A stretch of DNA of 47,455 nucleotides from positions 1 to 47,455 of the forward strand of contig JAKAUM010000006.1 in assembly GCA_021827685.1 (NCBI GenBank), read 5' to 3'. Source of the DNA: a bacterium (lineage in GTDB: Bacteria > Patescibacteriota > Minisyncoccia > UBA6257 > 2-01-FULL-56-20). This document shows, one piece after another, positions 1 to 47,455 of the stretch. Numbering within the stretch: position 1 is the first letter of the stretch; each line of letters begins with the position of its first letter. The notes beneath the pieces were generated by a model. The model was not told where the DNA came from. It made no database searches and was given only the letters and a program-made list of their open reading frames with translations. The position numbers and the translations under genes were made by a program.

Positions 1-495
<495 letters not shown>

Positions 496-514
496 GCCGT
501 TGCGCGCACGGAAC

Positions 515-769
515 ATGCAAGTCGGCGTCTATTCGCTCCAAAAAGTCCTCTACGAGGGAGAAGCTTGCGAGGTGAACTGTGCGACCCAGGCGGGGGAAAT
601 TACGATTCTCGACCACCACCGGCCGCTTATCTCCATTTTGACGAAAGGGGTGATAAAAATCATTGACAAAGAATTAAAAGCGCATTATATTCCCGTGAGC
701 TCCGGGTTTCTTGAGGTTCGCGGGGGAACCGAAGCAAAATTCTTAGTAGAGGAGAGCGTGATTGGTTAA
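515..769 (+). CDS. atpC: F1F0 ATP synthase epsilon subunit, short form (beta-sandwich domain only)
   Basis: MQVGVYSLQKVLYEGEACEVNCATQAGEITILDHHRPLISILTKGVIKI..., immediately after atpD; 84 aa; ATG at 515 preferred over the track start at 428. Confidence 0.88.
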   Translation: MQVGVYSLQKVLYEGEACEVNCATQAGEITILDHHRPLISILTKGVIKIIDKELKAHYIPVSSGFLEVRGGTEAKFLVEESVIG

Positions 770-785
770 CGTTGCCACCTTCTTC

Positions 786-1211
786 ATGGAACCTGTCCTG
801 TTTAAATTCGAATCTCCGGCGGAATACTACGAGGCGGAAGTATTCGTCTTGTGGTGCTTCGATTGGAGATTCGACCGCTTACTGGACAAATTTAAAGCTC
901 GTTTTCGCCAACCCGATTATATAAAATGGGCCGGCGGGGCGAAAGCCTTGGCCGACGGAGGGGCCGACCGCGAGGCGGTCTTAAACCAAATCCGTTTGTC
1001 GGTCAGGTTGCATCGTCCGCGCAAGGTCGTGCTGATGGCTCACGCGGACTGCGGCGCTTACGGGGAATTCAAAAACCCCGACGACGAGTTTGCTCATCAC
1101 TCGGCGGAACTCGAAAGGGCGGCGGAAGCCATTCTGAGAGAGCCGGATCTAGCGCACATGGAAATCGAAAGCTATTTTGCCGACTTCTCTGGCCTGCGCC
1201 GGACGCGCTAG
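786..1211 (+). CDS. beta-carbonic-anhydrase-like protein
   Basis: Contains CFDWRFD (CxDxR) and HADCG (HxxC) zinc-site motifs; ATG at 786 preferred over TTG at 762. Confidence 0.6.
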   Translation: MEPVLFKFESPAEYYEAEVFVLWCFDWRFDRLLDKFKARFRQPDYIKWAGGAKALADGGADREAVLNQIRLSVRLHRPRKVVLMAHADCGAYGEFKNPDDEFAHHSAELERAAEAILREPDLAHMEIESYFADFSGLRRTR

Positions 1212-1230
1212 TTTCGGCATGCAGTGTTTA

Positions 1231-1261
1231 AGGCGAGGGCAATGCCCTCGCCTGATTTTTT
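1231..1261 (+). terminator. rho-independent terminator
   Basis: AGGCGAGGGC-AAT-GCCCTCGCCT followed by a T-run. Confidence 0.85.
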
Positions 1262-1278
1262 ATGATATTCTGGATCGT

Positions 1279-1560
1279 ATGGCAGTGAGCGGCGCAAAAA
1301 GGATCCGGGAAACATTCAAGGAGAAAGTGTACCGGGTGGTTGCGGCCATTCCGCGAGGAGAGACATTGACTTATAAGGAAGTCGCTCGCCGCGCGGGGAG
1401 GCCGCTTGCCTATCGGGCGGTGGGGAACATCATGCACCGGAATCCGGACACGAAGCGCGTGCCGTGCCATCGCGTCGTGCGGTCCGACGGGGATCCGGGC
1501 GGTTATGCGCGCGGCCGGAAAAAGAAAATGCTATTATTGAAGCGCGAAGGAGCGCTCTAG
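1279..1560 (+). CDS. MGMT/Ogt-family methylated-DNA--cysteine methyltransferase (C-terminal domain only)
   Basis: FKEKVYRVVAAIPRGETLTYKEVARRAGRPLAYRAVGNIMHRNPDTKRVPCHRVVRSDGDPGGYARG; PCHRV active site. Confidence 0.9.
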   Translation: MAVSGAKRIRETFKEKVYRVVAAIPRGETLTYKEVARRAGRPLAYRAVGNIMHRNPDTKRVPCHRVVRSDGDPGGYARGRKKKMLLLKREGAL

Positions 1561-1584
1561 GCCGCGCGGGCTTGCTCCGAGAAC

Positions 1585-1677
1585 ATGAAACGCAAGCTTA
1601 AAATCCTGTCCATCATTTTCGCCGCCATTATCGCGGTTTTACTCGCGATTTTGATATTCGTTCCGGCGCCGCGCTGA
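1585..1677 (+). CDS. putative 30-aa single-TM microprotein
   Basis: MKRKLKILSIIFAAIIAVLLAILIFVPAPR*: Lys-rich N-terminus plus hydrophobic helix; overlaps the 3' end of the convergent gene. Confidence 0.35.
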   Translation: MKRKLKILSIIFAAIIAVLLAILIFVPAPR

Positions 1678-2230
1678 AATTATATTTTCTTCCCGCCCAG
1701 TAGGGCCCGGCGTAATCCACGCCGGTGCGCCGCCGCGCGATGATTGCGCGAGGCGGAATTTTCGCCCCGCGGTCTTCGAACCAGAGCCCCGTCCGCCGCC
1801 CCGCCGGCTTGCCGCAGTGCGCTTTACCGATGCCGAGAAACCGCGCAAGGAGCGCCGGGCCGCGGAGCGGGCGTTCCTCTCCGGTTGCGGGGTCGCGGGA
1901 GACGCCCGCGCGCAAGAGGACGGCGGCCGGATATCCTTCGGGGCCCGTCACGACGTTGGCGAGCCAGTGCATGCCATAGGTAAAATATACGTAAAAGCGG
2001 CCGGCCTTGCCGAACATGGGCGCATTGCGCGGCGTCCGTCCGCGGCTCGCGTGCGATGCGCGGTCGCGCGGCCCGTCGTAAGCCTCGACTTCGGTGATCA
2101 TGAGCGCCACGGCCCGGCCGCGGCGGCCGCCGCGGCCGGGGAAGCTGCGCACGAGATATTTCCCCAGGAGCTCGCGCGCCACCTTGGTCGCCGGGCGGTC
2201 GAAAAAATCGGCAGAAAGAAAAGTCCTCAT
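1628..2230 (-). CDS. 3-methyladenine DNA glycosylase (MPG/AAG family)
   Basis: MRTFLSADFFDRPATKVARELLGKYLVR...ITEVEAYDGPRDRASHASRGRTPRNAPMFGKAGRFYVYFTYGMHWLANVV; start set at 2230 from homology and the -10 box 7 nt upstream. Confidence 0.93.
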   Translation of the reverse strand: MRTFLSADFFDRPATKVARELLGKYLVRSFPGRGGRRGRAVALMITEVEAYDGPRDRASHASRGRTPRNAPMFGKAGRFYVYFTYGMHWLANVVTGPEGYPAAVLLRAGVSRDPATGEERPLRGPALLARFLGIGKAHCGKPAGRRTGLWFEDRGAKIPPRAIIARRRTGVDYAGPYWAGRKYNFSAAPERISKSRVKPR

Positions 2231-2236
2231 TTCGGG

Positions 2237-2243
2237 TATAATA
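2237..2243. promoter_or_regulatory. overlapping bidirectional -10 (TATAAT on + / TATTAT on -)
   Basis: TATAATA between divergent starts 2230(-) and 2246/2252(+). Confidence 0.6.
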
Positions 2244-2245
2244 GT

Positions 2246-4729
2246 ATGACTATGGACGAGCGAATACAAACCGCGCCTACTATTCTCGCCGTATTCGGGG
2301 CAACGGGGGATCTCATGGCGAAAAAAATCGTACCGGCGCTTTTTGACCTGCATGTCGGGGGCAGATTGCCGAAAAGATTCGCCCTCGTCGGCGTCTCGCG
2401 GCGCGACTGGAGCGACGACGACCTCCGCGCACATCTGCGCGCCATCCTCCGCGCGCGGGCGCCCGGCGCGAAGGAAAAGGACATTTCTTCCTTTCTTGAT
2501 CTTGCCGTCTACCACCGGCTCGAATTCGCGAAAATAGGCGATTACCGGGCGCTTTATGGCCGGCTGAAGGCGATTGACGGCGGATGGGGGGCGTGCGCGA
2601 GCAAGCTTTTCTATCTCTCCGTTCCTCCGCGGTTTTACGGCGACATTCTTGACCGCCTGCGCGAGAGCCGCCTTGCGGAGGGCTGCAGTCCGGAGGAAGG
2701 ATGGACGCGCGTGCTTGTCGAGAAGCCCTTCGGGCACGACGAAAAAAGCGCGAAGGCGCTCGACGCGCGCCTCGCGCGGCTTTTCAAAGAAGAGCAGATT
2801 TACCGCATCGACCACTATCTTGCGAAAGAGACGTTCCGCAACGTGCTCGTATTCAGGTTTCTTAACAATCTTTTTGAAGGCGAATGGGGCGGCGGCTTGA
2901 TCGAAAAGATATATATCCGGGAATACGAGAACATCGGCGTGGAAGGCCGCGGCGCCTTTTACGATCCGGTAGGCGCCCTGCGCGACGTCGGCCAGAACCA
3001 CCTTTTGCAGATGCTCGCGCTCGTTACGATGGAGCGGCCGGAAGACCTTTCGGCGGCGGCCGTGCGCCGCGCGCGGGCCGCGATCCTCGGCACGCTCATC
3101 CCGCCGACCCTCGAAGAAGTCCGCCGGAGCACGTTCCGCGCCCAGTACGAAGGATATCGCTCAATCAAGGGCGTCGCGCCGCGCTCCGATACCGAGACGT
3201 ATTTCCGCGCGCAGGCGTTTCTCGCGCACCCGAATTGGCAGGGCGTGCCGATCATCCTTGAAGCGGGAAAGCGGCTCCGTCCGAAGGAAGAGGGCGAGGT
3301 TACCGAGATAGAAGTCGTGTTCAGGCATCCGAAGCCCTGCGCATGCCCTCCGGGCGGCAGGCACGCGAGCAATGCCATCGTCTTCCGCCAGGATCCGCGC
3401 GAAGAAATCGCAATCCGGTTTTGGGCGAAAGCGCCGGGGCACGCGTTCAAGCTTGAAGAAAAAACGATCGAAGCGTTTCTCGTGCCGCACGCGGAGGGAA
3501 CGCGCCAATACGTCGCCGAATACGAGAAGCTTCTCCTCGACTGCATCGCGGGAGACCAGACGCTTTTCGTTTCGAGCGGGGAGGTCGCGGCGATGTGGCG
3601 TTTCGCGGATCCGATCCTTGAGGCCTGGAAAAAGGGCGCAGTGCCGCTTCGGCGCTATGCTCCCGATCACGGCGCCATTGCCGCTGAAGCGGAGGCGCAG
3701 GCGGGGTCGGCCGCGCGGGCGGCGGTTCCCGCGATGCCCCGCGCCATCGGACTGTACGGCCTCGGGAAGATGGGAGCGAACGTGGCGCGACAGCTCCGCG
3801 AGAAAGGGTGGCGCGTCGTCGTTGCGAACCGCTCTCCGGATCCCGCCGCCGCGATGGCGGCGGACGGATTCGAAACGGCGGAAGGGGCGGGCGGGCTTGC
3901 CGCGGCGCTTTCTTCTCCATCAATGCCCGCGTCCGGGCCCGCGCCTTCCCGCGGCGCGGGCCGCCGGCCGCGCCGCGTCATCTGGCTCATGATTACGGCG
4001 GGCAAGGGCGTGGATGAATTCCTTTTCGGCGCCCGCGGCGGTTCGCCGCGCGCCGCGCGCGGGCGCGGAGGACTCGCGGGATTCCTGCGCCGCGGCGACA
4101 TCGTGATCGATGCGGGCAATTCTTTTTACGAAGACACGATCCGCCGCGCGCGGCGGTTCGCCGCGCGCGGCGTGAAATTCGTCGACGTCGGATTTTCGGG
4201 CGGCCCTTCCGGCGCCCGGCGCGGCGGATCGCTCATGGTCGGGTGCGACGCCGAAACGTTCGCGTATCTTGAGCCGCTTTTCGCCGATCTCTCGGCGCCG
4301 CTCGGCTACGGCCGCATGGGCGCGCCGGGCGCGGGCCATTTCGTGAAAATGGTCCACAACGGGATCGAGTACGGGATGATGCAGTCCCTCGCGGAAGGGT
4401 TTGCGCTTATGAAGAAATCGCCTTTCAAGCTGGATCTCGAAGAAGTCGCCCGCGTATATAACCGCGGGAGCGTGATTGAATCGCGCCTCGTCGGATGGCT
4501 TGGAGAGGCCTTTGGGGAGTACGGAGAGGATCTCGCAGGAGTTTCCGGCGCCGTTGCCGCGACGGGTGAGGGGGAGTGGACCCTGAAGACCGGCCGCAAG
4601 CGGGGGCTCCGCCTTCCGGCGATAGAGAGCGCATTCAAGTTCCGCATCGAATCGAAAAAGAAGCCGAGCTATGCGGGCCGCATCCTGTCCGCCCTCCGCA
4701 ACCGCTTCGGCGGCCACTCGGTCAAATAG
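2246..4729 (+). CDS. bifunctional glucose-6-phosphate dehydrogenase / 6-phosphogluconate dehydrogenase (Zwf-Gnd fusion)
   Basis: One uninterrupted ORF: N-half FGATGDLMAKKIVPALFDL and RIDHYLAKETFRNVLVFRF (G6PD); C-half from codon 497 IGLYGLGKMGANVAR, DVGFSGGPSGARRGGSLMVGC and HFVKMVHNGIEYGMMQ (6PGD). Alternative start ATG at 2252. Confidence 0.93.
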   Translation: MTMDERIQTAPTILAVFGATGDLMAKKIVPALFDLHVGGRLPKRFALVGVSRRDWSDDDLRAHLRAILRARAPGAKEKDISSFLDLAVYHRLEFAKIGDYRALYGRLKAIDGGWGACASKLFYLSVPPRFYGDILDRLRESRLAEGCSPEEGWTRVLVEKPFGHDEKSAKALDARLARLFKEEQIYRIDHYLAKETFRNVLVFRFLNNLFEGEWGGGLIEKIYIREYENIGVEGRGAFYDPVGALRDVGQNHLLQMLALVTMERPEDLSAAAVRRARAAILGTLIPPTLEEVRRSTFRAQYEGYRSIKGVAPRSDTETYFRAQAFLAHPNWQGVPIILEAGKRLRPKEEGEVTEIEVVFRHPKPCACPPGGRHASNAIVFRQDPREEIAIRFWAKAPGHAFKLEEKTIEAFLVPHAEGTRQYVAEYEKLLLDCIAGDQTLFVSSGEVAAMWRFADPILEAWKKGAVPLRRYAPDHGAIAAEAEAQAGSAARAAVPAMPRAIGLYGLGKMGANVARQLREKGWRVVVANRSPDPAAAMAADGFETAEGAGGLAAALSSPSMPASGPAPSRGAGRRPRRVIWLMITAGKGVDEFLFGARGGSPRAARGRGGLAGFLRRGDIVIDAGNSFYEDTIRRARRFAARGVKFVDVGFSGGPSGARRGGSLMVGCDAETFAYLEPLFADLSAPLGYGRMGAPGAGHFVKMVHNGIEYGMMQSLAEGFALMKKSPFKLDLEEVARVYNRGSVIESRLVGWLGEAFGEYGEDLAGVSGAVAATGEGEWTLKTGRKRGLRLPAIESAFKFRIESKKKPSYAGRILSALRNRFGGHSVK

Positions 4730-4736
4730 GACCGTC

Positions 4737-4946
4737 TTACTTTTTTTCCTCGTATTTCGCGATTTCCGCCTGGAGGAATTCTTTCGCGCCCGGGTTCGTC
4801 ATTATTGAGACCATCCGTTTTGCCTCGTCGAGATGCGCGTCCAGATCCGTGGCATAAAAGAGGGCGAGCGTCATGTCGGTCGAGTCCTCGGGCGGCCTCT
4901 CGGGCGCGCCCGTTTCCCTCCTCGGTTTCTCCATATTTTTGTTCAC
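4737..4946 (-). CDS. hypothetical protein, 69 aa
   Basis: MNKNMEKPRRETGAPERPPEDSTDMTLALFYATDLDAHLDEAKRMVSIMTNPGAKEFLQAEIAKYEEKK; protein-like composition, fills the gap between genes. Confidence 0.55.
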   Translation of the reverse strand: MNKNMEKPRRETGAPERPPEDSTDMTLALFYATDLDAHLDEAKRMVSIMTNPGAKEFLQAEIAKYEEKK

Positions 4947-5010
4947 GGAAAGCTTATTGCCATCTTATCAACATGCGGTTTTCGCGTCCAGTGCCGTATA
5001 ATTAAACCAT

Positions 5011-5994
5011 ATGATGCCCGACGACATAAGGAATTATGCGAAGCAGTTCGAGTACGAGCCGGTCGTGGAGAACGCCGGGAAGCTCGGCAGGCGGAAATTC
5101 TCAAAATTCCTCGTGGCCGGGATGGGCGGGTCGCATCTCGCGGCGGACATCCTGAAGGCGTGGCATCCGGACCGGCATATTGCCGTTTGGTCCGATTACG
5201 GCTTGCCGCCGATGAGCGACGGCGATTTAAAAGAGCACCTTATCATCCTGAGCTCGTATTCGGGGAACACCGAAGAGGTCGTTGACGCATTCAATGCGGC
5301 TCGCGCGAAGCGTTCCGCGATCGCGGTCGTCGCCGCGCGCGGGAAGCTCATCGCGCTCGCCCAAAAATCCGGCGCGCCTTACGTGCAGATGCCGGATCTC
5401 CGCATCCAGCCGCGGATGGCGACCCCGCTTTCCCTGCTTGCGACCGCCGCCGTGATGGGGGAAAAAGGATGGGTTGCAGAGGCGCGGGCGCTTGCGCCCC
5501 ATCTGCATCCTTCGCGGGAAGAGCACCGGGGGCGCGACCTCGCGAAGCGCCTGCATGAAGCGGTGCCCGTGATATACGCTTCGGCGCGGAATGCCGCGGT
5601 CGCCTACAACTGGAAAATAAAGTTCAACGAGACCGGAAAAATTCCTTCATTCTGCAACGTCGTGCCGGAATCGAACCATAACGAAATGACGGGATTCGAC
5701 GCAAAGGGGAGGGCGGCGGCGCTCTCGGGGCATTTCCATTTTGTGTTCCTGAAGGACGGCGACGACGACCCGCGCATCACGAAGCGCATGAGCATTCTCG
5801 AGAAACTTCTCCGCGACCGCGGCTTCAAGTCGGAAGTGGTACTGCTGCAGGGCAAATCCCGCCTCCATAAAATTTTTAACGGGCTCCTGCTCGCGGACTG
5901 GGCGGCGTACCACACGGCGAAATTCTACGGCACGGAGCCGGAGCAGGTGCCGATGGTGGAGGAATTCAAGAAGCTCATGTCCCGCGGGCGGTAG
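5011..5994 (+). CDS. bifunctional phosphoglucose/phosphomannose isomerase (SIS domain)
   Basis: FLVAGMGGSHLAADIL, LIILSSYSGNTEEVVDAF, VVPESNHNEMTGF; TATAAT 8 nt upstream. Confidence 0.88.
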   Translation: MMPDDIRNYAKQFEYEPVVENAGKLGRRKFSKFLVAGMGGSHLAADILKAWHPDRHIAVWSDYGLPPMSDGDLKEHLIILSSYSGNTEEVVDAFNAARAKRSAIAVVAARGKLIALAQKSGAPYVQMPDLRIQPRMATPLSLLATAAVMGEKGWVAEARALAPHLHPSREEHRGRDLAKRLHEAVPVIYASARNAAVAYNWKIKFNETGKIPSFCNVVPESNHNEMTGFDAKGRAAALSGHFHFVFLKDGDDDPRITKRMSILEKLLRDRGFKSEVVLLQGKSRLHKIFNGLLLADWAAYHTAKFYGTEPEQVPMVEEFKKLMSRGR

Positions 5995-6066
5995 TCGGGA
6001 ACGAAGCCCGCGGGGCTCCGCGCTCGTTTTAGAAAAATTTTATCGCCCTTGTGGCAGAGTGGCTCC

Positions 6067-6927
6067 ATGGAGGCGCTCCTCGGGTTGGTTTCCCATTTTT
6101 ACGTTCTCGTGAGGCATGCCGCCGGGCTTCGGTGGTTTCGCGGAGGCGCCGCCGCCCGCGAGGGCGGCCGCATGGCCGCCCTCGCGGGCGGGAGGCTTTT
6201 TGCCGATTTGTCGCATGAGCTCCAGACGCCGCTCACGATCCTGAGGGCGGATCTTGAGATACTGTCGGGGAAGAGGAAGGGCGACCGCGCCGCGGCGCTC
6301 CGGACGATGGGCGCCGCGACCGAACGCATGTCGCGGATGGTGGAAGGATTCCTCGCCGCCGTCCGGATGGAATCTCTCGGGGAAGAACTGGAGCTCCGGG
6401 AGTTTCTTCTCGCCGAATTATTGGAGGAGGTCGGGGATGACTGCGCGCTCGTCGCCGAGGACGAGGGCGTCGAGCTTTCGTTTTCGTGCGGCAGCGCGGC
6501 GCTCATCGTGGCCGACCGCGACAGGATGAAGGAAGTGGTGTTGAATCTCGTGGGCAATGCCTTAAAACATACCGGCCGCGGCGGCGGGATCGCGGTATCG
6601 GGGCGCATCGTGGCTGACGGCCGCGCGCGGAGCGCGGAGATCGCGGTCTCTGATACGGGTACGGGCATCGCGCCGGAAGAGCTCCCGCGCATTTTCGAGC
6701 GGTTTTACCGGATTGGCGGCGATGCGTCGCGCGGCACCGGCCTCGGCCTGCATATTTGCCGGAAGATCGTAGAGGCCCATGGCGGCAGGATCGCGGCTTC
6801 GAGCGAGCTTGGGAAGGGGAGCTGTTTTACCGTGTTTTTGCCGCTCTCCGACGCGCCGTCTGACGGCGGAGAAAGAGGCGCGCCTTCCGCGTCGTTGCCG
6901 CGCCGGAGCGGCGGAAGCGCCCTATGA
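6067..6927 (+). CDS. soluble orphan sensor histidine kinase (HisKA + HATPase_c)
   Basis: FADLSHELQTPLTIL (H-box), VLNLVGNALKHTG (N-box), VSDTGTGIAPEELPRIFERFYR, GTGLGLHICRKIVEAHGG. Confidence 0.92.
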   Translation: MEALLGLVSHFYVLVRHAAGLRWFRGGAAAREGGRMAALAGGRLFADLSHELQTPLTILRADLEILSGKRKGDRAAALRTMGAATERMSRMVEGFLAAVRMESLGEELELREFLLAELLEEVGDDCALVAEDEGVELSFSCGSAALIVADRDRMKEVVLNLVGNALKHTGRGGGIAVSGRIVADGRARSAEIAVSDTGTGIAPEELPRIFERFYRIGGDASRGTGLGLHICRKIVEAHGGRIAASSELGKGSCFTVFLPLSDAPSDGGERGAPSASLPRRSGGSAL

Positions 6928-6931
6928 TATA

Positions 6932-7738
6932 ATGAAAAAGCGAAAAATGATCATACCCGAAGCGGAATTACGCGGAGATTTCTATATGCGCCGGACGGAT
7001 GATTTGGTGTTGGACGGGGATGGGCCCAGCCAGAATTTTTCGGGAGGCGCCGCCGTCAAAGAATACGTCCTTCGCGTCCGCGATCTGCCGCAGGAAGAAA
7101 AGCCGCGCGAGAAACTTATAAAGTACGGCCCGGGCGCGCTTTCCACGGGCGAGCTTCTCGCCGTGCTCCTTAATGCGGGCACGAAGAAGGAGGGAGTCCT
7201 TTCGATGTCGCGGCGCATTCTTAAGGAATACGGCGAAAACGCGCTCGTATCGCAGAAGGATCCGAAAAAAGTGGGCGCGACGCTCGGCATCCCGCTCGTA
7301 AAGGCGTGCCAGCTCGTTGCCTCATTCGAGCTTGGCCGCCGGCTTTTCCAATCGCCCGCCGCAGGGCGCCCCATGACGCTCCGTACGGCGAGCCAGGTAT
7401 TCGACTATCTGAAGGACATGCGCGATTTGCAAAAAGAGCATCTGCGCGGCCTCTACCTGGACAGCCATTACCGACTCATTCACGATGAGCTCGTTTCGGT
7501 GGGGAGCATGACGGCGAACGTGGTGCACCCGCGCGAGGTGTTCCGCCCCGCGCTGGAGCATTCGGCTTCCGCCGTCATCCTCGCGCATAATCACCCGTCC
7601 GGCGTGCTTGCTCCTTCCGAGGCCGACCTCGCGGTGACGCGCCAGATCATCGAAGCGGGGAAGATCATGGGCATCGACGTGCTGGATCACGTCATCATCG
7701 CGAAATCGAAATTTGCGAGCATCCCTGCGGAATATTGA
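6932..7738 (+). CDS. radC: RadC-family JAB/MPN domain protein
   Basis: EHLRGLYLDSHYRLIHDELVSVGSMTANVVHPREVFRPALEHSASAVILAHNHPSGVLAPSEAD. Confidence 0.93.
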   Translation: MKKRKMIIPEAELRGDFYMRRTDDLVLDGDGPSQNFSGGAAVKEYVLRVRDLPQEEKPREKLIKYGPGALSTGELLAVLLNAGTKKEGVLSMSRRILKEYGENALVSQKDPKKVGATLGIPLVKACQLVASFELGRRLFQSPAAGRPMTLRTASQVFDYLKDMRDLQKEHLRGLYLDSHYRLIHDELVSVGSMTANVVHPREVFRPALEHSASAVILAHNHPSGVLAPSEADLAVTRQIIEAGKIMGIDVLDHVIIAKSKFASIPAEY

Positions 7739-7740
7739 GC

Positions 7741-7768
7741 GCGGGTTTTTCTCCCGCCCCGTTTTTTT
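7741..7768 (+). terminator. possible rho-independent terminator
   Basis: GCGGG-N7-CCCGC, a 4-nt gap, then T7. Confidence 0.4.
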
Positions 7769-7791
7769 GCTATGATAAGGACGCTTTCCTC

Positions 7792-8544
7792 ATGCTTGAG
7801 ATATCCCATCTGACGAAAATCTACAAGGGGCGCGCCGTCGTGGATGACTTTTCCCTGAAAGTCGACGCGCCCATTTTCGGCTTCCTCGGCCAGAACGGTG
7901 CGGGAAAAACCACTGTCATGAAAATGATAGTGGGGCTTCTCGAGCCGACGAGCGGCGAGATCTCCCTTGACGGCGCGCCGTCCGCGAGCGCGGCTTCCAA
8001 GCGGCGGATCGGGTACATGCCCGAAACCCCCTACTTCTATGAGAACATGACGGGGCTGGAATTTCTTAAATTTTGCGACGAGCTGGACGGTTCGGCGCGG
8101 GGCCCCGCGGCCGGCGCGCGCAAGGGGCATTATGAAGCCCTGTTGCGCCGCGTCGGGATCTACGAAGCGAGGAATGCCGAGGTGCGCACGTATTCCAAGG
8201 GCATGCGCCAGCGGCTTGGCTTCGCCCAGGCTCTCGTAAACGATCCGGAGTACCTGTTTCTCGATGAGCCGCTCGACGGGCTTGATCCGGTCGGCCGCCG
8301 CGAGATGAAAGAGACCATGCTCGAGCTTAAGAAAGAAGGAAGGAGAATCTTTTTGAATACGCATATCCTCTACGACGCCGAAGAAATTTGCGACGAAATG
8401 GGCGTGGTGCACGAAGGCAAGCTGAAGTACGCCGGTCCGGTGAAGGAGTTCGCCGCGGGGAAGCCGCTCGAAGAGAGGTTCATGGAAGCAGTCGGCGCCC
8501 GGGAAAAGGCCGCGCCGCAGGCGCATACGTCCCCGCGCGCATGA
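7792..8544 (+). CDS. ABC transporter ATP-binding protein
   Basis: GQNGAGKTTVMKM Walker A, YSKGMRQRLGFAQAL signature, YLFLDEPLDGLDP Walker B. Confidence 0.95.
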   Translation: MLEISHLTKIYKGRAVVDDFSLKVDAPIFGFLGQNGAGKTTVMKMIVGLLEPTSGEISLDGAPSASAASKRRIGYMPETPYFYENMTGLEFLKFCDELDGSARGPAAGARKGHYEALLRRVGIYEARNAEVRTYSKGMRQRLGFAQALVNDPEYLFLDEPLDGLDPVGRREMKETMLELKKEGRRIFLNTHILYDAEEICDEMGVVHEGKLKYAGPVKEFAAGKPLEERFMEAVGAREKAAPQAHTSPRA

Positions 8545-9305
8545 GGAACATCTGGATCATCGCGAAGACGACCTTCAGGACGGAAACGCGGAGCAAGCTC
8601 CTCTACGGCATCCTTATCTTCGCGTTCCTCTATCTGTTCTTCGAGATATTCCTCGCGGAGCTCGTGCTCAGGGAGCTGCCGATGGTGAAGAGCTTCGGCC
8701 TCGCGGGGATATACTTCTTTAACGCGATCGTCGCGCTTTTTCTCGGCACGACGTCGTTTTTCAGGGACGTGGAACGGAAGGTGGTCTACTTCATTCTCGC
8801 AAAGCCGGTTTCCCGCGCGCAGTTCCTGCTCGGCAAATTTTTCGGCTTGTGCCTCGTCCTTCTCCTTGCAACCGCAATCCTGGGAGCGGGATATCTCGGC
8901 CTCGTCGCCTACGAGCACGGCGGATTCGACGGCCTCGGCCTCCTTGCCATCTTCATGCAATATCTCGAGATGGCGCTTTTCATAGCCTTCGCGCTTTTCG
9001 TCTCGACGTTCTCAAGCTCGCTCCTTTCCATCGTCTACACCTCGGCAGTGTTTTTCATCGGGCATGTGGTAAGCCAGCTCGTCACCGACGCGCGGCAGAT
9101 CGGGCTCAAGGGCGTGCAGCTCCTCCTCGTCCAGGCGCTCTACTACGTTTTCCCGAATCTGGAAAAATTCGACGTGCGGACCCTCGCGATCCATGACGTC
9201 GCCATGCCGTTTCATGCGGTAGCGCTCGCGTTCGCGTATGCCGCGGCGTACGGCGCATTCCTCCTTTCCGCCGCGATCTGGATTTTCGACAAAAAAGAGC
9301 TATGA
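8541..9305 (+). CDS. ABC-2 type permease
   Basis: MRNIWIIAKTTFRTETRSKLLYGILIFAFLYL..., multiple TM segments; ATGA overlap with the ATPase gene. Confidence 0.85.
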   Translation: MRNIWIIAKTTFRTETRSKLLYGILIFAFLYLFFEIFLAELVLRELPMVKSFGLAGIYFFNAIVALFLGTTSFFRDVERKVVYFILAKPVSRAQFLLGKFFGLCLVLLLATAILGAGYLGLVAYEHGGFDGLGLLAIFMQYLEMALFIAFALFVSTFSSSLLSIVYTSAVFFIGHVVSQLVTDARQIGLKGVQLLLVQALYYVFPNLEKFDVRTLAIHDVAMPFHAVALAFAYAAAYGAFLLSAAIWIFDKKEL

Positions 9306-10177
9306 GACGGCGGCATGCTGCGGCGAGGGGATTTGCCGTCGCGGCGCTTCTCGCGGCCGCGGTCGGATGCCAATTTTGGTACGATGCGGCGCGGCCCGCG
9401 GCCGCGGCGTCCCTGCCGCCCGCTTTTACGCCGGAGATGACGCGCCTCGCCGACATGGGGTTTCATCCCGCGGTCGCGTCCTTCCTTTGGGCGAACACCA
9501 TGCCCTCGATCCTCGATCTCTTCTTCCGGGGCCATACGGAATACCTGAGCGGCCTTGCATTCCTGACATCGGTGGATCCAAAATTCGGCTACCCTTACGC
9601 GTTTTCGGTGCTTACGCTTCCCGTAATCCCGACCTCTTCGTATCCCGATGCGGTGGGAGAGTCATTCAAGATCGGCAAGGAGGGCCTCGCAAACGCCGAT
9701 CCCGACTGGCGCATCCCGTACTACATGGCGATCAATTATTATCTCGAGCGCCACGACCTCAAGGACGCGGCGCGTTACTTCAATCTGGCGGCGACGACGC
9801 CCGGCGTGCCCGAATACGCGGCGAGCTTCGCCCTGAACTTCGGCGTAGACCAGCGCAACCGTGACCGCGTGCGAAACCTTTGGATCACGGTCTATAAAAG
9901 CTCGAATGATCCCGCCACGAAGGCGCGCGCCGCGGCGTACATCGCGCGCCTCAACGACCTCGATTACCTGGATGCCGCATCGAAGGCGTACAAGGCGCGC
10001 TTCGGCGCATACCCCACTTCCACCGCCGCCCTCGTCGCCCGGGGAATCATCCCCGCCGTTCCCGTCGATCCCTTCGGCTATTCCTTTATCATCCGCAAGG
10101 ACGGCGCTTCGGATGTTAATACGTCAAAGCCGCCCTCGTATCTTTTCCGGAACGAACAGGCGCAAGTTCTACCATGA
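9302..10177 (+). CDS. putative lipoprotein, tetratricopeptide-like, with C-terminal pilin-like VPVDPFGYSF motif
   Basis: Signal-like N-terminus LLAAAVGC; repeat-like helical body; operon with the ABC genes. Confidence 0.6.
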   Translation: MRRRHAAARGFAVAALLAAAVGCQFWYDAARPAAAASLPPAFTPEMTRLADMGFHPAVASFLWANTMPSILDLFFRGHTEYLSGLAFLTSVDPKFGYPYAFSVLTLPVIPTSSYPDAVGESFKIGKEGLANADPDWRIPYYMAINYYLERHDLKDAARYFNLAATTPGVPEYAASFALNFGVDQRNRDRVRNLWITVYKSSNDPATKARAAAYIARLNDLDYLDAASKAYKARFGAYPTSTAALVARGIIPAVPVDPFGYSFIIRKDGASDVNTSKPPSYLFRNEQAQVLP

Positions 10178-10812
10178 AGAAGAAGCAGGTCATCGTGATA
10201 GGCGGGGGAGAGTCCTTTGCAAGCCATCGCGCGTATCTATCGTTCCTTAAAAAGAGGGAAATAGATTTCGAGCAGTACCGGAGGCCGCGGCGCGGCTGGA
10301 AGGAGACGCTCGGTACGGCGCTCGGAAGCCGGTTCGAGGTGATCAGGATCGGCATGCCGAATCCGCTGAATGCGAAATATGCCGAGTGGAAACTGTGGTT
10401 TGAAAAATTCGTTCCGCATCTTGCGCGAGAGACGGCTTTCGTCGGCCACTCGCTCGGAGGCGTTTTTCTCGCAAAGTACCTTTCCGAAAACCGGTTTTCC
10501 AAAAGGATCAGGGCCACCTTCCTCGTCGCCGCGCCGTTCGGGTGGGCCGACTTTTCCCTGCCCCGCAATCTCGCGCGGTTTGCGCGCCAAGGAGGGAAAA
10601 TTTTCATTTACCAGAGCGCGGATGACGCCGTAGTGCCGCCTCCCGATGCGGAAAAGTACGGGAAGGCCCTGCCGCGCGCCGTCGCGCGGCGTTTCCGCCG
10701 GCGCGGGCATTTCAACCAGCCCTCGTTTCCCGAGCTCGCGAGGGACCTGAGGGCGAGCTGGGCAAGGAAGCGCGGCCCGTTCCGCTCCCGCGGCGGAGGG
10801 CGTATAATATAG
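10174..10812 (+). CDS. RBBP9/YdeN-like serine hydrolase
   Basis: FVGHSLGGVFLAKYLSE nucleophile elbow; YQSADDAVVPPPDAEKYGKALP. Confidence 0.75.
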   Translation: MKKKQVIVIGGGESFASHRAYLSFLKKREIDFEQYRRPRRGWKETLGTALGSRFEVIRIGMPNPLNAKYAEWKLWFEKFVPHLARETAFVGHSLGGVFLAKYLSENRFSKRIRATFLVAAPFGWADFSLPRNLARFARQGGKIFIYQSADDAVVPPPDAEKYGKALPRAVARRFRRRGHFNQPSFPELARDLRASWARKRGPFRSRGGGRII

Positions 10813-10822
10813 CCGCATAGCC

Positions 10823-11869
10823 ATGGCTAAACTCTCCATCGGCATTGTAGGGCTCCCTAACGTCGGCAAGTCGACGCTGTTCAAGCTATTGACCGATCAG
10901 GATATCACGATTGCGAACTATCCCTTTGCGACGATTGATCCGAACGTGGGAATCGTGTCCGTACCGGACGCCCGGCTGGATCGTCTTGCGGAGATCAGCC
11001 GATCGAAGAAGAAGATTCCCGCGGTCGTGGAGTTTTACGACATCGCGGGACTCGTGAAGGGGGCGAACAAGGGGGAAGGGCTCGGCAACCAATTCCTCGC
11101 GCGCATCAGCGAGACGCAGGCCATCGTCATCGTCCTCCGCGTGTTTGCGGATGCGGGAGTGATTCACGTGGAAGGCGCGGTAGACCCCCTCCGCGACCTC
11201 GAAATCATCAATTCCGAGCTTATGCTGAAGGATTTGGACGCCGTGGAAAAACGGCTTGCCAAAGCGGAAGGGGAGGCGAAGAGCGGCAGCAAGGATGCGC
11301 TCCGCGACAAGGCGCTTCTTTCGCGGGTTCAGGCGTCGCTTGAGAAAGGGAATCTGCCCGTGGCCGACGCGTCGCTCGCGGAAGATGCGCGCGACGCCGC
11401 GCGCCTGCGCGAGCTGAACCTTCTCACGATGAAGCGGCAGATCTACCTTCTGAACGGAAAGGAATCGGATGGCGCCGCAACCCCCGGGCTTTTTGGGAAG
11501 ATAAAGTCGCTCGGCGCGGAGCATCTCTTTTTAGACCTCGGCTCGGCGGCGGGCGCGGGCGGCAGCGCGGAATCCGCTGAGGCGCTCATTAAGAAAGCGT
11601 ACGAAGTCCTCGGCCTCGTGAGCTATTTCACGACGGGAGAGGACGAAACGCGCGCATGGACGATTGCGCGCGGCACGAAGGCGCCGCAGGCGGCTGGCGC
11701 GATCCACGGCGACTTCGAGGACAAGTTCATCAGGATGGAAGTCACGGATTATGAAAGGTTCGTCGAAGCGGGCGGCTGGAACCAAGCAAAGCAAAAAGGC
11801 TGGATCCGTGCGGAGGGCAAAGATTATGAGGTTAAAGACGGCGACATCGTGGTCGTGAGGCACGGCTGA
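10823..11869 (+). CDS. ychF: redox-regulated ATPase YchF (Obg-like)
   Basis: MAKLSIGIVGLPNVGKSTLFKLLT...ANYPFATIDPNVGIVSVPDARLDRLA...DIAGLVKGANKGEGLGNQFL; TGS-like C-terminus. Confidence 0.97.
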   Translation: MAKLSIGIVGLPNVGKSTLFKLLTDQDITIANYPFATIDPNVGIVSVPDARLDRLAEISRSKKKIPAVVEFYDIAGLVKGANKGEGLGNQFLARISETQAIVIVLRVFADAGVIHVEGAVDPLRDLEIINSELMLKDLDAVEKRLAKAEGEAKSGSKDALRDKALLSRVQASLEKGNLPVADASLAEDARDAARLRELNLLTMKRQIYLLNGKESDGAATPGLFGKIKSLGAEHLFLDLGSAAGAGGSAESAEALIKKAYEVLGLVSYFTTGEDETRAWTIARGTKAPQAAGAIHGDFEDKFIRMEVTDYERFVEAGGWNQAKQKGWIRAEGKDYEVKDGDIVVVRHG

Positions 11870-11872
11870 CGG

Positions 11873-11890
11873 ACGGCTCGCGCCGTTTTT
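11873..11890 (+). terminator. rho-independent terminator
   Basis: ACGGC-TCGC-GCCGT followed by TTTT. Confidence 0.6.
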
Positions 11891-11895
11891 ATCGG

Positions 11896-12513
11896 CTACT
11901 GCCGCCGTCCTTCGAGGGCCGAACCGAGCGTTTCGCCGTCCGCGAACTCTATCTCGCCGCCGGTGGGGAGGCCGCGCCCGAGCCGGCTCAGCTTTTTCGC
12001 GAGCGGTCCGAGCTCTTTTGCGAAGAACGACGCTTGAAAATCTCCCGCCGAAGTCGGATTGAAGGCAAGGATGATCTCCTCGACCGCGCCGCCGGACCCT
12101 TCCGGCGCCGGTTTTTGGATGAACGATTTCAGGCTCTGCAGGCGCAGCTTCTGCCATTCTTCGATGAGGCCCGTATTCGGCATTTCGCCCGCGATGAAAT
12201 ACCGCCCGGAGAATTTCCCGGTGCTCTCGAGGGAGATCAGGTCGGTTTCCTTTTCCACGATCATGATGGTATTTTGGGCGCGGTGCGGGTCCGCGCAGAT
12301 TTCGCACAGCGGGCCGGAATTTTCATGCATGAAAAAACACCGCTCGCAGGATTTCATTTTTCCAAGCTCCGCGATGGAGAGGGCGAGGTCGCGGATGTTC
12401 TGGCGGCCTTCTCCGACAAGATGGAACGCGAGGCGGATCGCCTGGCGCGGCCCGATGGACGGGAGTTCGGCGAGCTTTCCGGCAGCTTTTTCGATGGGAG
12501 GGGGCAGTTTCAT
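11896..12513 (-). CDS. recR: recombination protein RecR
   Basis: KLAELPSIGPRQAIRLAFHL; CERCFFMHENSGPLCEIC zinc finger; Toprim region. Confidence 0.94.
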   Translation of the reverse strand: MKLPPPIEKAAGKLAELPSIGPRQAIRLAFHLVGEGRQNIRDLALSIAELGKMKSCERCFFMHENSGPLCEICADPHRAQNTIMIVEKETDLISLESTGKFSGRYFIAGEMPNTGLIEEWQKLRLQSLKSFIQKPAPEGSGGAVEEIILAFNPTSAGDFQASFFAKELGPLAKKLSRLGRGLPTGGEIEFADGETLGSALEGRRQ

Positions 12514-12584
12514 GGGAAGATAATATCACGATCCGGCGGCGGCGTGAACTGCGGCGCCCGTGCCCGGCCCGCGCGAACCGCGGA

Positions 12585-13982
12585 TCAAAGCGCCGGCAGT
12601 TCGCTGTACCGCTTGTCGATCGTCCTGAAGGAAACGCGCTCCGGATCGAAGGCGAATTCCACTTCGCCGACCGGGCCGTTGCGGTGCTTCGCGATGAGTA
12701 TCTGAATCGCGTTTTCGGACGGGCCTGCGGCAAATCCGCCGTCTCCGCCGACGTCGCTCAGCGCGTCATGCCCCTTGTCCTTGCGATAGATGAACATGAC
12801 GACGTCCGCATCCTGCTCTATGGAGCCGGAATCGCGGAGGTCCGAGAGGCGCGGCACTTTATGGTCGCGCTGTTCCACGCCGCGCGAGAGCTGGGAGAGC
12901 GCGAATACCGGCACCTTGAGTTCGCGCGCGAGCGCCTTCAGGCCGCGCGAAATTTCGGTGATCTGCTGGACCATGCTGTCGGAGTTCGTGCGCGGCCGGA
13001 TAAGCTGGAGGTAATCCACGATAAGGAGATCGAGGCCGTATTCGACTTGGAGGCGGCGGGCCATGGAGCGCATTTGCATGATGTTGAGGGAAGGGGAGTC
13101 GTCGATGAAAAGCTTCGTTGCGGAGAGCTGGTCGAGCGCGTGCTGGATCATGCCGAATTCGGCGTCGTTCTTAATGCGGCCGGTCAGGATGTTCCATAGC
13201 GGCACCTGCGACTGCGCGGCGATGATGCGGTCGATGACTTGCTCGCGCGACATTTCAAGCGAAAAGATGCCGACCGTATGGCCCGCGAGCGCGGCATTCC
13301 GCGCGATGTCCAGGGCGAGCGCCGTTTTTCCGGACGAAGGCCGCGCGCCGAGGATGATGAGATCGGACTTCTGCAGGCCGGAGAGTTTATTGTCGAGCGT
13401 CGCGAAGCCCGTCGCGATGCCGCGGAGCTTGTCGCCGCCCTCATGAAGCTTTGCCATCCGCTCCGCCGCCCTCGCAAGCTCATCCTTCACGGGGAGGAAA
13501 TTCTGCGGCACGGATTTTTGCGAAATGGAAAGGATCTTCTGCTCGACATTGTCCATGAGATCCGCGAGCTCGCCCGCCGGTTCGCCGAGGGCGTCTTCCG
13601 TGATTTCCGCCGAGGCACGGATAAGGTCGCGCAGGACCCTCTTCTCTTTCACGATGCCCGCATAATGTTCCACGTGCGAAGCGGTCGTGACCTGGTTCGT
13701 AAGCTCGGCGAGATAGCCGGAGCCGCCCGCGCCCGGAAGGAGTTCGCGCTCTTTGAGATAAGTGGTCAGGCTGAGGACGTCGATCGGCTGGCGCTTTTCC
13801 CAGAGCGCGAGGATGGCTTCGTAGATTTTCCCGTGGGCGGGGGAGTAGAAGTCGTCCGGCACGAGGACGTCCGCCACGCGGATGATGGCGTTCTTATCGA
13901 TGAGGATGCTGCCGAGGACGGCCGCCTCCGCTTCGAGGTTCTGCGGCGGGATTTTCAGTTGTGATTTTTTGGTTGCGGCCAT
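12585..13982 (-). CDS. dnaB: replicative DNA helicase DnaB
   Basis: PPQNLEAEAAVLGSILIDKNAI...LIILGARPSSGKTALALDIARNAA...LLIVDYLQLI...LSQLSRGVEQR. Confidence 0.97.
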   Translation of the reverse strand: MAATKKSQLKIPPQNLEAEAAVLGSILIDKNAIIRVADVLVPDDFYSPAHGKIYEAILALWEKRQPIDVLSLTTYLKERELLPGAGGSGYLAELTNQVTTASHVEHYAGIVKEKRVLRDLIRASAEITEDALGEPAGELADLMDNVEQKILSISQKSVPQNFLPVKDELARAAERMAKLHEGGDKLRGIATGFATLDNKLSGLQKSDLIILGARPSSGKTALALDIARNAALAGHTVGIFSLEMSREQVIDRIIAAQSQVPLWNILTGRIKNDAEFGMIQHALDQLSATKLFIDDSPSLNIMQMRSMARRLQVEYGLDLLIVDYLQLIRPRTNSDSMVQQITEISRGLKALARELKVPVFALSQLSRGVEQRDHKVPRLSDLRDSGSIEQDADVVMFIYRKDKGHDALSDVGGDGGFAAGPSENAIQILIAKHRNGPVGEVEFAFDPERVSFRTIDKRYSELPAL

Positions 13983-15370
13983 AGGAAAGGTCCTTTCGGC
14001 GTATCTTCAATATCAAATCCTAAACCGTTTATTTTCCGCCGCAAGGCGTCGGCCTTATCAAACTGTTTATTACCTCTGAATTCGTCCCGCTCGGCGGCCA
14101 GTTTTCTCGCGTTTTCGGGGATTTCCGGCGGCGGCGCGAAATCGAAGCCGAACATGCCGAAGAACCTGCGGAACTGGGAGAGCGCCGCCGCGGCTTCTTC
14201 CCGCGGGATGTTCCAGAGCGCGGGCTGTAGCTCCGAGGCGAAGGCGAGCGCGCCTGCAAGCGCCTGCGGAACGTTAAGGTCGTCTTCGAGCTTTTCTTCC
14301 GCTTCTTCCAGCGGTTTCAGCGGTTCCGGCGTTCCGGCCCGCGTCCCCTCCGCGAGGAATTCAAGCTTGGCGAGGAAGTTCGCGATTCCGTCCAGGGTAT
14401 GCGCCGCCTGCGCCGCGCTTTCTTCCGTATAGTCGATGGGGGAGCGGTAGTGGTGGGTGAGCGCGATCCAGCGGAGGACGTTCGCGCCGTACTTTTCAAG
14501 GAACCCGCGGATTGTCACGAAATTCCCGAGACTTTTGGACATTTTTCTGCCGTCCACGAGCAATGCGCCGGTATGCATCCAGATGCGCACGAACGGCGCC
14601 TTGCCCGACGCGGATTCCTGCTGGGCGATCTCCGCTTCGTGATGGGGGAACTTTAAATCGACGCCTCCCCCGTGGATCTCATACTGGGGGCCGAAATAGA
14701 ATTCGGAGATTGCGGTGTCTTCGATGTGCCACCCGGGCCGCCCTGCGCCGATCTGGGGCGCGGGCCATTCCGGCTCGCCGGGCTTGGAGAATTTCCAGAG
14801 GCAGAAGTCGCCCTTGTTGCGCTTCCCGACCGATTCATCGATCCGCGAGACGGAATCTTCGGCCTGGAGCGCCGTGCGGCCGGAGAGCTTTCCGTACCCG
14901 GCGAATTTTGCGATATCGAAATACCAGCCGTCGCCCTCGATCCGGTAGGCGAATCCTTTTTGCGCGAGCCGCTCCACCTGCGCCGCGATCTGCGGGATGA
15001 ATTTCGTCGCGGGGGCGTAAATTATCTTTTCCGCCTTTTCTTTCCCGTCGGCGGACATGCCGATGCCGAGCGCCGCCATGTCCGCAAGATAGGCCTCCAT
15101 GAAAAAGTCCGCGACGTCGGCGGCTTTTTTCCCTTCTTCCGCGGCCCGCCTGATGATTTTATCGTCGATATTGGTGATGTTTTGGAGGTAAAAGACGTCG
15201 CGGCCCCGCGCGCGCAGATATCTCGCGAGAAAATCGAAAAAGATATACGTGCGCGCATGGCCGATATGGGCGTAGTCGTTTACCGTGGGCCCGCAGACGA
15301 AAAGCCGCAGTTCCTTCCGGTCGGGAAGCGGTTCTTTTTCGCGCGAGAGCGTGTTCCAGAGGCGGAGCAT
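13955..15370 (-). CDS. cysS: cysteinyl-tRNA synthetase
   Basis: LRLFVCGPTVNDYAHIGHARTYIFFDFLARYL...NITNIDDKIIRRA...KMSKSLGNFVTI. Confidence 0.97.
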   Translation of the reverse strand: MLRLWNTLSREKEPLPDRKELRLFVCGPTVNDYAHIGHARTYIFFDFLARYLRARGRDVFYLQNITNIDDKIIRRAAEEGKKAADVADFFMEAYLADMAALGIGMSADGKEKAEKIIYAPATKFIPQIAAQVERLAQKGFAYRIEGDGWYFDIAKFAGYGKLSGRTALQAEDSVSRIDESVGKRNKGDFCLWKFSKPGEPEWPAPQIGAGRPGWHIEDTAISEFYFGPQYEIHGGGVDLKFPHHEAEIAQQESASGKAPFVRIWMHTGALLVDGRKMSKSLGNFVTIRGFLEKYGANVLRWIALTHHYRSPIDYTEESAAQAAHTLDGIANFLAKLEFLAEGTRAGTPEPLKPLEEAEEKLEDDLNVPQALAGALAFASELQPALWNIPREEAAAALSQFRRFFGMFGFDFAPPPEIPENARKLAAERDEFRGNKQFDKADALRRKINGLGFDIEDTPKGPFLWPQPKNHN

Positions 15371-15445
15371 GGATTCACTATACCATGCCCCTGCCCGGCC
15401 TCCGCCGGTTTTATGCGCCGCAGGCCGCGAAGGGGGCGGAGCCGC

Positions 15446-16327
15446 CTAGAACCACTCCTTGCGCCTGAAATAAATAAAAAGCGCGATGATGCAGGCGGCC
15501 ATTGCGCCGACGATAATCCAGAAAGCTCCGGGCGTCGCGGTGAGCGGTACGTCGGCGACCCGCATGCCGAAGATCGCCGCAATGAGCACGAAGGGGAACG
15601 TAAGGAAGGAAAGCGCGGTGAAGGTGCGCATCGCCGAATTGATTTTCAGGTTCATGAGCTGGTTGTTCGTATGTTCGAAATCGGTTACGGCGTCGCTGTA
15701 GTCCTGGATCTGGTGCGCGACTTTCAGATGCTCGCCGGCGAGGTCTTCGAGGTATATCTCCGCGCCGCGCCCCCAGAACGCCGTGCCCTTTGCGGTAAGC
15801 GATTGGAACACGGGTTCCTGGAGCCGCACGATGATGCGGTATTCGGAAACATCGCGCTTGAGGGAGGCGATCTGTTCCAGCAGTTCGCGCTCGTGGTTGC
15901 GGAAAATGCCGCGCCCCACAGCTTCCACTTTTTCCCTGATGTGGCGCAGTTCGCGCTCTTCGAATGCGGTGAGATGCGCGAACAGGCGGCAGAGGAGCGC
16001 GAGCGAGTTTTTTTCGTCGTCCAGCTTGAAAGTGTCGAGCGCTTTCGTGACCGGTTCGTAATGAATGGTAGCCACCGCATCTTTCGTCACGATGAAATCT
16101 ATTTCAGTGCGGATGGTGGCGCCCTCCGCTTCATCGTACTTCGGGAAATAGTGGACGAAATAAAGATAGCCGTCGTAGGCTTCCACGCGCGCTCTCGCGG
16201 ACGGCCCCGCGAGCTCTTCCGCGATCACGGGGTGCAGGCTGAATTCCTTTTTGAGCCATGCGAGATCCGCCCCCCTCGGCCGCGGGACGTCTATCCAGCG
16301 GACATGCTTATTCCTTTCGGAAGTCAT
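15446..16327 (-). CDS. CorA-like divalent cation transporter with GMR in place of GMN
   Basis: Two C-terminal TM helices; TALSFLTFPFVLIAAIFGMRVADVPL; start re-set to 16327 (TAAAAT 7 nt upstream). Confidence 0.88.
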   Translation of the reverse strand: MTSERNKHVRWIDVPRPRGADLAWLKKEFSLHPVIAEELAGPSARARVEAYDGYLYFVHYFPKYDEAEGATIRTEIDFIVTKDAVATIHYEPVTKALDTFKLDDEKNSLALLCRLFAHLTAFEERELRHIREKVEAVGRGIFRNHERELLEQIASLKRDVSEYRIIVRLQEPVFQSLTAKGTAFWGRGAEIYLEDLAGEHLKVAHQIQDYSDAVTDFEHTNNQLMNLKINSAMRTFTALSFLTFPFVLIAAIFGMRVADVPLTATPGAFWIIVGAMAACIIALFIYFRRKEWF

Positions 16328-16374
16328 GGGTTCCATTTTACCATGTCCATCGGGATTTTTCCGCACGTTCCCGA

Positions 16375-16401
16375 TTGGCACTCGCTTGACAGGACTGCTA
16401 A
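16375..16401. promoter_or_regulatory. CIRCE operator (HrcA binding site)
   Basis: TTGGCACTC-N9-GACTGCTAA; one mismatch per arm to consensus TTAGCACTC-N9-GAGTGCTAA. Confidence 0.88.
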
Positions 16402-16413
16402 CGCCCCTATAAT
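16386..16413 (+). promoter_or_regulatory. sigma70-type promoter of the heat-shock operon
   Basis: TTGACA (16386-16391) - 16 bp - TATAAT (16408-16413), 7 nt before ATG. Confidence 0.85.
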
Positions 16414-16420
16414 AAACGGC

Positions 16421-17089
16421 ATGAACGAACGGACGGCGCAGATCCTGGAGGCCGCAATCCAAGGATTCATCGCCACGGGCGAACCTGTGAGTTCCGGCTG
16501 GCTTTTCGACCACTATGAATTCGGCATTAAGCCGGCGATGATCCGCCTCGAGCTGGATACGCTCGAGGAGGGAGGATATCTCGCGAAGCCCCATCATTCG
16601 GCGGGCCGCGTGCCGACCGATGCCGGTTATGAATTTTTTGCGGATCGCCTGCTCGGCGCGCCCGCGGCGCACGATTCGCGCGAGGGGCCCCTGCGGGGAT
16701 TCCTGGAGAAGCGCGCATGGGCGGATCTCTCGGCTCAGCTTTCGGAAGAACTGGGGATTCTCGGCGTGATCGCCGATCTTGCGCGCGAAGCGGTATATAA
16801 GGCGGGGCTCGAGGCCCTTGTCGATTGTCTTGAATGGGAAGACCGGAACGAGCTCCGCGCGGTTATCCGCGATTTCGAAGAGGTTGACGGGCGTGCGACG
16901 CGCGCGGCGGAGCGGCTGGGGAACGGCCCGCGGGTTTTTATCGGAAAGAAAAGCCCCGTGACAAAAAGCGAAAATCTTTCCGTGGTCGGCGGGAATTATC
17001 GGATCGGGAGCGCGTCCGTTTCCATCTTTGCCATCGGGCCGAAGAGGATGGATTACGGGAAGGCTATCCGGATATTCAAAAATCTGTAA
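16421..17089 (+). CDS. hrcA: heat-inducible transcription repressor HrcA (short form, 222 aa)
   Basis: MNERTAQILEAAIQGFIATGEPVSSGWL...IRLELDTLEEGGYLAKPHHSAGRVPTDAGYEFFAD...IGPKRMDYGKAIRIFKNL; CIRCE upstream. Confidence 0.93.
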   Translation: MNERTAQILEAAIQGFIATGEPVSSGWLFDHYEFGIKPAMIRLELDTLEEGGYLAKPHHSAGRVPTDAGYEFFADRLLGAPAAHDSREGPLRGFLEKRAWADLSAQLSEELGILGVIADLAREAVYKAGLEALVDCLEWEDRNELRAVIRDFEEVDGRATRAAERLGNGPRVFIGKKSPVTKSENLSVVGGNYRIGSASVSIFAIGPKRMDYGKAIRIFKNL

Positions 17090-17104
17090 AATGAGAAAAT
17101 AAGC

Positions 17105-17656
17105 ATGCCTGACGAACAAGATAAAGATATGAAGGGAGGCGCGGATGCGGGCGACGGCCGGGACGCGGCGGACGGCCGATCTGCGGGCGGCGCCCCCGGC
17201 GGATTCGAAAAAAAACTTGCCGAAGCGGAGGCTCTCCGCGATGAATACCTCGCGGGATGGCAGCGCGCGAAAGCCGATTTCATCAACTATAAAAAAGAAG
17301 AATACCGCCGCCTCGAAGAGCTTGCGCGGTATGGGAGCGAAGAGCTGATCCGCGACCTCGTCACCGTGCTGGATAATTTCGATCTCGGCCTCCGCGCGCT
17401 CGAAAAGGGCGGGCCTGCGGAAAAAGGGGTGTATCTCATCCGCACCCAGCTCGAGGATATCCTGAAAAAGAGGGGAGTCGCGAAGATAGCGCTCGCGCCC
17501 GGCGACCCTTTCGACCCGGCCGTCGCCGAGGCGCTCGCCGAGGTCGCGACGGACGCCCAGCCGCCGGGGGCCGTCGTGGAAGTGATCGAGCCGGGGTATC
17601 GGCTCCACGACAAAGTTCTCCGGCCGGCGCGCGTGCTGGTAAGCAAGAATAAATAA
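17105..17656 (+). CDS. grpE: nucleotide exchange factor GrpE
   Basis: DEYLAGWQRAKADFINYKKEE...ELIRDLVTVLDNFDLGLRAL...GYRLHDKVLRPARVLVSK. Confidence 0.95.
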   Translation: MPDEQDKDMKGGADAGDGRDAADGRSAGGAPGGFEKKLAEAEALRDEYLAGWQRAKADFINYKKEEYRRLEELARYGSEELIRDLVTVLDNFDLGLRALEKGGPAEKGVYLIRTQLEDILKKRGVAKIALAPGDPFDPAVAEALAEVATDAQPPGAVVEVIEPGYRLHDKVLRPARVLVSKNK

Positions 17657-17674
17657 AGTAAAATATAAAAACAC

Positions 17675-19582
17675 ATGGCAAAAATAATCGGCATTGACTT
17701 GGGAACGACGAATTCCGCGGTGGCGGTGACCGAGGGCGGCGAGCCGCGCATCCTTGAGAATGCGGAAGGGAACCGCACGACGCCGTCCATCGCCGCGGTT
17801 TCGAAATCCGGCGAGCGGCTCGTAGGCCTTCTCGCGAAGCGCCAATCGGTCACGAACCCGAAAAATACGATTTTTTCCGTAAAGCGGCTCATGGGGCGCA
17901 AGTTCACCGATCCCGAGGTCCAGCGCGACAAGGCATGGCTTCCGTATGATATTCGGGCGAGCGCCGCGGGCGGCATCGAAGCAAAAATGGGCGATAAATG
18001 GTATTCGCCGGAGGAGATATCCGCGTTCATCCTCGGCAAGCTGAAGGCCGATGCGGAGGCGAAGCTCGGAGAAAAAGTGGAGGAAGCGGTCATCACCGTG
18101 CCGGCATATTTTGACGATTCCCAGCGCCAGGCGACGAAAAACGCGGGAGAGATCGCGGGGCTGAAGGTGCGGCGGATATTGAACGAGCCGACGGCGGCCG
18201 CGCTTGCCTACGGCATGAACAAGCAGAAGAGCGAAAAGATCGTCGTTTACGACTTCGGCGGCGGGACGTTCGACATCTCCGTGCTCGAGGTGGGCGACGA
18301 TACGGTCGAAGTGAAGGCCACGGGAGGGGACACGCATCTCGGCGGCGACGACTTCGACAAGAAAATCCAGGAGTACCTCGCAGACGAATATCGGAAGCAG
18401 GAGGGGATCGACATTTCAAAAGATCCGCTCGCCCTTCAGCGCCTGAAAGAGGCGGCCGAAAAGGCGAAGCACGAGCTCTCGGCCGCGATGGAAACGGAGG
18501 TGAATCTTCCGTACATCACTTCGGACGCGAGCGGGCCGAAGCATTTCCTCATGAAGCTCACGCGCGCGAAGCTCGAATCGCTGGTCGCGGAGTACGTCAG
18601 CCGTTCGGTCGAGCTCACCCGGGAGACGGTTACCGCCGCGCCGCCGAAAGGCGCCGGGTTCCAGCTTTCGGAAATAAACGAAGTGATCCTCGTGGGCGGC
18701 CAGACCCGCATGCCCGCGATCGTGGAGGCGGTGAAAAAGCTTTTCGGCCGGGATCCGCATCAGGGCATCAATCCCGACGAGGTGGTGGCGGTCGGCGCCG
18801 CGGCGCAGGCGGGCATCCTCCAGGGCGACGTGAAGGACATACTCCTTCTCGACGTGACCCCGCTCACGCTCGCGATTGAGACGCTTGGGGGCGTCGCGAC
18901 GCCCATGATCCCGAAGAACACGACCGTGCCGACTGCGAAAACGCAGGTATTCTCGACGGCGGCGGACAACCAGACGTCCGTGGAGGTGCGCGTCATGCAG
19001 GGCGAGCGGCCCATGGCCGCGGACAACAAAACACTCGCGCGATTCATGCTCGACGGCATTCCGCCCGCCCCGCGCGGCATGCCGCAGGTCGAGGTGACGT
19101 TCGATATCGATGCGAACGGGATCCTGAACGTTTCGGCGAAGGACAAGGCGACCGGGAAGACGCAGTCGGTGAAGATCGAGGCCTCTACGAACCTTAACAA
19201 GGACGAGATAGAGAAATTAAAGAAGGAAGCGGCCGAACACGCGGCGGAGGATGCGAAAAAGAAAGAGCTGATCGAAGCCCGGAACCAAGCCGAGTCGCTC
19301 ATCTACACGACGGAGAAGGCGCTCGCGGATGCCGGCGACAAGGTGCCCGCCGACGTAAAGGCTGGCGTAACGGAGAAATTGGAGGCGCTGAAGGCCGCGA
19401 AGGACGGCGAGGACGTCGATGCGGTAAAGTCCGCCGCCGCGGCGCTCTCAGCCGAAATTCAAAAAATCGGCCAGTCGTTCTATAATAAAGGAAACGATGG
19501 AACCGATGGAACTCAACCCGGCAGCGCTGACGGGCCCGGAGAGCCAGGGCCGGACGGACAGGGATCGGCGGAATCTCATTGA
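17675..19582 (+). CDS. dnaK: molecular chaperone DnaK
   Basis: [41 protein letters not shown]...[38 protein letters not shown]. Confidence 0.99.
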
Positions 19583-20546
19583 TTTCTCGCCCGCTTCCGA
19601 AGCCGTTTCCCCGGGCTTCTGGCGAGCGCTTATCATCGATGCCCTGAGCGTTATCACGGCGCTCTTTTTCGGGTATTCGTATTTCCTCTATCTCACGGAA
19701 GGCGTTTCGCCGTGGTATACGGTTGCGGGCCTCATCCTCTTTGGAATCGTTTCCGCGCTCCAGGTCCTTATTGCTCAGAGCGGCGGGCGCCGGACGCTTA
19801 TCATCCTTGCCGAAACCGTCGCGATGACGGCCGCCTTCGCGTTCTTCGACAGCATCCTCGTCGTGTCCATCGCGGCCGGGCTGGTGTTTCTTTCCCTGCT
19901 TTGGGGATATCTTGCCGGCCGCGCGGAAATGAAAAATCAGGTTGAGCTGGGGTTTTGGAAAATCAGCTCCGGCACGGTGGGGAAGGTGGCCACGGCGGCC
20001 ATCCTTTTTCTCCTCGTCGTATACGCGCCGCAGGCCCAGGGACAGGGGATTTTTCTCCCGCGCTCAAGCTTCCGGACGTTTTTTTCTTGGTCATCCGGCG
20101 CGCTGGACCGGCTTTATCCGGGGGTCGCATTCAACGATTCTTTCGGGAAGTTCGCGACCGGCTTCGCGCGGCAGGAGCTCAGTGACAATCCTTCTTTTGA
20201 ACGCCTGAGCCCCGCGGAACAGCAGGCGGTGGTGGCGCAGGCCGCCTCGTCCATCGCGAGCAACGTGGCCAAGGCCACGGGCGGCGCGGCGCCCGCATCG
20301 AACGCTTCGATGAGCGACGTGGCTTACGATTATATCGTTTCCACTCTTAGGAATTGGCAGAACACGTTCAAGAGCCGGTTTCTCATCGTCTGGGTCATCG
20401 TGCTCTTCTTAGTGTTCCGGACGCTCGGATTTATTTTCGTCTGGGTGGTCCAGCTCCTCGGCATCATCGTCTACGAAATATTGCTCGCCGCGAAATTCAT
20501 GCGGATTGAGGGCGCGCCGAGGACGAAGGAGACCATCGTATATTGA
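19497..20546 (+). CDS. multi-pass membrane protein of unknown function inside the heat-shock operon
   Basis: Several hydrophobic helices at both ends and a central soluble Ala/Ser-rich segment; 86-nt out-of-frame overlap with dnaK. Confidence 0.75.
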
Positions 20547-20589
20547 TTGCGTTCTCTTTCGGGGGACACTATACTACGGACTACCGAAC

Positions 20590-21714
20590 ATGCCCAAAGA
20601 TTATTATCAAATTCTGGGAATCGCCCGGACGGCCTCGGACGACGAAATAAAGAAGGCCTACCGGAAACTCGCGCATCAGCACCACCCCGACAAGCCGGGC
20701 GGCAGTGAAAGCAAGTTCAAGGAAATCAACGAGGCCTATCAGGTACTTTCGGACAAGGCGCGGAGGGCGCAGTACGACCGTTTCGGAACCGCGGAGCCGG
20801 GAGTCGCGGGATCCGGCGCCGGCGGTTTCCCGGGCGGTTTCAACTGGGGCGGCTTCCCGGGCGGTCAGGGCCAGGGCGGTTTTCAATGGGAGGGTTCCGG
20901 CTTTAATCCGGAGGACCTCGGTGACGTAATGGAGAGTTTCTTCGAGGGCATGGGCATGCGTCCGCGGCGGAAAACGTACGAGCGGGGGGCGGATCTTGAA
21001 GTGCGCGAAGAGATCTCGCTCGAGGAAGCGTTCCGCGGCGCGGCCAAGACGCTCCGTTTTCGGACGTTCGTTTCGTGCGCCGCGTGCGGCGGGAAGGGCG
21101 TCGAGGCGGGCAAGGGCGGGTTCGAAAAATGCGCCGCCTGCGACGGGCGCGGCGAGGTGCGCGAACAGCGCCGAAGCTTCTTCGGCAATTTCGCGCAAGT
21201 GAGGCCGTGCGCCAAGTGCCACGGTACGGGCGAGGTTCCCAAAAAAGCGTGCGGGCGTTGCGGAGGGTCGGGCCGCGTTGAGGATGACCGCGAAGTAAAG
21301 GTGGACGTTCTGCCCGGCGTCGAAGACGGCCAGCTGATCAAAATCAAGGGGATGGGCGAGGCGGGAGGCCGCGGGACGTCCGCGGGAGATCTTTACGTCC
21401 GCGTGCGGGTGAAGCCGCATTCCGTATTCGAGCGCTCCGGCATCAATCTTATCGTTACCCGCGAACTTAAAATCATGGATCTGCTCCTCGGAAAGAAAGT
21501 CGAAGTGCCGACCATTTCCGGAGGAACGATCCGCGTCGCGATACCGGCGAATTTCAACTTAAAAGAGAATCTGAGGATTCCGAACGAGGGGATGCCCCGC
21601 TTCGGCGCGGCGTTCGGCGGCCGCGGCGACCTCTACGTCAATTTCATCATAAAGGCGCCGAAAGAACTCGGCGCGAAGGCCAAAAAACTGCTGGAGGATA
21701 TAGGGGAGGCCTGA
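20590..21714 (+). CDS. dnaJ: chaperone DnaJ
   Basis: [33 protein letters not shown]; four CxxCxGxG-type repeats ([32 protein letters not shown]). Confidence 0.98.
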
Positions 21715-21723
21715 TTTTCCATA

Positions 21724-22398
21724 CTACGGTGGTTCCGCCCCGCTCCGCGCCCATGCCGCGCTTTGTGCGCGCAAGGCGGCAAGTTCGTCCGGCGTGAGCG
21801 CGTCGTACACCGCAATCCAGTCATGCGCGATCTGATTTTGTGCGGCGTCAAGCGCAATCTCGCCGCCGCACATTTCCTCATGGAGATAGTTCTCCACGAG
21901 ATCTTTTTCGCGGAATCCGGGAAGCGGCGCGGCCGGCTGGGGAAAAAGGTTCGAGATATCATTCGAACCGCCGAGCTCCAGGGGAATCAGATGGTCGACT
22001 TCGTAAGCGCCGGGGGCTTGCGGGTAATCGAGGCCGTAGGCGGCATAAACCTGCCGCTTGAGCGATACGGAAACGTTGCGCGCCCCGCGGGCGTACCCTT
22101 CCGCGCAGATGTCCCGCGCTGACGCTTGCGGGAAAACCGCGCCCGGCGTGCACGCGGGATCCGGGCGGGCGTCGGCCCCCGCGCAGGCGCCGCTTTTAGT
22201 CCGCATCCCGGGCGCCCTTGATGCGGCGGGAGCCGCCATGAGCGCGAGCAAGCGCGCGCCGGGCGGCGGCATTGCTTCCGAACGCCTTGGCTTTTCGGCT
22301 GAGCGGAAAATAAGATATGCGGCCGCCGCGGCGCCGGCGGCGATGCTTGCGCAAGCCAAAGACCGCAGGGGCGCGCCAATTTTCTTTTCCGCATCCAC
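21724..22398 (-). CDS. membrane-anchored/secreted HNH endonuclease-like protein
   Basis: N-terminal TM; YEVDHLIPLELGGSNDISNLFPQP...KDLVENYLHEEMCGGEIALDAAQNQIAHDW; GTG at 22398 (TATAAT 7 nt upstream) or ATG at 22407. Confidence 0.75.
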   Translation of the reverse strand: MDAEKKIGAPLRSLACASIAAGAAAAAYLIFRSAEKPRRSEAMPPPGARLLALMAAPAASRAPGMRTKSGACAGADARPDPACTPGAVFPQASARDICAEGYARGARNVSVSLKRQVYAAYGLDYPQAPGAYEVDHLIPLELGGSNDISNLFPQPAAPLPGFREKDLVENYLHEEMCGGEIALDAAQNQIAHDWIAVYDALTPDELAALRAQSAAWARSGAEPP

Positions 22399-22532
22399 GC
22401 GCCCCATTATACGCGCCGGGCATTAAATTCCGATTAACCGGCCGCGAAGGCCGCGCCGGCATCCGGGCGCCGGACAGCTTTCATCGATCACCGTGTAGGC
22501 GGATTTCTCCGGGGAGCGGGGAGTAAAATGGC

Positions 22533-22569
22533 AATCAAACAGGCCGCGCAAAGCGCGGCCTGTTTGATT
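22533..22569. terminator. perfect 17-bp inverted repeat, probable terminator of the upstream minus-strand gene
   Basis: AATCAAACAGGCCGCGC-AAA-GCGCGGCCTGTTTGATT. Confidence 0.7.
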
Positions 22570-22589
22570 CCTAACATTCTTGCCTCTGA

Positions 22590-22766
22590 TTACATGTGCT
22601 GCGACGGCGCCGCACCGCCCGCGGATTTCCGTTCGAGGGCCGCCCAGAGGGCCAGTACCGCGACGATTACGCCGACGATGACAAAGCGGATCGTATGACC
22701 GCCGCCCATGTACGCCATGGCAATCACGGCGAGCCCCATAATCACATTAACCCACTGTTTCCACAT
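22590..22766 (-). CDS. 58-aa two-TM membrane protein (SPW-repeat-like)
   Basis: MWKQWVNVIMGLAVIAMAYMGGGHTIRFVIVGVIVAVLALWAALERKSAGGAAPSQHM*; below the track length cutoff; TATAAT at 22804-22809 (-) upstream. Confidence 0.65.
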   Translation of the reverse strand: MWKQWVNVIMGLAVIAMAYMGGGHTIRFVIVGVIVAVLALWAALERKSAGGAAPSQHM

Positions 22767-22887
22767 GGTTTTATTGAGTTTTGATATATTCGGCCTTTAT
22801 GGAATTATATCACGCCGCCGCGGCAAGGTGTCGTCCGCCGCCGCGGGGCGTCGGGCGGCGCCCCGCGCGCGCTTCGTTCGGGCGCTC

Positions 22888-23607
22888 TCAATAGCCCGAG
22901 AATTCCTCGCTTTTTATATAGTCATCGTCGATGCCCGCGAGATTGAGCATGCCGCGCATGGCGGTTGTCATTGCCGGAGGCCCCGCAAGATAGTAGATCG
23001 GCGCCGCGAGATCCCCGCCGAGGTATTTTCGGAGTAGTGCTTCGTTTATATAACCGGTCTCGCCGTCCCATTGCTCGTCGTTTGCCTGCGTCATCGTGGC
23101 GACGAGGCGGTAGTTGCGATTCTCGTTCTGCAGATCGGCGAGCTCGCGGAGAAATGCGGCGTCGGCGGGCGTACGGTTGGAATAAAAGAGGAAGATTCGA
23201 TGCGGGAGCTTTTCGCGCGCGGCATGGCGGATCATCGAAACGAAAGGGGTGATGCCGATGCCGCCGGCGAGGAACGCCGCCGGGCGCGAGGCGTCGTTTT
23301 GAAGCGTCATGGATCCCATCGGTCCGTCCATCAGGATCGCCCCGCCGGGCGGGAGGCCGCGCAAGGTCCGCTTGAATGCCGTATCCCTCATGCGCGTCGC
23401 GATTTCTATTTCCTCCTCGCCGGGCTCGTTTACGAAAGAGAAGGTGCGGGTATTGCCTTCCGTATCGGTCTCGGGCGGATTGATCAGCGTATAATCGGCG
23501 TTCTGCCCCGGCTTGAACGCAAAACCCGGGGGTTTTTCAAAGAAGAAAGACATTGTTTCCGCCGCCACCTCCGCTTTGCGGAGCAGTTTTATTTCATATT
23601 TGGCCAT
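22888..23607 (-). CDS. ferredoxin-NADP+ reductase-like FAD/NAD(P)-binding oxidoreductase
   Basis: FKPGQNADYTLI, RTFSFVNEPG, DGPMGSMTL, AAFLAGGIGITPFVSMIRHA, YYLAGPPAMTTAMRGML; alternative ATG at 23613. Confidence 0.9.
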   Translation of the reverse strand: MAKYEIKLLRKAEVAAETMSFFFEKPPGFAFKPGQNADYTLINPPETDTEGNTRTFSFVNEPGEEEIEIATRMRDTAFKRTLRGLPPGGAILMDGPMGSMTLQNDASRPAAFLAGGIGITPFVSMIRHAAREKLPHRIFLFYSNRTPADAAFLRELADLQNENRNYRLVATMTQANDEQWDGETGYINEALLRKYLGGDLAAPIYYLAGPPAMTTAMRGMLNLAGIDDDYIKSEEFSGY

Positions 23608-23615
23608 GGTCATTC

Positions 23616-23622
23616 TATTATA
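23616..23622. promoter_or_regulatory. overlapping bidirectional -10 (TATTAT on + / TATAAT on -)
   Basis: TATTATA between divergent starts 23607(-) and 23629(+). Confidence 0.6.
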
Positions 23623-23628
23623 TGGAAG

Positions 23629-24141
23629 ATGAGGGAATATGTCACCGAAGCGCTGGTGCTCGGAAAGGAGCCGCTCCGTGCCGCGGACGGACGGTATCAT
23701 TTTTTTACGCGGAGGTTCGGGAAGATGGCGGGGAAGGCGACGAGCTCACGGAAGATAACTTCGAAATTGGCGGGCCATCTGGAGCCGGGCAGTTTTGCCA
23801 ATGTCCGATTCGTGGAGCGGAACAGCGGAACCGGCGGCAGCGCGCAGATCGCGGATGCCCTGCAGTACGGCAAGGCGGCCGCCCCGCCCCGCGACCTCGA
23901 ACTTCTTTGGAGGGTTCTCGCGGAAGGGGAAGCGGACGAGGCGCTCTGGCAGGAGGTTTCGCGTTTCGGGGCCTCGCCGTCCTGGACGGCCATGCTCGCT
24001 TTTCTCGGCTGGGATCCGCGGGAGGCGGGTTGCGCGGCATGCAGCCGAGGCGCGCCCGCCGCGTTTCTCATTCCGAGGCAGGAATTCTTCTGTAACGCGT
24101 GCGCTTCAAAACTGGAGCGTGATGATTTAATATTAATGTAA
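23629..24141 (+). CDS. recO: DNA repair protein RecO (short)
   Basis: MREYVTEALVLGKEPLRAADGRYHFFTRRFGKMAGKATSSRKITSKLAGHLEPGSFANVRFVE...CAACSRG...FFCNACAS (two CxxC). Confidence 0.85.
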   Translation: MREYVTEALVLGKEPLRAADGRYHFFTRRFGKMAGKATSSRKITSKLAGHLEPGSFANVRFVERNSGTGGSAQIADALQYGKAAAPPRDLELLWRVLAEGEADEALWQEVSRFGASPSWTAMLAFLGWDPREAGCAACSRGAPAAFLIPRQEFFCNACASKLERDDLILM

Positions 24142-24166
24142 GCGCGTTTTACGCCGCGCATGCGAT

Positions 24167-26101
24167 ATGCCTAAATACAACCCAAATTCGATTTGGACGA
24201 GCAAGAAGCGCCCCGCGCGATATGCGCCGGAGGAGCCCGCGGCGAAGCCGCCGCGGGCGTCTTCTTCCGCCGCCCCCGCCAGGCCCGCGCCGTCGGCCGC
24301 CGCAGGCATGCCGGCCGAACAGGATGCCGCGGAAGAGGGCGCCGGGCGCGGCCGCCCGGTTTCCGCCGACGCGTTCTACGACGACGAAGACGCGCCGAAG
24401 AGCCATCTTTTCCTTTGGGCGATTACGATTTTCGTCGCCGTGATCGGCGCGGGGACGTTCCTCATCCTCTACTTCCGTCCGCCGGCGAGCCCGAACGTGG
24501 GCATCACTTTTGCAAAACCGGACCAGGTGCTTGTCGGCGATGAATTCGAGCTGGACATTTCGCCGTCGAATTATTCTTCGAACATTCTGAAGCACGCCGT
24601 GCTTTCCATATCCCTGCCGTCCGCGCTTGTCTTTTCCGGACAGCCGGCGGGCGAGCGCGTGATGCAGGAGTCGCTCGGCGACCTCGGTCCGGGAAGCGTG
24701 ACTCCCCAGCGCGTCGACCTTGTGGCGACGGGCGGCCAAAACAGCGTCCAGCGCGTGGACGTGACGCTTTCTTACGGCACCGACGCCGCCCCGAACGCGA
24801 GCTATAAGACCGGAAGCAGTGCGGACGTCGTGGTCGGCGGCCCGGCTATTTCGCTTTCCATGACCGGGCCGCAGGCGGTCTACAGCGGCCAGAATTTCCA
24901 ATTTACGGCGACCTACGAGAACAATACGAGCCACGCGTTCGACGGCGTGACGCTTGCCCTTTCCTATCCGCCGTCGTTCAACTTCGCGGGCGCGAGCATG
25001 GCGCCGGCGGATTCCGCGAATGATTCTTGGAATATCGGCACCATCCCGCCCGCGGGGACGGGGAGCATCACGATTTCCGGCAGTATTACGGGAGCCGAGG
25101 GGGGCGCCCCTGCAGTAAGCGGAACCCTTTCCGGCGGGACGCAGGGGAATACGTACGTGCTGAGCACGAGCACGGCGGCTCTCGCAATCGGCAAGTCGCC
25201 GCTTTCGCTCTCGATCTCGCTCAGCGGCGCGCAAGGGGACGTCGTGCATCCCGGAGACCGCTTGACCTACACGGTCGCTTATGCGAACAACTCCAGCGTG
25301 ACGTTCGACAACGTGGATATTCAGGCCGCGCTTACGGGCGGCCTTTATGACCTCGCCTCGGTGGAGACGGATGGCTATCTCGATTCGCAGAGCGGCACGA
25401 TTACGTGGACGCCCGCGAGCGACGGCGCGCTCCTTCATCTTGCGCCCGGCGCGTCGGGGACGGTGACGTTCAAAGTCAATACCGGCGCTTCATATTCCCG
25501 CACGGCGACCGACGAAACGCTCGGCGTTTCGGCGACGATTTCCTCGGCGACGCTACCGCCGGGCGTGTCTGCGAGCTCCACCGTGTCGTCGGCGCTCATC
25601 GAGAACAAGGTGGGCGGGAAAATCGCCCTCTCGGCGGACGGCTTTTGGAAAGACCCTTCGTCTTCCATCCTGAATTCAGGGCCATATCCGCCGCAAGTGA
25701 GCCAGGCGACCGAATATACGATTCACTGGGTGGTGGACGATTACGGTACGGATGCCGACAATGTAGCCGTCTCCGCGACGCTCCAGTCGGGAACGACCTG
25801 CACGGGCATGATAGCGAGCAATATGTCCACCGCGCCCGTCTGCGATCCGGCGACCGGCCAGGTGACGTGGGACATCCCGCTTGTGCTCGCGGGATCGCCG
25901 GCCGAGGCCGTGTTCCAGGTGGAGAACACTCCCTCGTCAAACCAGGTAGGGAGCGACGTTACGCTTCTTTCGGATACGTCGCTCGTCGCAACCGACGGAT
26001 TCACGAGTTCCACGCTCGACGCCCAGGCGCCCGCGGTAACGACGGCCCTGCCGGACGATACGTCGCTTCCATCCTCGGCGAGCCGCACCGTCACGCAATA
26101 A
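24167..26101 (+). CDS. single-TM surface protein with DUF11-like beta repeats
   Basis: Disordered Ala/Pro/Arg N-terminus, TM LFLWAITIFVAVIGAGTFLILYF, repeats such as VHPGDRLTYTVAYANNSSVTFDNVDIQAAL. Confidence 0.8.
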   Translation: MPKYNPNSIWTSKKRPARYAPEEPAAKPPRASSSAAPARPAPSAAAGMPAEQDAAEEGAGRGRPVSADAFYDDEDAPKSHLFLWAITIFVAVIGAGTFLILYFRPPASPNVGITFAKPDQVLVGDEFELDISPSNYSSNILKHAVLSISLPSALVFSGQPAGERVMQESLGDLGPGSVTPQRVDLVATGGQNSVQRVDVTLSYGTDAAPNASYKTGSSADVVVGGPAISLSMTGPQAVYSGQNFQFTATYENNTSHAFDGVTLALSYPPSFNFAGASMAPADSANDSWNIGTIPPAGTGSITISGSITGAEGGAPAVSGTLSGGTQGNTYVLSTSTAALAIGKSPLSLSISLSGAQGDVVHPGDRLTYTVAYANNSSVTFDNVDIQAALTGGLYDLASVETDGYLDSQSGTITWTPASDGALLHLAPGASGTVTFKVNTGASYSRTATDETLGVSATISSATLPPGVSASSTVSSALIENKVGGKIALSADGFWKDPSSSILNSGPYPPQVSQATEYTIHWVVDDYGTDADNVAVSATLQSGTTCTGMIASNMSTAPVCDPATGQVTWDIPLVLAGSPAEAVFQVENTPSSNQVGSDVTLLSDTSLVATDGFTSSTLDAQAPAVTTALPDDTSLPSSASRTVTQ

Positions 26102-26102
26102 C

Positions 26103-27434
26103 ATGACCTCCGCAAACGGCCCAATGGAAAAAATCGTCTCGCTTGCAAAGCGGCGCGGATTCGTGTTTCCCGGATCCGAGCTTTATGGCGGCCTCGCGAA
26201 TTCCTGGGATTACGGCCCCCTTGGGGTGGAACTTAAAAACAACATCAAGCGCGCATGGTGGGAACGGTTTGCGGAACGCCGCGACGACATGGTCGGCCTC
26301 GATTCGGGGATCGTCCTGAATCCGAGAGTATGGGAAGTGAGCGGGCACCTTTCAGCCGGTTTTGCCGACCCGCTCGTGGAATGCAAGCATTGCCATACGC
26401 GGTTCCGCGCCGACCAGATCGACGTGTCCAAGCCTTGCGGAAACTGCGGGGCGAAAGGGGCCTTCACCGAAGCGCGGATGTTCAATCTCATGCTTAAGAC
26501 CTTCCTCGGCCCCGCGGAGGAGCAGGCGAACGTTGCCTATTTCCGCCCCGAAACGGCCCAGGGCATTTTCATCAATTTTAAGAATATTTTGGATACGTCG
26601 CGCCGCCAGCTTCCTTTCGGCGTCGCGCAGGCGGGAAAAGCATTCAGGAACGAGATCACGCCGGGCAATTTCATCTTCCGCACGCGCGAGTTCGAGCAGA
26701 TGGAGATCGAGTATTTCATTCCTCCGCCGGCGCGCGAAGAGGACTGGAACGATTATTTCGAGGAATGGAGGAAGGCGATGCGCGAATGGATCCGCGAAGC
26801 CGGAATCGACGAATCGCGCGTCCACGAGGCGGAGATCGGCGAAGGCGAACGCGCCCATTATTCCCGGCGCACCATCGATTTCGAATTCGAATATCCTTTC
26901 GGCCGGAAGGAGCTTTACGGTTTGGCGTACCGCGGAGATTTCGACCTTAGGAATCATTTTAAGGAGCCGCCCTACCGCGACGCGCAGACGGGCGAGGCGT
27001 TCTGGCCACATGTGATTGAGCCGTCGCTCGGCGTAGAGCGGACCTTCCTCGCCGTACTGCTTTCGTCCTATGCCGAGGACGGAGGGCGCGTCGTGCTGAA
27101 GCTTCCGCCGAAGCTCGCGCCATACAAGGCGGCCGTTTTCCCGCTCCTTTCGAACAAGCCGGCGCTCGTTGCGAAGGCGCGTGAGATTTACGACGCGCTC
27201 CGCGCGCGGTTCATGGTCGCGTGGGACGATCGCGGGAATATCGGGAAGCGCTATTACGCGCAGGATGAAATCGGGACGCCGTACTGCATCACCGTCGACT
27301 TCGATACGCTTGGCGAAGAAGGAGGCGCGGATTTAAAGGATACCGTCACGGTCCGCCGCCGCGATACGGGGGCGCAGGAGCGCGTCCGCGCCGACAAGCT
27401 TGCCGAATTCCTCCATGCCGCGATTTATCGTTAA
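26103..27434 (+). CDS. glyS: glycyl-tRNA synthetase (homodimeric class IIa type)
   Basis: KRRGFVFPGSELYGGLANSWDYGPLGVELKNNIKRAWW...FNLMLKTFLGP...FRPETAQGIFINFKN...FGVAQAGKAFRNEITPGNFIFRTREFEQMEIEYF. Confidence 0.97.
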   Translation: MTSANGPMEKIVSLAKRRGFVFPGSELYGGLANSWDYGPLGVELKNNIKRAWWERFAERRDDMVGLDSGIVLNPRVWEVSGHLSAGFADPLVECKHCHTRFRADQIDVSKPCGNCGAKGAFTEARMFNLMLKTFLGPAEEQANVAYFRPETAQGIFINFKNILDTSRRQLPFGVAQAGKAFRNEITPGNFIFRTREFEQMEIEYFIPPPAREEDWNDYFEEWRKAMREWIREAGIDESRVHEAEIGEGERAHYSRRTIDFEFEYPFGRKELYGLAYRGDFDLRNHFKEPPYRDAQTGEAFWPHVIEPSLGVERTFLAVLLSSYAEDGGRVVLKLPPKLAPYKAAVFPLLSNKPALVAKAREIYDALRARFMVAWDDRGNIGKRYYAQDEIGTPYCITVDFDTLGEEGGADLKDTVTVRRRDTGAQERVRADKLAEFLHAAIYR

Positions 27435-28746
27435 GGGGGGCAAGCCGCTTTTCGGGGAGGTCCGGCTTGCGGGAGCGAAAAACGCCGTTTCTAAAATGAT
27501 GGTGGCGTCGCTTTTGACCGACGAGCCGTGCGTCCTCGAGAACGTCCCTGCGATCGGGGATGTCGCGATCGTGGAAGAACTTTTAAAAACCATCGGAAGC
27601 AGGATTGAACGGGCGGGAGATACGGCCGAAATCGCGACGCCCGTAATCGCGACGAGCCGCGTGCCGGAGCTCACCCGTCGCAACCGCATCCCGATCCTCG
27701 CCTTGGGGCCGCTCCTTGCGCGCGCAGGGGAGGCGGAGGTGCCGGTGCTCGGCGGCGACAAGATCGGCGCGCGCCCGGTGGACATCCACCTGGAAGCGCT
27801 TTCCCGCCTCGGCGTCCGGCTCGAGCTTAGGCGGGGGAGCTATCGCGCCTGGGCGAAAGACGGCTTGCGGGGGGCGGAAATCGAGCTCCGGTTTCCGAGC
27901 GTCGGCGCCACGGAAAACGCCGTCCTGGCCGCCGTGCTTGCGAAGGGCAGGACCGTAATCAGGAATGCCGCGCTCGAACCGGAACTCATCGACCTTGTCA
28001 TGATGCTCCAGAAGATGGGCGCCATCATCGAGCTCGCTCCGCCGAGGACTATTGCGATAGAAGGGGTTCCGCGGCTTCACGGAACGCGCCATCGCGTCAT
28101 GCCGGACCGCAATGAGGCGGTTTCCTTTGCCTGTCTTGCGATCGCGACGGGCGGCCGGATATTCGTGAAGGAAGCGCGGCAGGGCGATCTCGTCACCTTT
28201 TTGAATGTCGTGCGCCGCCTTGGCGCAGAGTACGAAGTGACGCAGGAAGGGATCGGCTTCTCGCGGCCCGGCGCCGCGCCGGACGGCGCGGCGCCGAACG
28301 GAACCCATGCCCTGCGCCCGCTTACGATTCGCACCGACGTCCATCCCGGGTTCATGACCGACTGGCAGCAGCCGCTTGCGGTGCTTTTGACGCAAGCGGC
28401 CGGCCGCTCCGTGATACATGAAACGATTTACGAGGACCGGTTCGGCTATCTGAACGACCTTGCGGCAATGGGCGCGGACGTGAGCACGGGAACGGAGTGC
28501 CCTCCGGGCGACGCGTGCCGCTTCGGCGGGCAGGAATGCCGGCACGTCGCGACGATCAACGGCCCGACCCCCCTGAAAAGCTCCGCGCTCGCGGTGCGCG
28601 ACCTGCGGTCGGGGATGGTGGACATCCTCGCGGCCCTCGTCGCGCGCGGCATCTCCGAAGTGGACGGCGCCGACGAAATCGACCGCGGCTATGAGCGGAT
28701 CGACGAGCGCTTGCGGGACCTCGGGGCGGACATCAGCCGGGCGTAA
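27415..28746 (+). CDS. murA: UDP-N-acetylglucosamine 1-carboxyvinyltransferase, Cys115->Asp type
   Basis: MPRFIVKGGKPLFGEVRLAGAKNAVSKMMVASLLTDEPCVLENVP...VLGGDKIGARPVDIHL...VHPGFMTDWQQPLAVLLTQA. Confidence 0.95.
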   Translation: MPRFIVKGGKPLFGEVRLAGAKNAVSKMMVASLLTDEPCVLENVPAIGDVAIVEELLKTIGSRIERAGDTAEIATPVIATSRVPELTRRNRIPILALGPLLARAGEAEVPVLGGDKIGARPVDIHLEALSRLGVRLELRRGSYRAWAKDGLRGAEIELRFPSVGATENAVLAAVLAKGRTVIRNAALEPELIDLVMMLQKMGAIIELAPPRTIAIEGVPRLHGTRHRVMPDRNEAVSFACLAIATGGRIFVKEARQGDLVTFLNVVRRLGAEYEVTQEGIGFSRPGAAPDGAAPNGTHALRPLTIRTDVHPGFMTDWQQPLAVLLTQAAGRSVIHETIYEDRFGYLNDLAAMGADVSTGTECPPGDACRFGGQECRHVATINGPTPLKSSALAVRDLRSGMVDILAALVARGISEVDGADEIDRGYERIDERLRDLGADISRA

Positions 28747-28806
28747 CGCCGCCGCGCCGGGCGCTCCCGCTTTACTTTTTTACCGTTTCGGCGTTCAATA
28801 CACTCT

Positions 28807-29814
28807 ATGTTAGGGAAGAAAATAGGCATCGACCTCGGGACGGCGAACACCGTCGTTTTCGTGCCGGGACGCGGTTTCATCATCAACGAACCGACCATCG
28901 TCGCGCTCACAAAGCCGGATAATACCGTACTCGCGGTCGGCCTCGAAGCGAAGGAAATGATAGGCAGGACGCCCGCGGAAATCGTAGCGTACCGTCCGCT
29001 GAAGGACGGCGTGATTGCGGATTACTACATTACGAAAGCGATGCTCGCATATTTCGTGAAGAAGGCATCCGGGCGGATGAACCTCGTGAAGCCGGATGTC
29101 GTGATCTCGGTGCCGGCGGGCATTACGCAGACCGAGCGCCGCGCCGTGATGAATGCCGCGCGCGAGGCGGGTGCGGGAAACGCGTTCATCGTCCGCGAGC
29201 CGATCCTGGCCGCCCTTGGCGCGGGCATCCCGATCAACGCGCGTTCCGGGAACATGATCGTAAACATCGGCGGCGGAACGTCGGAGCAGGCGGTCATCGC
29301 CCTCGGCAACATCGTTTCGTGGAATTCCCTCCGCATCGCCGGCAACAAGTTCGACCAGGCCATTATGGATTACGTGAAGAAGAAATACGGGCTTGCGATC
29401 GGGGAGCAGACGGCCGAAAAGGTGAAGATCGAAATAGGTTCCGCGATGCCGACGAAGGAAAAAATGGAATGCCGGATCCGCGGGCGGGATCTCGTGACGG
29501 GGCTTCCGAAAGACATCACCGTGAATTCCAATGAGATCGCCGAAGCTTTGAGCCCCCATCTCGTGGATATCGCGACCTCCATACAGGGCGTTTTCAACGA
29601 AACTCCGCCGGAGCTCGTGGCGGATATCATGGAAAAGGGCGTTATTTTATCCGGCGGAAGCGTCCAGCTCCACCACCTGCCAGAATTTTTCGAGCGTTTT
29701 CTCGGCGTCCAGACGTACGTGGCGGAAGATCCGCTGTTCTGCGTCGCGAAGGGCACGGGCCTTATCCTGAACCATCTCGATACCTATAAGCGGACGCTCC
29801 TCAACAAGCGATGA
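28807..29814 (+). CDS. mreB: rod shape-determining protein MreB
   Basis: KKIGIDLGTANTVVFVPGRGFIINEPTIVAL...RPLKDGVIADYYITKAMLAYF...IVNIGGGTSEQAVIALG. Confidence 0.96.
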   Translation: MLGKKIGIDLGTANTVVFVPGRGFIINEPTIVALTKPDNTVLAVGLEAKEMIGRTPAEIVAYRPLKDGVIADYYITKAMLAYFVKKASGRMNLVKPDVVISVPAGITQTERRAVMNAAREAGAGNAFIVREPILAALGAGIPINARSGNMIVNIGGGTSEQAVIALGNIVSWNSLRIAGNKFDQAIMDYVKKKYGLAIGEQTAEKVKIEIGSAMPTKEKMECRIRGRDLVTGLPKDITVNSNEIAEALSPHLVDIATSIQGVFNETPPELVADIMEKGVILSGGSVQLHHLPEFFERFLGVQTYVAEDPLFCVAKGTGLILNHLDTYKRTLLNKR

Positions 29815-30752
29815 CGAATCGCCCGGTGATCGGCCACGAAAAGTTGGTCGCCGATCTAAAGACGCTTGCCCGCCGCGGTGCGCTTGCCCACGGGCTCCTT
29901 TTTCACGGCCCTTCCATGACGGGGAAGCGGAGCACGGCGCAGGCGCTCGCGCGCTTTCTTGAGCGTGGCATGGGCGCGGGCGCGTTCGCCGTTCCCGCGC
30001 CGGGCGAAGTTCTTCAGGACGCGATGACCGTGGATCTCGCATTCGCGAAGCAGATCGATCCGGCGAGAAAGGATTCCGTGAGCATCGATGCGGTGCGGGA
30101 GATCAGGAATTTCCTCTGGCGGAAGCCGGTGGCGAGCCCGAAGCGGACGCTCGTGATAGACGAAGCGGAATTCCTCACCGTAGAGGCGCAGAACGCGCTT
30201 CTTAAAGTGATCGAGGAGCCTCCTGCATCATCGCTCATTATCGTCGTGTCGTCCGACCTCGATTCGCTCCTGCCCACCATTCCGTCGCGCTTGCAGAAAA
30301 CGTATTTCGGCGCGGTGCCGGAACCGGAGATTGCGGCGTGGCTTGCGGCGGGCGGAAATCTTGCGGCGGGCGGGGGGAGCGAAGACGCCCGTCCCGCGCC
30401 GGCGGCGAAGCCGCTCACGAAAGCGGAAGCGAAGGCGCTTGCGAAGCGGGCCATGGGAAAGCCGGGACTCGCCTTCCGGCTCCTGAACGACGCGCCGTTC
30501 GAAAAGAATCTGGAGCTTGCGGAAAAGTTCCTGCGCGCCGCGCCTGCCGCGCGCCGCGACCTTATAAAAGAGCTGATAGAGCCGGAGAACTTCAATTTGC
30601 GGCTGTTTCTCGAGGCCGTGATGCTCTCGCTCGCGTGGGAGAAGCCGTCGCCCGCGCGGACCGCGCGCTGGCACAAGGCGCTCGCGATCTACGGAAGCGC
30701 GGCGGATTTCGGCCTGAACCCGCGCCTCCAGCTTGCTGACCTTCTGTTATAA
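29811..30752 (+). CDS. holB: DNA polymerase III delta'-like subunit
   Basis: LAHGLLFHGPSMTGKRSTAQALARFL...VIDEAEFLTVEAQNALLKVIEEPPASSLIIVVSSDLDSLLPTIPSRLQ. Confidence 0.88.
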   Translation: MTNRPVIGHEKLVADLKTLARRGALAHGLLFHGPSMTGKRSTAQALARFLERGMGAGAFAVPAPGEVLQDAMTVDLAFAKQIDPARKDSVSIDAVREIRNFLWRKPVASPKRTLVIDEAEFLTVEAQNALLKVIEEPPASSLIIVVSSDLDSLLPTIPSRLQKTYFGAVPEPEIAAWLAAGGNLAAGGGSEDARPAPAAKPLTKAEAKALAKRAMGKPGLAFRLLNDAPFEKNLELAEKFLRAAPAARRDLIKELIEPENFNLRLFLEAVMLSLAWEKPSPARTARWHKALAIYGSAADFGLNPRLQLADLLL

Positions 30753-30761
30753 TAAGCCGAC

Positions 30762-31322
30762 ATGACTGCATCCGAAGAATTATTGAAAGACCTCGAAGCC
30801 GCGCTTTCCGGCGCGGAGCAGAAATTCAAGCAGGAGCTTGGCCAGGTCCGCGGCAACCGCCCGTCTCCCGATCTTGTCCAGGATCTCAGGGTAAACCTCT
30901 ATGACCAGGAACTCTCGATCCGGGAACTGGGTTCGCTGAGCGTCCTTCCGCCGCTCACGCTCCAGATCGGCGTGTGGGATAAGAACGCAGTCGGCGCGGT
31001 GATGAAAGCCATCGAGGGCGCCCGCCTCGGGCTCTCCGTCACGAACGACGGCAATAATATCCGCGCAACGCTCTCGCCGCTGGGAGACGAACGGCGCGAG
31101 GAGCTCGCGAAGCTCGTCAAGAAAACGGCCGAGGCGGCGCGCATCCAGGTCCGCGCCCGGCGCGATGAAGCGGTCAAGCGGCTCCGCGACGCCGAAAGCG
31201 CGAACACCGCCACCGAAGACGAGGTCTTCCGGACGAAGGAAAAGATCCAGAAGGCCGTGGATCGGGCGAACGGCGGCATTGAAACTGCCCTGCAGGCGAA
31301 GCTGAACGAACTCGGCGGATAA
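30762..31322 (+). CDS. frr: ribosome recycling factor
   Basis: ELGQVRGNRPSPDLVQDLRVNLYDQELSIRELGSLSVLPPLTLQIGVWDKNAVGAVMKAIEGARLGLSVTNDGNNIRATLSPLGDERREELAKLVKKTAEAARIQVR. Confidence 0.96.
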   Translation: MTASEELLKDLEAALSGAEQKFKQELGQVRGNRPSPDLVQDLRVNLYDQELSIRELGSLSVLPPLTLQIGVWDKNAVGAVMKAIEGARLGLSVTNDGNNIRATLSPLGDERREELAKLVKKTAEAARIQVRARRDEAVKRLRDAESANTATEDEVFRTKEKIQKAVDRANGGIETALQAKLNELGG

Positions 31323-31338
31323 AACCGTATTAATCAAT

Positions 31339-32409
31339 ATGCTCATAGCCCTTCTTGTCGTCGTCGGCCTTTCCCTTCTTATTCTCGGCCACGAAGCCGG
31401 GCATTTTTTCGCTGCCAAGATGTTCGGGCTGAAAATCGACGAATTCGGCTTCGGGTTCCCTCCGCGGATCGCGGCGTGGCGGCGCGGAGAGACCGAATAT
31501 AGCCTGAACTGGCTCCCATTCGGAGGATTCGTAAGGATTGCCGGAGAGCGCGGGGAATTCGAGATGGTGAATCCGGACAGTGCCGACGGAGGAGGGGCGG
31601 GGAGGGAAGCCGCGGGCGCCGCCGGTTCGCGTCTCCTCTCGGCCCAGCCGGCATGGAAAAAAAGCGCCATTATGCTTGCGGGCGTCTTTATGAATTTTCT
31701 CCTCGGATGGCTCTTGCTTTCGCTTACGCTCATGTCGGGCGCGCCGCGCGCGCTCGTTATCGCATCCGTTGCGCCGCATTCGCCCGCTGCCGCGGCGGGC
31801 CTCGTGCCGGGAGACGTTATCCGCGGATATGCAGCTCCGCAGGATTTCATCAGCTATGTGGATGCCCATCGCGGCACGCAGATTTCGATTACGATTGACC
31901 GCGGCGGGAAAACGGCGGAAACGGCAGTGGTGCCGCGCGTGCATCCGCCGGCAGGGCAGGGGGCCATCGGCATCGGGCTCGCCGAAGCGGGCACTGCGCG
32001 CGAAGGATTTTTTGCGGCGCTCCGCGGCGGTTTTATCGACGCCTGCGCCATTTCGTGGATCACGATCATCGCTTTCGGGCATCTTATCGCCCAGCTGTTC
32101 TCCCGCGGCACGCTTCCTGCGGGCGTCGTGGGGCCGGTAGGCATCTTCGGCGTCGCGGAAGAAACGGGCAGGATCGGCCTCGTTTATCTCCTCCAGCTGA
32201 TCGGCGTGATTTCCCTCAACCTCATGGTGGTAAATCTTATTCCGTTTCCCGCGCTTGACGGCGGGCGCTTCGTGATGGCGATTATAGAAAAAATAAAAGG
32301 ATCGGCCATCCCGTACAAGGTGGAAGCATGGATAAATGGCGCAGGGTTCGCCCTCCTCCTCGCCCTCATGGCGCTCCTCACGATTCGCGACGTGCGGGGA
32401 TTGCTGTAG
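31339..32409 (+). CDS. rseP: RseP-like M50 site-2 protease
   Basis: LGHEAGHFFAAKMFGLKIDEFGFGFPPR (HExxH), PDZ region PHSPAAAAGLVPGDVI, LMVVNLIPFPALDGGRFVM. Confidence 0.94.
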   Translation: MLIALLVVVGLSLLILGHEAGHFFAAKMFGLKIDEFGFGFPPRIAAWRRGETEYSLNWLPFGGFVRIAGERGEFEMVNPDSADGGGAGREAAGAAGSRLLSAQPAWKKSAIMLAGVFMNFLLGWLLLSLTLMSGAPRALVIASVAPHSPAAAAGLVPGDVIRGYAAPQDFISYVDAHRGTQISITIDRGGKTAETAVVPRVHPPAGQGAIGIGLAEAGTAREGFFAALRGGFIDACAISWITIIAFGHLIAQLFSRGTLPAGVVGPVGIFGVAEETGRIGLVYLLQLIGVISLNLMVVNLIPFPALDGGRFVMAIIEKIKGSAIPYKVEAWINGAGFALLLALMALLTIRDVRGLL

Positions 32410-32461
32410 TATTTTTTGCGCCCGTCGGGCAGGCGCGCCCGTTCGTGGTATAATGCTTCCA

Positions 32462-32737
32462 ATGGTTTCCTTGATCCACGCGGACATCTTTTTTTTCGTG
32501 ACGACGATCGCGGTCGTCGTGGTCGCCTCCGCGCTTACGGTCGCCCTCATATACCTCTCCCTTACGCTCGCGCGCGCGAAGAAAGTCATGGAAGAAATTT
32601 ACGAAGAAGCCGTGCTCGTCCGGAAAGACGTGGACGGTTTTCGGACGGACATCCGGCGGGAGGGATTCAAGCTGAAGCACCTTGCCGGATTCTTTAAAGC
32701 GCTCACGAAACGTCCGAAGAAGGGGATAAAAGCATAA
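32462..32737 (+). CDS. small single-TM protein, 91 aa
   Basis: MVSLIHADIFFFVTTIAVVVVASALTVALIYLSLTLARAKKVMEEIYEEAVLVRKDVDGFRTDIRREG...; TATAAT 7 nt before ATG. Confidence 0.7.
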   Translation: MVSLIHADIFFFVTTIAVVVVASALTVALIYLSLTLARAKKVMEEIYEEAVLVRKDVDGFRTDIRREGFKLKHLAGFFKALTKRPKKGIKA

Positions 32738-32781
32738 GCCGGCTGTTGCGCGGCCCGCGCGGGCCGTGTAAAATATTCCGC

Positions 32782-33597
32782 ATGCCGGCCGGTACGGAAA
32801 AGATTATCGAAGTAAAAAACCTCACGAAGCGCTTCGGCGACTTCGTGGCCGTGGACGGCATCTCGTTCGAGGTGAAAAAAGGCGAAATATTCGCATTCCT
32901 CGGCCCGAACGGAGCCGGAAAATCCACGACGATCAAGATGCTCACGACGCTTTTGCGCCCGACGAGCGGTTCCGTTTCGCTCGACGGCCACGATCCCGCG
33001 CGCGATCCTTCCGCGGCCCGCCGCGCCTTCGGCATCGTATTCCAGGACCCTTCGCTCGACGACGAATTGACCGCCTGGGAGAATATGGAGTTTCACGGCG
33101 TCCTCTACGGCGTGCCTAAAAAATTGCGCCGCGGGCGGATAGAGCAGCTTTTGAAATTCGTCGAACTTTGGGACCGGCGCGACAGTTTAGTCAAGGAGTT
33201 TTCCGGCGGGATGAAGCGGCGGCTCGAGATCGCGCGCGGACTCCTCCATCATCCGAAGGTGATTTTTCTCGACGAGCCGACGCTGGGCCTCGATCCGCAG
33301 ACCAGGAACGGCATGTGGAACTACCTCCGCGAGCTGAATCGGACGGAAGGGATTACGGTGTTCTTCACGACCCACTATATGGAGGAGGCCGACCGCGCGG
33401 CCGAGCGCATCGCGGTCATCGACCATGGCAAGATCGTGGCGTCCGGCTCGGCGGCGGAGCTCAAGGCGAGAACGAAGAAAGAATCGCTGGAAGACGCCTT
33501 CCTTGAGCTTACCGGAAAGACGATCCGCGATGAGGATGCGAGCGCCATGGATCATTTGAGAAATCGCGCGAAAATGTGGCGCAGAGGGGGGAGATAG
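32782..33597 (+). CDS. ABC transporter ATP-binding protein (DrrA-like)
   Basis: GPNGAGKSTTIKMLTTLLRPTSGS; FSGGMKRRLEIARGLLHHPKVIFLDEPTLGLDPQTR. Confidence 0.96.
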   Translation: MPAGTEKIIEVKNLTKRFGDFVAVDGISFEVKKGEIFAFLGPNGAGKSTTIKMLTTLLRPTSGSVSLDGHDPARDPSAARRAFGIVFQDPSLDDELTAWENMEFHGVLYGVPKKLRRGRIEQLLKFVELWDRRDSLVKEFSGGMKRRLEIARGLLHHPKVIFLDEPTLGLDPQTRNGMWNYLRELNRTEGITVFFTTHYMEEADRAAERIAVIDHGKIVASGSAAELKARTKKESLEDAFLELTGKTIRDEDASAMDHLRNRAKMWRRGGR

Positions 33598-33604
33598 GCA
33601 CGAT

Positions 33605-34351
33605 ATGAAAACTATTTACATCATGTGGCTTCGGCAGATCAAGCGCTACCTGCGTTCGCGTTCGCGCATCGTGGGTTCGCTCGGCCAGCCGCTGCTTTTC
33701 CTTTTGGCGCTCGGCTACGGACTCGGCTCGACGTTCAAGGCGGCGGGCGAGGGAAACTATTTTACCTTCCTCGCGCCGGGCATCATCGGCATGAGCATTA
33801 TTTTCACCGCCATCTTTTCCGGCATTGAGCTCATCTGGGACCGGCAATTCGGATTCCTGAAGGAAACCATGGTGGCGCCCGTGGGACGCATGAACATCAT
33901 GATCGGGCGGACGCTTGGCGGCGCCACCGTGGCGACGATCCAGGGGCTCATCGTATTTTTTGTCACGCTGATCTTCGGGTTCCGCCCGACGAATTGGGTG
34001 CTCTTGCCCGTCCTTTTCCTTTGTATGCTGTTGGTCGCGCTTCTCTTCACCGCGCTCGGTACGGCGGTCGCATCCACCCTGGAGGATATGCAGGGGTTCC
34101 AGCTCATCATGAATTTCCTCGTGATGCCGCTCTTTTTCCTTTCGGGGGCGCTCTTTCCGATTACGGGCCTGCCGCCCGCGCTCACGGCGCTCGTCAAAAT
34201 AGATCCGCTTTCTTACGGGATTGATTCTTTTAGATTCCTTCTCCTCGGGAGAACCGTGTTCGGGCTTGGTTTAGACCTTATTGTTCTTATCTTGTTTACC
34301 GCCGCCTGCCTTTTTATGGGGAACTATCTTTTCTCGAAAATCGAGGCATAA
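33605..34351 (+). CDS. ABC-2 type permease (DrrB-like)
   Basis: LRQIKRYLRSRSRIVGSLGQPLLFLLALGYGLGS...FLVMPLFFLSGALFPITGLPPALTALVKIDPLSYGID. Confidence 0.92.
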   Translation: MKTIYIMWLRQIKRYLRSRSRIVGSLGQPLLFLLALGYGLGSTFKAAGEGNYFTFLAPGIIGMSIIFTAIFSGIELIWDRQFGFLKETMVAPVGRMNIMIGRTLGGATVATIQGLIVFFVTLIFGFRPTNWVLLPVLFLCMLLVALLFTALGTAVASTLEDMQGFQLIMNFLVMPLFFLSGALFPITGLPPALTALVKIDPLSYGIDSFRFLLLGRTVFGLGLDLIVLILFTAACLFMGNYLFSKIEA

Positions 34352-34439
34352 CGGGGTTCCTCGCGGTATTTTTCCACAGGCCATCCAGAGTATATCCACT
34401 TTATTAGGGATTTAATGCTGTTTTTATACATTTCCGGTC

Positions 34440-34468
34440 TTGACGGGCGATTTGGTCGTGGCTATCCT
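34440..34468 (+). promoter_or_regulatory. putative promoter of the ncRNA
   Basis: TTGACG (34440-34445) - 17 bp - TATCCT (34463-34468). Confidence 0.5.
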
Positions 34469-34474
34469 TGAAAC

Positions 34475-34853
34475 TAGTCCAAACGAAAGAAAGGAGATTG
34501 TACGGGAGGGGGTGTCTTCCTGCACGGAAACAAATTCATCGTTTCCATGCAGGGAGGCACTCAAAACGGAGGGCTGTCCGTTGGCTGCTTGACCAGTGGG
34601 CGCCCTCCCCGCGTTCGGAGTTCGGCCTGAAGGCCGCGGCCTATGGGCCGGAGCGGCTCCGAGAGCGGGCGCGCGAATCCCATTCGCGCGCGTTCGCCCT
34701 TCCGTATCGCAACTCGAGAGAGCGGAGAGGAATAACGCGCAAGACGTCGGCATTTGACCTCTCTGCCGCCGTGCGCATTTCCGGCGAATATGCCGGAATG
34801 CTTCTCCGCTCAATCGAGGTTTCACGAGGGAACGCAATGCGTTCCCTCTTTTT
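34475..34853 (+). ncRNA. candidate uncharacterised structured non-coding RNA (~380 nt)
   Basis: No plausible CDS; at least seven strong hairpins (one 21-bp helix with GU pairs), upstream -35/-10, terminator at the 3' end. Confidence 0.6.
34826..34853 (+). terminator. rho-independent terminator of the ncRNA
   Basis: GAGGGAACGC-AAT-GCGTTCCCTC-TTTTT. Confidence 0.85.
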
Positions 34854-34871
34854 GTTCTCGCATCCGCATGC

Positions 34872-34901
34872 AAAAACGCCTCCCGTAGGGGAGGCGTTTT
34901 T
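34872..34901. terminator. bidirectional rho-independent terminator
   Basis: AAAAACGCCTCCC-GTAG-GGGAGGCGTTTTT; 13-bp stem with A/T flanks. Confidence 0.9.
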
Positions 34902-34937
34902 GAAAAGCAGATTGGCCCCGACGGCCAGGCGTTCTGC

Positions 34938-35918
34938 TCAGTAACCGCTCGACGATGCCGACGTCGAGGCCGACGTTGACGCGGAAGCCGAGCTTGACGC
35001 GTTCACATTGGCCTGCGCCGCATTGCCGTTTCCGCCAAGCTTGATGAGCGCCACGACGATCGTGCGCGCATCGTGCCGTGCCTCATCGAGGTCATGCTGG
35101 GCCGCGACGATTTTCGCGCGCGCACCTTGCAGGTCGCTGATGCCGGCATGGAACGCGGCGGTGGACGTCGCTTCCGAGGATCGGATGGAAAGCGCTTCGC
35201 TTATCGCCGCCTGCGCCGAAGAACTTGCCGCCGCGATTTTCGCGTTCATGTCCGCGAGCGCGGTCACGGAGGCGCCCATCGACGTGCTGGATGCTTCCGC
35301 CGCGGAAATCCGGGCTTGAAGCTTGACGGCGAACTGTGAAAGGAGTCCGCCGATCCGGTTGATGCGCGCGGCCGCCCGCACGATCACGGCCTGCGGGTGG
35401 AGGAGCGCGAACGCATGATACGTATCGAGGATGGACCGGATGTCCGCCCTGAGGGACGAAGAAGCGTTCGCCGCCGCGTCGCCGCCGATCCGCGCCTGGA
35501 GGTCCGTAAGCGCCGAGATCCGCGCCTGCATGCTCGAGAGGAGCTCAGCTTTTACGTTTTGCGGAAGATGGATCGCGTTGCTGAGGCGCGTTTCGAGATC
35601 CGTAAGCGCCGAAAGCCGGCGGGCCACTTCCTCATCCGCGTGTTTTTTCGCGCGCGCGATGCGCGCCGCAAGGGCGGCGCTTACGCGGAATTGAACCCGG
35701 CCCGGAATGCCCGTTGCATTCGGGCCTGCGGGGCCTTGCGCATTCGCGCCGATGTTCGCGCCGCCGCCGGCATTCGCGCCGGCGCCCGCCGAGGCGTCTG
35801 CGCTGAGGCCGATGCCGGCTCCCGGACCCTGGCGGGCCGCAAGTACCGGCATTGCGCTTCCGCCGGCGATCGCCGCTATCGAAGAAACCGCGACAAGCAC
35901 TTTTTTCATGGTATTCAT
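34938..35918 (-). CDS. secreted Ala-rich coiled-coil protein
   Basis: Signal peptide MNTMKKVLVAVSSIAAIAGGSAMPVLAA; internal repeats RLSALTDLETRL / RISALTDLQARI; Ser/Ala/Thr tail. Confidence 0.75.
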   Translation of the reverse strand: MNTMKKVLVAVSSIAAIAGGSAMPVLAARQGPGAGIGLSADASAGAGANAGGGANIGANAQGPAGPNATGIPGRVQFRVSAALAARIARAKKHADEEVARRLSALTDLETRLSNAIHLPQNVKAELLSSMQARISALTDLQARIGGDAAANASSSLRADIRSILDTYHAFALLHPQAVIVRAAARINRIGGLLSQFAVKLQARISAAEASSTSMGASVTALADMNAKIAAASSSAQAAISEALSIRSSEATSTAAFHAGISDLQGARAKIVAAQHDLDEARHDARTIVVALIKLGGNGNAAQANVNASSSASASTSASTSASSSGY

Positions 35919-35925
35919 GGCGATG

Positions 35926-36222
35926 TTATAGCTGCGACTGGCTGACCGGCTGGTCGTTCAGCGATTGGCTCATGCTGGCCGAGTCGGTGGCGAAACCGTT
36001 CATCTGCGCGTTAATGGTTGCGAGGTCCTGATTGAGATCGGCGTTGGAATTGCCGCTCGTAAGCGTCGGCTGCGCGTTGGCGGCGGTATTCGAAGAAATA
36101 CTGCCGGAGGGCGGTGCTGACGGCGCCGAGGCATTATTCTGCCCCGCGAGCCACCAATAGGCGCCTCCCGCGACGACTGCGATGATTACGATGATCAGGG
36201 CTACTTTTGCCGTTGTTGACAT
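35926..36222 (-). CDS. N-terminally anchored extracytoplasmic protein, 98 aa
   Basis: MSTTAKVALIIVIIAVVAGGAYWWLAGQNNASAPSAPPSG... followed by an Asn/Ser/Gln-rich region. Confidence 0.7.
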   Translation of the reverse strand: MSTTAKVALIIVIIAVVAGGAYWWLAGQNNASAPSAPPSGSISSNTAANAQPTLTSGNSNADLNQDLATINAQMNGFATDSASMSQSLNDQPVSQSQL

Positions 36223-36240
36223 TGGATAAATAGGTTTGCC

Positions 36241-36365
36241 TTTTCGACCTTTTCTTGGAATGATATCCTTAAAGAGATACGGAGAGCCCTGCCTTGCCGT
36301 TATCGGGTGACGCGGGATAACGGCGACGCGGGTCGAGCCGTATCTATATTATACAAGGTCGAAAA
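36241..36365. promoter_or_regulatory. divergent control region with nested inverted repeats
   Basis: TTTTCGACCTT/AAGGTCGAAAA (36241-36251 / 36355-36365), AGATACGG/CCGTATCT (36275-36282 / 36338-36345), GCCGTTATC/GATAACGGC (36296-36304 / 36316-36324). Confidence 0.6.
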
Positions 36366-36382
36366 CAAATAATTAAATAAAG

Positions 36383-37180
36383 ATGAAAAAGGTAATTCCA
36401 TGGTTTGCCATGATGGCGATGGCGGGCGCCGCGCTTGCCGTGACGCCCGCGGTATCGCTTGCCGATACGGCGACGACGACGGCGAGTTCGACCGTTCAGA
36501 CAGAATTGAGCCTGATCGCGAGTTTGCAGACGCAAATCCAGGCCCTCTTGCAGCAGGTGCAGAACCTGAGGCAACAGCAGGCGAGCGTCACGGCATCGCT
36601 CGCACAGTCGCTGTCGCTCGGTTCGCAGGGCGATCAGGTGAAGGTTCTCCAGGCGCTCCTTGCAGCCCAGCCGGGCGTCTATCCGCAGGGGCTCGTGACG
36701 GGATATTTCGGTCCGCTCACCGAAGACGCGGTGAAGCGCTTCCAGGAGGACAACGGCTTGCCGCAGGTGGGCGTCGTCGGTCCGCTCACGCGTGAAAAGC
36801 TCAACGGGTTTCTCAGCGAGCATCCGCTTGAGTTTGAAGGCGCGGCGACCGGCACCGCCGTCACCGCGGCGACATCGACGGATGCGTCCGGCGGGGGGAG
36901 CGAAGGCGAAAACAGCGGCGGACAGGAGCATCAAAGCGAGAATGGGGGAGGCGGCGAGGGCGAGCAGCGCCTGTGCGCCGTCGTGCCTCCGGGCCACCTT
37001 ATCGCGCCGGGATGGCTGAAGGAGGACGGGGCTCCGATCGTTCCGGAGTGCGAAAGCTTGCCGCCGGGCATAGAGAATGCGGCCGGTGCGGCTTCGACTA
37101 CGGTCTCGGTCTCGAGCACGGTTCCGACTCAGGCTCAGGCTTCAACTTCAACGGATTCCGGGGGCGGCGAAGGAGATTAG
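36383..37180 (+). CDS. secreted protein with peptidoglycan-binding-like domain
   Basis: Signal peptide; LSLGSQGDQVKVLQALLAAQPGVYPQGLVTGYFGPLTEDAVKRFQEDNGLPQVGVVGPLTREKLN; Gly/Ser/Glu-rich C-terminus. Confidence 0.88.
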   Translation: MKKVIPWFAMMAMAGAALAVTPAVSLADTATTTASSTVQTELSLIASLQTQIQALLQQVQNLRQQQASVTASLAQSLSLGSQGDQVKVLQALLAAQPGVYPQGLVTGYFGPLTEDAVKRFQEDNGLPQVGVVGPLTREKLNGFLSEHPLEFEGAATGTAVTAATSTDASGGGSEGENSGGQEHQSENGGGGEGEQRLCAVVPPGHLIAPGWLKEDGAPIVPECESLPPGIENAAGAASTTVSVSSTVPTQAQASTSTDSGGGEGD

Positions 37181-37222
37181 GGCGGAGATTCCCGGATCAC
37201 CCCGCGATTCCGCGGGCGCAGT

Positions 37223-37252
37223 GCAAACGGCGGCGTATGAGCCGCCGTTTGC
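37223..37252. terminator. inverted repeat between convergent genes, probable bidirectional terminator
   Basis: GCAAACGGCGGC-GTATGA-GCCGCCGTTTGC; perfect 12-bp stem. Confidence 0.7.
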
Positions 37253-37268
37253 GTTCATGCCGCCGCGG

Positions 37269-38432
37269 CTACTGATATTGGATATAGCTTGGCTGGGGGG
37301 AGAGCCGCAGGACTTCCTCCGGCGTCATGAGATGGCCTCCGATCACCGAATCGTTCTTATAAAACAGCTTGAAGCCGGTGAATTGGACCGGCTGGCCCGC
37401 GATCCAATACCGATACGTATTGAGTTTTCTCGCGGGCGAGCCGAAGCCATCCATATCCATTACGATCTGCACTTCCGGCAGGGGCTTTATCGCGCGATAG
37501 TTCGTGACCATTGCCTGCGTGAATCGGTGGACGACGAGGATTTTCGGCGGCAGGCGGTTTTCGTCAACGAGCTTTGCGAGAAACTGCGCGGCGAAATTGA
37601 TGTCGGAAGCATCAAGCGTCCCGATCACCGTGCCGGGCCGTTCGCCGTTGTGCATCGCGAATTCGGGATCCAGGGAGAGCTCCACGTTCGGCAGCTTTAA
37701 ATACGGCGCGAGGAGCGGCACCTCCGTTTCAACGTTCGAAAGCCCTACCTGGACGTCAAGGAACACGAGTCCGTTGATTCCATCCGCCAGGGAGATCGCT
37801 TTTTCTATCTGGCTCGGCGGCATGCGCAGCCGGTATTTGCCGTCGGGCCCGGCCGAGGCCTGCGCCGCAACCGCGATATAGTCGAGGGCGGGGACGACCG
37901 GCGTCGAGGGGTCTGCCGCCGCCCACATGGCGGTGGTCGAAGCGAGGCGCGCGAGCATTTCATCGGGCGGATACTCGCCGAGGATGCCCATCTGGGTGGA
38001 ATAGAAATTGCCGTAATAGGCGACGATGCGCTTGAAGGGGAGAATGGCGCCCGCATCCGGAATCGCGGCTTCCCATACCGGCCAGAGCGGTACGGGACAC
38101 GGCGGGAGGATCGGCGTCTTGCGTAAGGACGTTTTGGTCGTCGTTGCGGGGATGAAGGAGCCCGCGGGCGTCCCTGCCGTATCCGTCGCGAGCGCGGAGG
38201 AAGAGGCCGCGGGCGCGCAGTCGCGCTGAGGCGGAAGATTGGCAATCGAAAGAAGCTTCGCGTCATAAGCGGCAACATTCACGGATGCGGGAACGGCTGG
38301 GTTCGCCGCGCCGGAAGAAAGCGGGTCCCCGGCGATTGAAAGGCTGCGGGGATATCTTCCGCCGGCGACGATCGCCGTGCCGACGATGGCGGCTCCTGCG
38401 GCGAACACTATGACCCTGGCTTTCTTTTTCAC
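37269..38432 (-). CDS. secreted protein of unknown function, possible TIM-barrel glycosidase-like fold
   Basis: GTG start at 38432 (TATAAT 6 nt upstream); signal anchor KKKARVIVFAAGAAIVGTAIVAGG; alternating strands RIVAYYGNF, VVPALDYIAV, GLVFLDVQVG, NVELSLDPEF, KILVVHRFT, VQIVMDMDGFG. Confidence 0.65.
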   Translation of the reverse strand: MKKKARVIVFAAGAAIVGTAIVAGGRYPRSLSIAGDPLSSGAANPAVPASVNVAAYDAKLLSIANLPPQRDCAPAASSSALATDTAGTPAGSFIPATTTKTSLRKTPILPPCPVPLWPVWEAAIPDAGAILPFKRIVAYYGNFYSTQMGILGEYPPDEMLARLASTTAMWAAADPSTPVVPALDYIAVAAQASAGPDGKYRLRMPPSQIEKAISLADGINGLVFLDVQVGLSNVETEVPLLAPYLKLPNVELSLDPEFAMHNGERPGTVIGTLDASDINFAAQFLAKLVDENRLPPKILVVHRFTQAMVTNYRAIKPLPEVQIVMDMDGFGSPARKLNTYRYWIAGQPVQFTGFKLFYKNDSVIGGHLMTPEEVLRLSPQPSYIQYQ

Positions 38433-38571
38433 GCCACCATTATACGGTTTTTTTTTCCGTTCGGCATCTTTTTTAAGATGCGCCGCGGGGCGCACTCCCG
38501 CCTCGAAACCGTTTCTCGGCCGTGGTAGAATGCGGGAACGTAACAGTTCGTCCGTTCACGCGTATTTTTCT

Positions 38572-39138
38572 ATGGACTTTCATATTCTAGGCCGGCATGA
38601 CGAGCTCACGGCGCTCGCGGTCCGGATGAAAAAGGGGGACCGCAGGGCCGCCGAAAAGCTTTATAACGAACTCATGCCCAAAGCGTACGGGTTCTTTTTC
38701 GCGCGCACGGGCGAGCGGGAGACGGCGCAGGACCTCTCGCAGGACGTTTTCCTCCGCCTTGCGGAGAAAGTGGGGAGCTTCGACGAATCGCGCGGGCGGT
38801 TCGCCGTATGGTTCTGGCAGATGGCGCGCAATCTCCTCGTGGACCACTATCGCGCGAAAAAAGAAAGGCCGTTTTCGTCCATGGAAGAATCATCAGTTGA
38901 ATCTCTTGCGGTCGAGGAGCTTCCCGACATGGATGACCGCCTCCGGTATCGGCAGGTGCGGGAGTTCGTGAAGCTTATGGACGGAGAAGAGCGCGAGCTC
39001 TTTGAATTGCGCTACATTGCGGAACTTCCGTACCGCGAGATCGCGGAGCTCCTCGGGAAAACCGAGGGCGCCCTCAGGATCGCCACGCTCAGGATAAAAA
39101 AGAAAATCAAGCGCGCATTCAAGCATGAAGAAATTTAA
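38572..39138 (+). CDS. RNA polymerase ECF-type sigma factor
   Basis: LSQDVFLRLAEKVGSFDESRGRFAVWFWQMARNLLVDHYRAKK (region 2); LPYREIAELLGKTEGALRIATLRIKKKIKRAF (region 4). Confidence 0.92.
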   Translation: MDFHILGRHDELTALAVRMKKGDRRAAEKLYNELMPKAYGFFFARTGERETAQDLSQDVFLRLAEKVGSFDESRGRFAVWFWQMARNLLVDHYRAKKERPFSSMEESSVESLAVEELPDMDDRLRYRQVREFVKLMDGEERELFELRYIAELPYREIAELLGKTEGALRIATLRIKKKIKRAFKHEEI

Positions 39139-39928
39139 AATCCACCCGGCGGCGGAATTCAAGGATGAGGCAAGGCGCAATTTCCTTGCGGCGTTCGATG
39201 CGCGTTATCCTGCGGCGCCCGCTCGTCCGACATGGTTCGCATTCGCGGTGCGGGGATTTGCGGCGGCGGCGGCGATCGCGGCGATCAGCGCCGGCGGCGC
39301 TACCGTGTACGCGGATGCCGCGAACGTGCCCGCATGGAGCCCGCTTTATCCCTTTAAGCGGTTCGACGAGAATGTCCGGCTTGCGGTTGCCCCGACGGGG
39401 GAGCGCGCGGCGCTCGAGGCGTCGTTTGCCGCGCGGCGGGTGGCCGAGCTCCAAGCCCTCGCCGCGCGGCACCCGGAGAATCATATGGTCGCGTCGCTTT
39501 CGGATGATGCCAGGGCGGAAATCGGCGCCTCAATAAAAGATACCGAAAAAGCCGGGCTCCGGGGCGGACGGCTTTCCTTCGTATGCCGCCAGGTTCTCTC
39601 GACGCTTGTCGCTTCATCGGCCGCCATGGAGAGCGAATTGCGCGACAATGCCGCGGTACTCGGCCTTTTTACTCAGCACTGCGAGGCGTCGGCGGCAGGC
39701 CCAATATCATCTTCGACTCCGGCCGCCTATCCGGCTGCGCCGCCCTCTCCGGCAGCCAAGCCGCATAAAGAACGCGGGAGCGGAGATCAATCCGCGGGAA
39801 CAAGCGGCGTCTCCGCATTGAAGATTCAAATCCGCGACTTCCTGAAGCGCGACCTGGGCGGCGATTCACACGCTTCTTCGACGGATCATCGCCCCCAAGG
39901 CCTTCAGAAGAGGATGGGATCGACCTAG
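39125..39928 (+). CDS. DUF5667-like membrane protein, possible anti-sigma factor
   Basis: Overlaps the sigma gene; one TM; SPLYPFKRFDENVRLAVAPTGERAALEASFAARRVAELQAL. Confidence 0.75.
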   Translation: MKKFKIHPAAEFKDEARRNFLAAFDARYPAAPARPTWFAFAVRGFAAAAAIAAISAGGATVYADAANVPAWSPLYPFKRFDENVRLAVAPTGERAALEASFAARRVAELQALAARHPENHMVASLSDDARAEIGASIKDTEKAGLRGGRLSFVCRQVLSTLVASSAAMESELRDNAAVLGLFTQHCEASAAGPISSSTPAAYPAAPPSPAAKPHKERGSGDQSAGTSGVSALKIQIRDFLKRDLGGDSHASSTDHRPQGLQKRMGST

Positions 39929-39953
39929 GGCGCGGGTATGGTATACTTCCGCA

Positions 39954-40271
39954 ATGACTATTGACGAATTTCGGCAGGTTGACCTCCGCGTAGCGAAAAT
40001 CGTCGCCGCGGAGCGCGTTCCGGGTTCCGAGAAGCTCGTGAAGCTCGGAATAGACCTCGGCGAAACACGCCAGCTTGTCGCCGGCATCGGCAATGCGTAT
40101 GCGCCCGAGGAGCTCGTGGGCCGCGAAATCATCGTTGTCGCGAATCTCGAGCCGCGGACTTTAATGGGGCTTGAAAGCCAGGGGATGCTGCTCGCCGCGC
40201 ACGGCGATGACGGCGTGCCGTTCCTCCTTATGCCCGACAAGGAAGTTCCGCCGGGTTCGAAAATATCCTGA
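39954..40271 (+). CDS. stand-alone tRNA-binding (EMAPII/MetG C-terminal-like) domain protein
   Basis: MTIDEFRQVDLRVAKIVAAERVPGSEKLVKLGIDLGETRQLVAGIGNAYAPEELVGREIIVVANLEPRTLMGLESQGMLLAA. Confidence 0.93.
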   Translation: MTIDEFRQVDLRVAKIVAAERVPGSEKLVKLGIDLGETRQLVAGIGNAYAPEELVGREIIVVANLEPRTLMGLESQGMLLAAHGDDGVPFLLMPDKEVPPGSKIS

Positions 40272-40281
40272 CGAAAATCCT

Positions 40282-40785
40282 ATGAAGCGCATATTTTCCA
40301 TAATCATTTTCCTTATTCTTGCGGCCGCCGCGCTCTGGGCCGGGGTGTGGTACAATCAAGAAAACAACCGCGCGGTGTCGCAGGCCGAAGTTGCGGCGGG
40401 AGAAGCCGCGGCGCGCGCCCAATCAGCAATCATGCAAGGCCTTAAAATCAACGATCTTACGGTCGGTTCCGGCGCGACGGCGCAGGACGGCGATGTTATT
40501 ACCGTGAATTATACGGGGACGCTGGATAACGGCACCGTGTTCGACAGTTCTTACGCGCGCCATCAGCCGTTTACCTTTACGCTTGGCGTGGGGCAGGTAA
40601 TTAAAGGATGGGATCTCGGACTGGTCAATATGAGAGTCGGCGGCAAGCGGGAGCTCACGATCCCTCCGGATCTCGCGTACGGCGCGCAGGGCGTTCCGCA
40701 GGCGCATATTCCGGCGAACGCGACTTTGCATTTTACGGTGGAGCTTTTGTCGGTGCAGGCGCCGACATCGACTTCCGGACAATAG
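40282..40785 (+). CDS. membrane-anchored FKBP-type peptidyl-prolyl isomerase
   Basis: N-terminal TM; VITVNYTGTLDNGTVFDSSYARHQPFTFTLGVGQVIKGWDLGLVNMRVGGKRELTIPPDLAYGAQG. Confidence 0.95.
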   Translation: MKRIFSIIIFLILAAAALWAGVWYNQENNRAVSQAEVAAGEAAARAQSAIMQGLKINDLTVGSGATAQDGDVITVNYTGTLDNGTVFDSSYARHQPFTFTLGVGQVIKGWDLGLVNMRVGGKRELTIPPDLAYGAQGVPQAHIPANATLHFTVELLSVQAPTSTSGQ

Positions 40786-40834
40786 CCCCGATCCGTGCGC
40801 GGACGCGCCGATTCGGCTTTGCGGAGCGCTTAAG

Positions 40835-40862
40835 TTGCATTTTACTCGCGGCCTGCTATAAT
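40835..40862 (+). promoter_or_regulatory. sigma70-type promoter of secD
   Basis: TTGCAT - 16 bp - TATAAT, 8 nt before ATG. Confidence 0.7.
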
Positions 40863-40870
40863 TTTCTGCA

Positions 40871-42127
40871 ATGAGGCGTCATCCGGGCCTTTTTTTAGCG
40901 ATAATAGCGGCGGTCGCAGTACTCGCGGGGTTTTTCATATGGCCGCGCGGGTTCGGCGCCCAGTGGCGCCCCTGGCACCTCGGCCTCGACCTCGTCGGAG
41001 GCGCCCATCTGGTTTATAATATCGACCTTTCTCACGTCGCGGCGTCGAATCAGGATTCGGTGGTCGCCGGCTTGCGCGACGTGATCGAAAAGCGCGTGAA
41101 CCTTTTCGGCGTGAGCGAGCCGCAGGTGTACACGTCCCGTTCCGGCCAGAGCGCCCAGCTCATAGTGGATCTTGCGGGGATAAAAAACGTGAGCCAGGCC
41201 ATCAGCGAGATCGGGCAGACGCCGCTTCTTGATTTTCGAGAAGTCCAGCAGAACGCGTCCGGGACGCAATATATCTATACGAACCTGACGGGCCAATACG
41301 TCACGGGAGCCCAGCTCACCTTCGACCAAAATACCGGCGCGCCGGAAGTACAGGTTGATTTCAATACCGAAGGCGGAGGCATCTTCGCGCGGATGACCGC
41401 GGCGAACGTCGGCAAGCCGCTCGCCATTTTCCTGGATAACCAGCTGATCGAAGCGCCGATCGTGCAGGAGGCCATTCCGAACGGCAAGGCGCTCATCTCG
41501 GGCAACTTTACGATTCAAAGCGCCCAGCAGCTTGTTTCGCGCTTCAACGCGGGCGCCCTCCCCGCGCCGATCTCGCTCATCACCCAGCAGACGATAAGCC
41601 CGACGCTCGGCTCGAATTCTCTCCGCGAGATGATTATCGCGGCGATCCTCGGCACGATCCTCGTGATGCTTTTCATGCTCTTCTATTACCGCCTGCTCGG
41701 GCTCTTTGCGTCGCTCGCGCTCATTATCTACATCGCCCTTACGCTCGCGGTCTTCAAGCTTATTCCGGTTACGATGAGCCTCGCCGGCCTCGCGGGCTTC
41801 ATCCTCACGATCGGCATGGCCGTCGACGCGAATATCCTTATCTTCGAGCGCATTAAAGAAGAACTGAAGCGCGGCCTCCAGAAGCATTCCGCGATCGAGG
41901 AAGGGTTCCGCCGCGCGTGGCCTTCCATCCGCGATTCGAACGTGTCCACGATCATCACTGCCGTCATTCTTTACTATTTCACCTCGAGCTTCGTCCAGGG
42001 GTTCGCGCTGACGCTCCTCCTCGGCGTGCTCGTGAGCTTGTTCAGCGCCATTACGACGACGCGGCTTTTCCTCAGGACATTCATGAAAGACGCGAAACCG
42101 GCGATGCTCGCCCCAAAGCATGTATAA
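40871..42127 (+). CDS. secD: protein translocase subunit SecD
   Basis: LGLDLVGGAHLVYNID...DVIEKRVNLFGVSEPQVY...ILTIGMAVDANILIFERIKEELKRG. Confidence 0.97.
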   Translation: MRRHPGLFLAIIAAVAVLAGFFIWPRGFGAQWRPWHLGLDLVGGAHLVYNIDLSHVAASNQDSVVAGLRDVIEKRVNLFGVSEPQVYTSRSGQSAQLIVDLAGIKNVSQAISEIGQTPLLDFREVQQNASGTQYIYTNLTGQYVTGAQLTFDQNTGAPEVQVDFNTEGGGIFARMTAANVGKPLAIFLDNQLIEAPIVQEAIPNGKALISGNFTIQSAQQLVSRFNAGALPAPISLITQQTISPTLGSNSLREMIIAAILGTILVMLFMLFYYRLLGLFASLALIIYIALTLAVFKLIPVTMSLAGLAGFILTIGMAVDANILIFERIKEELKRGLQKHSAIEEGFRRAWPSIRDSNVSTIITAVILYYFTSSFVQGFALTLLLGVLVSLFSAITTTRLFLRTFMKDAKPAMLAPKHV

Positions 42128-43019
42128 CATCGTAGGACATAAGAAAATTTGGTTTATCGTTTCCGGCATCCTCGTGGGCGCGGCCCTGCTTGCGATCGGA
42201 TTTTACGGCTTCAAGCAGAGCCCTGAATTCGTCGGCGGGTCGCTTTGGGAGTTCCAGGTTCCCGTACATCAGCCGTCCCTCTCCGCCGTACAGAACTTCT
42301 TCTCGCAGAACCTCGGCGTCCACGGCGCGACGATTACGGAAGATACGACGAACCAATCTTTCCTCGCGCGTTTTAATACCGTCTCCGAGGCGGTGCACCA
42401 GCAGTATCTTACGCTCGTGAAGGCCAAGTGGCCTTCGTTCACGGAGCTGAGTTTTTCGTCCATCGGCCCGTCGGTCGGCGCCGCCTTGCGCAAGAACGCA
42501 ATCATCGCGATCATCCTCGTCCTCATCGGCGTTTCGCTTTACGTCGCCTTCGCGTTCCGAAAGGCTTCGCGCCCCGTAAGTTCGTGGAAATACGGCTGGG
42601 TAACCCTCCTTACGCTTTTTCACGACGTTTCCATCCCGGCGGGCATGCTCGCCGTGCTTGGCCACGTGGCTCACGTAGAAATCGACACGAACTCCATCGT
42701 GGCACTGCTCGTCGTCATGGGTTTTTCGGTGCACGACACGATCGTGGTATTCGACCGCACCCGGGAGAATCTCATGGCGCGGCGGAGGAAGGAGCCTTTT
42801 GCAGAAGTGGTGAATGAGAGCGTGAATCAGACCCTGGCGCGGTCCGTGAACACCTCGCTTGCGCTTATCTTCGTGCTGGTAGCCCTGCTTGTCGTGGGCC
42901 CTTCCAGCCTCCGCTATTTCATCCTGACGCTTCTCGTGGGGGTAACGACCGGCATCTACTCTTCTATTTTTATCGCAAGCCCCATGCTCGCGCTTCTGAA
43001 GCCGAAGAACGAGCCATAG
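42120..43019 (+). CDS. secF: protein translocase subunit SecF
   Basis: FVGGSLWEFQV...VVMGFSVHDTIVVFDRTRENL...VNQTLARSVNTSLALIFVLVALLVVG. Confidence 0.96.
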   Translation: MYNIVGHKKIWFIVSGILVGAALLAIGFYGFKQSPEFVGGSLWEFQVPVHQPSLSAVQNFFSQNLGVHGATITEDTTNQSFLARFNTVSEAVHQQYLTLVKAKWPSFTELSFSSIGPSVGAALRKNAIIAIILVLIGVSLYVAFAFRKASRPVSSWKYGWVTLLTLFHDVSIPAGMLAVLGHVAHVEIDTNSIVALLVVMGFSVHDTIVVFDRTRENLMARRRKEPFAEVVNESVNQTLARSVNTSLALIFVLVALLVVGPSSLRYFILTLLVGVTTGIYSSIFIASPMLALLKPKNEP

Positions 43020-43030
43020 CGCCGCGCGGG

Positions 43031-43069
43031 TTGACCGGACTTCACAAATAAGATAGAATTGATTATAAT
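43031..43069 (+). promoter_or_regulatory. two overlapping sigma70-type promoters in tandem
   Basis: TTGACC-17-TAGAAT (43031-43059) and TTCACA-17-TATAAT (43041-43069). Confidence 0.65.
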
Positions 43070-43078
43070 AATCCCGTT

Positions 43079-44110
43079 ATGGCACAGATACCGAAAATAG
43101 TGAATGCCGCGCTTGCGGGCTTGAAGCCGCGCCAGAAGGAAGTGCTTTTGGCCCGCTTCGGCATGGAAAAAGGAGGAGGCGCGGAAACGCTTGCCGCGAT
43201 CGGGGGGCGCTTGCGCATTACCCGCGAACGCGTCCGGCAGATCGAGGCGGCGGGAGTGCGCCTTGCCTCCGCGAACGTCGCGAAGAATTCCGACGCATCG
43301 TTGTTCGTGGAGAAGATGAAAAAATTCCTCGCGGCGCGGGGCGGCGTAGTCCGGCGCTCCGAAGCGGCGGAGTACGCGGCGTCGCTCGCGAAGGGGATCG
43401 GCCCGAACCACGTCGACTTTTTCGCCGAGGCGTCCGGCGCATGGAAGCTTTACCGCGAAGACGGCGAGTTCCACCCGTTTTATTACTCAAGCCCGAAAGA
43501 ACTGAAGACGGCGAAATCTTTCATCTCGAACTGGGTCGATTATCTCCGCGCCCATAAGAACGGAGTGCTGGGGGAGTCCTATGAGGCTCACCTTGCGGGT
43601 TTTATGAAGTCCAAACCGGAAGCGGCGTCGTCCGCCGGATGCTATCTCGCCGTCGCGAAGCACGTGATGAAAAATCCCTACGGCGATATCGGCTTGCGCG
43701 AATGGCCGGAGATCCGCCCGTCCACCGTGCGGGACAAAATCTATCTTGTCATGAAGAAGCAGGGCGAACCCCTGCACTTCGAGGACATCGCGCGCCATAT
43801 CAACAAGGCGGGCTTCAGCGCGCAGATCGCGCTCGCGCCCACCGTCCATAACGAACTCATCAAGGATGACCGATTCGTGCTTGTGGGCCGCGGCATGTAC
43901 GGACTCCGCGAGCGCGGATACGAGCCGGGCACCGCGCGGGAAGTGATCGCGCGCATCCTGAAGAGCGAGGGCCCGCTCCGCCCGAACGAGGTGCTCGCCG
44001 CCGTCGCGAAACGCCGCTTCTTCAAGCCGAACACGGTGTTCATCAATCTCCAGAACAGGAGCCACTTCGAGCGCATGTCGGACGGGCGCTATCGCATCCG
44101 GGAGTCGTAG
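43079..44110 (+). CDS. transcription regulator: sigma-70 region-4 HTH plus HARE-HTH (RpoE-delta/ASXL-like) domain
   Basis: LKPRQKEVLLARFGMEKGGGAETLAAIGGRLRITRERVRQIEAAG; STVRDKIYLVMKKQGEPLHFEDIARHINKAGFSAQIALAPTVHNELIKDDRFVLVGRGMYGL. Confidence 0.88.
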   Translation: MAQIPKIVNAALAGLKPRQKEVLLARFGMEKGGGAETLAAIGGRLRITRERVRQIEAAGVRLASANVAKNSDASLFVEKMKKFLAARGGVVRRSEAAEYAASLAKGIGPNHVDFFAEASGAWKLYREDGEFHPFYYSSPKELKTAKSFISNWVDYLRAHKNGVLGESYEAHLAGFMKSKPEAASSAGCYLAVAKHVMKNPYGDIGLREWPEIRPSTVRDKIYLVMKKQGEPLHFEDIARHINKAGFSAQIALAPTVHNELIKDDRFVLVGRGMYGLRERGYEPGTAREVIARILKSEGPLRPNEVLAAVAKRRFFKPNTVFINLQNRSHFERMSDGRYRIRES

Positions 44111-44189
44111 TCCGGCCCCGCCGGGGCCCGCCGCCTCCGGCCTGCCGCATGCCATGCCGGAAACTTTGATAGAATAACAGGGTACATCC

Positions 44190-45494
44190 ATGGCTCAATT
44201 TCTTACGGAGCTTTTCGGCATTCCTCCCCAGCTTATTCCGGTCGCGCGGAGCATCGCGGCCGTCTGGAATGCTATATGGTGGATCGCCCTTCCGCTTATC
44301 GCTTTATCCGTGCTCTGGGAATCATGGAAGATTTATCTGCATTGGAGGTTCGTCAGCAACCTGAAGTTCAAGCTCCTTGAAATCAAGGTTCCGAAGAACA
44401 ACCTAAAGACGGCGAAAGCGATGGAGCAGATCTTCGCCGCCGCCCACGCGCCGTATTCCTACGGCATCCGATTCTGGGACAAATATTGGAAAGGCATGGA
44501 AGAGCCGTGGATGTCGTTCGAGCTCGTGGCGCACGAGGGGGAAAGTCATTTCTATCTCCGTGTTCCCGCTCGGTACCGCAATATGATGGAAGCCGCCGTC
44601 TTCAGCCAGTATCCGGATGCGGAGGTCACGGAGGCGGAAGATTATCTCGAAAGCATGCCGGACATGCTACCCAATAAAGATTTCACGCTGGATGGATTCG
44701 AAGAAGTCCTCCGGCACGAGGATTACCGCCCCATTCGGACCTATCTTTCATTCGAAGATCCCATCGAGGAGCGGCGGGTGGAAACGATGGGCGGCCTCCT
44801 CGAGACGATGTCGAAGATGCGCGGCGACGAACGCCTCTGGTACCAGGTCATCCTCGTGCCCACGGGAGAGGCATTCCAGAAGGAAGGCGAAAAGGCCATC
44901 GCAAAACTGCTGAAGGTGGAGACAGGGGAGGAGAAAAAGGCCTCTTTCCCGTCGCTCGATCTCGGCATATCGCTCGGCGAGGCGCTCAGGGCGCCGTTTC
45001 AGCATCCCGGCGAGGCGCAGTTGAAAAAGGAATCGCCGCAGCAAAAGATGAGTTTTATCGTCGCATCGCACGACAAAGAACGCGCGGAAGCGATCCAGAA
45101 GAAAATCGCGAAGATCGCGTTCAATGCGACGGTCCGGTTCGTCTATCTCGAGCAGAAGGACGCGCCTTCAAAGCCGGAGTACCTTATGGCGATTCACGGC
45201 TTCGTGCGCCAGTTCAATACGCAGGACCTCAACTCGCTGAAGCCGAACAGCCCCACGACGACCGCGGGATACGCCGTCCGGGGCCTTTTCAAGCAGACGC
45301 GCCTCAACTGGCGGCGTCATCTTCTCTATGAACATTACCGCCATACTCTCCCCGCGCATCACGCCTCCGTCCTCAACGTCGAGGAGCTCGCGACGATTTT
45401 CCACTTCCCGATCCAGGCGACGACGACGAGCGAACTCGAGAAGGTCGAATCGCGCAAGGGAACGCCGCCGGCCGCGCTGCCCGTCATCGAATAA
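44190..45494 (+). CDS. membrane protein of unknown function, partner of the downstream VirD4/TraD-like ATPase
   Basis: N-terminal TM WNAIWWIALPLIALSVLWESWKIYLHW, large soluble domain, 6-nt gap to the ATPase gene. Confidence 0.75.
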   Translation: MAQFLTELFGIPPQLIPVARSIAAVWNAIWWIALPLIALSVLWESWKIYLHWRFVSNLKFKLLEIKVPKNNLKTAKAMEQIFAAAHAPYSYGIRFWDKYWKGMEEPWMSFELVAHEGESHFYLRVPARYRNMMEAAVFSQYPDAEVTEAEDYLESMPDMLPNKDFTLDGFEEVLRHEDYRPIRTYLSFEDPIEERRVETMGGLLETMSKMRGDERLWYQVILVPTGEAFQKEGEKAIAKLLKVETGEEKKASFPSLDLGISLGEALRAPFQHPGEAQLKKESPQQKMSFIVASHDKERAEAIQKKIAKIAFNATVRFVYLEQKDAPSKPEYLMAIHGFVRQFNTQDLNSLKPNSPTTTAGYAVRGLFKQTRLNWRRHLLYEHYRHTLPAHHASVLNVEELATIFHFPIQATTTSELEKVESRKGTPPAALPVIE

Positions 45495-45500
45495 TCCTTC

Positions 45501-47318
45501 ATGCGAATCAATCCCGAAGAAAGGGACAGCATCACCCCGCTCGGCGTCACGAACGCGCGCGGGCTGAAGAAAAAATTCGGCATCAAGCTCGATGACCGCC
45601 GGCGGCACGTATATATCGTCGGGAAAACCGGCGTCGGGAAAACGACCCTGCTCGAGAACATGGCGATTGCGGACATCCTTTCGGGGAAGGGGGTCGCGAT
45701 CGTGGATCCTCACGGCGAATTCGCCGAGAAACTTCTCGATTTCATTCCCGAAAACCGGCTTGAAGACGTAATTTATTTCGATCCGTCCGATACGGAGAAT
45801 CCGATCGCGTTCAACCCGATGGAGCAGGTGGGCACCGAATTCCGCCACCTTGTCGCTTCGGGCATTATGGGCGTCTTCAAGAAGATATGGCCGGACGCGT
45901 GGTCTGCGCGGATGGAATATATCCTGAACAACACGCTCCTCGCGCTCCTCGAATACCCGGGCTCGACCTTGCTCGGCATTCTTCGCATGTTCGCCGAACC
46001 GAACTACCGCAAGAAGATCGTGGACAACCTGAAGGACCCCGTCATCAAGGCGTTCTGGCAGAACGAATTCGCCCGCTATACCCAGCGCCTTGAAACCGAG
46101 GCGCTCGCCGCGATCCAGAACAAGGTCGGGCAGTTTGTTTCAAATCCTCTGATCCGGAATATTCTCGGCCAGCCGCGCTCCTCGCTCAATATGCGCACCA
46201 TCATGGATTCCGGGAAGATATTCATCGTAAACCTCTCAAAGGGGAAAATGGGCGAGGACAATTCCGCCCTCCTCGGCGCGATGGTCATCACGCGCCTCCA
46301 GCTTGCCGCCATGTCGCGCGTGGACATTCCCGAGGAAAAGCGCCGCGACTTCTTCGTCTACGTGGACGAGTTCCAGAATTTTGCGACGGAATCTTTCGCG
46401 AGCATCCTTTCCGAGGCGAGGAAATACCGTCTGAGCCTGGTGCTCGCGCACCAGTATATCGGCCAGCTCGTATCGGGAGACGGAAACGCGAAGGTGCGCG
46501 ACGCGGTGTTCGGAAACGTCGGCACCATCGTCACGTTCCGCGTCGGCGCGGCGGACGCGGAGTTTCTCGAAAAGGAATTCATGCCCGAATTCCTCCAGCA
46601 GGATCTCGTGAATCTGCCGAAGGCGGGCGTATACGTAAAGCTCATGATCGACGGCGTCGCGTCGCGGCCGTTTTCCGCGGCGACCTTGCCGCCCCAACAG
46701 CCGCCGCTTGCATCCCGCCGCGACGTCATCATCCAGAATACTCGGATGCACTATGGGACGCCGCGCCGCGTCGTCGAAGAGCGCATTGCGGGGGAATGGC
46801 AGGCGACGGAAGAGGACATGATCCGCGAAAAAACGGGGCGGCAGGGGGAGCGGCGCCTGGACAGCGTGCTTGCGCCGCGGAACGCAAACGGGCCGGCCGC
46901 GAGCGGCGGCGGGCCGCGGATCCATCCTCTCCGCCGGATTCCCGACGGGCCGTCCGCTCCCCGGCGCCTGCCCGCGGAGAGCCGCGGGGCGCATTCTCCC
47001 GTTCCTCCATCCGCACCGCCCGCGCCGCCCGTACTGCCTGCGCCGCCGACCGCGGAAGGCGCTCCGTTTCCGGTATCGAACCCGCCGGTGTCCGCCGCAG
47101 GAAATCCGGCAGCGCCTGCGGATGCGCGCGCGGCCGCACCGCGGCCGCTGCAGCCGAAACAGTTTCCAAAGCCCGCCGTGGATATCGGCGCATTGAGGCG
47201 CGCCATACGGGAGTCCCTTGAGCCGCAACCGCCGGAACCGCCGGAGCCGCCGGAACCGCGCGAAAAAGAAAAAGATGAAGGGCATGCGGATGAAAAAACG
47301 GAGCCCGGTGCGCAGTAG
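45501..47318 (+). CDS. VirD4/TraD/HerA-like ATPase with Pro-rich C-terminal tail
   Basis: VYIVGKTGVGKTTLLENM Walker A, VAIVDPHGEFAEKLLDF, FFVYVDEFQNFATESFASILSEARKYRLSLVLAHQYIGQL. Confidence 0.93.
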   Translation: MRINPEERDSITPLGVTNARGLKKKFGIKLDDRRRHVYIVGKTGVGKTTLLENMAIADILSGKGVAIVDPHGEFAEKLLDFIPENRLEDVIYFDPSDTENPIAFNPMEQVGTEFRHLVASGIMGVFKKIWPDAWSARMEYILNNTLLALLEYPGSTLLGILRMFAEPNYRKKIVDNLKDPVIKAFWQNEFARYTQRLETEALAAIQNKVGQFVSNPLIRNILGQPRSSLNMRTIMDSGKIFIVNLSKGKMGEDNSALLGAMVITRLQLAAMSRVDIPEEKRRDFFVYVDEFQNFATESFASILSEARKYRLSLVLAHQYIGQLVSGDGNAKVRDAVFGNVGTIVTFRVGAADAEFLEKEFMPEFLQQDLVNLPKAGVYVKLMIDGVASRPFSAATLPPQQPPLASRRDVIIQNTRMHYGTPRRVVEERIAGEWQATEEDMIREKTGRQGERRLDSVLAPRNANGPAASGGGPRIHPLRRIPDGPSAPRRLPAESRGAHSPVPPSAPPAPPVLPAPPTAEGAPFPVSNPPVSAAGNPAAPADARAAAPRPLQPKQFPKPAVDIGALRRAIRESLEPQPPEPPEPPEPREKEKDEGHADEKTEPGAQ

Positions 47319-47455
47319 CGGCGCGGCGCGGGCGGGGCGGCCGCGCGCAAGATTCCATTTCTTGACGATCTTCCCTGGGATTTTTGATTCCTATCTCGGC
47401 GAATCGCTTTTTCGGCGCGCGCGCGGAAAAAAAATCATCGAAACGCGCGTCTATA
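47290..47455 (+). CDS. trmD: tRNA (guanine-N1)-methyltransferase TrmD, N-terminal part (3' truncated by window edge)
   Basis: RFHFLTIFPGIFDSYLGESLFRRARGKKIIETRVY; exact start uncertain (ATG 47290 or GTG 47311). Confidence 0.85.
   Translation, partial: MKKRSPVRSSGAARAGRPRARFHFLTIFPGIFDSYLGESLFRRARGKKIIETRVY

Follow-up and report, generated by a model that had tools for sequence, protein, structure and literature searches.

A highly structured, single-copy stretch behind an ABC-exporter operon as a candidate RNA in a 567-kb bacterial genome assembly

Some bacterial operons are followed by structured 3' UTRs, or by small RNAs derived from them, which end in the operon terminator. REP-, BIME-, REPIN- and MITE-like elements (PMC3733652, PMC3116915) are intergenic and palindromic, lie behind genes and are rich in hairpins on both strands. 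The large RNAs OLE, ROOL and GOLLD (PMC12286853), and likewise the raiA motif, are highly structured and non-coding, and they are defined by covariation across many genomes. The stretch described here (positions 34440-34901 of a window of 47,455 nucleotides, the whole piece of DNA analysed) has a predicted two-domain, multi-branched fold followed by a terminator, no coding pattern and no relatives in the collections searched. It resembles the structured 3' UTRs in lying behind an operon and ending in a terminator, but it is much longer than is usual for these and is not conserved behind orthologous permeases. With the large RNAs it has in common its size, its structure and its non-coding nature, as well as the fact that no function is assigned to either; it differs from them in having neither homologues nor an Rfam match. 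In general look it comes close to the REP-, BIME- and MITE-like elements and to a dispersed 147-nt element in a genome from a sister genus (G006). However, it is longer (~350 nt), consists of two closed domains and is present once, so that it is not a repeat in the strict sense. A crude motif scan of the assembly and of the sampled part of G006 gave no candidate for an associated REP-type (Y1) transposase.

The assembly to which the window belongs as contig C11 (G000) comes from an uncultured bacterium, comprises 13 contigs, is ~90% complete and has Parcubacteria/Patescibacteria MAGs as its closest relatives in public records; G000 was the sole member of its own genus among the genomes compared. 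The structured part lies ~120 nt 3' of the stop codon of an ABC-2 type permease gene, on the same strand, and faces a convergent gene with homologues in seven other family genomes (Table 1). Elsewhere in the window (38377-39928) an ECF-type sigma factor gene is followed by a gene for a DUF5667 protein, possibly a sigma/anti-sigma pair.

Table 1. Features of the stretch and its neighbourhood, and copies of the 147-nt element in G006. Positions refer to the window unless a locus is named; the helices listed have a pair probability >= 0.9.
Feature	Position	Strand	Remarks
ATPase gene of ABC exporter	32746-33597	+	precedes permease gene
ABC-2 type permease gene	33605-34351	+	Pfam PF01061, E 3.9e-33; directly upstream of stretch
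Promoter-like site	34440-34468	+	TTGACG-17-TATCCT; 9/12 consensus matches
Leader	34475-34499	+	mostly unpaired in MFE fold, purine-rich (TAGTCCAAACGAAAGAAAGGAGATT)
Domain 1	34500-34707	+	11-bp closing helix 34500-510/34697-707, four hairpins inside; pair probabilities 0.92-1.0
Domain 1 hairpins	34511-34561, 34568-34608, 34609-34668, 34669-34691	+	predicted fold
Domain 1 helices	34500-510/34697-707, 34511-524/34548-561, 34526-531/34541-546, 34568-574/34602-608, 34576-584/34593-601, 34614-621/34656-663, 34622-629/34644-651, 34669-678/34682-691	+	
Domain 2	34713-34818	+	16-bp closing helix 34713-730/34801-818 with 2x2 internal loop; pair probabilities 0.94-1.0
Domain 2 interior	34737-34776, 34779-34798	+	irregular hairpin; TTCCGGC[GAATAT]GCCGGAA
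Domain 2 helices	34713-717/34814-818, 34720-730/34801-811, 34779-785/34792-798	+	
Terminator helix	34826-835/34839-848	+	
Intrinsic terminator	34826-34853	+	GAGGGAACGC-AAT-GCGTTCCCTC + TTTTT; 10-bp stem, T tract
Two-way terminator-like palindrome	34871-34902		CAAAAACGCCTCCC-GTAG-GGGAGGCGTTTTTG; perfect 14-nt inverted repeat
Convergent gene, secreted-type protein	34938-35918	-	coding pattern; no Pfam domain
147-nt element copies in G006	L166:2472-2618, L166:17403-17549 (= L066:6857-7003), L184:16389-16537, L173:6210-6356		

Folding of 34466-34855 gave a minimum free energy (MFE) of -215.5 kcal/mol, compared with -149.9 +/- 6.1 kcal/mol for 100 dinucleotide shuffles (z = -10.7), and the part from the putative start to the terminator (34475-34852) reached -211.5 kcal/mol (z = -11.6, 40 dinucleotide shuffles). 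When the 567-kb genome was scanned on both strands in 6262 windows of 360 nt, using dinucleotide-corrected energy, the segment 34561-34920 (plus strand) ranked first for structure. A sequence-only reading, which had given sequence and coordinates just as we found them, had called the stretch highly structured; a z-score of about -11 and the most structured 360-nt window of the genome bear this out. The predicted fold has a well-defined ensemble, with two closed domains followed by the terminator hairpin. Against shuffled flanks, the helix closing domain 2 was highly significant (p < 0.0005), and it was also recovered independently as inverted repeat I1; the helix closing domain 1 was only marginal (p = 0.04). 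An outer pairing of TGAAAC with GTTTCA, also suggested by folding, was not supported: it was not significant against shuffled flanks (p = 0.25), and the position of its 5' strand would precede the start that the promoter-like site implies. Most of the helices that had been paired by hand in the sequence-only reading reached a pair probability of at least 0.9. The exceptions were GCGGAGAGG/CCTCTCTGC (34722-730/34758-766), whose probability is 0.0, its 5' strand being engaged in the 16-bp helix that closes domain 2 (absent from the earlier list), and two adjacent CGGCC hairpins, which form a minor alternative to the single long hairpin preferred in the ensemble.

These features might be those of a stand-alone gene for a non-coding RNA of ~375 nt, running from the promoter-like site to the terminator, confined to the genus and acting in trans as a scaffold or regulator. 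The compact two-domain fold between these signals in one orientation, the strength of the domain 2 closing helix and the better folding of the plus strand (-211.5 versus -189.2, with 14 versus 6 G-U pairs by raw count) are consistent with such a gene. The wobble bias was also considered as proof of selection at the RNA level and dropped, as the balanced count (8 G-U versus 5 A-C, p = 0.29) is not significant. With a promoter of moderate quality and homologues lacking throughout the family and beyond (see below), we regard a stand-alone gene as a serious rival, though on the whole an unlikely one.

The fold score itself also needs to be read with care. In the same scan, in which the best window of the stretch scored -6.8, the known RNAs of G000 scored -2.1 (tmRNA), -2.9 (RNase P RNA), -2.9 (16S), -4.0 (23S) and -1.2 (group I intron). 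Moreover, 81% of the predicted pairs of the stretch can form on both strands, compared with 28% for tmRNA, 28% for the 16S 5' domain, 44% for the group I intron, 61% for RNase P RNA and an average of 28% for random windows, whereas the hairpin clusters of G006 reach 82-87%. Near-perfect palindromes thus make up the stretch to a greater degree than they do the real RNAs of this genome. A second orphan, hairpin-rich intergenic region (C9:19717-20262, L146; 546 nt) had z-scores of -9.3 and -8.9 on its two strands. It adjoins a tRNA-Val gene and is followed by a terminator-like hairpin; its first part matched no Rfam family, it had no convincing relatives, and it was rejected as kin of the stretch since no similarity beyond chance was seen.

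Of the 80 permease loci compared (837 kb in all), none but that of G006 (L066/L006) attained the fold score of the stretch. Scores in G006 are equally extreme, including directly 3' of the orthologous permease gene, and 12 of 1295 windows in its sample (~130 kb) fell below z = -5, compared with 4 of 5653 in G000. At least four copies of the 147-nt element, 97-98% identical and mostly at gene ends, occur in these ~130 kb. Each starts with TTTTATCACTCTCC, and the element has a closing helix around three hairpins with a fourth hairpin behind; one copy immediately follows the ABC permease orthologue. G006 has a second hairpin-rich repeat family beside tRNA genes (L173:1879-2025, L166:19256-19374 and L184:7350-7800), which includes inverted copies of a tRNA T-arm-like sequence. 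As the G006 repeats show, multi-branched clusters of hairpins that are closed by a helix and score this extremely can, in this family, be dispersed elements of the DNA. If the stretch is a hairpin element, it serves as a caution: scores as extreme as z = -9 arise in dispersed DNA repeats of the family and the true RNAs of the genome score much lower, for which reason fold stability alone is unfit for calling new RNA classes here.

The parallel with G006 in architecture and position makes an origin from a palindromic element between genes, of the broad type scattered through that genome, the most economical one. Our preferred reading, put forward tentatively, is that the stretch, which occurs once and is specific to its lineage, is a group of near-perfect hairpins occupying the space between the ABC-exporter operon and the convergent gene, probably present in RNA as a structured 3' extension and/or a short independent transcript. 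In its favour are the flat codon G+C, the strongest fold in the genome, the expected read-through, the single copy without homologue and a both-strand pairing like that of the G006 clusters and unlike that of known RNAs. On the other hand, the stretch occurs only once in G000, has no sequence in common with the repeats of G006 and shows no convincing target-site duplication, and its domain 2 closing helix, promoter-like site and terminator could equally be those of a dedicated RNA gene. A direct repeat, AATCGAGG, at 34339 and 34812 was considered as the flank of an insertion and discarded, as about one such pair is estimated by chance in 661 bases.

With regard to homologues, blastn against 100 relatives, phages and plasmids detected none, and exact 19-20-mers of the stretch had no match in IMG/VR. 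A covariance model (R1), built from one single sequence and covering only the core, found nothing real in the 100 relatives, 245 genomes of the order, 387 of the class and the 80 permease-bearing loci. Its weak matches (12-21 bits) lay in DNA with many hairpins, frequently on both strands (L066), and part of the stretch's own minus strand scored 26.5 bits, which renders such matches meaningless. The 38 genomes of the family (24 genera) contained no homologue, nor did the ~90% complete assembly contain a second copy. Next to homologues of the convergent gene only ordinary terminators were seen, and behind permease orthologues other genes follow, with no common RNA.

A conserved class would be recognised by helix-supporting covariation among homologues, and with no homologue found a new RNA class is not established. 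The earlier proposal that the stretch is an independent RNA gene and represents a new class did not gain support: no homologue exists in the genomes searched, the fold score is atypical of the real RNAs of G000, and the same type of multi-branched cluster is a dispersed DNA repeat in G006. A new class is thus unproven, while the structure is real and unusual and the stretch is a candidate RNA. As G000 alone represented its genus in the set, absence elsewhere is weak evidence against a dedicated RNA. Even so, it is doubtful that the stretch encodes a genus-restricted, independently transcribed ncRNA of ~375 nt, with a two-domain fold unrelated to known families, in a strongly reduced genome without SRP and, seemingly, without a Shine-Dalgarno system. 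Were it a dedicated RNA, a genome of ~0.6 Mb would devote 375 nt to an undescribed RNA.

The stretch is probably transcribed, as judged from its signals and setting. The promoter described earlier as its own is present as a site, for which the evidence from sequence is moderate (shuffles contained 0.3 such sites per 700 bp, both strands), and the terminator at 34826-34853 proved to be a good intrinsic one. The palindrome downstream of it probably also serves the convergent gene. From the end of the permease gene up to 34826 no convincing intrinsic terminator was seen, and read-through of the exporter operon is therefore expected. This arrangement, with the stretch on the same strand close behind the permease gene and a terminator at its end, would also suit a functional structured 3' UTR of the operon, selected for mRNA stability or as the source of a 3'-UTR-derived small RNA. 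However, among the 16 nearest permease orthologues of the family, 15 lack a structure comparable to this one downstream and the 16th, that of G006, is followed by an unrelated dispersed repeat, which makes a selected 3' UTR improbable in our view. According to the preferred reading of a lineage-specific hairpin cluster, the exporter mRNA would run through the stretch as a structured 3' extension, the weak promoter may add a shorter transcript, and RNA polymerase would stop at 34826-34853. In the RNA, the main effect of the compact helices would be to block 3'-5' exonucleases and to keep transcription from running on into the convergent gene. The expected result is a 3' end that is stable and a termination that is efficient ahead of that gene. 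There is no indication of a sequence-specific function.

Long open frames are present on both strands (34468-34944, and 34424-34873 antisense), so that a protein-coding gene also had to be considered. G+C by codon position is flat in both (0.59/0.56/0.62 and 0.58/0.61/0.55, respectively), whereas the neighbouring genes (about 0.6/0.4/0.75) show the usual dip at the second position and rise at the third. In addition, a Pfam search of the long ORFs in the stretch gave no match, the plus-strand frame traverses two terminators, and chance ORFs of this length are common in the GC-rich window. A coding role is thus extremely improbable, in line with the earlier view that the plus-strand ORF is unlike a protein. 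The leader contains AGAAAGGAG at 34488, for which a Shine-Dalgarno role was rejected: its six genome-wide copies are close to chance, and the 16S rRNA has no anti-Shine-Dalgarno sequence. The 16S gene (C5:78629-80168, minus; L043, L044) ends ...GUGGAUCAAUUAAACUAUUUG, without CCUCC, and SD-like 4-mers before 261 long ORFs (28, versus 34 in a control stretch) were not enriched. Judged by these sequences, SD-guided initiation appears to have been lost in G000; a literature search found no paper on such a loss in Parcubacteria.

Finally, we compared the stretch with known RNAs. None of 4227 Rfam families reached threshold in the window, OLE, ROOL, GOLLD, HEARO and raiA-type large RNAs did not match the stretch, and relaxed thresholds gave chance matches only, mostly on terminators. 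A diverged housekeeping RNA (RNase P, tmRNA, SRP or 6S RNA) could be suspected since Rfam finds neither SRP RNA (RF00169) nor 6S RNA in the rest of G000. Yet RNase P RNA (RF00010) is already present at C5:85160-85562 (83.4 bits, below the Rfam cut-off, E 2e-26) and tmRNA (RF00023) at C1:1989-2300, with ARAGORN finding no tmRNA in the window. SRP RNA and 6S RNA gave no match in the stretch at gathering or relaxed threshold, and conserved core nucleotides are absent. SRP RNA is missing by Rfam from all 38 family genomes as well, and in these and G000 the Ffh/FtsY-type SRP54 domain gave sub-domain matches only (~30-55 residues). As the absence of SRP in Parcubacteria has already been published (PMC4508563), a hidden SRP RNA is not expected. 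We consider a housekeeping RNA highly improbable; the sequence-only reading, too, could match the stretch to none of the four. Elsewhere in G000, a group I intron (RF00028, 72 bits) was found at C5:74927-75230 minus (L043:14927-15230), apparently within a tRNA gene (exon edge ...CTCCCTGTGG), with a second group I match in the 23S gene on C8. Two LOOT RNAs (RF03000) lie above the Rfam threshold at C1:5186-5301 and C8:4657-4777.
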